NCBI GenBank assembly: GCA_032622095.1
Contig: CP136067.1
Location: 200,654,052 to 200,718,051 of the forward strand
DNA from: Siphonodentalium dalli
Taxonomy: Eukaryota > Mollusca > Scaphopoda > Gadilida > Siphonodentaliidae
Direction of reading: 5' to 3'
DNA: 64,000 nucleotides
The translations under genes and the position numbers were made by a program. Below, piece after piece: positions 1 through 64,000 of this stretch; position 1 is the first letter of the stretch; each line of letters starts with the position of its first letter. The notes beneath the pieces were generated by a model, which saw nothing but the letters and a program-made list of their open reading frames with translations, was not told where the DNA came from and did no database searches.

Positions 1-95
1 GCGAGGCTCCCTATGGGAGACTCGCATATATAAGAGAATGCATTGGCACAGAGTTTTCGCAAAATTTCAGGAAGCTCTAGTCATGAAAGGGTTAA
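1..95 (+). mobile_element. Right end of a TTAA MITE, family C (truncated by window)
   Basis: The window opens inside a palindrome arm (GCGAGGCTCCC, then ATATAAGAGAATGCATTGG), followed by CACAGAGTTTTC and the terminal TCATGAAAGGGTTAA. The same right end occurs at 29047, 31391 and 42745. TTAA ends with CCC/GGG next to them are typical of piggyBac-superfamily elements; that assignment is inference. Confidence 0.75.
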
Positions 96-800
96 CAAAC
101 GTATGGAGTACAAATGTTTCTTTACCAGTTAATACATTCTCTATTAATATTGATGTCGCTCGGTGCAGTGGAACTTCACTGTGTGCACATTTCAAACAAG
201 TTTGTTCAATACCGTTAACACTGCTCCCACATAGAATCCGGGATCATTTTGTCATATTAGCAATGAATGCTTATTGTTAATTTTAATGTTGGTTATTACT
301 AAGTGGTAAACATGTTAATGGTTACTGGTATAAATATACTCATAAGGTCAATTCTAATGTAGGTTATCACTAAGTGGTATACATGTTAATGGTTACTGGT
401 ATACATATATATATATATACTCATAGGGTTGATTCTAATGTAGGTTATTGGTATTTGCCATGTTTAAAATGGCAGTTCGTTTTGTTGATAATCTGTTGCT
501 CCAAAATTGATATTGGACTATTAAGGGTACAAACTTTTCTCTACCGGATATTACATTCTGCGTAAGTATTGATGGTCGCTCGGTGCATTGGAACCATATT
601 GTTTACACAATTGATGCAACTCGGTTCAATACTATTAAATCTGTGTATTATCTGGTGCCACATAGAATATAAGACTCATTTTGTCAGATAGCATTGTATG
701 CTCAGGATAAATTTTAAACCTTGATTGTTACTAAGTGGTATACTTGTACATGTGGATTCATGGTTACTGCATGGTATCTACATGTATACCGAAGGGTCGA
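96..800 (+). repeat. Diverged tandem duplication, unit about 425 bp
   Basis: Two diverged copies lie head to tail. Landmarks recur in order: TCGCTCGGTGCA (about 158 and 574), CCACATAGAAT (about 228 and 657), CATTTTGTCA, and TTACTAAGTGGTA (296, 364 and 727). A shorter 75-bp duplication around TTAATGGTTACTGGTATA (about 314 and 382) is nested in the first copy, next to a short AT dinucleotide run (404-418). No coding potential is seen. Confidence 0.6.
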
Positions 801-802
801 GT

Positions 803-1053
803 TTAAACCTTTGAGTGCCAGAGGCCGATATTATCGGCCCTAAACCTACACAATAAGTCTGTTAAAGAATATAATAAAATATATTAAAATTGTGAAAAAT
901 TTATAAAAAAAAAAAAAAAAAAAAAAAATTGTTAGGCCAATGCATTCTCTTATATATGCGAGGCGACCTATGGTCGACTCGCATATATAAGAGAATGCAT
1001 TGGCACAGGGTATATGGGTTGATAAAAAAATCTGACCTGGCACTCAAAGGGGG
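803..1053 (+). mobile_element. TTAA MITE, family B
   Basis: Ends resemble TTAAACCTTTGAGTGCCAG and CTGGCACTCAAAGG, a degraded form of the family B ends (TTAACCCTTTCAGTGCCAGG). It contains one complete 67-bp palindrome (about 936-1003) and a long A run (about 905-928). Much of the left interior is missing compared with 5873-6355. Confidence 0.7.
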
Positions 1054-1394
1054 TGTAAGTTATTGCTGTTTGCAGTGTTTAAAAGAGCAAGCGATTTTTT
1101 AAAAATTGTGATGGTTCAAAATTATTATTAGCCACCATTTGGAATATATTACATTTGTCCAAGACTCTTATGGCCCGTCATCGGTTGTTTCATAGTTACG
1201 AGAAAAAATGGTCATTGTCTCAACAGATAGAAATCTGAAGACTCATTTATAGGGTGTAAACCAAAATTAAAATGAAAATAACTGGCGGCGGTTACCGATC
1301 GGTAAAGATTCAACACTTCTTTACTAAATGGATTCTATACCACCCATGTAAAAAGTATGCATTGGTCTACGTTAAATTACCAGCTTACCATATA
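1054..1394. other. Non-coding, no recognised element
   Basis: AT-rich sequence without a convincing ORF, terminal repeats or tandem structure. Probably upstream or intronic sequence of the NDR kinase gene. Confidence 0.4.
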
Positions 1395-1533
1395 CAGTAA
1401 TGCCCTAATTAATCGACTCCGTAACCACAGCAGAATTACTGGCAACCAACAAGCCATATTTCCGACTAAATCCTGAAAAATTACCCATAATTCTGCTGTG
1501 GTTATATGGAGTCGATTAATTAGGGCATTACTG
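1395..1533. mobile_element. Foldback MITE, CAGTAATGCCC ends (pogo/Tc1-mariner type)
   Basis: Inverted ends CAGTAATGCCCTAATTAATC and their complement are flanked by TA on both sides. The arms contain the family landmarks CCACAGCAGAATTA and GCCATATTTCCGACTAAATC. The centre is shortened, so the element is a 139-bp near-palindrome. TA flanks with CAGT..ACTG ends are typical of Tc1/mariner and pogo relatives; it encodes nothing. Confidence 0.85.
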
Positions 1534-1954
1534 TATGCTTACCAGATATCTCACTGGCATCATCAAATTACATCAAGAGTTAATACCTGGATGTTAATTG
1601 ATTTTTGAACCCATTCCTCATGCAGGGTTCAAAATCTAATATCCAGGGCTGTTTAGATACCCGTTACAGGTTTGGGCACCCAAATGTCCCCAAATTCATA
1701 GTAAATAGTATTTAATCAATCTGAATTTTCCAGTTTTTCAAGGCATGGTCAGAATTGGTTTACATAATTGGTTTACTTTAATTACCTAATTCAACAATAT
1801 ACTGTGTAAATCATCAATTTGCAGTTGCAACAAAGCCTTTAGTTGCATTGTCATTTGTAGAATCAGAAATTGTTAGTCATCTCAAATTATATGGGAATAC
1901 ATGTACCGGTACATGTATACTCATTTGAATAACAGGTGTCCCCAAAAAATCTCC
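1534..1954. other. Non-coding, no recognised element
   Basis: AT-rich single-copy-looking sequence; no ORF or repeat recognised. Confidence 0.35.
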
Positions 1955-2342
1955 TTTCTCTGTGTACCCCACTTAAAGGGGTACTGTGCACTTAATACGT
2001 TCATTTAGGGACCATCTCCTATTATACTCAGCAGATTACATGTATATGTGACAAATGAATGAATTGAGCCACGGATTAGTGCATAATACACTCATGTGCT
2101 CTATGAATGATGCAAACAACATGGTAATTATAATGAAAATGAATTAATGACTATACAGCCATTTATTCATTTTCATTATAATTACCATGTTGTTTGCATC
2201 ATTGATAGAGCACACAAGTGTACTTTTCACTCATCCATGGCTCAGGTTCGTGTATTTGTTGCATTATATTCTGTTGAGTATAAAAGGAGATGGTCCCATA
2301 AATGGCCTGATTTAGGGTACAGTCCCCCTAAAAAATCTACAC
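1955..2342. mobile_element. Long imperfect foldback element
   Basis: The two halves are inverted copies about a centre near 2155. GGTAATTATAATGAAAATGA (2131) is answered by TTCATTTTCATTATAATTAC (about 2168), GGGACCATCTCC (about 2008) by GGAGATGGTCCC (about 2285), and the outer GGGGTACTGT by ACAGTCCCC. The total length is about 390 bp. It looks like a MITE, but no target duplication was identified and the family is unknown. Confidence 0.6.
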
Positions 2343-2424
2343 ATATATGCCCTAAATATCATAATGTAATGATACCTGTACTCATAGATTCCAAATATGC
2401 AAAACAAAATGTTCATGCCAAAAC

Positions 2425-2730
2425 GGGGGGCCTCGGTGGCTCAATCGGTTAGGGGTACAACTCCAAGCCGTTTCGCCTTCCAGCGCTGGCGATAAGGGTT
2501 CATATCCACATGTTTCCATCGTGGACTTTGTAACTCGAAATCGTTATCTGGGAAAGTTGCCAGTTACTTGCCGATGGCCGGTGGTTTTCTGCACATGGTC
2601 GATGAGTTTATCAGCCATTGAAATCACTGTTAGATTAGCCGTAAATGTGCGGATTTCCTCCACCATTAAAACTGGCAATGTCGTGATATGGCCTTAGTGG
2701 CTAAAGCGACATAAAACCCCAATCAATCAA
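2425..2730 (+). mobile_element. tRNA-derived SINE (MetaSINE type)
   Basis: The head is tRNA-like: GGCCTCGGTGGCTCAATCGG matches a pol III A box, and GGTTCATATCC about 45 bases on matches a B box (GGTTCGANTCC). The body contains CCGGTGGTTTTCT and TTTCCTCCACC, as in the conserved Meta domain described for bivalve and other animal SINEs. The tail is CATAAAACCCC followed by three ATCA units. The element is flanked by an imperfect 13-14 bp duplication, TCATGCCAAAACGG on the left (2413) and TCATGCCAAACGG on the right (2731), showing target-primed retrotransposition. The centre is longer than the compact Meta domain, suggesting divergence. Confidence 0.8.
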
Positions 2731-2743
2731 TCATGCCAAACGG

Positions 2744-3530
2744 CACAGGCAACTTTTTAGAAGACTACCAGCAATAAAACTTCATGCATATATTCCTTGC
2801 AGACTCCACATTGGGTGGTATGGATGACTTTGCATAATAATTTAGTCAATGTCACCTATTTATGTAAAGTTGCTGCTCCAACAACAGTCACAGGCAACGA
2901 GCGGAGTTAATTATACTAACAAAGAGCCATTTAAATCTCCAACCAAAACACAAATCACCCCACTCGGTATACAGACATACTAGTAGATCGAATGCTGTAG
3001 GCAGACGACATTTAAATACTGAATACACTACTTCACGATAGACTGATTTCACATAATAAAAAGGGGCGTCTCTGGGTGACACAGGTGTATATTTAGACTT
3101 ATATAATTAAGAATCAGTCGAGCACGTGTCTATGTTTGGCAACTAACAAATGATTAACCACAAACACTGATTTCTTACGTTGGTGCATTCTCTGTATCCT
3201 CATCTCCCGCCTTTTCTCACGCATGTTTTTAATTTCTTGGAAATGTCAGCCAAATCTATGAGGGCGTGTACAGATTAGATTTACCTATCCTTTCATCTGT
3301 GAGTATCGTGCGTGTTTGATATATTGTATTTGTATAGCATAATGCTTCCCAGTGTAAACGCTTGTGTTTGACAGCAATCAGCTGTAGTGCTGATTACAGG
3401 CCAGGTAAGTAGCAGGTTGTCATTTATTAATCACAGGTGAGGTACACCAGGTAAACATCATCAACTTACCTGTGTGCTGGAATTTAAATCGATCACTTTG
3501 ATGCTCTTAGCTGTTTGAGTTATAACCCTT
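2744..3530. other. Non-coding, no recognised element
   Basis: No repeat or convincing coding segment. A minus-strand ORF of 64 codons (2888-3082) shows no recognisable motif. Confidence 0.35.
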
Positions 3531-3917
3531 TCAGTGTCAGGGGCCGATCTCTAAACAATTATGATTTTTTTTTTTAGATTTTTTTGGGTTGAATTTTGTT
3601 TTGGGTATGCTTAAGCATGCTATTGCGTATTTAAAAACAAAGTGGATATAACCTTAGGGGCATGTTATAACTCAAAAATATCACCAAGTATTCATAGTAA
3701 TAAGTTTGATGCCCATGAAAATCGTAAGATTCCCTGTCTGTTAAAGAATATAAGAAACAATTATTAAAATTGTAAAAAATAATAACAAATGATGAAAAAT
3801 TGTTAGGCCAATGCATTCTCTTATATATGCGAGGCGACCTATGGTCGACTCGCATATATAAGAGAATGCATTGGCACAGGGTATATGGGTTGATACAAAA
3901 ATCGGACCTGGCATTTA
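3531..3917 (+). mobile_element. TTAA MITE, family B
   Basis: The left end reads TATAACCCTTTCAGTGTCAG (TTAA mutated). The interior has GGGCCGATCTC, a T-rich stretch and GGTATGCTTAAGCATGC. The right part holds a 67-bp palindrome (about 3808-3875), then GGCACAGGGTATATGGGTTG and ATCGGACCTGGCA. The right terminal TTAA is lost. Confidence 0.75.
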
Positions 3918-4278
3918 TATTATCACACTACAAATATTATAACATGGGACTAAATACATATATGCTGGTGGTAGTGATGGAGTCATCAAGTAATCTGAAA
4001 TTCAATCTTAGGTGTGTGACATATTGTGTTCGAATAATTTCTTTGATCACACTGACATTCAGACGAGCAATCTGCATGTCATTATAGTTTTGACTTTTGA
4101 AAACGATTAGGTTCAATGAAGAGGATCAGGTTCAATGAAGACCAGATATGTTCCCAGTAATTATATCAGTACTCATACTGACCTACTTTTAATTAACTGA
4201 CTAAATCAGCCGAATCATCAAAAGTATATTCCCTTGCCATAGTTCAGTGACCATATTCGCTGCTCAACAAGTTCACAG

Positions 4279-4638
4279 CAAACCTTGATATAGAGTGTCT
4301 GACATTTGCAGGAGGTCCCCAGAGGGTGAATTTAGTGATGCTACCCCACACAGCGGGCTAGAATCACCAAATTCACCCTCTGGGGACCTCATTCTGCTTA
4401 GACCTCATCTTCTGGAGAGAATCTATAGCCTCAAATTAACTTTGTTTTTAGTACCTTTTTCCCTTCTGTTCAGTTTCTATATCCCCAATGGGTGAATATC
4501 CACTTCAACTGGGGGAACTTCAATCTGATTCTCAGTCTCCCATAGTTGAGGCCTAAGCAGAATGAGGTCCCCCATAGGGTGAATTCAGTCATGCTAACCC
4601 ACTCAGCAAAAGTCAGACACACTATTTATCCAGACTTG
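4279..4638 (+). mobile_element. hAT-like hairpin MITE
   Basis: Inverted ends CAAACCTTGATATAGAGTGT and CACACTATTTATCCAGACTTG enclose hairpins made of GAGGTCCCCAGAGGGTGAAT and its complement. Flanks GTTCACAG and GTTCCCAT agree at 6 of 8 positions, a decayed 8-bp target duplication. The interior carries the long-form segment TTCAACTGGGGGAACTTCAA. Confidence 0.75.
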
Positions 4639-4646
4639 GTTCCCAT

Positions 4647-5238
4647 AATTGAATTGTTTTACAACCTGAGTGTTTCTTACCCTATCTATTTCAATATTAC
4701 AGGAACAAATTGAACTTTCCCCCTGGCCCAATGGTGTCTATCTATTTAAATGTTATGCAGGCAAATTGAGTTTTATTCCCCTCCTGTCTCCGACTGAATG
4801 CTAATACTCTCTTTAGGAACCCCAGGGGTTGATGGTACATAGTACATCAAACCTAAGTAATTTTGAATTTTCTTTAGGAAGTTAAACCATCTGAGTGTTT
4901 CTGTTCATTGCAAATTATATTAGCCTCGGCCAATTGAATGTAATGTTGTCTGAAACCCTATTAAATGTCTGACTTTTCTCAAGATATATGGGCAGTTACA
5001 ATGAATAACAATTGAAATTGACTCTGATATACTAAGGCAATGAATATACTGGTACTAATGAAATTGGTTTTTGAGCAAGGCATACATGTAATGTAGGTTC
5101 ATGAAGGGAATAGAGAAAGACAGAACTTCTTTCTCTTTCCCAGTAATGTGTACATTTCTTAATTATGCGATCTTTTAGATGAATATTTAAAAATCTAGTT
5201 TTTAATAGATCTACCATGTTATTTTGAGTAATAAAGTA
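4647..5238. other. Non-coding, no recognised element
   Basis: Low-complexity AT-rich sequence; nothing recognised. Confidence 0.3.
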
Positions 5239-5497
5239 CAGTAATTCCCTAAATAATCGACTCCTTAACCACAGCAGAATTATGGGTAATTTTTGGATTT
5301 AGTCGGAAATATGGCTTGTTGCCATTCACCGGAAAGCTCTCATGCACTTAAAATTAAAGATAAAAAAGATTAGTCATTCTATTAATACACTAATTTCACA
5401 TCCTGAATAGAATGACTAATCTTTTTCATCTTTAATTTTAAGTGCATGAGAGATTTCAGATGAATGGCAACAAGCCATATTTCCGACTAAATCCTGA
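5239..5497. mobile_element. CAGTAATGCCC MITE with a second hairpin as its loop, right end lost
   Basis: The left arm is normal, but the centre holds a separate inverted repeat. CATGCACTTAAAATTAAAGA (about 5341) and AGATTAGTCATTCTATT are answered in reverse by AATAGAATGACTAATCT and TTTAATTTTAAGTGCATG (about 5432). The right arm stops at ACTAAATCCTG without reaching the terminus. Confidence 0.7.
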
Positions 5498-5604
5498 TTG
5501 TGAATAGGAGCTACATTTTGCCATCATGCTAATACCTGTAGTAATATACCAAACTTGTTCATAAATATTGATTTCACCATATAAATTTTGGTTGTAAACA
5601 ACTA

Positions 5605-5775
5605 CAGTAATGCCCTAAATAATCGACTCCTTAACCACAGCAGAATTATGGGTAATTTTTCAGGATTTAGTCAGAAATATGGCTTGTTGCCATTCATCGG
5701 AAACCTCTCATGCACTTAAAATTAAAGATAAAAAAGATTAGTCATTCTATTAATACACTAATTTCACATCCTGAC
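5605..5775. mobile_element. CAGTAATGCCC MITE, left half with the same inner-hairpin arm
   Basis: This repeats the left half of the element at 5239, including one arm of its extra hairpin, through CACTAATTTCACATCCTGA, and then ends. The element at 5239 has therefore been partly duplicated about 365 bp away. Confidence 0.7.
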
Positions 5776-5872
5776 TGTTTGTGTTTTTGTTCTTGAGGAT
5801 CGGTGATTTTACATCCTGTCCATCTGTACAGTATATTATTCATCAGAATTTACATAAATACATTAACCCTTT

Positions 5873-6355
5873 CAGTGCCAGGGGCCGATCTCTCATCGGC
5901 CCTAATTTACGGTCTGTAAAATCGGCCCTAAAAAACGTTTAAATTTTTTTTCTCCTTTTTTTTTTTCTTTTAGATTATTTTGGGTTGAATTTGTTTTGGG
6001 TATGCTTAAGCATGCTATAGCGAATTTAAAAACAAACTGGATAAAACCTTAGGGGCATGTCATAACTCAAAACTATCACCAAGTATTCATACTAATAATT
6101 TTGATGCCCATGAAAAACGTAAGATTCCCTGGCAATAAACCTACAAAATAAGTCTTGCACTGAAAGAGTTAAAGAATATAAGAAAAAATTGTAAAAAATT
6201 GTAAAAAATAATAACAAATGATGAAAAATTGTTAGGCCAATGCATTCTCTTATATATGCGAGGCAACCTATGGTCGACTCGTATATATAAGAGAATACAT
6301 TGGCACAGGGTATATGGGTTGAGACAAAAATCGGACCTGGCACTGAAAGGGTTAA
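5873..6355 (+). mobile_element. TTAA MITE, family B (most complete copy)
   Basis: Ends are TTAACCCTTTCAGTGCCAGG and CCTGGCACTGAAAGGGTTAA, a 20-bp near-perfect terminal repeat including the TTAA target on both sides. The left subterminal region has CGATCTCTCATCGGCCC; the centre has GGTATGCTTAAGCATGC. A 67-bp palindrome (about 6237-6304) lies near the right end, followed by ATATGGGTTGAGACAAAAATC. TTAA duplication with CCC ends is the piggyBac hallmark. It has no coding capacity. Confidence 0.85.
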
Positions 6356-7578
6356 AGGCACTTCAGGCCTTCACTGTGGGTATAAAATTAAAATATTTCA
6401 GTTTGAAAATTATTTTCAGTATTATTTTAAATGCTTAGAATTTTTCCAATGTTTTTTCCCATCATGTTTTGATTAAACATTGGTATCTTAAGTTTGATCT
6501 ATTATCACTTCATGTTGCTTATAGTTGTTTCACAGACTTTTATTAAATTTGCATCCTTGCATCCCTTTAAATTATCATTCTGTTAAGACCTTGTAAGACA
6601 GTCTAAAACTGTGACCTGTTTTAGAAATAGACCCATCCACCGTACATGTACATATCCCTTTCATACTCGGAGATTTCGTGTCCCAAGTGTCTGTGACAAT
6701 ATGTCACGGTTACCCGCAACATTCTGACTCGCCTGATTCAAAAACAAAAAAATCACGTAAAGATATCCCCTGAAAATAACTTCATCAAGCAAAAACAAAA
6801 AAGAAACTGTCGGAATTTGTCACCCCCTCGTCCTCATTACTCGTGTTTACTGAGATAACATGCGTTACACTGGCCTCATTGTTCCGATGGAAATTTGGCA
6901 GAGAAACTATTTGCCCTAATAACTTACCTTTGTTTATATACAATCAAAGAGCAAAGAAAAAAACAAATTGGTGCAAATAAATTGTTATTTCGGAGCAGGT
7001 CAAAGTTCAAAGAGAAAGTTTCTGGATAAATATTGGCTCTCGCTTCGGAGGACTAACAAAGGAGATGGAAGTTTTATTCATTTCGGTCCAAGCTTTGATC
7101 TTGTAATGGAACAATAATGGCAATTAAGCATCGATATATGCTGAGGATTTATAGGCGGTCCAAGGCTCTAGTGTTTTATTATGCTATTTACTAACGTTAC
7201 TATTGTGTTTGTCGCTACGTTGTACCAGGCTTTAGATCAATCGATTGCTATAAACTTATTGACAGTATCCAGTATCTAGATTGGTTCCTTATTTATACAT
7301 GTAGTGCCAAGCTGCAATGTAGACCTCTGAATCAGATTTTTGCTGGAGTGAACAAAAGTGGTCATGTCTGTCACTGAGCGACCGCCCCCCCCGGAGTAAA
7401 CTTATGCCTTTGAAGATAGGGTCAACACTTCATACTACAACAATTTTTATGAAACTCAATTTCATTTTAATCAAATTACCGGTACTTGGAAATATACTTG
7501 ACTTCTACTCAACATGAACTTATTAATGTGGATTTCTGAAATGGTTCCTTCATGAAAGGGCAATCAACTTGCAATGTC
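6356..7578. other. Longest repeat-free stretch; non-coding
   Basis: About 1.2 kb with no family recognised elsewhere in the window and no convincing ORF. The part from about 6640 to 7200 is less AT-biased and has CRE-like and E-box-like words too common to call. It could hold regulatory sequence or a non-coding 5' exon of the kinase gene; nothing in the sequence decides this. Confidence 0.35.
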
Positions 7579-8043
7579 TTAACCCTTTCAGTATCATGGG
7601 CCGATCTCATTGGCCCTAATTTACGGTCTGTAAAATTGGCCCTAAATTTTTTTATATTTTTTTGGGTTGAATTTTTTTTGGGTATGCTTAAGCATGCTAT
7701 AGCGAATTTAAAAACAAACTGGATAAAACCTTAAGGGCATGTTATAACTCAAAACTATCACCAAGTATTCATAGTAATAATTTTGATGCCCATGAAAAAT
7801 GTAAGATTCCCTGACTAAACCTACAAAATAAGTCTGGCACTGAAAGAGAGTAGAATATAATAAAAAATTATTAAAATTGTAAAAAATTGTAAAAAATAAT
7901 AACAAATGATGAAAATTTGTTAGGCCAATGCATTCTCTTATATATGCGAGGCGACATATGGTCGACTCGCATATATAAGAGAATGCATTGGCACAGGGTA
8001 TATGGGTTGATACAAAAATCGGACTTGGCACTGAAAGGGTTAA
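7579..8043 (+). mobile_element. TTAA MITE, family B
   Basis: Ends are TTAACCCTTTCAGTATCATG and TTGGCACTGAAAGGGTTAA, with the same order of interior landmarks as the 5873 copy, including GGTATGCTTAAGCATGC and one 67-bp palindrome (about 7926-7993). It ends only about 30 bp before the large 26-bp minisatellite. Confidence 0.85.
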
Positions 8044-8672
8044 TATAATAATCAAGGGTTTTCGCTAGAGGAAAAGTGAATGTATGGGTAGTTACCTGTC
8101 TGTGAATGTATGGGTAGTTACCTGTCTGTGAATGTATGGGTAGTTACTTGTCTGTGAATGTATGGGTAGTTACCTGTCTGTGAATGTATGGGCAGTTACC
8201 TGTCTGTGAATGTATGGGTAGTTACCTGTCTGTGAATGTATGGGTATAGTTACCTGTCTGTGAATGTATGGGCAGTTACCTGTCTGTGAATGTATGGGTA
8301 GTTACCTGTCTGTGAATGTATGGGTAGTTACCTGTCTGTGAATGTATGGGTAGTTACATGTCTGTGAATGTATGGGTAGTTACCTGTCTGTGAATGTATG
8401 GGTAGTTACCTGTCTGTGAATGTATGGGCAGTTACCTGTCTGTGAATGTATGGGCAGTTACCTGTCTGTGAATGTATGGGTATAGTTACCTGTCTGTGCA
8501 TGTATGGGCAGTTACCTGTCTGTGAATGTATGGGTAGTTACCTGTCTGTGAATGTATGGGCAGTTACCTGTCTGTGAATGTATGGGTAGTTACCTGTCTG
8601 TGAATGTATGGGTAGTTACCTGTCTGTGAATGTATGGGTATAGTTACCTGTCTGTGAATGTATGGGCAGTTA

Positions 8673-9024
8673 CCGCTATACTTAAAGTAATTGACCACCA
8701 ATAACGTGGTGTCACCCCGTTAATATGGCGGTACTATACTGCGGTATCCTCCAATACCACGGTACTGATTATACTGATACTGCTTGTTAACGCGAACAAG
8801 TATGTGTGAGTAAATACCTCCCCTAAAAGAGTTCCATGAAAATCACCGCGGTATTCAACAAAATTAATGCGGTGCCCGCTAAAAGACCACGGTATCATTA
8901 TCGCCCAATAACGTAACTCCACGCCATGACCGTCTCGATACCGCTACCGTTTATTACCGGTATCACCGCGGTCATGACCGGGGTATCACCCCGTTTTTCT
9001 GGTCAATTACTTTGAGAATAGCGG
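8673..9024. mobile_element. GC-rich MITE in the minisatellite, copy 1
   Basis: A 352-bp element with inverted ends CCGCTATACTTAAAGTAATT and the near-complement ending TTTGAGAATAGCGG. It sits in a minisatellite unit (GTTACCTG) with TA on each side. The interior is rich in CCGCGG and ACCGCGGT words. Superfamily is not assigned; TA flanks fit Tc1/mariner-like insertion. Confidence 0.85.
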
Positions 9025-10099
9025 TACCTGTCTGTGAATGTATGGGTAGTTACCTGTCTGTGAATGTATGGGTAGTTACATGTCTGTGAATGTATGGGTA
9101 GTTACCTGTCTGTGAATGTATGGGCAGTTACCTGTCTGTGAATGTATGGTATAGTTACCTGTCTGTGAATGTATGGGCAGTTACCTGTCTGTGAATGTAT
9201 GGGCAGTTACCTGTCTGTGAATGTATGGGCAGTTACCTGTCTGTGAATGTATGGGCAGTTACCTGTCTGTGAATGTATGGGCAGTTACCTGTCTGTGAAT
9301 GTATGGGTAGTTACCTGTCTGTGAATGTATGGGTAGTTACATGTCTGTGAATGTATGGGTAGTTACCTGTCTGTGAATGTATGGGCAGTTACCTGTCTGT
9401 GAATGTATGGGTAGTTACCTGTCTGAATGTATGGGTAGTTACCTGTCTGTGAATGTATGGGTAGTTACCTGTCTGTGAATGTATGGGCAGTTACCTGTCT
9501 GTGAATGTATGGGTAGTTACCTGTCTGAATGTATGGGTAGTTACCTGTCTGTGAATGTATGGGCAGTTACCTGTCTGTGAATGTATGGGTAGTTACCTGT
9601 CTGTGAATGTATGGGCAGTTACCTGTCTGTGAATGTATGGGTAGTTACCTGTCTGTGAATGTATGGGTATAGTTACCTGTCTGTGAATGTATGGGTAGTT
9701 ACCTGACTGTGAATGTATGGGTATAGTTACCTGTCTGTGCATGTATGGGCAGTTACCTGTCTGTGAATGTATGGGTAGTTACCTGTCTGTGAATGTATGG
9801 GTAGTTACCTGTCTGTGAATGTATGGGTATAGTTACCTGTCTGTGAATGTATGGGTAGTTACCTGTCTGTGAATGTATGGGTATAGTTACCTGTCTGTGA
9901 ATGTATGGGTAGTTACCTGTCTGTGCATGTATGGGCAGTTACCTGTATGTGAATGTATGGGTAGTTACCTGTCTGTGAATGTATGGGTAGTTACCTGTCT
10001 GTGCATGTATGGGCAGTTACCTGTCTGTGAATGTATGGGTAGTTACCTGTCTGTGAATGTATGGGTATAGTTACCTGTCTGTGAATGTATGGGCAGTTA

Positions 10100-10451
10100 C
10101 CGCTATACTTAAAGTAATTGACCACCAATAACGTGGTGTCACCCCGTTAATATGGCGGTACTATACCGCGGTATCCTCCAATACCACGGTACTGATTATA
10201 CTGATACTGCTTGTTAACGCGAACAAGTATGTGTGAGTAAATACCTCCCCTAAAAGAGTTCCATGAAAATCACCGCGGTATTCAACAAAATTAATGCGGT
10301 GCCCGCTAAAAGACCACGGTATCATTATCGCCCAATACCGTAACTCCACGCCATGACCGTCTCGATACCGCTACCGTTTATTACCGGTATCACCGCGGTC
10401 ATGACCGGGGTATCACCCCGTTTTTCTGGTCAATTACTTTGAGAATAGCGG
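10100..10451. mobile_element. GC-rich MITE in the minisatellite, copy 2
   Basis: Same length as copy 1 and differing at about two positions (ACTATACC for ACTATACT, AATACCG for AATAACG). The left-hand minisatellite context, including a GGGTATAG variant unit, is the same for both copies. The two therefore arose by duplication of array plus element, not by two insertions. Confidence 0.9.
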
Positions 10452-11743
10452 TACCTGTCTGTGAATGTATGGGTAGTTACCTGTCAGTGAATGTATGGGC
10501 AGTTACCTGTCTGTGAATGTATGGTATAGTTACCTGTCTGTGAATGTATGGTATAGTTACCTGTCTGTGAATGTATGGGCAGTTACCTGTCTGTGAATGT
10601 ATGGGTAGTTACCTGTCTGTGAATGTATGGGCAGTTACCTGTCTGTGAATGTATGGGCAGTTACCTGTCTGTGAATGTATGGGTAGTTACCTGTCTGTGA
10701 ATGTATGGGTAGTTACCTGTCTGTGAATGTATGGGTAGTTACCTGTCTGTGAATGTATGGGTAGTTACATGTCTGTGAATGTATGGGTAGTTACCTGTCT
10801 GTGAATGTATGGGCAGTTACCTGTCTGTGAATGTATGGGTAGTTACCTGTCTGTGAATGTATGGGCAGTTACCTGTCTGTGAATGTATGGGCAGTTACCT
10901 GTCTGTGAATGTATGGGTAGTTACCTGTCTGTGAATGTATGGGCAGTTACCTGTCTGTGAATGTATGGGTAGTTACCTGTCTGTGAATGTATGGGCAGTT
11001 ACCTGTCTGTGAATGTATGGGTAGTTACCTGTCTGTGAATGTATGGGTAGTTACATGTCTGTGAATGTATGGGTAGTTACCTGTCTGTGAATGTATGGGC
11101 AGTTACCTGTCTGTGAATGTATGGGTAGTTACCTGTCTGTGAATGTATGGGCAGTTACCTGTCTGTGAATGTATGGGTAGTTACATGTCTGTGAATGTAT
11201 GGGTAGTTACCTGTCTGTGAATGTATGGGCAGTTACCTGTCTGTGAATGTATGGGTAGTTACCTGTCTGTGAATGTATGGGCAGTTACCTGTCTGTGAAT
11301 GTATGGGTAGTTACCTGTCTGAATGTATGGGTAGTTACCTGTCTGTGAATGTATGGGTAGTTACCTGTCTGTGAATGTATGTGCAGTTACCTGTCTGTGA
11401 ATGTATGGGTAGTTACCTGTCTGAATGTATGGGTAGTTACCTGTCTGTGAATGTATGGGCAGTTACCTGTCTGTGAATGTATGGGCAGTTACCTGTCTGT
11501 GAATGTATCTGAATAGCAGTTATCAATATACGAGATGATCGACTGCCACAAGTGAGTCAGGCCCCAAGCTAGGAGGCGACTGGGGTGAAGTTATCACCTT
11601 GAAGCCGTCCATTGATGTTGGTATTAATTAATAAAGGCTTTAGAAATAAAACTAAAAGCTTTTACAACTCCTTATTAGTCCTTATTGTTTATTTTAGCGG
11701 ACACCCATATTACAGCAGTGATCAAATTAAACTTACAAAGTTA

Positions 11744-11859
11744 CAGTGATGCCCTTATTAATCGACTCCATAACCACAGCAGAATTATGGGTAACTTTTC
11801 AGGATTTAGTCGGAAATATCGCTTGTTGCCATTCATCGGAAAGCATTAGGGCATTACTG
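11744..11859. mobile_element. CAGTAATGCCC MITE, internally deleted
   Basis: The left arm runs from CAGTGATGCCC to CATTCATCGGAAAG, then jumps directly to the terminal ATTAGGGCATTACTG. Nearly the whole right arm is missing. Confidence 0.75.
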
Positions 11860-13154
11860 TTACATGCATCAAGATCATCATGTTCAGACTGTACAATTTA
11901 CAAACGTATCTCCAAGTCAAGGAAATAATACGAGAATGATAATAACCCTACACTATTGCATAACAATACTACTTCGAATAAAGTTGGAAATTTAACTACT
12001 ACTCTAACTTTCTAATTATATTGATAAATGATATTGACACAAAACAATTCCAAAAATTTCAAATTTATAATAAAGGCTAATTTCTTCAGATAAAGTAAAA
12101 AAAAATATTATTTTTTATTTTATCTTTTTATTGATATTTATGCCCTATTTTGGGCTGAAGTCTCTCTAAAATCTCCAGAGGGAGAAGTCACTTCTCCCTG
12201 TTTTCAACCCCTAACTTCGGCCCTGCATGGTGAGAGTGATTAAAAAGGTAGAATCTCAGTCTGAAACTACGCACCGCAGGCTACACACATTACAGGATTT
12301 GGACACTAGTAACTGTTGATGTTGGGAACCACATAATAGTTAGTATGTGGGTAAAAAAATTATTTCTAATTCATCTCTTCAACTTATGGCGGCTATTGCT
12401 TCCAGGGGCGGTGGAGTAGTGGGGCATGTCGTGGCTCCAGCCCCTTTGCCCTGGCCTCACTCCTGTACATACCGGGTAATTTACATCAGGAAAAGTGCCC
12501 TTCTGCACCCCCTTGCCCTTTTGTCCTTCCTCTACCCCTGATTATTTCATATGTAATTTATCACTTTATTCCTATATTCCTGTATAAGATAAACTTGTCC
12601 TTCGTAGAAATTGAAATATGCCTTGTCATCATGACTTGATATATTTGAGCTTTTCCGGTTATAATGCTGGAGGGATGGAGCTATTATGTAACCAGTTAGA
12701 AATGTTGATCATGTCCTGTTTGACTCACCGAGTCACAGTACAGTCAGATCAATAAATCTATAAAAACCGATCGCAGCTCATTAATTGGTCGGAAATATGT
12801 GTCCACGATAACAAGTTAATCTGTGTTATCGGAAATCATGCACTTCTATGCGCATCGTGTTAAACATATGCGCTAACTCAATAGAGATGTATGCAGAGCT
12901 TGTGTGCAGCATCCAGAGATTTTAGTTGACAAAAGCCTAGACTTTAGACAAGTTACATATCCTAACCAGTGTCTGGGTCACTTCGCCTTCTGAATCAATC
13001 ATTAACAACTGAATAATCGTCTTATTACCACCCTCCTCCCCCACTATAAAGCCTAGACTTTAGACATGTTAGATATCCTAACCAGTGTCTGGGTCACTTC
13101 GCCTTCTGAATCAATAATTAACAACCTATTACCCCCCTCCCCCACTATAAACCT
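11860..13154. other. Non-coding; short direct duplication near the end
   Basis: Mostly unrecognised AT-rich sequence. At 12941-13150 a segment beginning AGCCTAGACTTTAGACA and containing GTGTCTGGGTCACTTCGCC occurs twice in tandem (about 12946 and 13050), each followed by CTCCCCCACTATAAA. No gene is recognised. Confidence 0.45.
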
Positions 13155-13554
13155 TTAACCCTTTACCCAACAAACCGGCCAAAACCGGACAAATAAAGCT
13201 TCAACAGCCTAAAATATCTTCGGTCTGTCTCAATAGAACCATACAAATATGGATATCATTGGAACCGGCTCCTTGACCATATTGTGATAGTTACAGTTAT
13301 GCCCTGTGCCAATGCATTCTCTTATATATGCGAGTCGACCATAGGTCGCCTCGCATATATAAGAGAATGCATTGGCCTAAAAAAAATCTTTTTTTAACAC
13401 TTTTTACCATTTTTTCTTACATTCTTTAACAATTTTATAATTTTTAATGTGTTAAGCCAATGAATTCTCTTATATATGCGAGGCGACCTATGGTCGACTC
13501 GCATATATAAGAGAATGCATTGGCACAGGGCCGTTCTGTTGGGTAAAGGGTTAA
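13155..13554 (+). mobile_element. TTAA MITE, family A, inserted in a CAGTAATGCCC MITE end
   Basis: Ends TTAACCCTTTACCCAACA and TGTTGGGTAAAGGGTTAA. It contains two 67-bp palindromes (about 13309-13375 and 13456-13531) that are reverse complements of each other. Directly after the right TTAA comes GAGTCGATTACTTAGGGCA and TTACTGTA, the right end of the CAGTAATGCCC family, whose consensus has TTAA at that place. The left part of that host element is absent. Confidence 0.9.
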
Positions 13555-13585
13555 AGAGTCGATTACTTAGGGCATTACTGTACCT

Positions 13586-13632
13586 GTCATTTGCAGAATG
13601 AGGTCCCCAAAGGGTGAATTTGGTGATGCTAT
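13586..13632 (+). mobile_element. hAT-like MITE fragment
   Basis: A short piece with CTGTCATTTGCAGAATGAGG and GGGTGAATTTGGTGATGCT, and no second hairpin arm. Confidence 0.6.
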
Positions 13633-14160
13633 TACAAAGGTGTTGTACAGGTGGAATATGATCTCTACAGGTGTTAGCCAGAGTAGAGATTGGTGGCATG
13701 ATCTTGTTACTTCCATATAAACTGTGTGGTCTGTAAACTATTATACAGTTGATTCAGCTGGAGCCTGGCCTTGGAGCATAAATACTTCCCATTGGTATTG
13801 GAACCAACTTAATGGACTCTAGCATACAGTACAGCAGTATACGTGCAGTGTGTGGTAGGTTAACATGCTTGATAGACCATGAACATGGGGTTACAGAGAA
13901 CTCATGCCTTTATAAAGTATTGATTTAGAATAAAACACTGACAATTCTACCAAAGATTATTCCTACTACTGTCATAAAGAAGTATTCTCCATGGTTTTGA
14001 CTGCAGTAATAAGTACATAATACATGAGATTATCTAGGGGGCCCCAAATGAGTGGTTGGGGATTGAGAAGGGTGTTCACCTTTGTATTTTCAATTGCATC
14101 CTCTGCTTCTTTATGAAATTCCATATAGATAAATGTATCTTAAAACATTCTATGGACTTA
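13633..14160. other. Non-coding, no recognised element
   Basis: No repeat or gene recognised. Confidence 0.3.
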
Positions 14161-14316
14161 CAGTAATGCCCTAAATAATCGACTCCTCAAACACAGCAGA
14201 ATTATGGGTAATTTTTCAGGATTTAGTCGGAAATATGGCTTGTTGCCATTCATCGGAAAGCTCTCACTGAGACCTTTCTGCTGTGGTTAAGGAGTCGATT
14301 ATTTAGGGCTTTACTG
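14161..14316. mobile_element. CAGTAATGCCC foldback MITE, shortened right arm
   Basis: The complete left arm runs to GGAAAGCTCTCACTGAGA, then the outer part of the right arm ends GGGCTTTACTG. TA follows the right end; the left flank is CTTA. Confidence 0.8.
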
Positions 14317-14421
14317 TATATCAGTAACCAAACACTATCTTCACTGGAAGAATTTAGCTATCAACTAAGATTGTCGAAAATTCCAACCACATCAACTGTA
14401 CCATTTCAGAGACTTGAAGTA

Positions 14422-14597
14422 CAGTAATGCTCTAAGTAATCGACTTCTTAACCACAGCAGAATTATGGGTAACTTTTCAGGATTAAATTGGAAATATGGC
14501 TTGTTGCCATTCATCGGAAAGCTCTCGGGTAGCATCACTAAATTCACCCTCTGGGAACCTCATTCTGCAAATAACAGACACGCTATTTCAAGGCTTG
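14422..14597. mobile_element. Chimera: CAGTAATGCCC MITE left half joined to hAT-like MITE right half
   Basis: The left arm of the TA-type MITE runs from CAGTAATGCTC to GGAAAGCTCTCGGG (about 14530). It changes without a gap into TAGCATCACTAAATTCACCC and the hAT-like right end ATTTCAAGGCTTG. The junction has only a few shared G residues, pointing to recombination or template switching between two hairpin elements. Confidence 0.75.
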
Positions 14598-15796
14598 GTC
14601 AAAATATACATGTAAGACTCAATGTTGCAGAAACTAATGGAATTGGCAACTTATAATAGTATTTGGCAAAAGTAAATTACGGTGAGCATGGACCCCGCTC
14701 ACAGCCCATTGGGTTGTTGATCTAAAGAGAATGAAATCCCACGCTGACCCTCGATCACTTAACAGATAAAAGTACAATATACCGTGCCCTTATAGAGTCC
14801 AGCACGCGATAGCAGTCAATCTTACTGTCGTCTTGTGTCATTTATCAGGAATCTTTCTCGTGATTAGTTTCCCGTGAAATCGTACAAGCAATATATATTC
14901 ATTGGCCAAAATATGTATCTCTTACATGTATTTATTATAATATCGGCAGATCTAGAGTGTCACTAACAATCCTCTGGAAGATAACGTATCTCTTTCATCT
15001 ATTTTATTATAATATCAGCGGATCTAGGGTGTCACTAACAATCCTCTGGAAGGTAATGAAAATCTCTGAAATCCTTGTTACCAGAAAATTCCCTTCCAAA
15101 AAATAATAGATCTTTTAATGTGTACTTTTATAACTATACACCGCACATTCACTTAACGGATAAAGTACAATATATCGTGCCCTCATGCAGAGCTCAGCCC
15201 ACGCTGACCCTCGATCACTTAATGGATAAAGTACAATATATTGGCAAAAGTAAATTATGGCGAGCACGGACCCCGCTCACAGCTCATTGGTTGTTGATCT
15301 TTTAAGAATGAAATCCCACTGACCATCATTCACTTAACAGATAAAAGTACAATATATTGTGCCCTTATACAGAGCTCAGCCCACGCTGAGCCTCGATCAC
15401 TTAACAGATAAAAGTACAATATATCGAGTCCAGCACATGATAGCAGTCAATCTTACTGTCGTCTTGTGTCATTTATCAGGAATCTGTCTCGTGATTAGTT
15501 TCCCGTGAAATCGTACAAGCAATATATATTCATTGGCCAAAATATGTATCTCTTACATGTATTTTATTATAATATCGGCGGATCTAGGGTGTCACTAACA
15601 ATCATCTGGAGGATAATGAAAATCTCTGGAATCCTTGTTACCAGAAAATTCCCTTCCAAAAAAATAATAGATCTTTTAATGCGTACTTTTAATTTTTTAT
15701 AACAAAACACCAGAAACTCCGTTAAAGAATCAGTTTGTTCACAGCTTGTTGGATTGTTGATCTATAGAGAATGAATTCCCACTGAACCTCGATCAC

Positions 15797-16187
15797 TTAA
15801 CCCTTTACCCAACAAACCGGCCAAAACCGGCCAAATAAAGCTTCAACAGCCTAAAATATCTTGGGTCTGTCTCAATAAAACCATACAAATATGGATATCA
15901 TTGGAACCGACTCATTGACCACATTGTGATAGTTACAGTTATGCCCTGTGCCAATGCATTCTCTTATATATGCAAGTCGACCATAGGTCGCCTCGCATAT
16001 ATAAGAGAATGCATTGGCCTAAAAAAAATCTTTTTTTTACCATTTTTTCTTACATTCTTTAACAATTTTATAATTTTTAATGTGTTAAGCCAATGCATTC
16101 TCTTATATATGCGAGGCGACCTATGGTCGACTCGCATATATAAGAGAATGCATTGGCACAGGGCCGTTCTGTTGGGTAAAGGGTTAA
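15797..16187 (+). mobile_element. TTAA MITE, family A, clean insertion in the long-period repeat
   Basis: Flanks read GATCAC-TTAA on the left and TTAA-CAGATAAAAGTGCAATAT on the right. Neighbouring repeat copies have the uninterrupted form GATCACTTAACAGATAAAAG (for example about 15400), giving an empty site and direct proof of TTAA duplication without loss. It contains both palindromes (about 15952-16018 and 16090-16157). Confidence 0.95.
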
Positions 16188-16938
16188 CAGATAAAAGTGC
16201 AATATATCTTGACCTTAAAGCACATGATAATCATACCCTTATAGAGCTCATCACACGATAGCAGTCAATCTTTATGATCATCTTGTATCATTTATCAGTA
16301 AGCCTTCTCCATCGTGATTAGTTTCAGTGATCAATAAATAAATCGGACAATCAATAAATATTCATTGGCCGAAATATATTCTCTTATTATTATAATGTCA
16401 GCAGATCTAGAGGGTCATTATCATCGAAAATCTCTAGGAAAACTTTTTGCTATTCAGATAACCCAAACGTTATGATGGTATATTTTGCATCAGATCAGAG
16501 TGTTTCTCTGCCTGTCGTCTGCTTATGTTACCAGAAAATTCCCTTCCAAAAAATAATAGCTCTTTTAATGTGTAATTTTAGAACTATACGCTGGAATCTC
16601 TGATCAAGAATCAGTTTGTTGACATCTTGTTCGATTGTTGACCTATACAGAATGAATTGCCACTGAACCTCGATCACTTAACAGATACATGTAAAAGTAC
16701 AATATATGGTGCCCTTATACAGAGCTCAGCACACGATATCAGTCAATCTATCTGTTGTCTTGTGTCATTTATTAGGAATCAATTCCATCGATCGTCATTA
16801 ATTTCCCGTGAAATTGTACAATCAATATATGGCCAAAATACGTATGTCTTACATGTATTTATTATAATATCGGCAGATCTAGAGGTTTCATTAACAATCA
16901 TCTGGAAGATAATGAACATCTCTGGGAATCCTTGTTGG

Positions 16939-17295
16939 CAAGCCTTGACATAGTGTGTCTGTCATTTGCAGAATGTGGTCCCCAGAGGATGAATTTAGTG
17001 ATACTACCCCGCATAGCGGGCTAGCATCACCAAATTCACCCTCTGGGGACCTCATTCTGCTTACACCTCAGCAGAATGAGGTTCCCAGAGGGTGAATTTG
17101 GTGATGCTAGCCCACTATGCAGGGTAGCATCACTAAATTCACCCTCTGGGGACCTCATTCTGCTTACACCTCAGCAGAATGAGGTTCCCAGAGGGTGAAT
17201 TTGGTGATGCTAGCCCACTATGCGGGGTAGCATCACTAAATTCACCCTCTGGGGACCTCATTCTGCAAATGACAGACACACTATTTCAAGGCTTG
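16939..17295 (+). mobile_element. hAT-like hairpin MITE with three hairpin units
   Basis: Ends CAAGCCTTGACATAGTGTGT and CACACTATTTCAAGGCTTG, flanked by CTTGTTGG and TTTGTTGG (7 of 8 match). Three consecutive hairpins of the type GCAGAATGAGG ... CCTCATTCTGC are joined by the spacer TTACACCTCA, where other short copies (21161, 25184, 54552) have two. The inner unit has been amplified in tandem. Confidence 0.9.
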
Positions 17296-17384
17296 TTTGT
17301 TGGTATTCAGATAACACAATCTTTATGACAGTATAATTTTGCTTTCAGTAGGTCTGAGTTTACTGCCTGTCGTCTGCTTATATA

Positions 17385-17774
17385 TTAACCCTTTACCCAA
17401 CAAACCAGCCACAACCGGCCAAATAAAGCTTCAACAGCCTAAAATATCTTGGGTCTGTCTCAATATAACCATACAAATATGGATATCATTGGAACCGGCT
17501 CATTGACCACATTGTGATGGTTACAGTTATGCCCTGTGCCAATGCATTCTCTTATATATGCGAGTCGACCATAGGTCGCCTCGCATATATAAGAGAATGC
17601 ATTGGCCTAAAAAAAATCTTTTTTTACCATTTTTTCTTACATTCTTTAACAATTTTATAATTTTTAATGTGTTAAGCCAATGCATTCTCTTATATATGCG
17701 AGGCGACCTATGGTCGACTCGCATATATAAGAGAATGCATTGGCACAGGGCCGTTCTGTTGGGTAAAGGGTTAA
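17385..17774 (+). mobile_element. TTAA MITE, family A
   Basis: Ends TTAACCCTTTACCCAACA and TGTTGGGTAAAGGGTTAA with two palindromes (about 17539-17605 and 17680-17740). It is inserted in the long-period repeat just before CTTCCCTTCCAAAAAAATAA. Confidence 0.92.
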
Positions 17775-18250
17775 CCACAAACTTCCCTTCCAAAAAAATA
17801 ATAGATCTTTTAATTAATGCATACTATTAGAACTATACTCTGGAAACTCCGATAAAGAATCGGTGTGCTCACAGCTTGTTGGGTTGCTGATCTATAGAGA
17901 CTGAATTCCCACTGACCCTCGATCACTTGACGGATAAAATACAATATATCGTGCTTTTATACAGAGCTCAGCTCATGCTGACACTCGATTACTTAACAGA
18001 TAAAGTATAACATATCTTGCCCTTACTGTACAGTACACGATAGCAGTCAATCTTATTGTCGTCTTGTGTCATTTATCATGAATCTATCTCCATCGTGAAT
18101 AGTTTCCCGTGAAATCGTACAATCAATAAATAAATCGTACAATTTATAAATATTCTCAGTCGAGGCCATATGTTAATAAAGTATGTTAATATATATCTCT
18201 TATTATGGCACTATTATAATATCGGCAGATCTAGAGGTACAGTAACATAC

Positions 18251-18880
18251 ATTTTATAGGTAACCTATAAGTGGTACATGTACTAGTAAGTGGGTGTCTG
18301 ACCATTTAACACATCATGTAGGGTTAGTGAAAATCACACCTACATGTACATGTGGCATTCCGGATGAAAGTAACAAGTCATAATGAAATGCTGGCTGACA
18401 ACTCAAAAGCTTTTTGATATGTCAAAATATGATAAGCTGAAAGAAAAATGGCCTGAAACCAATTAGTCATATAACATTTTATCACAAAGTGAAGTTGGTA
18501 TCAAATGTATGGATGACAAGAAAAAGAAGAGGGAATCTGCAAAGCATATGAAAATAGGGGGGGAATAAAGGAAAAGTGACCCAATTTAGTGCAGATACCT
18601 GATTCCTCGTTCACTTGTTCACTTGTCATAAATTGGTGGCGAGCAGTGGCCCGGAGCAGTTTTACAAACATTTGGAAAAGATTTTCGAACGTACGCACCA
18701 AAATATCTCAATTAATAAAACCCAAAAGTTAAAATTTATAAATGATATCACAAGAGAAGGAAAAGAGACAAAGCTAGTTGATAACCCGTGCCATACTAAA
18801 CGTATGAACACCAACTAACCCGTGCCATACTAAACGTACAATGTATGAACACCAACTGTTCGACCTTTACTTGCAATGTA
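18251..18880. other. Non-coding; small duplication
   Basis: No gene recognised. GATAACCCGTGCCATACTAAA (about 18780) and its near repeat (about 18818) form a short direct duplication ending at the MITE that starts at 18881. Confidence 0.4.
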
Positions 18881-19256
18881 CCCTGCTTGACAAAACAAGT
18901 GTCCACCTAACCGCGGTGCAGTTAGCGTTGCCACCGTGGCTGAAATGCAACTACACCGCGGCTCCACCGGCTAACTACAGTTGGGCCGCGGTGTACTTGC
19001 CGTTCGGCCATGGTGTAATTGCCGCGGTGTACGTTCATTAAACTGAAAAAAGACGATACAAACCCGAAATCTAACCACGGTGTACATGCCGTTCGGCTGC
19101 GGTGTAGTTGTCTTTCGGCCGCAGTGTACTTGCTGTTGGGCCACGGTGTACTTGCCGTTCGGCCGTGGTGCTCAACTGCAGTTACAAACTCTGACACCGC
19201 GGGCCGAACGGCAAATACACCGCGGTGCCAATGGACACTTGTTTTGTCCAGCGGGG
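18881..19256. mobile_element. GC-rich MITE with internal CCGCGGTGTA repeats
   Basis: The element is flanked by TA (18879 and 19257). Inverted ends share GACAAAACAAGTGTCCA with an outer CCC(T/C)GCT. The interior consists of about ten degenerate 20-22 bp units such as TTGCCGTTCGGCCGCGGTGT in both orientations. Overlapping ORFs on both strands reflect this repeat and are not genes. Ends and style resemble the 352-bp MITE at 8673, but the terminal sequences differ. Confidence 0.75.
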
Positions 19257-19876
19257 TATGTATATATCTCTTATTATACGGTAGCTCTTATTTATTATAA
19301 TATCATCAGATCTAGAGGGACATTAACATTCATCTGGAAGGTAACTAAAACCTCACGAAAAATGTCTTAATCCTCGTTTATAATCAATAACCCAAAGCTT
19401 ATAATTGGTATAATTTTTGGAATGGGCCATCTTCTCCAAGGAAAACTTGTTTCAGAGTATATTCTCCAGAATTTAACATAAAAACTATGAGTCAAGAGTG
19501 TATAGATAAATAGAGCTCTATCAATTGATATACTTTAGGTACTAGTATACCTCTGTGACAGATATAAAAGTACAATATATATTGCCCTGATGAATCCAGT
19601 CTTGTGCCAGGAATGCATCGCCATTGTGATCCAAGCCTGTTTTTCGTGATAAATACTTTTCTAAATCACATAACCAGATCTATTAAGGTGTCTTCTCAAT
19701 AAAATGCCTCTTGCTCTCAATAAGATAATTACAAATCTTTCTATAGCAACTCAACAGATATAGATAAACAACATCTTAGACAATTTAGAGAACAATATAT
19801 CATTTGCTTTATATACAGCTAGCTCAAACAGGCTCCCTTCTTGAACAATTAGATCTTATACATTGCAGGAACCCCT
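19257..19876. other. Decayed remnants of the long-period repeat
   Basis: AATATCATCAGATCTAGAGG and CATTCATCTGGAAGGTAA (about 19300-19345) and AGTACAATATA (about 19570) match the 14650-18250 unit; the rest is unrecognised. Confidence 0.45.
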
Positions 19877-20141
19877 TTAACTCTTTCGTTGCCAGGGATC
19901 GATATTTACGGCCCTAAAACGGCCGAAAAATTGCGTCGAAATTATTATTTTATTTTTTTTAAACAAATTTGAAAAATATTTTTTTTTCTAAAATTGTTTT
20001 GGGACATGAATAAAGAGGTGATAGCGAATCTAAAAACACCAGGGTCAGTCATTTTGGGTATTTTTTAGACCTAGATCCATCACCTGGAAATCATAGGACA
20101 GTGTCTAAAAAGTGAAAAAGCTCCGGCAACGAAAGAGTTAA
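19877..20141 (+). mobile_element. TTAA MITE, family D
   Basis: Ends TTAACTCTTTCGTTGCCAGG and CCGGCAACGAAAGAGTTAA form a near-perfect terminal repeat with TTAA on both sides; 265 bp. The interior is T/A-rich with no shared palindrome. The end layout matches family B (TTAACYCTTT..TGCCAGG), so it is probably a related piggyBac-type MITE. Confidence 0.8.
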
Positions 20142-20185
20142 ACAGTTTGATTTAAAAATAAATTTAAATTGAAAAAATAACAATT

Positions 20186-20543
20186 TTAAAGTCATATTAT
20201 GGACTTGTTCCAGTGTGATAAACTCAATGACAACCTGGAGAATGTAGTATTCTACTAACATCACCGAAAATTTCAAAGAAATCGACCATACCACCCCATA
20301 GAAAACATCGTCTGAACTACGCTCAATTGTAAATATTTACATCTCAATTCGGGATGCAACAATCGGCAATAAACTTAACGCAAACGATTTCGCCATCTAG
20401 CGTCATTGCATTTAGTTAATACATGTATATAAGAATGACTGTGTGTTGTCAATTTGGATTAATATTCATAAAAATAACTTTTGAGCAAGATTATTCTCTA
20501 TTTCTATTTGCTCATCCTTCCGGAGTGTTTCACTTCACTTTAA
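20186..20543 (+). mobile_element. TTAAAG-ended dispersed repeat
   Basis: Runs from TTAAAGTCATATTATGGACTT to GGAGTGTTTCACTTCACTTTAA. It shares CATTCTACTAACATCACTG-like, ACATCGTCTGAACTACGCT and AACGATTTCGCCAT landmarks with 24399-24773, with 32884-33359 (reverse) and partly with 50450-50702. TTAA at both ends suggests a TTAA-targeting element; the terminal repeats are only weakly similar. Confidence 0.7.
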
Positions 20544-20738
20544 TAGAACAAACAATTTTATTTGTTTAAATTTAATTTTCTTTTTTCTAAATTAAATTTT
20601 GAAAACCTATTGCAGATACAGTATACATGTAACATCGACCGGGGTACTCCAAGTCACCATATCAAAATTGGTTGAAATCAGTCCAGGCTTCTGGGAGAAT
20701 AATTGCAGACAGACAGAGTAATTCTACTCTTTTATATA

Positions 20739-20992
20739 CAGTAATGCCCTAATTAATCGACTCCTTAACCGCAGCAGAATTATGGGTAACTTTTCAGAAT
20801 TTAGTTGGAAATATGGCTTGTTGCCATTCATCGGAAAGCTCTTCCCGCAGCTCCCACCATGAAAGGGTTAACAGATATCCACTGTTTGAGAGCTTTCCGA
20901 TGAATGGCAACAAGCCATATTTCCGACTAAATCCTGAAAAGTTACCCATAATTCTGCTGTGGTTAAGGAGTCGATTAATTAGGGCATTACTG
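20739..20992. mobile_element. CAGTAATGCCC foldback MITE with family C scrap in its loop
   Basis: Complete arms are flanked by TA. The loop between the two GGAAAGCTCT arms contains GCAGCTCCCACCATGAAAGG followed by GTTAAC, the terminus of a family C TTAA MITE. Confidence 0.85.
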
Positions 20993-21160
20993 TATATATA
21001 GTTATAGATCATGTATAGACTATAGCACAAGATGCCATAATCTGTCGCAAATTTGAGTCATATAAACGTGTTGTGTTAATTCTACTGGTACAATATATTA
21101 CTCCCTGAAAGAGTCCAGCACATGATATCGGTCAATCTTTCTGTTATCTTGTGCCATACA

Positions 21161-21414
21161 CAAGCCTTGAAATAGCGTGTCTGTCATTTGCAGAATGAGG
21201 TCCCCAGAGGGTGAATTTAGTGACGCTATCCCGCATAGCGGGCTAGCATCACCAAATTCACCCTCTGGGGACCTCATTCTGCTTACACCTCAGCAGAATG
21301 AGGTTCCCAGAGGGTGAATTTGGTGATGCTAGCCCGCCATGCGGGGTAGCATCACTAAATTCACCCTCTGGGAACCTCATTCTGCAATTGACAGACACTC
21401 TATTTCAAGGCTTG
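21161..21414 (+). mobile_element. hAT-like hairpin MITE with perfect 8-bp target duplication
   Basis: Ends CAAGCCTTGAAATAGCGTGT and TATTTCAAGGCTTG are flanked on both sides by GCCATACA (21153-21160 and 21415-21422). Two hairpins are joined by TTACACCTCA. An 8-bp duplication with CA..TG ends is the usual hAT pattern. Confidence 0.95.
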
Positions 21415-21422
21415 GCCATACA

Positions 21423-21894
21423 TCAAGAATCGTTCTTCATCATGATCCGGGCCTGTGTTTTGTGATCAATACCTTTATAAATCGTATAATCAGATCTATT
21501 ATGGTGACTGCTCCGGCCAGAGGTCTGACAGTGACGTCAACTGAAACCCTGCTATTAAATTACACGGCCAATAATTAAAATGACGGAAGTATGGATGGAT
21601 TAGGCCTGCTTGATTGACCAACCTAGAGGGCATCATTTTACGTCTCTTACAATCGACTGCGCGCTCGGCCTCATGGGAAATTTCCTCTTATGGTTTCTGT
21701 CGGAGTTCACTGGACTGATGCAATATTACATGATTTCATAGACTTGCGAGACTGTTATAAATCATTTAGAGATTAGAAGCCACTTCGTTGTTATACTCTG
21801 GAGAAATCCACGCAACAAAAAAATAACTCAAGTCTTGCTAAGGCTGATTGGTCATTCTCACAAGCAATTTGAAGCGGAAAAAGGTGCTCAGACT
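21423..21894. other. Non-coding; remnant of the long-period repeat, then unrecognised
   Basis: ATCGTATAATCAGATCTATTA near 21480 echoes the long-period unit; nothing else is recognised. Confidence 0.35.
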
Positions 21895-22345
21895 TTAACC
21901 CTTCCATGACTGGAGCTTCCTGTAGGGAGCCCCATACATGTGGCAGCTTGTATTGCTGAGTGTCGTCTGCTCATGTCTGTTAGGGGCTCCAGTGAGGGTA
22001 GTTTAACCAATTAACCCTTTCATGACTGGAGCTTCCTGTTGGGAGCCCCATACATGTGGCAGCTTGTATTGCTGAGTGTCGTCTGCTCACGTCTGTTAGG
22101 GGCTCCATGAGGGTAGTTTAACCAATTAACCCTTTCATGACTGGAGCTTCCTGTAATTTTGGAAACACCCTGTGCCAATGCATTCTCTTATATTATACGA
22201 GCCTCCCATAGGGAGCCTCCCATAGGAAGCCTCGCATATATAAGAGAATGCATTGGCCTAACAATATTTACCTCATCCTTGTGTAATCTTTTACCGTATA
22301 CATTTATATGTGAGGCTCCCTCAGTCCTTCCCACGAGGAAAACAC
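21895..22345 (+). mobile_element. Family C TTAA MITE with a triplicated left end
   Basis: TTAACCCTTTCATGACTGG (or CCTTCC) starts three times, at 21895, 22011 and 22126. Each of the first two is followed by the same approximately 115-bp unit (GGAGCCCCATACATGTGGCA, GAGTGTCGTCTGCTCA, GTTAGGGGCTCC). The third continues into the normal family C interior with a palindrome (about 22175-22258) and then decays. Each unit begins with TTAA, so the array may come from repeated use of TTAA ends. Confidence 0.75.
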
Positions 22346-22411
22346 AGCGAGAGCATTTATTTGCTCCCATAATTCAGAAGACGGGGTGTAAGTTCAACAA
22401 ATAGCCTGAAG

Positions 22412-23096
22412 TCACCCTGGTCGAGTGGTGGGTCCTCCCTGGTCGAGTGGTCCTGTTAATACGCTGGTGGGTCCTCCCTGGTCCTGCTAATACACTGGTG
22501 GGTCCTCCCTGGTCGAGTGGTCCTGCTAATATGCTGGTGGGTCCTCCCTGGTCCTGCTAATACACTGGTGGGTCCTCCCTGGTCGAGTGGTCATGTTAAT
22601 ACGCTGGTGGGTCCTCCCTGGTCCTGCTAATACACTGGTGGGTCCTCCCTGGTTGAGTGGTCCTGCTAATATGCTGGTGGGTCCTCCCTGGTCCTGCTAA
22701 TACACTGGTGGGTCCTCCCTGGTCGAGTGGTCCTGCTAATATGCTGGTGGGTCCTTCCTGGTCGAGTGGTCCTGCTAATACACTGGTGGGTCCTCCCTGG
22801 TCGAGTGGTCCTGCTAATACACTGGTGGGTCCTCCATGGTCGAGTGGTCCTGCTAATATGCTGGTGGGTCCTCCCTGGTCGAGTGGTCCTGCTAATATGC
22901 TGGTGGGTCCTCCCTGGTCGAGTGGTCCTGTTAATATGCTGGTGGGTCCTCCCTGGTCGAGTGGTCCTGCTAATACACTGGTGGGTCCTCCCTGGTCGAG
23001 TGGTCCTGCTAATACACTGGTGGGTCCTCCCTGGTCGAGTGGTCCTGCTAATACGCTGGTGGGTCCTCCCTGGTCGAGTGGTCCTGCTAATATGCT
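22412..23096 (+). repeat. 36-bp minisatellite, 215 bp upstream of the first coding exon
   Basis: The unit is GGTGGGTCCTCCCTGGTCGA plus GTGGTCCTGCTAATACACT, with CA/AT/CG variants. In the first third, full units alternate with shortened ones lacking GTCGAGTG. A 36-bp period keeps frames open, so long ORFs in two frames are repeat artefacts. It shares the core GGTGGGTCC(Y)GCT with the 29-bp array at 37944-39351. Confidence 0.95.
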
Positions 23097-23326
23097 GAAA
23101 TATTTTAATACTGGTTGTATTAGTTGTTACAAATCAACTATAATCAAAATGGTTATTCACGTTATTGTTTTAAATATGGATTGGGTTTTAAATCTAGGTG
23201 TTTGATTGAAATCCTCAAATTCTTTTTAATTTTCTGATTCTCAGTCTCTGTTCAATAAGCTAGCTATGTGATGTCGAGTCATCTAATTATTGCTTTATTT
23301 TATATTTACAGAGTCGCCGCTCCAAG

Positions 23327-23451
23327 ATGGCCGCTGTAGGAGAACAAATGCAAATTAGCAATCACACGATCGACAAAGTAACTAAGGCGAAAGTTACACT
23401 AGAAAACTACTATACAAATCTAGTCGCTCAGAATGAAGAGCGCGAACACCG
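23327..23451 (+). CDS. STK38: NDR-family serine/threonine kinase, first coding exon (residues 1-41 and part of 42)
   Basis: This exon encodes the N-terminus of an NDR kinase (STK38/STK38L; fly tricornered), an AGC-group kinase of the Hippo-like NDR/MOB pathway that controls cell morphology, cell cycle and neurite growth. The product contains SNHTIDKVTKAKVTLENYY (residues 11-29) and NLVAQNEERE, the conserved basic and helical segment that binds MOB1 in this family. The ATG lies in a good context (AAG before, G after), 15 bases after a TTTATATTTACAG acceptor at 23311. The 23312-23326 bases are thus 5' UTR and an upstream non-coding exon must exist. The donor is CG|GTAAGT at 23452, leaving phase 2. 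CAAGATGGCCGC around the start resembles a YY1 site. STK38 versus STK38L cannot be separated from this part. The next exon is at 44314; the kinase domain is outside the window. Confidence 0.9.
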
Positions 23452-23453
23452 GT

Positions 23454-23904
23454 AAGTTACGTTAGCAACCACCGGATCGGCAATGTATCTAAGGCGAAAA
23501 TTACGTTAGCAACCACCGGATCGACAATGTATCTAAGGCGGAAATTACGTTAGCAACCACCAGATCGGCAATGTATCTCAGGCGAAAATTACGTTAGCAA
23601 CCACCGGATCGGCAATGTATCTAAGGAGAAAATTACGTTAGCAACCACCGGATCGACAATGTATCTCATATGAAAATTACGTTAGCAACCACCGGATCGA
23701 CAATGTATCTCAGGTGAAAATTACGTTAGCAACCACTGGATCGGCAATGTATCTCAGGCGAAAATTACGTTAGCAACCACCGGATCGACAATGTATCTCA
23801 GGTGAAAATTACGTTAGCAACTACCGGATCGGCAATGTATCTCAGGCGAAAATTACGTTAGCAACCACCGGATCGGCAATGTATCTCAGGCGAAAATTAC
23901 ATTA
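23454..23904 (+). repeat. 44-bp minisatellite derived from the STK38 coding exon
   Basis: About ten tandem units of the form GCAACCACCGGATCGGCAAT followed by GTATCTCAGGCGAAAATTAC and GTTA begin directly at the exon's splice donor. Each unit aligns with exon bases about 23358-23404 (GCAATCACACGATCGACAAA, GTAACTAAGGCGAAAGTTAC), differing at roughly one base in five. The donor AAGTTAC (23454) is identical to the exon-internal AAGTTAC (23391), a 7-bp homology where the duplication could have been primed. Confidence 0.88.
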
Positions 23905-24030
23905 GCATGCACAACCACCAGATCGGCAATGTATCAAAGGTGAAAATTATGCTAGAAAACTATTACACATTACTCATAATTAAGAGCGCAAACACTGGTA
24001 ACTTGAGCGCGAACACCAGTGATTTCCCCA
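23905..24030 (+). pseudogene. Decayed duplicate of the STK38 first coding exon
   Basis: After the last 44-bp unit the similarity continues into the 3' half of the exon. AACCACCAGATCGGCAATGT encodes NHQIGNV, AAGGTGAAAATTATGCTAGA encodes KVKIML, and AAAACTATTACACATTA follows, giving ENYYT as in the exon. Then AAGAGCGCAAACACTGGTAAC matches the exon end plus donor, and GAGCGCGAACACCAGTGATTT repeats that end once more. A net loss of 7 nt before AAGAGCGC breaks the frame relative to the functional exon. A GGTAAC donor-like site remains. It is probably a dead copy; use as an alternative exon would truncate the protein. Confidence 0.75.
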
Positions 24031-24190
24031 TTAGTTATAAAAGGATACATTGGAATGGTTTATTATTCATCTGGAGGGATGTTCAGGAATTTTAAGTAGC
24101 CTTCAGACAGAAAATACTATATTTTCAGTACAATTGGATTCCTATTAATTCATGGGAAATGTTCATGTTATAAGTACAATGGCTTATATA

Positions 24191-24318
24191 TATAACCCTT
24201 TCATGACGGGAGATTCCTGTAATTTTGGAAAATCCTGTGCCAATACATTCTCTTATATATGCGAGGCTCCCTATGGGACAGGATCTTCAGTGCAGCTCCC
24301 ATCATGAAATGGTTTTAA
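24191..24318 (+). mobile_element. Family C TTAA MITE, internally deleted
   Basis: TATAACCCTTTCATGACGGG at the left and GCTCCCATCATGAAATGG at the right enclose one half-palindrome (AATACATTCTCTTATATATG then GGCTCCCTATGGGAC). Confidence 0.7.
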
Positions 24319-24398
24319 TTCTTTCATTTATGTCTGAAAGTATAAATTTCGAATGATTCATTCTTCATTTATACCCACTTTAGAAAGGGTATATGTAT

Positions 24399-24773
24399 TT
24401 AAAGACATATTATGTACTTGTTCGGGTGCGTGGAACTGATAAGTTAGTGTTCAGGTGCTATGCCAACTGGGGGAATGTAACATTCTACTAACATCACTGA
24501 AAATTTCAAGCAAATCGACGTACCACTCCATAGAAAACATCGTCTGAACTACGCTAAATTGTAAATATTTACTACTCCAATCGGGACGCTTCTATCGGCG
24601 ATAAACTAACGAAAACGATTTCGCCATCGGCAATCACTGCATTTAAATAATATATAAGCATGTTGGTGTGTGTTGTCAATTTAAATATAATATTTATAAA
24701 AATAACTACTTTGAGCCAGATTATTCTCCATTTCTATTTGATCACCCTACCGGAGTGTTTCACATCACTTTAA
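24399..24773 (+). mobile_element. TTAAAG-ended dispersed repeat
   Basis: TTAAAGACATATTATGTACTT to GAGTGTTTCACATCACTTTAA. This copy is one of the most complete and shares the interior landmarks of 20186-20543 (about four bases in five by eye). Confidence 0.75.
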
Positions 24774-25175
24774 ATAGGATAATTACATTAGGCATTATCA
24801 CAATGAAGTTACATTTGAGTACAGGAATTTCATCATAATTTGTCCTATTCATTGGTGGGAAATGTTCAGATAACAAATGGCCTGTGAACTTATTATCTGA
24901 ACATTTCCTTACTACTTGCCTGTCAATGAGTATTTAGTAAAGAAAGGTTTAATGTGGGGCCAGGATATTGTTATTATTTAATAGTCGCATAGTGACAGTC
25001 ACTCCTCTAACTTAGTTGACTGTAAGTTAGTATATTAAAACTTTATAGCAACGCTCTTATGTGTTACATGCTATTCAAAGTGCATGTTCTGACAATGATT
25101 GCCTTTCTCACGTGACAGTGAACAATGCGTGATATAAACCCTATAAAACAGGTTCCTTTGAGTTGTAATTATTAG
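24774..25175. other. Non-coding, no recognised element
   Basis: Nothing recognised except a small inverted pair, GGGAAATGTTCAGATAA (about 24858) and TTATCTGAACATTTCC (about 24892), perhaps a short hairpin element. A similar AATGTTCAGATAATA occurs near 26660. Confidence 0.4.
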
Positions 25176-25183
25176 CTCAAGTA

Positions 25184-25437
25184 CAAGCCTTGAAATAGTG
25201 TGTCTGTCATTTGCAGAATGAGGTCCCCAGAGGGTGAATTTGGTGATGCTAGCCCACTATGCGGGGTAGCATCACTAAATTCACCCTCTGGGGACCTCAT
25301 TCTGCTTACATCTCAGCAGAATGAGGTCCCCAGAGGGTGAATTTGGTGATGCTAGCCTGCTATGCGGGGTAGCATCACTAAATTCATCCTCTGGGGACCT
25401 CATTCTGCAAATGACAGACACACTATTTCAAGGCTTG
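25184..25437 (+). mobile_element. hAT-like hairpin MITE with perfect 8-bp target duplication
   Basis: CAAGCCTTGAAATAGTGTGT and CACACTATTTCAAGGCTTG ends, flanked by CTCAAGTA at 25176-25183 and 25438-25445. Two hairpin units are joined by TTACATCTCA. Confidence 0.95.
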
Positions 25438-25445
25438 CTCAAGTA

Positions 25446-25964
25446 TTAAAAACCTCCAACAACGCCACAATTGTGAAGATAGTTTTACATCAAATATGCT
25501 AATTTTACCAATGTAGAATCACATGACCTTGAGTTGAAATATAAATGGCAGATTAAAAAAATATTAAGTGATTCCTAACCTCAATTTACATGTACACAGC
25601 GCATTTTCTAATTCTTCGGTAATTTAGTACTGTAGATATATTTAATATTGCTAGCCAATTTATATATTGTATAAATTAACATCTTTTTGTTATGAGAAAG
25701 GCCATGTCAAAGATGCTATATTGTTTGATAATGAAATTTCTGCCCACAAGTTAAGTTATAATAACAGTTATTTCATATAGTTTCGATGTTTTTTCAGTGA
25801 CGGAATGACATTCTTTTGTATTTCTATGTTCAGTTTATATTTCACATTTGGTTCACATCAGCGCAACAATACTAATTGACATTTTGTTTGTTGTTGTTGT
25901 TGTTTTAACTGGAGGTCTGGAACCCTGTTACATCTTTAATACAGTAATTCGATTTATAAATATT
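25446..25964. other. Non-coding intron sequence
   Basis: No element or exon recognised; a short TTG microsatellite lies near 25887. Confidence 0.35.
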
Positions 25965-26500
25965 ATAATAAAACATTTATTGCATTGTTTCAAGGTTGAC
26001 ATGAGGATTTATCAACCCAAGGAAGTTAATACATGTATACACCTTGACCTGTGCCCTCGGTGAATATTAACTTCCTTGGGTTTATAAATCCTCATGTTAA
26101 CCCTTTACCCAACAAACCGGCCAAATAAAGATTCAACAGCCTAAAATATCTTCGGTCTGTCTCAATAGAACCATACAAATATGGATATCATTGGAACCGG
26201 CTCCTTGACCACATTGTGATAGTTACAGTTATGCCCTGTGCCAATGCATTCTCTTATATATGCGAGTCGACCATAGGTCGCCTCGCATATATAAGAGAAT
26301 GCATTGGCATTTAACACTTTTTACCATTTTTTCTTAAATTCTTTAACAATTTTATAATTTTTAATGTGTTAAGCCAATGCATTCTCTTATATATTCGAGG
26401 CGACCTATGGTCGACTCGCATATATAAGAGAATGCATTGGCACAGGGCCGTTCTGTTGGGTAAAGGGTTAACCTCAAAACAATGCAATAAATGTATATTA
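25965..26500. mobile_element. Hairpin element split by a family A MITE
   Basis: The left arm ACATTTATTGCATTGTTTCA ... CATGAGGATTTATCAACCC is answered by GGGTTTATAAATCCTCATG (26078) and, after the 375-bp insertion at 26097-26471, by AACAATGCAATAAATGT. The insertion lies at a TTAA in the right arm. This is a foldback element of otherwise unknown family. Confidence 0.75.
26097..26471 (+). mobile_element. TTAA MITE, family A, nested
   Basis: TTAACCCTTTACCCAACA to TGTTGGGTAAAGGGTTAA with both palindromes (about 26244-26308 and 26375-26441). It is nested in the hairpin element above. The linker between palindromes is slightly shortened. Confidence 0.92.
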
Positions 26501-27629
26501 TACCATTCTATACTAAATGGATTCTCCCACTCCGTTATACATTGTGAACAGTATACATTGGAATGGTCTATATCCATTTGGAGAGATGTTAAGGATATAT
26601 GAGTCGACATCAACCAGACAAATAATACTAGTGCTGAAGAATTCATATTCATTGATGAGAAATGTTCAGATAATAATAGGTCATTTGTTGAACTTATTAA
26701 CTGAACATTTACTAAGGGATAATGTGTGTTTAGCCTAGACAGGGTTAATGAACAAATCTTGGGGTTGTATGAGTGTGTGCCCTGAAGTTTGAAGCCAGTG
26801 TGTTGGTGGATGTTCCATATTGACACATGTCATATTAAAATATACTGGTAGAATGCTCTATTTTAGAGCAGTGTTTTTGTGGGTTATTCGGTACTAGTGA
26901 GAGCAAAGAATGTTATACCAGTAGTTCAGAGCTCTGTCTTGGTTTGTTGTTCTGTGCTAGAGTATAGACAGCTCTATATTGGTTGGTTGTTCGGTACTAG
27001 AGTATAGAAAGTTGTGTCTTGGTTGGTTGTTCAGTACTAGAGTATAGAAAGCTCTGTCTTGTTTGGTTGTTCAGTACTAGAGTATAGAAATTTATTGTGC
27101 TTTCATCTGCAAAAAATATTCATTGGAAAATGCATCATTTCTGATCAGGTCTGAGTCCATTACCCATGCATGAATATAAATAAAACATGGACATCGTGTT
27201 ACGCCATTGGTATCCTCTGGGGATGAATACTCAATATTAGTGAACTGACTTTGACTCATGGGCAGGCTAATAAGATAGAAGGCAGTGTCTTGTATTTATA
27301 TGGAGTATGTACGATTATTGTGCTCATCATTTGATTTAATAACAAGAAATCAAGCAATTTTGATTTATCATTCGCTCATAATTTGTTTATTATTTGCACC
27401 AGTATGTTGTCTGAAGCCAAGATATATCTGTAGTCTTCAGGTATAGATCAGCTATTTACAGAACATTTCTAAGTTGCCAAACTATCTCATTTATATGATG
27501 AGGTGCGAGTGTTAATTTAGTTTTTTTTACTGCTAAATTTTTAAAGAAAAATATAGCATTTTTAACATGATTTGAGAAAGACAATTGCAATTGGTATCCT
27601 ACCGGATGAAAACTATCTATACTAGTAGA
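26501..27629. other. Intron sequence with a 40-bp tandem repeat
   Basis: About four imperfect 40-bp units (GTACTAGAGTATAGAAAGC plus TCTGTCTTGGTTGGTTGTTC) lie at 26930-27090. No exon is recognised elsewhere in this interval. Confidence 0.5.
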
Positions 27630-27868
27630 TGTGTAAAATGTTGAAAATTGAGTAGTTTATTGAACTTCTTAACCACAGCAGGATTATGGGTAACTTTTCA
27701 GGATTTAGTCTGAAATATGGCTTGTTGCCATTCAATGAATGGCAAACAAGCCATATTTCAGACTAAATCCTGAAAATTTACCCATAATTCTGCTGTGGTT
27801 AAAGGGTCGATTACTTAGGGCATCACTGTAGATGTGTAAAATGTTGAAAATTGAGTAGTTTATTGAAC
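27630..27868. mobile_element. CAGTAATGCCC MITE (left end missing) between 39-bp direct repeats
   Basis: The MITE starts within the left arm (CTTAACCACAGCAGGATTAT, about 27668) and ends GGGCATCACTG at 27828. It is flanked by two copies of a 39-bp sequence starting GATGTGTAAAATGTTGAAAA (27630 and 27830). Such a long exact duplication is not a transposase target duplication and suggests repair-associated duplication. Confidence 0.8.
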
Positions 27869-28111
27869 TACATGTATAGTGTAGTATAGATTAATCTTTT
27901 CACAAAACATTTGATACTGTCACTTGTAGGGTTGATATTTTAAGGGATTTATAAATTCAGATTATGTACAGAATTTGAGAAATTCACAACAGTTTTGTCC
28001 TCTTATTATGTTATGATGAGAAATTACATAGAAATCTCATCTATAATGAAAACACTTAACGACTAAAATGAAAAATGCAAGTGAAAGCTTCAAGGAGTGT
28101 CAGTTTGACAA

Positions 28112-28556
28112 CAGGCCTGCAAATAGCGTGTCTGTCATTTGCAGAATGAGGTCCCCAGAGGGTGAATTTAGTGACGCTATCCCGCATAGTGGGCTAGCAT
28201 CACTATATTCACCCTCTGGGGACCTCATTCTGCTTAGGTCCTCAACTGATAATTGCAGACCTAGGATCAGATTGAAGTTCCCAATTGAAGTTGGTGATGT
28301 TCACCCATTGGGCACCTCAATTATGAAATTTATCTTCTGCAAATTAGGGGATATAGAAACTTCCTAGAAGGGAAATGTAACTAAAAACAATGTTAATTTA
28401 ATACTATAGATACTTCCCAGAAGATGAGACCTAAACAGAATGAGGTCTCTAGAGGGTGAATTTGGTGATGCTAGCCCACTATGCGGGATAGCATCACTAA
28501 ATTCACCCTTTGGGGACCTCATTATGCAAATGACAGACGCGCTATTTGCAGGCTTG
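28112..28556 (+). mobile_element. hAT-like hairpin MITE, long form
   Basis: Ends CAGGCCTGCAAATAGCGTGT and GCGCTATTTGCAGGCTTG, with perfect 8-bp duplication TTTGACAA (28104-28111 and 28557-28564). Between the two hairpins lies the about 190-bp long-form interior (GATCAGATTGAAGTTCCC, TTCACCCATTGGGCACCTC, ATAGAAACTTCC). Confidence 0.95.
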
Positions 28557-28685
28557 TTTGACAAATTCTTTTGGCTTTTCATATCATATTTATCAGCAAC
28601 ATTGATCTAAGATACTAGTAAGTTTTAGTTGTTTTCATACAGACTATAATAAGCATTGGCTGAGAAATGGATTCATTATCACACA

Positions 28686-29047
28686 TTAACCCTTTGAGAG
28701 CTGCGCTGGTGCAGCATTGAAGACCCAGTGCCAGTGCATTCTCTTACATGTTTATATGCGAGTCTCCCATAGGGACAGGTTTTAAAATCAATCAAATTTT
28801 GCGAGAATCAAAACGTAGCATTTCTACAGGGAATCAAGACAATTTGTGAGAATCAAAATGAGAATCATGATTGTGATTCTCGTAAGATTTTAAGGTCTGT
28901 AGGGAGAATGCACTGGTTTACAAGGTCAAGGTAAATATTGTTGGGCCAATGCATTCTCTTATATTTGCGAGTCTCCCATATATAAGAAAATGCATTGGCA
29001 CAGAGTTTTCACAAAATTTCAGGAAGCTCCAGTCATGGAAGGGTTAA
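28686..29047 (+). mobile_element. Family C TTAA MITE with an unrelated interior segment
   Basis: TTAACCCTTTGAGAGCTGCG to CCAGTCATGGAAGGGTTAA. Two degenerate palindromes flank a segment (about 28785-28905) with GCGAGAATCAAA repeats and a small hairpin GAGAATCATGATTGTGATTC. Similar GCGAGAATCAAA sequence occurs near 35140. Confidence 0.75.
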
Positions 29048-29307
29048 GAATTGTTTTGTCTTTTATAAAATTCGGAATAGTTTTCTTGAAAACTATGATA
29101 AAAAACTTGTTGATAAGGGGGGGGGGGGGTCTAAAATAGGGTCCAACCATGCGATGAGAGTCCACAATTAGAAAATGTAGATAACTCTACTTTATTCACC
29201 ATTTGTATGAAAATGTCAGTCAGTCAGCCAAGTGAAAGTAGAAAACACTTAACTACTCAAATGAAAAATGCAGGTGAAAACTTCAAGGAAAGCTTCAGAA
29301 GATGATG
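29048..29307. other. Non-coding, G13 tract
   Basis: Contains a run of 13 G at about 29117-29129; otherwise unrecognised. Confidence 0.4.
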
Positions 29308-29315
29308 TACTGATC

Positions 29316-29760
29316 CAAGTCTGCAAATAGCGTGTCTGTCATTTGCAGAATGAGGTCCCCAGAGGGTGAATTTAGTGATGCTATCCCACATAGCGGGCTG
29401 GCATCACTAAATTCACCCTCTGGGGACCTCATTCTGCTAAGGCCCTCAACTGCTATGGCAGACCTAGGATCAGATTGAAGTTCCCCAGTTGAAGTTGGTG
29501 ATGTTCACCCATTGGGCACCTCAATTATGAATTTTATCTTCTGCAAATTAGGGGATATAGAAACTTCCTAGAAGGGAAATGTAACTAAAAACAATGTTAA
29601 TTTGATACTATAGATACTTTTCAGAAGACGAGGCCTAAGCAGAATGAGGTCTCCAGAGGGTGAATTTGGTGATTCTAGCCCGCTGTGCGGGATAGCATCA
29701 CTAAATTCACCCTCTGGGGACCTCTTTCTGCAAATGACAGACACACTATTTGCAGGCTTG
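29316..29760 (+). mobile_element. hAT-like hairpin MITE, long form
   Basis: Ends CAAGTCTGCAAATAGCGTGT and CACTATTTGCAGGCTTG; perfect duplication TACTGATC at 29308-29315 and 29761-29768. It is collinear with 28112-28556, and even the sequences left of both elements resemble each other (AAATGCAAGTGAAAGCTTCAAGG type), so the two loci may be a local duplication with independent insertions. Confidence 0.93.
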
Positions 29761-29768
29761 TACTGATC

Positions 29769-30151
29769 TAACATGTACTTTGTACTGATGTGAGTACATC
29801 CATTATATACTCTGGCATACTTCTTAATTAATGGCGTACAGCCAAGTCATCTTTACACCCCACATCACGTTAATTGTTCTATTGCCTGGTCACTTAGGGT
29901 CTGATATGCTCCTGGCAGCTCCTCTCACCTTGTGTGGCATGCTATTGTGGTTTATGTGGTGGCTGTGGTCAGCCTCAGGTATGCCGAGCGAGTGTACTCC
30001 ATGATCTCTGTACTCCATGACCTCGCAGTACATATGTAAACAAGGATCATATACAACTGCTTCCACTTCCGTTTCCTTGTGTGAGAACAGCAACATGTGG
30101 GTCACAATTAACCCATTAACACCCCATTTACATCTCGATCGATTGCCTTGA
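29769..30151. other. Intron sequence, unrecognised
   Basis: A minus-strand ORF overlaps 29890-30258 but ends in a family C MITE and shows no known motif; no exon can be supported. Confidence 0.35.
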
Positions 30152-30494
30152 TTAACCCTTTCATGACTGGAACTGGTCTGGTGCAGCATTAAAGATCCTG
30201 TGCCATTGTATTCTCTTATATATGCGAGTCTCCCATATGGAGCCTCATACATGTACACATATACATAAGAGAATTCCCTGGCTTACATGGTCATGGTAAA
30301 TATTGTTAGGCCAATGTATTCTCTTATAGGGAGACTCGCATACATAAGAGAAAGAACTGGCTTACATGTGTAAGGAAGGTCAAGGTGAAGCCAATGTGTT
30401 CTCTTATGTATGCGAGGCTCACTATGGGGGAATCGCATATATACATGTAAGGGAATGCTCTGGCATAGAGAAGCTCCAGTCGTTAAAGGGTTAA
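30152..30494 (+). mobile_element. Family C TTAA MITE
   Basis: TTAACCCTTTCATGACTGG to AAGCTCCAGTCGTTAAAGGG-TTAA, with three degenerate palindrome arms. Its right TTAA is also the left TTAA of the following family A element. Confidence 0.8.
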
Positions 30495-30890
30495 CCCTTT
30501 ACCCAACAGAAGGGCCCTGTGCCAATGCATTCTCTTATATATGCGAGTCGACCATAGGTCGCCTCGCATATATAAGAGAATGCATTGGCTTAACACATTA
30601 AAAATTATAAAATTGTTAAAGAATGTAAGAAAAAATGGTAAAAAGTGTTAAAAAAAGAATTGTTTTAGGCCAATGCATTCTCTTATATATGCGAGGCGAC
30701 CTATGGTCGACTCGCATATATAAGAGAATGCATTGGCACAGGGCATAACTGTAACCATCACAATGTGGTCAATGAACCGGTTCCAATGATATCCATATTT
30801 GTATGGTTTTATTGAGACAGACCGAAGATATTTTAGGCTGTTGAAGCTTCATTTGGCCGGTTTTGGCCGGTTTGTTGGGTAAAGGGTTAA
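30491..30890 (-). mobile_element. TTAA MITE, family A, inserted at the terminal TTAA of a family C element
   Basis: Reverse orientation: TTAACCCTTTACCCAACAGA then GGCCCTGTGCC, two palindromes (about 30519-30586 and 30669-30736), and GGCCGGTTTGTTGGGTAAAG-GGTTAA. The shared TTAA at 30491-30494 shows a family C end used as target. Confidence 0.93.
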
Positions 30891-31039
30891 AGGGACTCTA
30901 GGCCTTCAAAGTAGATTCATTCGAATTCCCATATAAATGGGATCTTGTGTTGCATAATACTTATTGGATCATAGAAGGGTGATTTTAGGGTGCAAATTGA
31001 AATCAGCCAATTCTCTCTGATTATAATCCATTTCTCCTT

Positions 31040-31391
31040 GACACATTCATGACGGGAGCTGCGCTGGTGCAGCATTAAAGATTCCATGCCAGTGCATTCT
31101 CTTATATATGAGTCTCCCATTGAGAGCTTCCCATATACCGGAGAATGCACTGGCTTACAAGGTCACGTTAAATATTGTTAGTGCATTCTCCTATATATGT
31201 GAGTCTCCCATAGGAACCTCGCATATATAAGAGAACGCACCAGCTTACAAGGTAAATATTGTTAGGCCAATGTATTCTCTTATATACTGTGTATGCGAGG
31301 CTCTCTATGGGGGACTCACATATGTATATGAGAATGCATTGGCACAGGATTTTCACAATATTTCAGGAAACTCCTGTCATGGAAGGGTTAA
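31040..31391 (+). mobile_element. Family C TTAA MITE
   Basis: ACACATTCATGACGGGAGCT (left TTAA lost) to CTCCTGTCATGGAAGGGTTAA. The interior has GCTGGTGCAGCATTAAAGA and several degenerate palindrome arms. Confidence 0.75.
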
Positions 31392-31399
31392 ATATTTGG

Positions 31400-31604
31400 G
31401 CTCATGGCCTTAGAAGTGGATTCAGGCGAAATACCATATAAATGGGCTCTTGTGTTGCATAATACTTGTTGGATCATAGATTTTGGGGTGTAAATTGAAC
31501 TTTCAGAGCCATTGTTACTTCTCCCTGATTACTGTCCGCTTCTCCGTGATAACCAAACAGGGAGAAGTGACTTCTCCTGATCTGAAACCTCTAGACTGGT
31601 CCCT
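31400..31604 (+). repeat. Dispersed repeat with CTTCTCCC inverted motif
   Basis: GGGCTCTTGTGTTGCATAATA, GGGGTGTAAATTGAACTT, CCAAACAGGGAGAAGTGACT. Related copies lie at about 30940-31030 (truncated) and 55855-55985; part of the motif is near 12170. Its element type is unknown. Confidence 0.6.
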
Positions 31605-32034
31605 GTCTGAATATAGTATGTTTGTCTTTTGCAGAATGAGGTTCCCAGAAGGTGAATTTAGTGATGCTATCCCACATAGCTCGCTAGCATCACCAAATCC
31701 ACCCTCTGGGAACCTCATTCTTGTTAGGCCTGAACTGCTATGGGAGACCTAGGATCAGATTGAAATTCACCAGTTGAAATTGGAGATGTTCACCCATTAG
31801 TCACCTCGATTATGCATTTTATCTTCTGCGATAAAGAAACGTTCCAGAAGGGAAAATGTAGCTAAAAACAATGTTAATTTGAGATTAAGATACTTCCTAG
31901 AAGATGAGGCCTAAGCAGAATGAGGTCTCCAGAGGGTGAATTTGGTGATGCTAGTCCGCTATGTGGGATATCATCAATAAATTCACCCTCTGTGGACCTC
32001 ATTCTGCAAATGACATACAAACTATTTAGCATTA
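31605..32034 (+). mobile_element. hAT-like hairpin MITE, long form, ends degraded
   Basis: GTCTGAATATAGTATGTTTGT at the left and ACATACAAACTATTTA at the right. Two hairpins and the long-form interior are present; no clear 8-bp duplication. Confidence 0.8.
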
Positions 32035-32658
32035 CTGTATTTCTCCATAATAACCAAACAGGAAGCCACTAGACTGGTCCATCATGTTAAAACACACATG
32101 CCCATTTTATCTCTTTGGTTTATTTGTATTCTCAAAGTGAAAGAATAAAATTGAAGTTACCATAATCTGTATGAAACATGAACAAATAACATGTAACTGG
32201 TACCTGAACAAATAACTTGTACCCTGGTACCTGCCAAGTTAGATTATACACTGTAAAAATAATGCATGTGTGCAACCAGGATAATCACTGCAACAATATG
32301 ATACAATAGGAGTACTTTCTAAATCTGCACAGTACATGGGCACTTCTGTGTAACGCATGAGTAATGTGTTTATATAGTGCATGGAAGATGTAAACTTCAG
32401 TCAAAAACAAAGTTAACATGTTCTATAACAGCTAACAAATTGTGTAATTGCTTTTCAAACAACAATCAGTTGAATCAAACTGTCTGGAGAAATTAGATTT
32501 CCACCCTCAGATACCGGCAGATGAATGTGAAATTATACAGGGTTATGTCCCCCGTTTGATGCGTCTAATGGCAGGATTGGTTTTAATGTTCGCTTGTCAC
32601 GATAATTTGTGGTAAATATTGTTAAAATGATCCATGTTTGTCTGGTACTGATGGACTA
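32035..32658. other. Intron sequence, unrecognised
   Basis: Small direct repeats (GAACAAATAAC, ACCTGGTACCTG types) only. Confidence 0.35.
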
Positions 32659-32832
32659 CAGTAATGCCCTAAATAATCGACTCCTTAACCACAGCAGAAA
32701 TATGGGTAATTTTTCAGGATTTAGTCGGAAATATGGCTTGTCAGTGAGAAATTAGTTACTTTCCGACTAAATCCTGAAAAATTACCTATAATTTTTCTGT
32801 TGTTAAGGAGTCGATTATTTAGGGCATTACTG
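32659..32832. mobile_element. CAGTAATGCCC foldback MITE
   Basis: Ends CAGTAATGCCCTAAATAATC and GATTATTTAGGGCATTACTG, TA on both sides, with a shortened loop. Confidence 0.88.
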
Positions 32833-32883
32833 TAAATAATCAGGGTCAGGGTCGCCTTGCAGCTTTGAGAGACTTGAAAACCC

Positions 32884-33359
32884 TTAAAGTGATGTGAAAC
32901 ACTCCGGTAGGTTGATCAAATAGAAATGGAGTATAATCTTAAAGTGATGTGAAACACTCCGGTAGGTTGATCAAATAGAAATGGAGTATAATCTTAAAGT
33001 GATGTGAAACACTCCGGTAGGTTGATCAAATAGAAATGGAGTATAATCTTGCTCAAGGTAGTTATTTGTACAAATATTCTAGTCAAATTGACAACACACC
33101 GCGTCATTCTTATATATTAATTAAATGCAGTGACTCTCGATGGCGAAATCATTTTTGTTAGTCTATCTCCTATAGTTGCGTCCCAAATCGATGATACAAT
33201 GAGTGTAGTTCAGACGATGTTTTCTATGGAATGGTATGATCGATTTGCTTGATAATTTCGGCGATGTCAGTAGAAAGTTACATCCCTCCAGATGGCACAG
33301 CACCTGAATATTAACTTATCAGTTTCACTCACCCGAACAAGTTCATAATATGTCTTTAA
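32884..33359 (-). mobile_element. TTAAAG-ended repeat with a triplicated terminal 56-mer
   Basis: Reverse copy of the family at 24399. The first 56 bp (TTAAAGTGATGTGAAACACT ... ATGGAGTATAATC) occur three times in near-identical tandem (32884, 32940 and 32996) before the body continues to AATATGTCTTTAA. Each tandem unit starts with the TTAA. Confidence 0.85.
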
Positions 33360-33469
33360 ATCTGACAATGGACAGTTCAAAGCCTGAAGTGAGGGCCATA
33401 TAAAAGCCTGGAATATTGTTCATAAATGACCTTAAATTTCAATAGGTTTACCTTTACCTTTGCAGGGAC

Positions 33470-34274
33470 CAGCCGAGAGGGCGACTTGGGAAGTATCTGT
33501 AGTCTCAAATTAACATCGTTTTTAGTGACTTTTTTCCCTTCTGGGAAGTTTTATATCCCTTATTTGCAGAAGATAAAATGCCTAATCGAGGTGACTCTGG
33601 GTGAACATCACCAACTTCGACTGGCAACTTCAATGTGATACTAGGACCTAGGTCTCTATAGTAACTAGGTCTCTATAGTAACTAGGTCTCTATATTAACT
33701 AGGTCTCTATAGTAACTAGGTCTCTATAGTAACTAGGTCTCTATAGTAACTAGGTCTCTATAGTAACTAGGTCTCTATAGTAACTAGGTCTCTATATTAA
33801 CTAGGTCTCTATAGTAACTAGGTCTCTATAGTAACTAGGTCTCTATAGTAACTAGGTCTCTATAGTAACTAGGTCTCTAGATGAACTAGGTCTCTATAGT
33901 AACTAGGTCTCTATAGTAACTAGGTCTCTATATTAACTAGGTCTCTATATTAACTAGGTCTCTATATTAACTAGGTCTCTATAGTAACTAGGTCTCTATA
34001 GTAACTAGGTCTCTATATTAACTAGGTCTCTATAGTAACTAGGTCTCTATATTAACTAGGTCTCTATATTAACTAGGTCTCTATATTAACTAGGTCTCTA
34101 TAGTAACTAGGTCTCTATAGTAACTAGGTCTCCCATAGCAGTTGGGACCTTAAAGCAGAATGAGGTTCCCAGAGGGTGAATTTGGTGATGCTAGCCTGCT
34201 ATGGGATAGAGTCACCAAATTCACCCTCTGGGGACCTCATTCTGCAAATGACAGACACACTATTTGAAGCCATG
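33470..34274 (-). mobile_element. hAT-like MITE, long form, containing a 17-bp satellite
   Basis: The interior (GTCTCAAATTAACATCGTTT, CTTCAATGTGATACTAGGAC) and right hairpin (GCAGAATGAGGTTCCCAGAG) are those of the long form. The segment that normally reads CCTAGGTCTCCCATAGCAGTTG is interrupted by the array at 33648-34132. The outer end is degraded (CTATTTGAAGCCATG). Confidence 0.75.
33648..34132 (+). repeat. 17-bp minisatellite, about 28 units
   Basis: Unit TAGGTCTCTATAGTAAC, with a TATTAAC variant. It lies between CCTAGGTCTC and CCCATAGCAGTTG of the host MITE and evidently expanded from that element's own TAGGTCTCxxATAG sequence. Confidence 0.95.
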
Positions 34275-35610
34275 TCGATTATAAATGTAAACCAGTATTA
34301 TCCCTACAAACTTCACCAGCTGGTTATGTAGATGGAAACTAGCTTTCACTTATTCATGGATGGTTCAAGAAGTATTGGATAGGATATTAAGTTCCTAATA
34401 CCTTTTTTTTTCTTATCAATTAAACCACATGAATTTGACCAACTCTGTGTTTCTGTAACAGATGTACTAGTGTAGTATCCCCCATTCACTATCCAGCATT
34501 TGATGTTAGCTACAGCAAATGGCAATTATAATGCCATATAAAAAGCTGCAGAAGCCAATATCAAATTCCATGCAGTTTTAAAGCAATGCCATAGAAGTAA
34601 AATGCTAATTTCAAGGGTTGCCTGTCAACTAAACCACATAAATTCAGTATACATGTAAGTGCATTAGTTTTAGATGTACCAGTTCAGTTTCCTAAATACT
34701 AAACCACATGAATTTGACCAACTCAGTATAAATACATTAGTTATAGATGTACCAGTGTGGTATCCTGAATATCTATCAACTTAACCACATGGATTTATGA
34801 GCTTATAGGCAATTCAACTGAAGTGCACCAGTGATGAATATCATACTAGTAGGTTTATTGATGGTTGGTTCAAGAAGTATTGCATTTAAATACCAACCCA
34901 ATATTGAGAGCACTTTTCGCTTTATGGTAATAAGTGTGTTAAACTTAATTTTTGCATAATTGGCACCTGTTTGTGCAATCTAATGTAGCCGAGGAAAAAA
35001 TGATGAGAAAGATTGTCAATAACGGGGAATAGCTATGAAATTATACCCAGATTGGAGTCTCAAATAGATCTATAGATACATGTACACAAAACAGGGACCA
35101 GCCTAGAGCTAGGTTCAGGCATTAAAATCCATCAATATTTGCGAGAATCAAAGCCAATTCACAAGTTTGAGGGTACGAGAATCAAAATCAAATCCTGATT
35201 ATGCCACAAGTTGGTTGGGAGGAGGGTGTTGTATATCACTCATTCCATGGGAGGGAGGTGTTGTATATCACTTGTTCCATGTTGGACAGGTTGAAGGGCA
35301 TCCCCTTGGAAAGTTGTGAAAATTCAATGCACTGAGTCAATTTCTCAACAGCAATATCTTACTTTCAAAATGTTGCCACTGTAAACTATTGTATTACTGT
35401 ACTTTGCATACTTAGCGGTTGTCTATCTTCATGCTCTCAATCAATGTATCGCAGACTTGATGACTATCCAAGTATACTGTACAATGCTGCACGGAAATTA
35501 ATTTTTCAATAATACTCGTGGTGCCCAATTAGTTATGCTGTCTTTTTTCGCCAAAATAAAAGGGACATCACTATTATCTGGCACTCAAGAGTATTATATG
35601 AAAGGAAGTA
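34275..35610. other. Intron sequence with diverged short duplications
   Basis: A word set AACCACATGAATTTGACCAA, CATTAGTTTTAGATGTACCA, GTGTGGTATCCTGAAT recurs at about 34425, 34635, 34695 and 34785. A segment at 34862-35050 (GGTTCAAGAAGTATTG, TTTTATGGTAATAAG, GGCACCTGTTTGT) has a diverged copy at 37011-37185. Confidence 0.55.
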
Positions 35611-35743
35611 CAGAAATGCCCTAAATAATCGACTCCTTAACCACAGCAGAATTATGGGTAATTTTTCAGGATTTAGTCGAAAATATAGCTTGTTGCCATT
35701 CATCGGAAAGATCTCACTGAGTTGATTATTTAGGGCATTACTG
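35611..35743. mobile_element. CAGTAATGCCC MITE, right arm deleted
   Basis: CAGAAATGCCCTAAATAATC to GTTGATTATTTAGGGCATTA-CTG, TA on both sides; nearly all of the right arm is missing. Confidence 0.8.
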
Positions 35744-35920
35744 TATGTTGTTCATTGTTATATCAACAAGTTCATTCTTGGTTACTCTAACCATTGTTCA
35801 GTAGTTCCTGGGTACCTTCATTAATGTTTCAAGATCTGGCATACCCTAATCAATGAAACGATGCCAACCTGATCAATTTAGCATGAGTCATTGAGTTCAT
35901 TGGTGAATGATAGATGTAGT

Positions 35921-36382
35921 AAAGCCTGAGTTTAATGTGCCTGTCATTTGCAGAATGAGGTCACCCCAGAGGGTGAATTTAGTGATGCTATCCTGTGTAG
36001 TGGGCTAGCATCACCAAATTCTCCCTCTGGGGACCTCATTTTGCATGGCCTCATCTGCTATTGGAGACATAGACTCAGATTGAAGTTCCCAAATGGTGAA
36101 CATTGTGATGTACACCCATTGGGAACCTCGATTATGCATTGTGACGTCTGCCAGTTTGGGGATATAGAGAAACTAAACTAACAAAAGAAATTGAATCTAT
36201 GCGAAGAAGATTATATTTAAATTTGATAATAAAGAAACTTTCCGGAGAAGATGAGGTCCAAGCAGAATGAGGTCCCCAGAGGGTGAATTTGGTGATGCTA
36301 GCCCACTATGCGGGATAGCGTTACTAAATTCACCCTTGTGGACCTCATTCTACAAATGATAGGTACACTAAACTCAGACTTG
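35921..36382 (+). mobile_element. hAT-like hairpin MITE, long form
   Basis: AAGCCTGAGTTTAATGTGCC and GTACACTAAACTCAGACTTG ends. Flanks GATGTAGT and AATGTACT agree at 6 of 8 positions. Two hairpins and the long interior are present. The terminal stem here is TGAGTTTA rather than TGAAATAG, defining a subfamily shared with 41621. Confidence 0.85.
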
Positions 36383-36399
36383 AATGTACTCATGTATTA

Positions 36400-37005
36400 C
36401 AGTAAAACTCTAATTAATCGACCTCTTAACCCTTTACCCAACAGAACGGCCCTGTGCCAATGCATTCTCTTATATATGCGAGTCGACCATAGGTCGCCTC
36501 GCATATATAAGAGAATGCATTGGCTTAACACATTAAAAATTATAAAATTGTTAAAGAATGTAAGAAAAAATGGTAAAAAGTGTTAAAAAAAGATTTTTTT
36601 AGGCCAATGCATTCTCTTATATATGCGAGGCGATCTATGGTCGACTCGCATATATAAGAGAATGCATTGGCACAGGGCTAACTGTAACTATCACAATGTG
36701 GTCAAGGAGCCGGTTCCAATGATATCCATATTTGTATGGTTCTATTGAGACAGACCGAAGATATTTTAGGCTGTTGAAGCTTTATTTGGCCGGTTTTGGC
36801 CAGTTTGTTGGGTAAAGGGTTAACCACTGCAGAATTATGGGTAACTTTTCAGGATTTAGTCGGAAATATGGCTTGTTGCCATTCATCGGAAAGCTCTCGG
36901 GGAGAGCTTCCCGATGAATGGCAACAAGCCATATTTCCGACTAAATCCTGAAAAGTTACCCATAATTCTGCTGTGGTTAAGAGGTCGATTAATTAGGCAT
37001 TACTG
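36400..37005. mobile_element. CAGTAATGCCC foldback MITE split by a family A MITE
   Basis: The left end CAGTAAAACTCTAATTAATC runs to CGACCTC. The insertion at 36426-36823 follows, then the host resumes with CCACTGCAGAATTATGGG and is complete to GGCATTACTG at 37005. Confidence 0.93.
36426..36823 (-). mobile_element. TTAA MITE, family A, nested in a CAGTAATGCCC MITE
   Basis: TTAACCCTTTACCCAACAGA to GTTGGGTAAAGGGTTAA with both palindromes (about 36457-36524 and 36603-36668). The host's own CTCTTAACCACAGCAG motif is split exactly at TTAA and the TTAA is doubled. Confidence 0.96.
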
Positions 37006-37010
37006 TAGCT

Positions 37011-37632
37011 TTATTCATGGTTCAAAAAGTATTGGATATTACATTGCTAATCCAATATCGAGACCATTTTCTCTTTTATGGTAATAAGGACGTAAAACTT
37101 AATCTTCAAATAATGGGCGCCTGTTTGTACAACCTAATGATCATGCGAAAGATCGTCAATAAAGCTGAATGGTTATGAAATGATGCGCTGTCATGGTGAA
37201 CTTAGTCGGTTGCTATGATCTGTGTGTCATGACGCCCACTCCTACATTGATTCCATCCATCCAAGAATTTTCTTGTCAATTGAATTTACCATTTCTTCCA
37301 CTTCATTTGGGTCTGTTAGTTTCGACTTTCATAATTTTCACGGGAGATTTATTCTTATATCGAGTGCTCTGCTGTCAAAGTCATTGAGGCTCGGCTTATT
37401 CATATACATGTACTGCTCTCAATCATATGATCACCCCTAGTCAAGTCGTCCTGCTAAATTGCTATGATAATAAAAGAATCGACTAAAAGTCCTTCTTGTT
37501 CATCCCCAGTGGTTGGAGGGTTCGTAGAGTGAAAATCCACTGTGGTTAAGCTGTGTCACTGGTGACATCCGAGAGTGAAAAACTCGAGGCCATATCTGAG
37601 TGTTAAAGTTGGCGAGGAAGGCAAAACATTTA
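37011..37632. other. Intron sequence; diverged copy of 34862-35050 at the start
   Basis: After the duplicated segment (to about 37185) no element or exon is recognised. Overlapping small ORFs at 37193-37440 show no known motif. Confidence 0.4.
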
Positions 37633-37929
37633 GATAAAACTCCAGAGAAAAGCTTCAACACTCAGATAACCTGAAGGCTAAACACCAATACGAACCACTT
37701 ACCCGCATTTGTTACCCGCACTTCCGAGCATCCTTCTCACAAATCCTTGACCCTTCTACACTGACCAATCAAATTGGAGTCCCATAACAAACAGTATATA
37801 TTAAAGGCGAGCAAAATCCTAAAAAAATCACATGCCAAACTCGGCCCTGATGAAGTTAAACATTAACGAAAGCACTAGATCTATACTGCAGGTTATCTGA
37901 GTGTTGAAGCTTTTCTCTGGAATTTTATC
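37633..37929. mobile_element. MITE with 40-bp inverted ends next to the 29-bp satellite
   Basis: GATAAAACTCCAGAGAAAAG plus CTTCAACACTCAGATAACCTG at the left is answered by CAGGTTATCTGAGTGTTGAAG plus CTTTTCTCTGGAATTTTATC at the right, nearly perfect over about 41 bp. The interior contains CTGATGAAGTTAAACATTAAC-GAAA, which resembles a hammerhead ribozyme core but is incomplete. The superfamily is not assigned. Confidence 0.75.
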
Positions 37930-37943
37930 TCGATTTTTTTGCC

Positions 37944-39351
37944 TGAATTGCTATGATGTTGGTGGGACCCGATGAATTGCTATGATGTTGGTGGGACCCG
38001 ATGAATTGCTATGATATTGGTGGGTCCCGCTGAATTGCTATGATGTTGGTGGGACCCGATGAATTGCTATGATGTTGGTGGGTCCTGCTGAATTGCTATG
38101 ATGTTGGTGGGTCCCGCTGAATTGCTATGATGTTGGTGGGTCCCGCTGAATTGCTATGATGTTGGTGGGTCCCGCTGAATTGCTATGATGTTGGTGGGTC
38201 CCGCTGAATTGCTATGATGTTGGTGGGTCCCGCTGAATTGCTATGATGTTGGTGGGTCCCGCTGAATTGCTATGATGTTGGTGGGTCCCGCTGAATTGCT
38301 ATGATGTTGGTGGGTCCCGCTGAATTGCTATGATGTTGGTGGGTCCCGCTGAATTGCTATGATGTTGGTGGGTCCTACTGAGTTGCTATGATGTTGGTGG
38401 GTCCTGCTGAATTGCTATGATGTTGGTGGGTCCCGCTGAATTGCTATGATGTTGGTGGGTCCTGCTGAATTGCTATGATGTTGGTGGATCCTGCTGAATT
38501 GCTATGATGTTGGTGGGTCCTGCTGAATTGCTATGATGTTGGTGGATCCTGCTGAATTGCTATGATGTTGGTGGGTCCTGCTGAATTGCTATGATGTTGG
38601 TGGGTCCTGCTGAATTGCTATGATGTTGGTGGGTCCCGCTGAATTGCTATGATGTTGGTGGGTCCCGCTGAATTGCTATGATGTTGGTGGGTCCTGCTGA
38701 ATTGCTATGATGTTGGTGGGTCCCGCTGAATTGCTATGATGTTGGTGGGTCCCGCTGAATTGCTATGATGTTGGTGGGTCCCGCTGAATTGCTATGATGT
38801 TGGTGGGTCCCGCTGAATTGCTATGATGTTGGTGGGTCCCGCTGAATTGCTATGATGTTGGTGGGTCCCGCTGAATTGCTATGATGTTGGTGGGTCCCGC
38901 TGAATTGCTATGATGTTGGTGGGTCCTACTGAGTTGCTATGATGTTGGTGGGTCCTGCTGAATTGCTATGATGTTGGTGGGTCCCGCTGAATTGCTATGA
39001 TGTTGGTGGGTCCTACTGAGTTGCTATGATGTTGGTGGGTCCTGCTGAATTGCTATGATGTTGGTGGGTCCCGCTGAATTGCTATGATGTTGGTGGGTCC
39101 CGCTGAATTGCTATGATGTTGGTGGGTCCTACTGAGTTGCTATGATGTTGGTGGGTCCTGCTGAATTGCTATGATGTTGGTGGGTCCCGCTGAATTGCTA
39201 TGATGTTGGTGGGTCCTACTGAGTTGCTATGATGTTGGTGGGTCCTGCTGAATTGCTATGATGTTGGTGGGTCCTGCTGAATTGCTATGATGTTGGTGGG
39301 TCCTGCTGAATTGTTATGATGTTGGTGGGTCCTGCTGAATTGCTATGATGC
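37944..39351 (+). repeat. 29-bp minisatellite, about 48 units
   Basis: Unit TGAATTGCTATGATGTTGGT followed by GGGTCCCGC, with CCT, GAT and ACTGAGT variants. The ACTGAGT variant recurs in the second half in a two- to four-unit higher-order pattern. It starts 15 bp after the MITE at 37633. A stray unit, AAATTGCTATGATAAT, lies at about 37455. Confidence 0.97.
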
Positions 39352-39371
39352 TGCCTCGGGTAGAACCTTAA

Positions 39372-39772
39372 TTAACCCTTTCAGTGCCAGATCCGATTTT
39401 TGTATCAACCATATACCCTGTGCCAGTGCTTTCTCTAGGTCGCCTCGCATATATAAGAGAATGCATTGGCCTAACAATTTTTCATCATTTGTTATTATTC
39501 ATCATTTGTTATTATTTTTTACAATTTTAATAATTTTTTCTTATATTCTTTAACAGGTATATTTAGTAGGTTTAGTGCCAGGGAATCTTACGTTTTTCAT
39601 GGGCATCAAAATTATTACTATGAATACTTGGTGATAGTTTTGAGTTATAACATGCCCCTAAGGTTTTATCCAGTTTGTTTTTAAATTCGCTATAGCATGC
39701 ATTTTTTAGGGCCGATTTTACAGACCGTAAATTAGGGCCGATGAGATTGGCCCCTGGCACTTAAAGGGTTAA
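39372..39772 (-). mobile_element. TTAA MITE, family B
   Basis: TTAACCCTTTCAGTGCCAGA and CCCTGGCACTTAAAGGGTTAA. Reverse copy with a damaged palindrome (about 39420-39470), the linker TTTTTCATCATTTGTTATTA partly duplicated, and GGGCCGATGAGATTGGCCCC near the right end. Confidence 0.85.
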
Positions 39773-39870
39773 CGTATCAATGCAAAAAATTTATCCATTT
39801 TTATCCTAGAATTGCCATAAAAGCTATTATTCATCTGGAGGGATTTTCAGCGATTATGAGCACACTACAG

Positions 39871-40050
39871 TTAACCATTTGATGACTGGAGCTTCCTGAA
39901 AATGTGGGAAAACCTTGTGTCAATGCATTCTCTTATATTTGCGAGTCACCCATAGGGCTCCTCATATATAAGAGAATGCATTGGCCTAACAATATTTACC
40001 TTAATCATGTAAGCCAGTGCATTCTCTTATATATGCGAGGCTCCCTATGT
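39871..40050 (+). mobile_element. Family C TTAA MITE, right end lost
   Basis: TTAACCATTTGATGACTGGA, one palindrome (39922-39988), the linker CCTAACAATATTTACC, then a second palindrome arm ending GGCTCCCTATGT. Confidence 0.75.
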
Positions 40051-40286
40051 CACTAATAATCGTTGCATAGAAATAATATATATGTACAATCTACCCGGAA
40101 CATGTCTGGCCAATGTCTGCGGTATTTAAAACTCTTTTTGGAAAGTTTTCATTTCCAGATGATAAGTTTGGTATTCTTTTTCGATCAACTCAAAACTTAG
40201 TCTTGAGTTTAATCATAAGAATTTTAAAATACAGGTAAAGTTCAAATATGGCATTGGTCTGACAAATTGTGCCTTTTTTATAGTCC

Positions 40287-40533
40287 TTAACTCTTTTAGT
40301 GCCAGGCTTATATTGTAGGTTTAGTGCCAGGCTTATATTGTAGGTTTAGTGCCAGGCTTATATTGTAGGTTTAGTGCCAGGCTTATATTGTAGGTTTAGT
40401 GCCAGGGAATCTTACGTTTTTCATAGGCATCAAAATTAGATAATTTCTTTTAGGGCTGATCTTATCGGCCCTGGCACTCTACAGACCGTAAATTAGGGCC
40501 GATGTGATCCACCCCTGGCACTGAAAGAGTTAA
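40287..40533 (-). mobile_element. TTAA MITE, family B, with an internal 25-bp tandem repeat
   Basis: TTAACTCTTTTAGTGCCAGG and CCTGGCACTGAAAGAGTTAA ends. The interior consists of about four tandem copies of GCCAGGCTTATATTGTAGGT-TTAGT (40310-40400) in place of the palindrome region. The repeat unit includes the terminal-repeat word GTGCCAGG, so it grew from the element's own end. Confidence 0.85.
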
Positions 40534-40931
40534 TTGTTTTGTCAATTATTATGAGCAAACAACCAGTGTATTAAGCCACACTCCAGCAGTGCATTTGTAC
40601 CCTCCCTGGCGTCTTTATGTCCTACACCAATAAAATAACTGTCAATGTTGTAATGTGAACTAACATGAAAACCACAATAATATTTAATCGACCATTAAAT
40701 AACCACTGCATACAAATAATACCTGTATAAATGTACAATCTATCCTGAACATGTCTGATCAATCATCATTTATTTTGGGAGGTGTATCTGTACTTATATT
40801 ACCATTCAATCAATACCAGTTATTCCATTGTGGAACTATAATACTGGTAATACAATAAATCATGGGCAACGACAGATATATATTGTTTGAGAACTAATTG
40901 GATATTCTTAGCCCACACACTTACATACTAG
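40534..40931. other. Intron sequence, related to 42045-42260
   Basis: CAATCTATCCTGAACATGTCT, TTATTTTGGGAGGTGTA, GGGCAACGACAGATATATATT and TTGGATATTCTTAGCCCACAC are repeated in diverged form near 40080-40120 and 42100-42260. An old local duplication of unknown content. Confidence 0.5.
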
Positions 40932-41060
40932 TTAACTCTTTCATGACGGGACCTGAGCTGGTGCAGCATTAATGATCCTGTACCAGTGCTTTCTCTTATA
41001 TATGCAAGTCTCCCATAGGGAGCCTTGCATAATTATATAAGAGAATGCACTGGCTTACAA
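40932..41060 (+). mobile_element. Family C TTAA MITE, left part
   Basis: TTAACTCTTTCATGACGGGA, GCTGGTGCAGCATTAATGAT and one degenerate palindrome. It abuts the hAT-like MITE at 41061. Confidence 0.7.
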
Positions 41061-41424
41061 GTGCAATATTGTGTCTTGTCATTTGCAGAATGAGGTACCC
41101 AGAAGGTGAAGTTAGTGACGCTATCCCACACAGCGGGCTAGCCGCCGCTAGCGTACCAAATTTACCCTCTGGGAACTGTATGCTGCTAATAGGCCTCAAC
41201 TGCTATGCTAGACCTAAGATCAGGATGATGTTCCCCAGTTGATGTTGGTGATGTTTAATCATTAGTCACCTTTTTAAGCATTTTATCTTCTCCATTTTGA
41301 ATGAAGAATGAGGTCCCCAGAGGGTGAATTTGGAGATGCTAGCACACTGTGTGGGAGAGTATCACTAAATACACCCTCTGGAGACCCCATTCTGTAAATG
41401 ACAGGCACACTATTTGCAGGCTCG
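41061..41424 (+). mobile_element. hAT-like hairpin MITE, long form
   Basis: TGCAATATTGTGTCTTGTCA ... CACACTATTTGCAGGCTCG. The first hairpin is enlarged by a GCTAGCCGCCGCTAGCG loop. The long interior is shortened. Confidence 0.8.
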
Positions 41425-41620
41425 CTGATGTGGATGGCTTCCATGCAAATGGAGGGATAACTTTGATTTGGGTATCTGGGGAAGTTGGTCAGGGTTCACA
41501 GGTTTCTATATTGGCATTGTCTCTAGCCCTTTGTGCAGTCTTTCCTCCACTGATAATAAAACTGAAGTTGTGACAATAGTCGTCAAGTGACAAAACTAAA
41601 ACCTAAGAACCAACAACAAT

Positions 41621-42038
41621 CAAGCCTGAATTTAGTGTGCCTGTCATTTGCAAAATGCGGTCACCAGTGGGCTAGCATCACTAAATTCACCATCTGGGGA
41701 CCTCGTTCTGCTTAGACGTACCTCATCTTCTCATGTTTCTTTATTATAAAATTTCTATAGAATCTTCTTCACATTGGATTCTATTTTGTTTTTCGTTAAG
41801 TTTCTCTATATCCCCAAATTGTCAGACGACACATTGCATAATCGAGGTTCCCAATGGGTGTACATCACAATATTCACTATTCTGAGTCTATGTCTCCCAT
41901 AGCAGATGAAGCCATGCAGAATGAGGTCCCCAGAGGGTGAATTTGGTGATGCTAGCCTGCTATGCAGGATAGCATTGCTAAATTCACCCTCTGGGGACCT
42001 CATTCTGCAAATGACGGGCACACTAATCTCAGCTAGCT
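41621..42038 (-). mobile_element. hAT-like hairpin MITE, long form
   Basis: CAAGCCTGAATTTAGTGTGCC and GCACACTAATCTCAGCTAG ends. The first hairpin lacks one arm. The interior runs in reverse relative to 35921 (TCTATATCCCCAAATTG, GGTTCCCAATGGGTGTACAT). Confidence 0.8.
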
Positions 42039-42334
42039 AACATACGAATTACATACATATCTTTCTGCACAATTCTTCCTTCACATGTTCGATAAATCAC
42101 GTATTGAACGTTTATTTCGGGAGGTGTACTTATTCTTCATTGAATCCATACCATTTGTTCCGTGGTCGCAGCCATAATAATATAATACATCGTGGGTAAC
42201 GACAGATATATATTGTCCGAGAATTAATTGGATATTCTTAGCGCATACACTTACATACTCATTAATGTATCGGAATTCCGTCAACGGACGCGGACTACTG
42301 TGATAAATTGATTGGGCGACGAGGTAATGAGTAC

Positions 42335-43140
42335 AAATAAATGTCTCGCTAGAACCCTCGATTCCGCGTATAATGGTATTATTCAAGGAAACGTACCACC
42401 AGGGGCCTTGATTAAACGGGCGGGATTTAATGCTATTGTTGTGCTGCCAAATATTATAGGGAGTTTGTTTGTTAAATCAATTATGGGTATTCATAGTCGT
42501 AGCCTGTCATTCGTGTACTTGTACTGAGTACACGCAACAAAATTAGTGCTTTTATAACCAAACGTCTGCTACTGTCTATATATACATGTAGTTTGCTCAA
42601 TCCATTAGGTCACGGTAAATATTGTTAGGCCAATATATTCTCTTACATATGCGAGGCTCCCTATGGGACACTCGCATATATAAGAGAATGCATTGGCACA
42701 GAGTTTTCCCAAAATTTCAGGAAGCTGAAGTCATGGAAAGGTTAAATTGTCATACGAGGTTTTGAAAGCGTTGAATTTTTGGCAATATTTGCTCCACTTA
42801 CTCGACTTGTAATTAATGTATTTTATAACAATTACATTGTGTAGTTCAAAGTGTTGAAATAACTTGATAATTGCCTAGAATTAGCTTTGAACAAAGACAT
42901 ATCTTACGGAGTCCTCGATCGGTGTATAATATTCGAGGAAATGCATCGTCAGGGATTTCGATTAAACGTGCTGGATTTAATGCTATTGTTGAGCTGCCAA
43001 ATAGGGAGTTTGTTTGTTAAATCAATTATGGTTATTCATAGTCGTCGCCTGTCATTCGTGTACTGTGTACTGAGTACACGCAACAAAAATAGTGCCTTTA
43101 TAATCAAACTTCTGCTACTGTTTATATAATTTGCTAAATC
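42335..43140 (+). repeat. About 260-bp direct repeat, two copies
   Basis: The first copy (42335-42600) and second copy (42895-43140) share ATTTAATGCTATTGTTG, GGGAGTTTGTTTGTTAAATC, CATAGTCGT(A/C)GCCTGTCAT and ACTGAGTACACGCAACAAAA. They are about nine bases in ten alike in the core. A family C MITE end (42609-42745) separates them. No conserved coding frame is recognised. Confidence 0.8.
42609..42745 (+). mobile_element. Family C TTAA MITE, right half
   Basis: GTAAATATTGTTAGGCC, one palindrome with CGAGGCTCCCTATGGGACAC at its tip, and the end GTCATGGAAAGGTTAA. Confidence 0.8.
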
Positions 43141-43172
43141 TATTACATGGTATTGATGTACAGCACTGTGTA

Positions 43173-43280
43173 CAGTAATGCTCTAATTAATCGACCTCTT
43201 AACCAAAGCAGAATTATGGGTAACTTTTCAGGATTTAGTCGGAAATATGGCTTGTTGCCATTCATCGGAAAGCTCTCCCC
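43173..43280. mobile_element. CAGTAATGCCC MITE, left half only
   Basis: CAGTAATGCTCTAATTAATC to CATCGGAAAGCTCTCCCC. The right arm is replaced by the coding-like segment at 43281. Confidence 0.85.
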
Positions 43281-43415
43281 GAAAGCTCATCAACGAGGCG
43301 TCTGTTTGTGTCGAGGAGGAAAACTGTGAAGAAGGCATTCAGAGACAGACAGTGGACTTGCAGGAGTCGTTAGCTGCTGGACAATTCGTACTGGAAGCTC
43401 TTAACAAGTTAACAT
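43281..43415 (+). other. Coding-like segment of unknown origin between two broken MITEs
   Basis: About 135 bp with balanced base composition and one open frame containing VCVEEENCEEGIQRQTVDL and SLAAGQFVLEALNK. It looks unlike the surrounding sequence and unlike NDR kinase. It is bounded by half of a CAGTAATGCCC MITE and half of a hAT-like MITE. No convincing GT donor or strong acceptor is seen. It may be a captured exon fragment or chance; the protein family is not recognised. Confidence 0.3.
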
Positions 43416-43417
43416 GG

Positions 43418-44224
43418 TGGGCTATCATCACCAAATTCACCCTCTGGGAACCTCTTCTGCTTTGTCCTCAACTGCTATGGGAGAAATAGGATCAGATTGA
43501 AGTTCCCCAGTTAACCCTTTACCCAACAAAACGGCCAAAAACGCCCAAATCTTTAACAGCCTAAGATATCTTCGGTCTGTCTCAAATTGAGACTCTCAAT
43601 AACACCATACAAATATGGATATCATTGGAACCGGTTCATTGACCACATTGTGATGGTTACAGTTATGCCCTGTGCCAATGCATTCTCTTATATACATATA
43701 AGAGAATGCATTGGCCTAAAACACTTTTTACCATTTTTTCTTACATTCTTTAACAATTTTATAATTTTTTCTTACATTTTTTAACAATTTTTATAATATT
43801 TTTCTACATTCTTTGACAATTTTATCATTTTTAATATGTGTTAAGCCATTGCATTCTCTTATATATGCAAGGCGACCTATGGTCGACTCGCATATATAAG
43901 AGAATGCATTGGCACATGGCCGTTCTGTTGGGTAAAGGGTTAAAGGTGATGATGATCACCCATTTTCACCTCGATTATCCATTTTATCTTCTGCATATCA
44001 TGGGATTATAGAAACTGAACAGAAGGGAAAAAGTATCTAAAAAGTAAAAAAAATAAAATAATTTGAGACTATAGATATTTCTCAGAAGATGAGGCCTAAG
44101 CAGAATGAGGTCCCCAGAGGGTGAATTTGGTGATGCTAGACCGCTGTTTGTGATAGCGTCACTAAATTCACCCTCTCAGGAGGACCTCATTCTGCAAATA
44201 ACAGGCGCACTATTTGCAGACTTG
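43418..44224 (+). mobile_element. hAT-like MITE, long form, left part missing, split by a family A MITE
   Basis: Starts inside the first hairpin (GGGCTATCATCACCAAATTC), continues to GATTGAAGTTCCCCAG, is interrupted at 43511-43943, and resumes with the interior and second hairpin to ACTATTTGCAGACTTG. Confidence 0.85.
43511..43943 (+). mobile_element. TTAA MITE, family A, nested
   Basis: TTAACCCTTTACCCAACAAA to GTTGGGTAAAGGGTTAA. The first palindrome has lost its centre (TTATATACATATAAGAG) and the T-rich linker is enlarged by repeats of TTCTTACATTCTTTAACAA. Confidence 0.92.
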
Positions 44225-44313
44225 ACGACATCTTAATATGAACATCACATTTGCATACCCTGACACTCTTTCTCGCAATGATTATGACATGAAATTTGTT
44301 CTGTATTTCTCAG

Positions 44314-44365
44314 GTCCCGACAACTTGAGATGAATATGGACGAAGAAGGTCTTTCAGCAGAACAG
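44314..44365 (+). CDS. STK38: NDR-family serine/threonine kinase, second coding exon (residues 42-59)
   Basis: A 52-nt exon between acceptor TGTATTTCTCAG (44313) and donor GTACGT (44366). Joined to the first exon (two bases CG plus its first G) it reads R, then SRQLEMNMDEEGLSAEQ. This continues the NDR N-terminal helix: human STK38 has a basic/LE segment followed by MEEEGL at the corresponding place. The length, phase and MDEEGL motif make the assignment strong even though the exon is short. It ends in phase 0. The next exon should begin with a basic segment leading to the conserved KETE motif and the kinase domain; no such sequence was found before 64000, so the following intron is probably over 19.6 kb. 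Confidence 0.87.
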
Positions 44366-44432
44366 GTACGTCTAACAACAGGTTTACATCATGCTATGAA
44401 TCTCTACTATGGCGAACAGGTTTAGCCATGAA

Positions 44433-44940
44433 TTAACCCTTTACCCAACAGAACGGCCCTGTGCCAATGCATTCTCTTATATATGCGAGTCGACCATAGG
44501 TCGCCTCGCATATATAAGAGAATGCATTGGCTTAACCCTTTACCCAACAAACCGGCCAAAACCGGCCAAATAAAGCTTCAACAGCCTAAAATATCTTCGG
44601 TTTGTCTCAATAGAACCATACAAATATGGATATCATTGGAACCGGCTCCTTGACCACATTGTGATAGTTATAGTTATGCATGCCCTGTGCCAATGCATTC
44701 TCTTATATATGCGAGTCGACCATAGGTCGCCTCGCATATATAAGAGAATGCATTGGCCTAAAAAAAATCTTTTTTTAACACTTTTTACCATTTTTTCTTA
44801 CATTCTTTAACAATTTTATAATTTGTAATGTGTTAAGCCAATGCATTCTCTTATATATGCGAGGCGACCTATGGTCGACTCGCATATATAAGAGAATGCA
44901 TTGGCACAGGGCCCTTCTGTTGGGTAAAGGGTTAACACAT
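44433..44940 (-). mobile_element. TTAA MITE, family A, internally deleted, carrying a second family A copy
   Basis: TTAACCCTTTACCCAACAGA, one palindrome (44463-44530), then GGC-TTAA where the next element begins. After that element only CACAT of this one remains before host sequence. Reverse orientation. Confidence 0.85.
44532..44935 (+). mobile_element. TTAA MITE, family A, inside another family A element
   Basis: Complete copy with ends TTAACCCTTTACCCAACA and TGTTGGGTAAAGGGTTAA, inserted at the GGCTTAACAC motif next to the palindrome of the first, in the opposite orientation. Palindromes at about 44691-44757 and 44838-44905. Confidence 0.93.
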
Positions 44941-44992
44941 ATTACTCTCTACTATGGCTAACAGGTTTAGCCATGAAGCTCTACTATATCAT

Positions 44993-45690
44993 CAGGCTAA
45001 TGCCCCTAGAGATCATATTCCTCCACTACAAAACCTGGGAACTTTTTAAAGTTTTGACAGGGAATATTATAAAGTAGAAAAAATAACGAGGGGAATATAT
45101 TTCTTAGTTATTTCCTGTTCCTTAATAATGTACTTCACTGTAGGTGAAGGTCCCAACTCGAAATTGCACGATTTATGTGAATTTGTGAACGATTTTGCTT
45201 TGTTTCGCTTTCAATTATGGAATTTCTCCTGGGTAATTAATTAAAAGTTTATTGTGAATAGGCTCACAAAAGTCACAGAAAAGCTTGCAATTACCCCCTA
45301 ATGTGAAGTAGATTATTGAACAAGTATTAAAAAGAAATATATTCCCTGCCTTGTTTGTTCAAAGTTATAAAGTTCTGTCACAATGGGTCAGACCATCAAA
45401 CAGTTCCCAGGTTTTGTACTGGTGGAATATAACAAAACAGTTTTATATGATCGAGTGAATTCTTGACCGTTGTAACACATCGCAGAAGTCCATTTTTTCA
45501 TTTTCTCTGCACTAACTTCAGAACAGAGTTAACACGCACCTTTGATCAACTATAGGATTCTCCCCATTCAGTTCTAAAGGCGTACACTAGAATGATCCAT
45601 TCTTCCCAGCCAAAAGCTGTTTGTTGAATTTATTATCTGTGCATTCCCTCCAAATGACAAAATAGGAATCCTATGTCTTCTGCACTTGAT
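44993..45690. other. Intron sequence, unrecognised
   Basis: AAACCTGGGAACTTTTTAAAG (about 45029) and CAGTTCCCAGGTTTTGTA (about 45400) are loosely inverted, and GGTGAAGGTCCCAACTCGAA stands between. This could be a decayed foldback element; no gene is seen. Confidence 0.4.
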
Positions 45691-45847
45691 TATCAAAACA
45701 CCCCTCCAAATAAATAATAGACCACTCCAATGTGTGTTTATAACACGCCCTTCCAACTAATTAAAACCCTAGACTATTCTAATGTATACTTTATAACACA
45801 CCCCCTAACTAAGTAACTATCGGCCCTTTCGACCATCCCAGGTCTAG

Positions 45848-45894
<47 letters not shown>

Positions 45895-47068
45895 CCACGG
45901 GAGCAAAAAAAGAAGAAAAAAAAGTAAACATAGACTATTCTAATGTATACTTTTATAACACACTCCTCTAACTAAATAATACATGAAATATTCTAATGCA
46001 TACTTTATAACACATTCCTCTAACTAAATAATACATGAAATATTCTAATGCATACTTTTATAACACACTCCTCTAACTAAATAATACATGAAATATTCTA
46101 ATGCATACTTTTATAACACACTCCTCTAACTAAATAATACATGAAATATTCTAATGCATACTTTATAACACATTCCTCTAACTAAATAATACATGAAATA
46201 TTCTAATGCATACTTTTATAACACACTCCTCTAACTAAATAATACATGAAATATTCTAATGCATACTTTTATAACACACTCCTCTAACTAAATAATACAT
46301 GAAATATTCTAATGCATACTTTTATAACACATTCCTCTAACTAAATAATACATGAAATATTCTAATGCATACTTTACAACACATTCCTCTAACTAAATAA
46401 TACATGAAATATTCTAATGCATACTTTACAACACATTCCTCTAACTAAATAATACATGAAATATTCTAATGCATACTTTATAACACATTCCTCTAACTAA
46501 ATAATACATGAAATATTCTAATGCATACTTTACAACACATTCCTCTAACTAAATAATACATAGACTATTCTAATGTATACTTTTATAACACACTCCTCTA
46601 ACTAAATAATACATAGACTATTCTAATGTATACGTTTATAACACACTCCTCTAACTAAATAATACATGAAATATTCTAATGCATACTTTATAAAACACTT
46701 TCCTCTAACTAAATAATACATGAAATATTCTAATGCATACTTTACAACACATTCCTCTAACTAAATAATACATAGACTATTCTAATGTATACTTTTATAA
46801 CACACTCCTCTAACTAAATAATACATAGACTATTCTAATGTATATTTTATAACACACTCCTCTAACTAAATAATACATGAAATATTCTAATGCATACTTT
46901 ATAACACATTCCTCTAACTAAATAATACATGAAATATTCTAATGCATACTTTTATAACACATTCCTCTAACTAAATAATACATAGACTATTCTAATGTAT
47001 ATTTTATAACACACCCCTCTAACTCAGTAATACATGGAATATACTAATTTATATTTTATAACACACTG
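45691..47068 (+). repeat. 53-bp minisatellite with a 43-C tract
   Basis: Unit CTCCTCTAACTAAATAATAC, ATGAAATATTCTAATGCATA, CTTTTATAACACA, with a second unit type (ATAGACTATTCTAATGTATA). About 25 units, degenerate at the 5' edge (from about 45700) and 3' edge. A run of 43 C (45848-45890) followed by an A-rich stretch interrupts the degenerate first units. The C run may be misassembled in length. Confidence 0.95.
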
Positions 47069-47264
47069 TAAGAATGATACAAGAATTAATTTAGTAATAA
47101 CGAAGTGGGTTAAATGGAGACAAGGTCAACATTCCTTCTTCCACAACAATATGTGAAGGAAGTTTAACACCTCGTGCATATATCATCATTATTATGTGTT
47201 GATACCTAAACATTTCATAGATAAAATACATCTGGTGGTGCATCTGCTGAGCTCTCAGAATGTC

Positions 47265-47664
47265 TTAACCCTTTACCCAACAGAAGGGCCCTGTGCCAAT
47301 GCATTCTCTTATATATGCGAGTCGACCATAGGTCGCCTCGCATATATAAGAGAATGCATTGGCTTAATGCATTAAAAATTATAAAATTGTTAAAGAATAT
47401 AAGAAAAATTGGTAAAAAGTGTTTAAAAAAGTTTTTTTTTAGGCCAATGCATTCTCTTATATATGCGAGGCGACCTATGGTCGACTCGCATATATAAGAG
47501 AATGCATTGGCACAGGGCATAACTGTAACTATCACAATGTGGTCAAGGAGCCGGTTCCAATGATATCCATATTTGTATGGTTCTATTGAGACAGACCGAA
47601 GATATTTTAGGCTGTTGAAGCTTTATTTGGCCGGTTTTGGCCGGTTTGTTGGGTAAAGGGTTAA
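47265..47664 (-). mobile_element. TTAA MITE, family A
   Basis: TTAACCCTTTACCCAACAGA to TTTGTTGGGTAAAGGGTTAA, two palindromes (about 47297-47364 and 47443-47510). The flanks CAGAATGTC and CTCTCACATTAAAACCAGA match the uninterrupted paralogous sequence CAGAATGTTGAACTCTCACA near 47766. Confidence 0.95.
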
Positions 47665-47863
47665 CTCTCACATTAAAACCAGATCATACACCTCATCTTA
47701 TCATTTATGTAATATTTAATAATGTTAGTCAAATGTAGAGTCAATCATGCATCTGCTGACAGCTCAGAATGTTGAACTCTCACATTAAAACCAGACCGTC
47801 TGATCATACACCTCATCTTATCATTTATGTAATATCCAAAAATATTAGATGGTGACTACTGTA
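47665..47863 (+). repeat. Duplicated CATCTGCTGA...CTCATCTTATCATTTATG segment
   Basis: A segment with GCATCTGCTGA, CTCTCACATTAAAACCAGA, CATACACCTCATCTTATCA and TTTATGTAATAT occurs at about 47240-47265/47665-47720 (split by the MITE) and 47750-47845. More diverged copies are near 48940-49030 and 50005-50110. Confidence 0.7.
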
Positions 47864-48048
47864 TTAACCCTTTGAGTGCCAGGTCCGATTTTTGTATCAA
47901 CCCATATACCCTGTGCCAATGCATTCTCTTATATATGCGAGTCAACCATAGATCGCCTCGCATATATAAATTATTCTTATATTCTTTAACAGACTTATTT
48001 TGTAGGTTTAGGGCCGATGAGATCGGCCCCTGGCACTCAAAGGGTTAA
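47864..48048 (-). mobile_element. TTAA MITE, family B, internally deleted
   Basis: TTAACCCTTTGAGTGCCAGG and CCTGGCACTCAAAGGGTTAA, a perfect 20-bp terminal repeat, with one damaged palindrome and GGGCCGATGAGATCGGCCCC. Only 185 bp. Confidence 0.9.
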
Positions 48049-48104
48049 ACATTGAGCTAACAACAATATGCAACCAGTAAACTAATTTTAATCGTGTTCA
48101 CATC

Positions 48105-48700
48105 GATCAGTGTATAATAACATGACATTAGATCAGTGTATAATAACATGACATTAGATCATTGTATAATAACATGACATTAGATCAGTGTATAATAACA
48201 TGACATTAGATCAGTGTATAATAACATGACATTAGATCAGTGTATTATAACATGACATTAGATCAGTGTATAATAACATGACATTAGATCAGTGTATAAT
48301 AACATGACATTAGATCGGTGTATAATAACATGACATTAGATCGGTGTATAATAACATAACATTAGATCAGTGTATAATAACATAACATTAGATCGGTGTA
48401 TAATAACATAACATTAGATCGGTGTATAATAACATGACATTAGATCGGTGTATAATAACATTAGATCAGTGTATAATAACATGACATTAGATCAGTGTAT
48501 AATAACATGACATTAGATCAGTGTATAATAACATGACATTAGATCAGTGTATAATAACATGACATTAGATCAGTGTATAATAACATGACATTAGATCAGT
48601 GTATGATAACATGACATTAGATCAGTGTATGATAACATGACATTAGATCAGTGTATGATAACATGACATTAGATCAGTGTATAATAACATGACATTAGAT
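48105..48700 (+). repeat. 26-bp minisatellite, about 23 units
   Basis: Unit GATCAGTGTATAATAACATG followed by ACATTA, with GATCGG, CATAAC and TATGATAAC variants. Confidence 0.96.
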
Positions 48701-49163
48701 AATTTATTGGATAAAGCATGTACATATACAATAACATTAACAAAATATTGGTAGAAAATACAATGCACATACATTATTATCATTGGTCATGATGTTTGTG
48801 GTACTTAGATACCACGGATCAGTTTTAGAAATGTCTTTCTGATTAGGGGAAAATGTGTGTCAATATGTGAACCAACCGTGGAAAATTTCAGTGAAATAAT
48901 GTACCTGTATTAATTACAGGTAGAGTCAATCATTCATCTGATGACTGCTCAGATTTTCTCACTCCCGCACTAAAAGCAAACTGTCCGATCATACACCTCA
49001 TCTGATCATGTCTGTCATTTTAAATGTTTTTAAATGGAGACGATCTAAAGAGGAGGCATTTATAAACAGTTCTCTATTATCAGACAAAAGGGTCATTGTC
49101 ACAACATTTTGATATGTTGGGTAACCAATGTTGGGAATCTGTGTTTTTGGTAACCAGCTTGTC
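48701..49163. other. Intron sequence; copy of the ATTAATTACAGGT repeat
   Basis: ACCAACCGTGGAAAATTTCAG and GTACCTGTATTAATTACAGG (about 48880-48925) match the repeat block at 52330-53470. No exon recognised. Confidence 0.5.
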
Positions 49164-49699
49164 CTTTGTGGTTTTATGGTATATAAATTATAGATAATCA
49201 GCCTTTGTGGTTTATGGTATATAAATTTTAGATAATCAGCCTTTGTGGTTTTATGGTATATAAATTATAGATAATCAGCCTTTGTGGTTTATGGTATATA
49301 AATTATAGATAATCAGCCTTTGTGGTTTTATGGTATATAAATTATAGATAATCAGCCTTTGTGGTTTATGGTATATAAATTATAGATAATCAGCCTTTGT
49401 GGTTTATGGTATATAAATTATAGATAATCAGCCTTTGTGGTTTATGGTATATAAATTATAGATAATCAGCCTTTGTGGTTTATGGTATGTAAATTATAGA
49501 TAATCAGCCTTTGTGGTTTATGGTATGTAAATTATAGATAATCAGCCTTTGTGGTTTATGGTATGTAAATTATAGATAATCAGCCTTTGTGGTTTATGGT
49601 ATGTAAATTATAGATAATCAGCCTTTGTGGTTTATGGTATGTAAATTATAGATAATCAGCCTTTGTGGTTTATGGTATGTAAATTATAGATAATCAGCC
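49164..49699 (+). repeat. 37-39 bp minisatellite, about 14 units
   Basis: Unit CTTTGTGGTTTATGGTATAT followed by AAATTATAGATAATCAGC. Early units have GTTTTATGG, and late units have GTATGTAAA, so variants are ordered along the array. Confidence 0.95.
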
Positions 49700-50449
49700 G
49701 TGCTAAAAAGCAATTATTGTCCAGACATATTGATTTTTAAATGACGACTCATTCCATGTGATCGGATGCAAGATTTTTTCAACAAGTGTGTTGTCAAATA
49801 CATTGAAGTTTAAGCTGTGTACTTGACCCAACACAACATAATGTGATGAAAATGAAGCACAGTGAAGTGAAAGCTGCATACCCAACACACCAAAATGTGG
49901 TGAAAATAACCATTTCATCTCTACTATATTCATCTCTATTCAACTTAAAATATGCAACAAATAATTTTAATCCAGGTTGCATAAAAAACATTTCATAGAT
50001 TACACATCTGGAGGTGCATCTGCTAAGGACTCAGACTGTTTATCTCTCATGCTAAAACCAGACTGTCTGACTGTACACTCCATCTTATCATTTATTTATA
50101 ATCTGTATTCAAGTATTCAAAAACGTTAAATCAATATTATTTCAAGTTGAGTTCTCAATAGACAGTTTTTAACTATACTCAACTAAAAATATCAATTGAG
50201 GGTGCATGCAAAATACATGTTTACACAACGGCAGGGTTTCCGCTAGGGGTTGAGGGAATGGTACCCCTATGGCTGCTGGGGGGATCTCAGTCCATCAACA
50301 ACTACGAATATCTTTATAGTATTTAGTAAATCAGTCGATAATTTAATCCAAGTTCTGAATGTCTTCAGAAATATTAGTAGAAAATTAAAGGAATTGCCAT
50401 GTGTTTTATTTTTTACAATTTTAGTCAGTTCGAACTGCATATAAACATT
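49700..50449. other. Intron sequence, unrecognised
   Basis: Contains a small inverted pair (CACAACATAATGTGATGAAAA and ACACACCAAAATGTGGTGAAAA are direct, diverged). No gene. Confidence 0.35.
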
Positions 50450-50702
50450 GATATCGTATATAGGTACCGTATACTTTGCGACAAAAGACAAGTCATATTC
50501 GCGGGTAAAATAAGTATACTGACAATTTTGTACTCAACAATCTGCGATAAGCTAACATAATCGATTTCGCCTTCGTGAGTCTCTCTATTTAATTCGCATA
50601 CATGTATAAGAATGTTTGTTGTCAATTTAGATAAAATTACTACTTTGTGCTAGATTATTCTCCATTTCTATTTTATCACTGGAGTGTTTCACATCACTTT
50701 AA
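50450..50702 (+). mobile_element. TTAAAG-ended repeat, left part missing
   Basis: CATAATCGATTTCGCC, CATACATGTATAAGAATG, TGTTGTCAATTTAGATA and GGAGTGTTTCACATCACTTTAA correspond to the right half of 24399-24773. Confidence 0.65.
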
Positions 50703-50771
50703 GCCAAATATTGTACCTCCGATAAAAATACTGGGATCCGCATAATGGAATGCGCTACATACTGTCTAGTA

Positions 50772-50965
50772 TAGTAATTCCCTAGATAATCTACTCCTTA
50801 ACCACAGCAGAATTATGGATAACTTTTCAGGATATAGTCGGAAATATGGCTTGTTGCCATTTAGTGAGAGCTTTCCGATGAATGGCAACAAGCCATATTT
50901 CCGACTGAATCCTGAAAAGTTATCCATAATACTGCTGTAGGAGTAGATTATTTAGGGCTTTACTG
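50772..50965. mobile_element. CAGTAATGCCC foldback MITE
   Basis: TAGTAATTCCCTAGATAATC to GATTATTTAGGGCTTTACTG; arms complete apart from a deletion of GTGGTTA beside the right end. Confidence 0.85.
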
Positions 50966-51394
50966 TATACTAACTTGAGTTTACCAACAGAGCTGGGTCC
51001 ATTATCATCACAGGCTTACAATGTAATTTGTGTTTTGGTTTTAAATGTTTAATTTTAGGATAGTACATTGTTATCTAGTACTTGTTAAATACTTGTAGAC
51101 AATCAACATTCCATTTATTTTATGTTCATAGTTACCATGATGTGACACTAATGCAAAGCCAACAGCAATTTGGTTAAATTTTGCACCAAATAATTACAGC
51201 TTCTGAGTCTAACTTTGGCTGAAAATTGGGTGACAGAATTTATATTTGCCTGGGTGTTTGCTTCGGTTTATCTGAACAAGGATGCTAGTGTATTAATTGT
51301 TCATAATATCATTCTCCGCTATGAACGCTGCATGATCCTCTGAATAATATATCTTCATAACTACCTGTGTGGTATGTTGAGTTATACCAAGTTA
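50966..51394. other. Intron sequence, unrecognised
   Basis: No repeat or exon recognised. Confidence 0.3.
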
Positions 51395-51607
51395 CAGTAA
51401 TGCCCTAAATAATCAACTCATTAACCACAGCATAATTATGGGTAACTTTTCAGGATTTAGTTGGAAATATAGCTTGTTACCATTCATCGGAAAGCTCTCA
51501 GTGAGAGCTTTCCGATGAATTGCAACAAGCCATATTTTCGACTAAATCCTGAAAAGTTACCCATAATTCTGCTGTGGTTAATGAGTCGATTATTTATGGC
51601 ATTACTG
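51395..51607. mobile_element. CAGTAATGCCC foldback MITE, complete
   Basis: CAGTAATGCCCTAAATAATC to GATTATTTATGGCATTACTG; both arms of about 100 bp around CTCTCAGTGAGAGCTTTCCG. Right flank TA, left flank GTTA. Confidence 0.92.
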
Positions 51608-51645
51608 TAGTTTTAAGTGTATCCATCATCTGACTGCCTTCTATT

Positions 51646-52091
51646 CAAGTCTGGATATAGTGTGTCTGACATTTGCAGAATGAGGTTCCCAGAGGGTGAA
51701 TTTAGTGACGCTATCCCATATAGCGTGTTAGCATCACTTACTTTCACTCTCTGGGAACCCCATTCTGTTGAGGCCTCAACTGCTATGGGAGAGCTACATG
51801 TAGGATCAGATTGAAGTTATACCCAGTTGAAGTTGGTGATGTTCACCCATTAGTCACATCGATTATTGTTATTTATCTTCTGGAATATAGAAACTTCCCA
51901 GATTGGAAAAAGTAACTAAAAATAATGTTAATTTGAGTCTGTAGATACTTCCCAAAAGATGAGGCCTAAGCAGAATGACATCCCCAGAGGGTGAATTTGG
52001 TGATGCTAGCCCACACAGTGGGCTAGCATCACTAAATTCACCCTCTGGAGACCTCATTCTGCAAATATCAGACACACTTAATTCAGACTTG
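51646..52091 (+). mobile_element. hAT-like hairpin MITE, long form, perfect 8-bp duplication
   Basis: CAAGTCTGGATATAGTGTGTC and ACACACTTAATTCAGACTTG ends, flanked by CTTCTATT at 51638-51645 and 52092-52099. Two hairpins and the long interior. Confidence 0.95.
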
Positions 52092-52329
52092 CTTCTATTC
52101 TGTGCCAGTCATGGTATCCAGCAGTTCATAGCTCACCTGGTAATGGTGCGTGTTGCCATGTTATCTGTGTGTTGGTTTCACAGGTAAATGATTTTAATTA
52201 CACCTAGACATGACGTCTGTTATGTACAGCTTCTAATGATCATAAAACAGACACAAAAATAAATGGCTTGTGGCTACGGTAGCTCAAATAGTGTTTCCAT
52301 CTATTTGCCTCATATAATCGCTTATGTGG

Positions 52330-53480
52330 GTCACTTATGTAGACCAACCGCACGGAAATTTCAGTGAAAATATATACCTGTATTAATTATGGGTGGAATC
52401 AATCATGATTTTATCAGTCTTTGTAATGAGACGTATATATACTTCATTTTGTGTGTTGTCAGCGTGAGAGTTGACAGATGGGAGACTATCGTATGATTTA
52501 CTACGACGTTCCAAGATGTTAAGTAGAGTCTTTAAAGTATACATCTATCCTCATCTAAAAGCTAAAAGTACAGTGAAAATTAACTAGAGGTAGAATTAAT
52601 CATGATTGTTTTGGTCTTTTTAATGAGAAGTGTGTGTACTTCATTTGTGTGTGATCGTCTTCAGGGTTGGTAGTTCAGTGTTGGATTCTATATATGTTTT
52701 ACTATCACGATCCAAGACTTTAAGTGGAATCTTTAAATATACCGGTACATGCAGTAATGCTCTAATTAATTGACCTCTTAACCACAGCATAATTATGGGT
52801 AACTTTTCAGGATTTAGTCGGAAATATAGCTTGTTGCCATTCACTGTACATGTACTGTGCCTATTCACAATCTATTAAGAAGCTCAAACTCTTCATATAT
52901 CAAATTTTTATTTGAATATCAATCTATTTGATATATCCTAATATAATCGCTTATGTGGTCACTTATGCAGACCAACCACATGGGAATTTCTGTGAAAATA
53001 TGTACCTGTGTTAATTACAGGTAGAATTAATCATTGTATTTGTCTTTGTAATGAGAAGTATATGTACTTCATTTTGTGTGTGGTCGTCTTCATAGTTGAC
53101 AGTTGGGAGTCTATCACATGTTTTACTACGATGTTCCAAGATGTTAAGTAGAGTCTTTAAAGTATACATCCAACCACTATCTACTAGTAAAAGCTAAAAG
53201 TACAGTGAAAATATATACCTGTATTAATTACAGGTGGAATTAATCATGATTGAGTCAGTTTTTGTAATGAGAAGTATATATACTTCATTTTGTGTGTGGT
53301 CGTCTTCATAGTTGGCAGTTGGGAGACTTATCGTATGTTTTACTATGACATTCCAAGATGTTAAGTAGAGTCTTAAGTATACGTCCGTGCACTATCTAAG
53401 ATTAAAAGTTCAGTGGAAATATGTACCTGTATTAATTACAGGTAGAATTAATCATGATTGTGTCGGTCTTTCTAACAAGA
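52330..53480 (+). repeat. Diverged tandem repeat, unit about 190-200 bp, five or six copies
   Basis: Landmarks GTACCTGTATTAATTACAGG, ATTAATCATGATT, GTAATGAGAAGTATATGTAC, TTCATTTTGTGTGTGGTCGT, GTTGGCAGTTGGGAG and CCAAGATGTTAAGTAGAGTC recur in order from about 52360, 52560, 52990, 53205 and 53400. A MITE half (52752) interrupts it. Unit order is constant; there is no ORF. Confidence 0.8.
52752..52842. mobile_element. CAGTAATGCCC MITE, left half
   Basis: CAGTAATGCTCTAATTAATT to GCTTGTTGCCATTCACT; the right arm is absent. Confidence 0.8.
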
Positions 53481-53656
53481 ACTACTTCATTTTGTGTGTG
53501 GTCCTCTTAAAAGTTGGCATTTGGGAAAGGGCTCAAACTATGAATATACCGTATCTGTTTATACCATGTTTTAGTTAAATGGATGACTGGCGGGTGGTTA
53601 ATTTATGTTACATTATATATCGGAAAGGGATGTGTCGGTTAAGTAATGTAAGAGGG

Positions 53657-53901
53657 TGAAATAGTGTGTGTCATTTGCAGAATGAGGTCCCCAGAGAGTG
53701 AATTTAGTGATGCTACCCCGCATAGCGTGCTAGCATCACCAAATTCACCCTCTGGGAACCTCATTCTGCCGAGGTGTAAGCAGAATGAGGTTCCTGGAGG
53801 GTGAATGTGGTGATGTTAGCCCGCTATGCGGGGTAGCATCACTAAATTCACCCTCTGGGGGCCTCATTCTGAAAATGTCAGACACACTATATCCAGACTT
53901 G
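53657..53901 (+). mobile_element. hAT-like hairpin MITE, short form
   Basis: GTGAAATAGTGTGTGTCATTT and CACACTATATCCAGACTTG. Two hairpins are joined by CCGAGGTGTAAGC. The left terminal bases are missing. Confidence 0.85.
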
Positions 53902-54551
53902 GGCACGTGTCACTCGCGTGTTACATAAAAACAAATTATTTGAATTACAGCCGAGAATGAAGATGTGTTATACACACCTCCCAAATAATCATAAAGCTCA
54001 CAAAATACACCTAAGATATGTCCCATCATACCTCCAATAAAATACCTTTGTAATACACACCTACAATTAACCTGTACAGGCCAAAAATCTAGGTAATATA
54101 AACCTAGCACAGGTAAAGAATCTCCCACCAGGTAACAACCATAAACCTGTGATGAGAGTCGAGCATGTAAGGAGACCTGGTTATATGAGACGTCAGTTTA
54201 ACATTTCTTTGTGGTCTCTGATGTGGTGATAAATGTCGAATTGATATCTCTATATTAGGTTCTCTTTGCCCAGCTTTGTGTAATATTTTGTTTTGATAGG
54301 TTTTTGGATTTCTTTAGCTATTTCTGTCTAGACAAATGAGTCATAACTGTTTATATCGGAGCTAGTTTCAACTCGAACCTGGCATATAATGTTGTTGTTG
54401 ATACAATACCTTAGTACTAAAAAGGCTCTATTCATGAGAGCTACAACTAGGTTACGGGGCCAAGTTGAGTCAAGTCTGAATTAGGCATTCAAATGTTTCA
54501 TGATTTCATCTCATAGGGTCTTTAAAAATCTAATTTTTTACTGGTTTGTGG
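53902..54551. other. Intron sequence, unrecognised
   Basis: No element or exon recognised. Confidence 0.3.
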
Positions 54552-54805
54552 CAAGCCTTGAAATAGTGTGTCTGTCATTTGCAGAATGAGGTCCCCAGAG
54601 GGTGAATTTAGTGATGCTACCCCGCATAGCGGGCTAGCATCACCAAATTCACCCTATGGGGACCTCATTCTGCTTACACCTCAGCAGAATGAGGTTCCCA
54701 GAGGGTGAATTTGGTGATGCTAGCCCGCTATGCGGGGTAGCATCACTAAATTCACCCTCTGGGGACCTCATTCTGCAAATGACAGGCACACTATTTCAAG
54801 GATTG
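54552..54805 (+). mobile_element. hAT-like hairpin MITE, short form
   Basis: CAAGCCTTGAAATAGTGTGTC and CACACTATTTCAAGGATTG with two hairpins joined by TTACACCTCA. Flanks GTTTGTGG and GATATGTT do not match, so one flank may have been lost or recombined. Confidence 0.9.
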
Positions 54806-54877
54806 GATATGTTCAGAAGAACATATTGAGCAAGCAGCCATTTATCGGAATGTTGGTAGTTCTACATGTACAGTATA

Positions 54878-55090
54878 CAGTAATGCTCTAATTAATCAAC
54901 TCCTTAACCACAGCAGAATTATGGGTAATTTTTCAGGATTTAGTCGGAAATATGGCTTCTTGCCATTCATCGGAAAGCTCTCAATGAGAACTTTCCGATG
55001 AATGGCAACAAGCCATATTTCCGACTAAATCCTAAAAAATTACCCATAATTCAGCTTTGGTTAGAGATTTGATTATTTAAAGAATTACTG
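54878..55090. mobile_element. CAGTAATGCCC foldback MITE, complete
   Basis: CAGTAATGCTCTAATTAATC to TGATTATTTAAAGAATTACTG with TA flanks; arms around CTCTCAATGAGAACTTTCCG. Confidence 0.9.
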
Positions 55091-55135
55091 TACAAGTAAA
55101 CAAGAGGCTACATTATGTATTACTTCTTGTTGAAT

Positions 55136-55262
55136 TACAGCAGGACCACTAGGGGGTCTTGGGGGGGGCAGGGACCAGCCTACCGGGCAACTTGGGGGGG
55201 GACAGGGACCAGCCTACCGGGTGACTTGGGGGGAGGGGCAGGGGACCAGCCTTATAAAGACG
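55136..55262 (+). repeat. G-rich tandem repeat (about 41 bp, three units)
   Basis: Units CTTGGGGGGG..CAGGGACCAGCC..TACCGGG with G runs of 5 to 8 on the + strand. They could form G-quadruplexes. A single related unit (GCAGGGACCAGCCGAGAGGG then CGACTTGGG) lies at 33464. Confidence 0.75.
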
Positions 55263-55397
55263 ACTTTGAGGACATCTTCTCCCTAAAATGTGCCATTGCT
55301 TCCTATTTTTCTCCCAGGGAGAAGTGCATGACTTCTCTCACATATACCAGTATGCATATTTTCAAACAGCTAATTTAAAGTATGCTTTATACTGATT

Positions 55398-55848
55398 TTA
55401 ATGGTGTTATTACTCATTATAATGGTGTTCTTACTCACTATAATGGTGTTCTTACTCACTATAATGGTGTTCTTACTCATTATAATGGTGTTCTTACTCA
55501 CTATAATGGTGTTCTTACTCACTATAATGGTGTTCTTACTCACTATAATGGTGTTCTTACTCACTATAATGGTGTTCTTACTCACTATAATGGTGTTCTT
55601 ACTCACTATAATGGTGTTCTTACTCATTATAATGGTGTTCTTACTCACTATAATGGTGTTCTTACTCACTATAATGGTGTTATTACTCATTATAATGGTG
55701 TTCTTACTCACTATAATGGTGTTCTTACTCACTATAATGGTGTTCTTACTCACTATAATGGTGTTCTTACTCATTATAATGGTGTTCTTACTCACTATAA
55801 TGGTGTTCTTACTCACTATAATGGTGTTCTTACTCACTATAATGGTTT
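55398..55848 (+). repeat. 21-bp minisatellite, about 21 units
   Basis: Unit AATGGTGTTCTTACTCACTA-T with CATTAT and TTATTACTC variants. A period divisible by 3 opens several frames on both strands; these are not genes. Confidence 0.97.
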
Positions 55849-56487
55849 TATAAACAGGCTCTTGTGTTGCATGATACTTATTCGATCATGGAAGGGTTTT
55901 GTTGGGGTGTAAAATGAACTTCAGCCATTGTTGCTTCTCCATGCCACTTCTCCCGGTTATCCAAACAGGGACAAGTGCCTTCTACCAATTGTGAAGAGGG
56001 CATATGGAGTAACTAATATTTATCAGCCAGTGACATTCAGATTTATTAATCAAATGAAGGTTGGGTCTTGCTGTTGACATTCATTCCTGTGACCATATAT
56101 GTTATTCATAAGCTTATAATTCCCAAACTTAATCCCATAAACCAGGGTGACTTAATCCAGTTAATCTCATTCCCACTGAGGTTAATCTAATTTATTAGAC
56201 AGAATTAATCCCGTTTAGCAATCAAAGACCGGTGATGATGGACGGACATTGCCTTCTGTTTGTCTGCTCGACCTGTTGATGCTTTCGCTGACCTCAATTG
56301 TTCATTAGATTATCCACCAAACTCGATTACCCCCACAATGTTTGGTTCAGTCCACACAATACATTAACCCATTTACTCCAAAATGGATTCTCCCGTTCAG
56401 TTCTAGTAACCTGCATTGGAGTGGTCTATTCTTCACTTGTTGGGTGCTCTGATTATATAAACAGGTACCGGTATACAATGTACCATA
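55849..56487. other. Intron sequence; dispersed CTTCTCCC repeat at the start
   Basis: 55855-55985 matches 31400-31560 (GGCTCTTGTGTTGCATGATA, GGGGTGTAAAATGAACTTCAG). The remainder has no recognised element. Confidence 0.5.
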
Positions 56488-56877
56488 TTAACCCTTTACC
56501 CAACAGAAGGGCCCTGTGCCAATGCATTCTCTTATATATGCGAGTCGACCATAGGTCGCCTCGCATATATAAGAGAATGCATTGGCTTAACACATTAAAA
56601 ATTATAAAATTGTTAAAGAATGTAAGAAAAAATGGTAAAAAGTGTTTTAAAATGATTTTTTTTAGGCCAATGCATTCTCTTATATATGCGAGGCGACCTA
56701 TGGTCGACTCGCATATATAAGAGAATGCATTGGCACAGGGCATAACTGTAACTATCACAATGTGGTCAAGGAGCCGGTTCCAATGATATCCATATTTGTA
56801 TGGTTCTATTGAGACAGACCGAAGATATGTTAGGCTGTTGAAGCTTTATTTGGCCGGTTTGTTGGGTAAAGGGTTAA
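56488..56877 (-). mobile_element. TTAA MITE, family A
   Basis: TTAACCCTTTACCCAACAGA to GGTTTGTTGGGTAAAGGGTTAA with both palindromes (about 56519-56586 and 56665-56732). Confidence 0.95.
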
Positions 56878-56924
56878 GCAGACACGAGGTGGAGACACTC
56901 TGTGGTGTCAATTCATTAATTCAC

Positions 56925-57030
56925 TGAGAGCTTTCCGATGAATGGCAACAAGCCATATTTCCGACTAAATCCTGAAAAGTTACCCATAATTCTGCTGTGG
57001 TTAAGTGGTCAATTACTTAGGGCATTACTG
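56925..57030. mobile_element. CAGTAATGCCC MITE, right half
   Basis: GAGAGCTTTCCGATGAATGG to CTTAGGGCATTACTG, followed by TA. The left arm is missing. Confidence 0.85.
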
Positions 57031-57662
57031 TACAAACTCGATTATACTTCATGTGTTCGTTTCAGCGCCCTTTATTAATTTAAATCTAATCGTGTATATA
57101 AATATATTAATGTTTATAAACAGTCATGAACTCTTCCTCGGGCAAATTCACTAACTATTAGGCGACGTACACAATCATAGTAATAAGGAGACGTACGTTG
57201 AGAATAAAAAGGTCAGGTTTATTTAAGTCCGACCAACGCATTGAGATCAGAATAAATTCTATTTAGATAACGAGTACCCTTCGTACAGAGGGGTACTCAA
57301 ATCACAAAGACCACGCTGTGAAGAATCCTTGAAACATTTGTGTTCGTCACTAAAATGGTTACGCCTTTTCTCGGAAAGGTTTGATACAAAATTAAAGAGC
57401 GAAATTAAAAAGAGCAGCGCTTCTGAGGAGATTACGCAGCTGAAATTTGGATATTTTTTCTTTGGGTAATTGATTAGAAAGTGTCGACATTTGAAAGGTG
57501 GGATTAGCAAAAACTCGAGTGGACACCTGCTAGCTTTCCTAATGTTAGTGACGATTGAGGTATTATGGGTAGAAAATATAATATGAGGCTTTCAAACAAC
57601 CTGCTTTTTAACTTGAAAATTCATGCACCGTGATTTTGATGAGCTGAATCGGCACAAATAAA
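57031..57662. other. Intron sequence, unrecognised
   Basis: A minus-strand frame at 57259-57510 (83 codons) is the least repeat-like long ORF here but has no recognised motif. It is not called as a gene. Confidence 0.35.
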
Positions 57663-58034
57663 TTCAGGCTTCAAAATTGGGTGCAGAATGAGGTTCCCAG
57701 AGGGTGAATTTAGTGACGCTACCCTGCACAATGGGCTAACATCACTAAACTGACCTCCTGTGGACCTCATTCCGCTTAGGCCTCATCTTTTCTGGAAAGT
57801 ATCTGTTATTATCAAATTAGCATGTTTTTTTAGTTTCTTTTTTTAGAAACTTCTTTAGAACGATTCTTTTTCTTTGTTAGTTTACTTTCTCTATATCCCG
57901 AAATTGGCAGATGACACATTGCATAATCGAGGCACCCAATGGGTGCGCATCACCATCTGTGAAATTAAATCTGTGTCTAGGTCTCCCATAGCAGATAAGG
58001 CCATGCAGAATGAGATTCCCAGAGGGTGCATTTA
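57663..58034 (-). mobile_element. hAT-like MITE, long form, degraded
   Basis: TGCAGAATGAGGTTCCCAGAG starts the first hairpin, whose second arm is decayed. The interior (GGCACCCAATGGGTGCGCA, CCCATAGCAGATAAGGCCATG) is in the 41621 orientation. It stops in the second hairpin where a family C piece begins. Confidence 0.7.
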
Positions 58035-58128
58035 GTCATATGGGAGACTTGCATATATCAGAGAATTCACTTGCAGAGGATCTTTAATGCTGCACCAGCG
58101 TGGCTCTCGATCATCATGAAAGGGTAAA
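58035..58128 (-). mobile_element. Family C TTAA MITE fragment
   Basis: GGGAGACTTGCATATATCAGA, then TCTTTAATGCTGCACCAGCG and CATCATGAAAGGGTAAAC, the complement of the CTGGTGCAGCATTAAAGA subfamily end. Confidence 0.65.
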
Positions 58129-58165
58129 CGCTGAACATATTTTTGGAACTGCTGTATACAATGTA

Positions 58166-58378
58166 CAGTAATGCCCTAAATAATCGACTCCTTAACCATA
58201 GCAGAATTACGGGTAACTTTTCAGGATTTAGTCGGAAATATGGCTTGTTGCCATTCATCAGAAAGCTCTCAGTGATAGCTTTCCGATAAATGGCAACAAG
58301 CCATATTTCCGACTAAATTCTGAAAAGTTACCCATAATTCTGCTGTGGTTAATGAGTCGATTATTTTGGGCATTACTG
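58166..58378. mobile_element. CAGTAATGCCC foldback MITE, complete
   Basis: CAGTAATGCCCTAAATAATC to GATTATTTTGGGCATTACTG with TA flanks. Confidence 0.92.
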
Positions 58379-58550
58379 TAGACCAAGTATTTTAAAACTT
58401 CATGCACCTGCTTTCTCTTAAAGATTTTGTACCATAAACGCTTCAGAGCAACGGCAGCTCTAGATTGTTGCCATTCATCGGAAAGCTCTCACTGAGACTA
58501 AATCCTGAAAAGTTAACCATAATTCTGCTATGGTTAAGGAGTAGGTACCA
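58379..58550 (+). repeat. Segment duplicated at 63220-63345, with MITE scrap
   Basis: ATTTTAAAACTTCATGCACC, TGCTTTCTCTTAAAGATTTT, GTACCATAAACGCTTCAG and CAACGGCAGCTCTAGATT recur at 63255-63342 with a 12-base insertion. In both places they follow a MITE end GGGCATTACTGTA. Here they run into CATTCATCGGAAAGCTCTCA and a further MITE piece. Confidence 0.8.
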
Positions 58551-58703
58551 CTGAAATAAGATAAAGAGAGAGTTAGAGAGAAAATAGCACCAGAAGTTTA
58601 GGTTATAAAGTGCAAATGTGATGGATTGATGGGTATTCTTTAGTCTGATTGAAAACTTCACACCTGTTACAATGTCTCATTCATGCTGCCCTCTCTGCAC
58701 TGA

Positions 58704-59121
58704 TATATGTGACCCGCCATATCAAATCCAATCCAGTTGTAAGTCGGGATTTTTTTTACCCTGTGCCAGTGCATTCTCTTATATATGCGAGTCTACCATA
58801 GGAGAATGCTTGGCCTAACAATTTTTTATAATTTTAATAATTTTTTCTTGTATTCTTTAACAATTTTATAATTTCACCCATACAGAGCCCCAGACAAACA
58901 TGAGCAGACGACACTCTTCTATATGCTTCTATATATGTGTGGGGCTCCCTGCAGGGTAATGGATATTTTTATTTTATGTCCTAAAAATTGTAAGAAACAT
59001 TTTTTTTTTTTAAATGATAAAAAATTGTTAGGCCGATGCATTCTCTTATATATGAGAATGCATTGGCACAGGGTAAAAAAATCGCGACTTACGACTGGAT
59101 TTGATATGGCGGGTCATATAT
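58704..59121. mobile_element. Family E MITE: distinct ends, same palindrome module
   Basis: Ends GACCCGCCATATCAAATCCA with GTTGTAAGTCG, and CGACTTACGACTGGATTTGA with TATGGCGGGTC. Inside these unrelated ends lie TACCCTGTGCCAGTGCATTCT and GCATTGGCACAGGGTA with palindrome halves, the linker CCTAACAATTTTTTATAATT, and a GAGCAGACGACACTC / GGGGCTCC segment also seen at 21910-22110. Confidence 0.8.
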
Positions 59122-59367
59122 TAGTATCCTTGTACTTGCCATTTTACGACCTTGTTTGTGGCTTATTGAGTGGGGTGTTGTGACATCTTGGAAGAAACAC
59201 CCACCTTATGTTACCTGACATTAATATTGTCTCACCTAAGAATGATTAATTGTTTTATTCGACAAACACTTCATCAGGTCAAGAGTCAAAGGATTTACGA
59301 TTCAATGTCCTAGTTACCCAGATTTATATACTCACTGTTAGTTAAAGGGACACAATGCATTCACAGT
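59122..59367. other. Intron sequence, unrecognised
   Basis: No element or exon is seen between the family E MITE and the hAT-like MITE at 59368. Confidence 0.3.
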
Positions 59368-59737
59368 CAAGTTTGAATTTAGTGTGTCTGACATTTGCTG
59401 AAGAGTTCCCCAGAGGGTGAATTTAGTGACCCTTTTCTACATAGCAAGCTAACAAATTCCCCTTATGGGAACCTCATTCTGCTTAGGCCTCGTCTTCATG
59501 GAAGTATCTACAATCTCAAATTAACATTGTTTTTGGTTACTTTTTTTCTTCTGTTCAGTTTCTATTTCCCCTAATTTGCAGAAGATAAAATTCATAATCG
59601 AGGTGACAAATGGGTGAATATCATCAACTTCAACTGGGGAACTTCAATCTGATCCTAGGCCTCCCATAGCAGTTGAGTCCTAATATAATGAGGTCCCCAG
59701 AGGGTGAATTTGGTGATGCTAGCCTGCTATGCATCAA
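59368..59737 (+). mobile_element. hAT-like MITE, long form, right end lost
   Basis: CAAGTTTGAATTTAGTGTGTC, a degraded first hairpin and the long interior (AACTTCAATCTGATCCTAGG), then the start of the second hairpin to GCCTGCTATGCATCA. Confidence 0.75.
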
Positions 59738-60138
59738 CAAACATCGCTAATCATGTAGTAAGTTCAGATATGTTTGTCTGAATATGATTTTCAGAATATT
59801 TTTCAATTTTTTTACCTTTTCTGATTTTTCTCATCAAGTTTTGATTTAACTTTAGTTTACATGTATTATTGAACGAAATATTGGGTTGAAAGGATATATA
59901 GACCACCAGACATACATGTAGCCAAGTGGAGATAATGTTCACCAGTGGTGGTGGTGGGGGTTGTATGAGGTGACACCCTCCATCTTGGGGGAAAAACCAG
60001 TCGTCCTAGAAATATACATATTAATTGGAGTTCCATGGAGTTATAAGATTAATTTGGGGTTTTATAATAGACCAAGCTTCTGGCTGAATATGACTCAACT
60101 CTAATAAAATCTAATGCTTGGAGTAGAAGGCAGTTCCC
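59738..60138. other. Intron sequence, unrecognised
   Basis: No repeat or exon recognised. Confidence 0.3.
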
Positions 60139-60528
60139 TTAACCCTTTACCCAACAAACCAGCCAAAACCGGCCAAATAAAGCTGCAACAGCCTAAATTA
60201 TCTTGGGTCTGTCTCAATAAAACCATACAAATATGGATATCATTGGAACCGGCTCATTGACCACATTGTGATGGTTACAGTTATGCCCTGTGCCAATGCA
60301 TTCTCTTATATATGCGAGTCGACCATAGGTCGCCTCGCATATATAAGAGAATGCATTGGCCTAAAAAAAATCTTTTTTTACCATTTTTTCTTACATTCTT
60401 TAACAATTTTATAATTTTTAATGTGTTAAGCCAATGCATTCTCTTATATATGCGAGGCGACCTATGGTCGACTCGCATATATAAGAGAATGCATTGGCAC
60501 AGGGCCCTTCTGTTGGGTAAAGGGTTAA
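60139..60528 (+). mobile_element. TTAA MITE, family A
   Basis: TTAACCCTTTACCCAACAAA to TCTGTTGGGTAAAGGGTTAA with both palindromes (about 60293-60360 and 60432-60499). Confidence 0.95.
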
Positions 60529-60869
60529 CTTCACTGACATAGTTCATTTGCTTCATACAACTCTAGTTAACTGTTGGTACTTATTTCCATGGTAGTACAT
60601 ACTTTGGGTATTTGGAAGTACATAATTTGGCTATTTTTTGAGCTGCCAAACTTTCTTGACAGTTGAAGCTTCAAATTCTGTCAGATAGATTGTGTTATGT
60701 CAGATGAAACAACCCTGGTGTCGCCTCATTAAACATAGCCCTGTTACCTGTTAACACAACAACCTTAGGAAATGTGTCTTATTCACTGGTGTCCCCTCAT
60801 TTAACATAGCCCTGCTACCTGTTAACACAAGAATAGCAAGAAATGTGTCTTATTCACTCATCATGTCAG
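60529..60869. other. Intron sequence with a short direct repeat
   Basis: CATAGCCCTGTTACCTGTTAA and AATGTGTCTTATTCACT recur about 70 bp apart (60734 and 60805). Confidence 0.5.
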
Positions 60870-60986
60870 CAAGCCTGATTATGGTGTGCCTGTCATTTGC
60901 AGAATGATGTCCCCAGAGGGTGAATTTAGTGATGCTATCCCGCATTGCGGGCTAACATCACCAAATTCACCCACTGGGGGCCTTAC
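60870..60986 (+). mobile_element. hAT-like MITE, left hairpin only
   Basis: CAAGCCTGATTATGGTGTGCC, GAATGATGTCCCCAGAGGGTG and the answering arm CAAATTCACCCACTGGGGGCC; the second hairpin is absent. Confidence 0.75.
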
Positions 60987-61356
60987 AGCATAAGGCTGGC
61001 ATTCCCATTCATTAAAACTACACATTTCTCCATGATTCTTAGATGAATGAAATATTGGACTCTTAACACTTTGACATTGTTTTGATTACCTTTTAGTTGT
61101 AGGTCAAATGTGCGACTAATTTAACATGAATACTATGAGGAAATGCTGCCAACATTTGTAATTCCTGCCACACATCAAGTTTAATGGGTTATTGTAGTAA
61201 TTTATAATCTGAAAGTCATGCTATACTCTTATTTGACACTCAGGTTATATTCTCCACTTTTATCAGTGCAAAAAACGCAGATACAATTAAAACAATACAC
61301 CAAAAATGAGTTAGTGATTTAACACATTAAAGATTGAGTCACAGTGATTTAACACA
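60987..61356. other. Intron sequence, unrecognised
   Basis: GTGATTTAACACATTAAAGA occurs twice (about 61313 and 61343) just before the element at 61357. Confidence 0.4.
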
Positions 61357-61567
61357 TTAAAGACATATCATGTGATTATTTCTGTTGTAAGAGCAGTTTT
61401 TGCCAGTCCAAAATTAAATAGTATAAATAAAGCTGTAGAGAACACTGAATCTGACGTCATGTTATTATATTATATTCATTATTCATACAAAAAGTAAGTT
61501 TATATCGTCTTTTGTATGCCAAAATTGCTCAGTAGTTTTACGGAGTGATTTGCATGTGTCACTTTAA
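61357..61567 (+). mobile_element. Possible TTAAAG-ended element, distinct interior
   Basis: TTAAAGACATATCATGTGAT to GCATGTGTCACTTTAA. The termini resemble the family at 24399, but the interior does not match it, so it may be a related family. Confidence 0.5.
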
Positions 61568-61912
61568 ATAAGTTTAGATAATATAATTAAGATTTTTCTA
61601 ACTTGTCCTGTATTTTGTCTTATGGTGCCCACATCAGAATGAGCAATGGGGGATGCCACAGTATCCTGGGCCCACAAACAAAATACCTTAACTTATTATC
61701 TAACATTATCAATGAAAAGGAATTCTTCTGCACTTACATATGTAATATCTGTTTGTTTGTCTGTCATCTGCATACATTTCCTGAACACATCTCCAGATGA
61801 ATATAGACTATTATTTCAATGTATACTTTCATAACTTTCATGGGAGAATCCATTTAGTTAAGAAAGGATTTAAATAAAAGTATAAAATTATTACCATAAA
61901 CAAGCACAACAT
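61568..61912. other. Intron sequence, unrecognised
   Basis: Two small overlapping + frames (61603-61834) have no known motif. Confidence 0.3.
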
Positions 61913-62297
61913 GACTTGATATTGTGTGTCTGTCATCTGCAGAATGAGGTCCCCAGAGGGTGAATTTAGTGATGCTATCCCACATAACAGGCTAGCATCA
62001 CTAAATTCACCCTCTGTGGACCTCATTCTGCTTAGGCCTCCTCTTCTGGAAAGTATCTACAGTCTCACATTGTTTTTTGTTACTTTTTTTCTTCTGTTCA
62101 GTTTCTATATCCCCTAATTTGCAGAAGATAAAATTTATAATCATGGTAACTAATGGGCGAACATCACCAATTTCAATCTGATCCTTGGTCTCCCATTGCA
62201 GTTGAGGCCTAGGCAGAATGACCATGTGGGAATGTGTCACTAAATTCACCCTCTGGGGACCTCATTCTGCAATTGACAGACACACTATATCCAGGTT
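61913..62297 (+). mobile_element. hAT-like hairpin MITE, long form
   Basis: CTTGATATTGTGTGTCTGTCA and AGACACACTATATCCAGG ends; the first hairpin is complete, the second is missing most of its first arm. ACAACATG lies near both ends but is not correctly placed for a target duplication. Confidence 0.8.
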
Positions 62298-63222
62298 TAA
62301 TAACAACATGCCACAAATAACATAATAACAACATAGCACACACCATCACATTTAAGAAGATCTAATTTAATGTTCATCTCTGTATATATGACCAAAATTG
62401 ACAACAATTATTCACTTATGACTGTACTAACAAACGATGTCAATGACCCAAGCTTAAGCATGTCCCAATAACCCAGAGTGGAGGAACACATGATATCACC
62501 CCTCATGACCCCTAAGATAGTGGTGTGACATCAGCCAGCCTATGGGAGATAATCTAACATCCTGGTGTGATTGTTAGGCGTCCCCAATGTGTAACGCCTC
62601 AATAAGAAATTAAACAAACATTCACAAGCCCCGTGATATAAGTCCAGTGAATTAAATGTCTCTCCTTAATAATAATGAACCCAACCAGGAGAAGTAGAGT
62701 CGAGCTAAATTGCTTTTCTGATTTAATAAATCCATTGGGTTGTTGCTGACTTTTTAAATTGTTCCAATTGAGTGTTCCATTTTGTTCATTTGTTCCATTT
62801 GGTTCCGGTTGTTCCATTTACTGTTTTATCTGATAATGTGGAGAAACATGAGAATAATGAGGAAATTCAAGAAAAGAGTTGTGAGTGTGAATTTAAATTA
62901 AAATACTATTGTCAATTATTTTCCATTATTTTTTCAATTATTTTAATGTCAGTTTAAACCAGATGTGAACTGTACTCGGAAAGTAAGTTTGACTTATATG
63001 CTTTCATCAGTTTTTCTTTTACAAACTATACATATGATATAAACCAATGTTGTTTATGTACAGGCTATAATTTTGCCACATGGCGCACTGCATGGCATTT
63101 GAGTTCCACAATACAGCTAATAATATTTGCTGTTAAATTTTTCCAGGTATCGAAATAGGTCGATAAATACCTGAACTACCTTTCTATGTCCAAGAAAGAC
63201 ACATTGAAGTCATAAACAATAC
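62298..63222. other. Intron sequence, unrecognised
   Basis: No recognised repeat or exon. AT-rich; short TTCCATTTTGTTCATTTGTT-type low complexity near 62775. Confidence 0.3.
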
Positions 63223-63345
63223 TAAGGAGTCGATTATTTAGGGCATTACTGTATTTTAAAACTTCATGCACCTGCTTTCTCTTCGATTTATTCATAAAGA
63301 TTTTGTACCATAAACGCTTCAGGGCAACGGCAGCTCTAGATTTTC
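63223..63345 (+). repeat. MITE end plus duplicated segment (copy of 58360-58462)
   Basis: AAGGAGTCGATTATTTAGGG with CATTACTGTA is a solo right end of the CAGTAATGCCC family. It is followed by the segment described at 58379, so the MITE end was copied together with its flank. Confidence 0.8.
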
Positions 63346-63630
63346 ATCCCATGGTCTACAATTGCAATTTTTACACAGTCGCTAACTAAAAATATTGAAC
63401 CATCTGACTCGATCGAAACAATCTCAAATTTATCAAAAAATTTAAGAAACAAAACACGTATTTTCATAACTACTAGTATATCAACAATTTTGTTTTGTAT
63501 GTATGTTTTGAGTTAACTCTTACCAAACTATGTATACATAATTTTGGGATTTGGACGAGCCATGACCTTTTAAAATAAGAAATTTTAAAACATAATAGTA
63601 TCTTATGCGAACCAATATATCCATACTAAG
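63346..63630. other. Intron sequence, unrecognised
   Basis: Nothing recognised. Confidence 0.3.
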
Positions 63631-64000
63631 TTAACCCTTTACCCAACAAACCGGCCAAAAACTCCCAAATAAAGCTTCTACAGCCTAAAATATCTTCGGT
63701 CTGTCTCAATAAAACCATACAAATATGGATATCATTGGCACCGGTTCATCGACCACATTGTGATGGTTACAGTTATGCCCTGTGCCAATGCATTCTCTTA
63801 TATATGCGAGTCGACCATAGGTCGCCTCGCATATATAAGAGAATGCATTGGCCTAAAAAAAATCTTTTTTAACACTTTTTACCATTTTTTCTTACATTCT
63901 TTAACAATTTTATAATTTTTAATGTGTTAAGCCAATGCATTCTCTTATATATGCGAGGCGACCTATGGTCGACTCGCATATATAAGAGAATGCATTGGCA
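63631..64000 (+). mobile_element. TTAA MITE, family A (cut by window end)
   Basis: TTAACCCTTTACCCAACAAA, then both palindromes (about 63786-63852 and 63933-64000). The window stops at the end of the second palindrome, so the right end is unseen. Confidence 0.93.

Follow-up and report, generated by a model that had tools for sequence, protein, structure and literature searches.

A probable coding-exon-derived minisatellite at the splice donor of an NDR-type kinase exon in Siphonodentalium dalli

In the stretch of Siphonodentalium dalli DNA analyzed here (64,000 nucleotides of contig CP136067.1, assembly GCA_032622095.1; hereafter, the window), a tandem array of 44-bp units stands directly behind the splice donor of a coding exon that resembles part of a protein kinase. 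The locus raises the question of whether a conserved coding exon has supplied the repeat units of its own intron and, if so, by what route. A reading made from the letters of the DNA (the sequence-only reading) had claimed that the kinase exon seeded the array, that the last unit runs on into a dead exon copy with its donor, and that a shared 7-bp word provided a plausible junction of slippage or unequal exchange. In our opinion, it is highly probable that the array is an intronic minisatellite derived from the coding exon at its donor and that it arose through two successive local errors. The coordinates of the features discussed are given in Table 1.

Table 1. Features of the locus and of a dispersed repeat (positions within the window)
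Feature	Position	Strand	Remarks
Founder exon, putative first coding exon of an STK38/NDR-family kinase	23312-23451	+	ATG 23327; acceptor AG 23310-23311; donor GT 23452-23453
Donor and first junction	23452-23461	+	GTAAGTTACG, then TTAGCA
Ten 44-bp units	23462-23901	+	derived from exon 23355-23397
End copy	23902-24030	+	11th unit, then decayed 3' half of exon with dead donor (GT 23998)
TTAG, presumed resumption point of the original intron	24031-24034	+	
Presumed extent of the first tandem duplication	23355-23461	+	107 bp: exon 3' part, donor, 10 bp of intron; TTAG edges
Dispersed 103-bp repeat	16968-17266, 21190-21385, 25213-25408, 53677-53871, 54581-54776		TRF

The kinase exon and its surroundings

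Read from its ATG, which lies 15 bp behind the 5' end of the exon at 23312, the founder exon encodes MAAVGEQMQISNHTIDKVTKAKVTLENYYTNLVAQNEEREHR. Human STK38 matched the window by tblastn at 23354-23452 with 22 of 33 amino acids identical (E 4e-9), and phmmer returned the STK38-like (NDR2) chain 5xqz_C as the sole row for the exon peptide (E 7e-4). By both searches, the peptide contains the conserved N-terminal motif that precedes the kinase domain. The reading frame, the start and the splice sites of the exon are intact. In a scan of the + strand of the window with crude weight tables, the donor ranked third among 4002 GT dinucleotides (score 6.4) and the acceptor twelfth among 3180 AG dinucleotides (score 7.7); translation carried through the donor into the intron meets a TAA immediately. 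Judged from its sequence, 23312-23451 is apparently where the coding sequence of an NDR-type gene begins; the remainder of that gene, if present, would lie more than 40 kb downstream. The same tblastn query gave no further kinase exon in the window with E below 1.4 (five rows away from the locus) and no kinase-domain exon in the 40.5 kb downstream to the window end. The only Pfam match of the 42-aa exon peptide, to Tantalus, was rejected as sub-threshold (E 0.079; 13.4 bits, where 32.8 is required).

TRF reports another minisatellite, with 18 copies of a 39-bp unit, at 22426-23097. It ends 214 bp upstream of the start of the founder exon, which is thus flanked by arrays on both sides. The word TGGTGGGTCC is common to the consensus unit of this array and to that of a 29-bp array at 37943-39350. 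TRF further lists a 103-bp repeat (GCAGAATGAGGT...) of self-complementary appearance, dispersed over five places in the form of tandem doublets or triplets, and a run of 43 C (45848-45890) situated 45 bp upstream of a 52-bp array at 45936-47067.

Copies of the exon behind its donor

The array behind the exon is wholly intronic. TRF describes it as a 44-bp tandem repeat at 23457-23949 (11.1 copies, 91% matches), that is, as head-to-tail units of tens of base pairs in one array, as expected of a minisatellite; cutting at TTAGCA yields ten units of exactly 44 bp, followed by the end copy from 23902. The term "satellite", which the sequence-only reading had applied to it and which implies many long arrays throughout a genome, is overstated for what is a single 10-unit array in the window.

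Both the ten units and the end copy were copied from the 3' part of the exon. In each of the units, 33-36 of 43 bases (36 of 44 in one unit) are identical to exon 23355-23397/8, and the alignments have scores of 36-51, against a maximum of 28 among 500 dinucleotide shuffles per unit; since every unit scores above all its shuffles, the likeness to the exon is not due to chance. When the doubled unit consensus was compared with the window, with 23462-24034 masked, the exon was the best match (E 6e-7) and the next one had E 0.58, so that nothing comparable to the units occurs elsewhere in the 64-kb window. It had been proposed that the units span SNHTIDK to KVTLEN. They do cover SNHTIDKVTKAKVT, but they stop before LEN, and LENYYT is found in the end copy alone.

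The alignment of the end copy (23905-24030) to the exon is, like that of the units, better than all shuffled sequences: it scores 67, and none of 2000 shuffles exceeds 30. A blastn search of the window with the exon extended by 24 bp of intron matched 23912-24004, donor included (E 4.7e-12). The order of the exon is kept in the end copy through LENYYT to the donor, where GGTAACTT is retained, and 45 of the 54 gap-free bases are identical and 9 differ. The decay is nevertheless visible in a 6-bp insertion in the 11th unit, near the start of the end copy, in a 7-bp deletion relative to the exon in the 3' half, and in a 21-bp local duplicate at the dead donor (23984-24004 and 24005-24025); the 6-base gap that opens the alignment of the end copy is an effect of where that copy was cut. 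These comparisons bear out the proposals that the exon seeded the array and that the last unit continues into a dead exon copy.

One might instead regard the array as a dispersed 44-bp satellite, possibly borne by a mobile element, which inserted beside the exon and resembles it by chance or through later gene conversion. The window is indeed rich in other tandem repeats (46 TRF rows), and MITEs carrying tandem repeats have been described in a clam (Satovic and Plohl 2013). However, the 64-kb window contains no second locus, the array begins directly behind the donor, the end copy is collinear with the 3' half of the exon and its donor, and the alignment scores far exceed those of shuffles; such an insertion is, in our view, highly unlikely. 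An 18-bp piece of the unit has one exact match in viral_contigs (L001), which we take as chance. DNA folding of two units made no case for a hairpin on either strand (z 1.37 and 1.83; 183 and 197 of 200 shuffles, respectively, fold at least as well), and scans of the window with Rfam, at the gathering threshold, and for tRNAs gave 0 matches each.

As for the direction of copying, the sequence comparison points to the conserved exon as the source and to the array as the derivative. Over the homologous 43 bases, the exon and the unit consensus differ by six residue-changing codons and one silent codon, the first codon being filled with the exon base A, although most junctions have G there; a second silent change, ACA to ACG, is this junction base. 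The consensus masks some variation, for the exon's GAC is kept in 4 of 10 units and its AAG in 3 of 10. At the six residue-changing codons, human STK38 shares the residue of the exon in three cases (T of NHT, T of VT and V of KVT) and differs from both sequences in the other three; in none does it carry the residue of the unit. Likewise, this protein scores 50.4 bits by tblastn against the exon, 26.9 bits (E 0.069) against the end copy and 23.5 bits against a stretch across the first two units.

That the end copy is still readable as an exon copy by tblastn, together with the lack of a further kinase exon in the tblastn search of the window, might suggest that it is a decayed alternative or mutually exclusive exon duplicate, or else a piece of a partial, pseudogenized copy of a kinase gene. 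The copied sequence starts inside the exon at TTAG, though, and hence presumably brought no acceptor with it; none in the array scored well. This makes a stand-alone exon at the end copy unlikely. The founder exon, for its part, retains its reading frame, start and splice sites, which speaks against this explanation. Taken as a whole, this explanation appears very improbable to us.

Junctions and a two-step origin

The word AAGTTAC was correctly located by the sequence-only reading at 23391, within the exon, and at 23454, across the donor. These are its only occurrences on the + strand of 23200-24200, and they lie 63 bp apart; the whole + strand of the window holds 13. Sharing a 7-mer with the founder exon is not very rare for the flank of a GT (83 of 3968, or 2.1%). 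Given the presence of both words, one scenario would be a single step of direct slippage between them. The period should then be 63 bp and the units should contain the part LENYYT..EHR, whereas the period is 44 bp in 10 of 10 units and that part is present in 0 of 10. Direct 63-bp slippage is ruled out by the period, and we regard such a single-step origin as extremely unlikely. The proposed exchange between 23391 and 23454 thus fails in its direct form; it can be refined into one in which the word acts between the donor and a duplicated copy, after a 107-bp duplication.

The junctions suggest the following course of events. In the first step, a tandem duplication of about 107 bp would have occurred between the TTAG of the exon (23355) and a TTAG of the intron (now at 24031), placing a second exon 3' part, with its own donor, behind the real donor. 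TTAG is found at 23355, at 23462, where the copies start, and at 24031, and the flank preceding 24031 (CACCAGTGATTTCCCCA) can still be aligned with the donor flank preceding 23462 (CACCGGTAAGTTACG). The presence of TTAG at each predicted edge, together with alignable flanks, fits a tandem duplication of 23355-23461; the 4-bp microhomology, taken alone, would argue only weakly for this step.

In the second step, TTAC or AAGTTAC behind the real donor and its counterpart in the second copy, 44 bp apart, may have allowed slippage or unequal exchange. Only the intervening exonic part would then have been multiplied, with units that end in TTACG and restart with TTAGC, each repeating the donor junction. 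This is the arrangement seen in the array: TTACGTTAGC is present at the donor junction and recurs at 9 of the 10 that follow, the last one being TTACATTAGC, while the counterpart in the exon is TTACACTAG. The identity of the inter-unit junction with the donor junction, rather than with the exon's own sequence, counts in favor of the two-step origin. The relation 107 - 63 = 44, on the other hand, follows from the alignment and hence is no independent proof. All ten units have AAATTAC and the end copy has a decayed form of the word, with perfect AAGTTAC in none of them; therefore, the 7-bp word may already have been imperfect when the array grew.

Subsequently, the units would have drifted and been partially homogenized, and the end copy and its donor would have decayed, with the real exon remaining intact. 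Pairs of units show 0-5 differences in 44 bases, compared with 8-11 in 44 between unit and exon, which fits an old duplication followed by later spread or homogenization of the units; we consider this course of events likely. Homogenization is also hinted at, in one haplotype, by the identity of the units at 23682 and 23770.

Splicing and comparison with known arrays

The suggestion that units or the end copy act as splice decoys finds little support. More broadly, one can imagine the array being active in splicing, with its units or the end-copy donor providing the kinase pre-mRNA with decoys or with regulatory or recursive sites. By the same crude tables, the CAG/GTGAAA sites formed by variants of the units at 23714 and 23802, which lie exactly two units (88 bp) from each other, score 3.1, GGTGAAA at 23940 in the end copy scores 2.9, and the end-copy donor, with its retained motif, scores 2.4 (rank 122 of 4002 GT). 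Many of the repeats known as mirages, as described for amphioxus, contain AG/GT signals that are potential cryptic sites (PMC3087553), and a C. elegans minisatellite is reported to be over-represented close to alternative splicing regions (PMC4039745). The real donor is far stronger than any of these sites, however, and acceptors are poor: between 23453 and 24042, no AG scores above -2, and the AG at 24043, beyond the end copy, reaches 0.8 (rank 293 of 3180). Moreover, splicing from the end-copy donor would give a TAA immediately following CGG, and the amphioxus mirages are reported to leave regular splicing undisturbed (PMC3087553, PMC3902484). A role in splicing is therefore very unlikely. 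By a related and extremely improbable view, based on the unit variants, the array would be a frozen intermediate on the way to splice sites, in which C-to-T changes in GGCG made the CAG/GTGAAA sites and these, lying within a very long intron, could become recursive or cryptic sites in the kinase transcript. Most likely, the array has no function and is probably just carried along, without effect on fitness, in an intron of great length (more than 40 kb, provided that the remainder of the gene is located downstream).

The closest parallels known to us from published accounts are the mirages of amphioxus, minisatellite-like tandem duplications at exon-intron boundaries beside an intact exon; it has been suggested that introns can originate from them (PMC3087553, PMC3902484). 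They are described in Adh3, the globin genes BflGb6 and BflGb9, and troponin C, and PGBD5 has been likened to them. Like these, the present locus is a tandem repeat from DNA that spans an exon-intron boundary, inasmuch as the end copy and the presumed founder duplicate comprise both exon and donor. Many, although not all, mirage units carry the boundary or a splice signal, whereas 0 of 10 units do so here, donors being confined to 23452 and the decayed 23998; the splice site is gone from the unit, which consists almost entirely of exon sequence. Since the published cases also vary, a boundary within the unit appears to be a typical rather than strict feature of mirages. Another trait by which mirages are recognized is instability of length between haplotypes; in the one haplotype at this locus, the two identical units give a hint of homogenization. 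Further differences are that the gene is of the NDR kinase type and that a two-step origin is suggested. By our own rating of the cases as published, the kinase-exon array joins the mirage-type minisatellites, being of the same place and kind, with a unit that lacks the splice site.

The established model of minisatellite birth of Haber and Louis (1998), as summarized in PMC6947457, has repeats of 5-10 bp flanking a motif lead to a first duplication and then to expansion. Short flanking repeats seem to have started the array in the present case as well; here, by contrast, a conserved coding exon served as the seed, and two different short repeats seemingly acted in turn, the first of only 4-5 bp. 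Human segmental duplications are described as containing internal tandem repeats at exon-intron boundaries, which are discussed as a route to new introns and can alter transcripts (PMC2812944). The position of minisatellite units at such a boundary is shared with the kinase exon, but the array here is wholly intronic and is not known to affect the transcript. Earthworm metallothionein genes combine untranscribed duplicates of the fourth exon with intronic minisatellites (PMC12783039) and so resemble our case in having exon duplicates that are missing from the final transcript and an intronic minisatellite in the gene family; unlike for the present array, an exon origin of the minisatellite is not stated in the available portions of that report. 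Nothing similar was found in the portions available of a report on clam hemoglobin genes (PMC4732748). Among the matches listed in the literature, as far as their available text goes, none describes a minisatellite of exon origin, whether in an STK38/NDR gene or in a mollusk, which is weak evidence of absence.

The significance of the locus lies in the fact that the birth of a minisatellite is unusually legible in it: founder exon, amplified unit and what is left of the first duplicate have all been preserved, and one can suggest, from the junctions, in which order the steps took place. The accounts cited above describe exon-edge minisatellites from amphioxus and from human segmental duplications. 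If the structure recurs in related species, it could serve to date the individual steps and to test how common minisatellites of this kind are in other animals, as well as whether they supply new splice sites.
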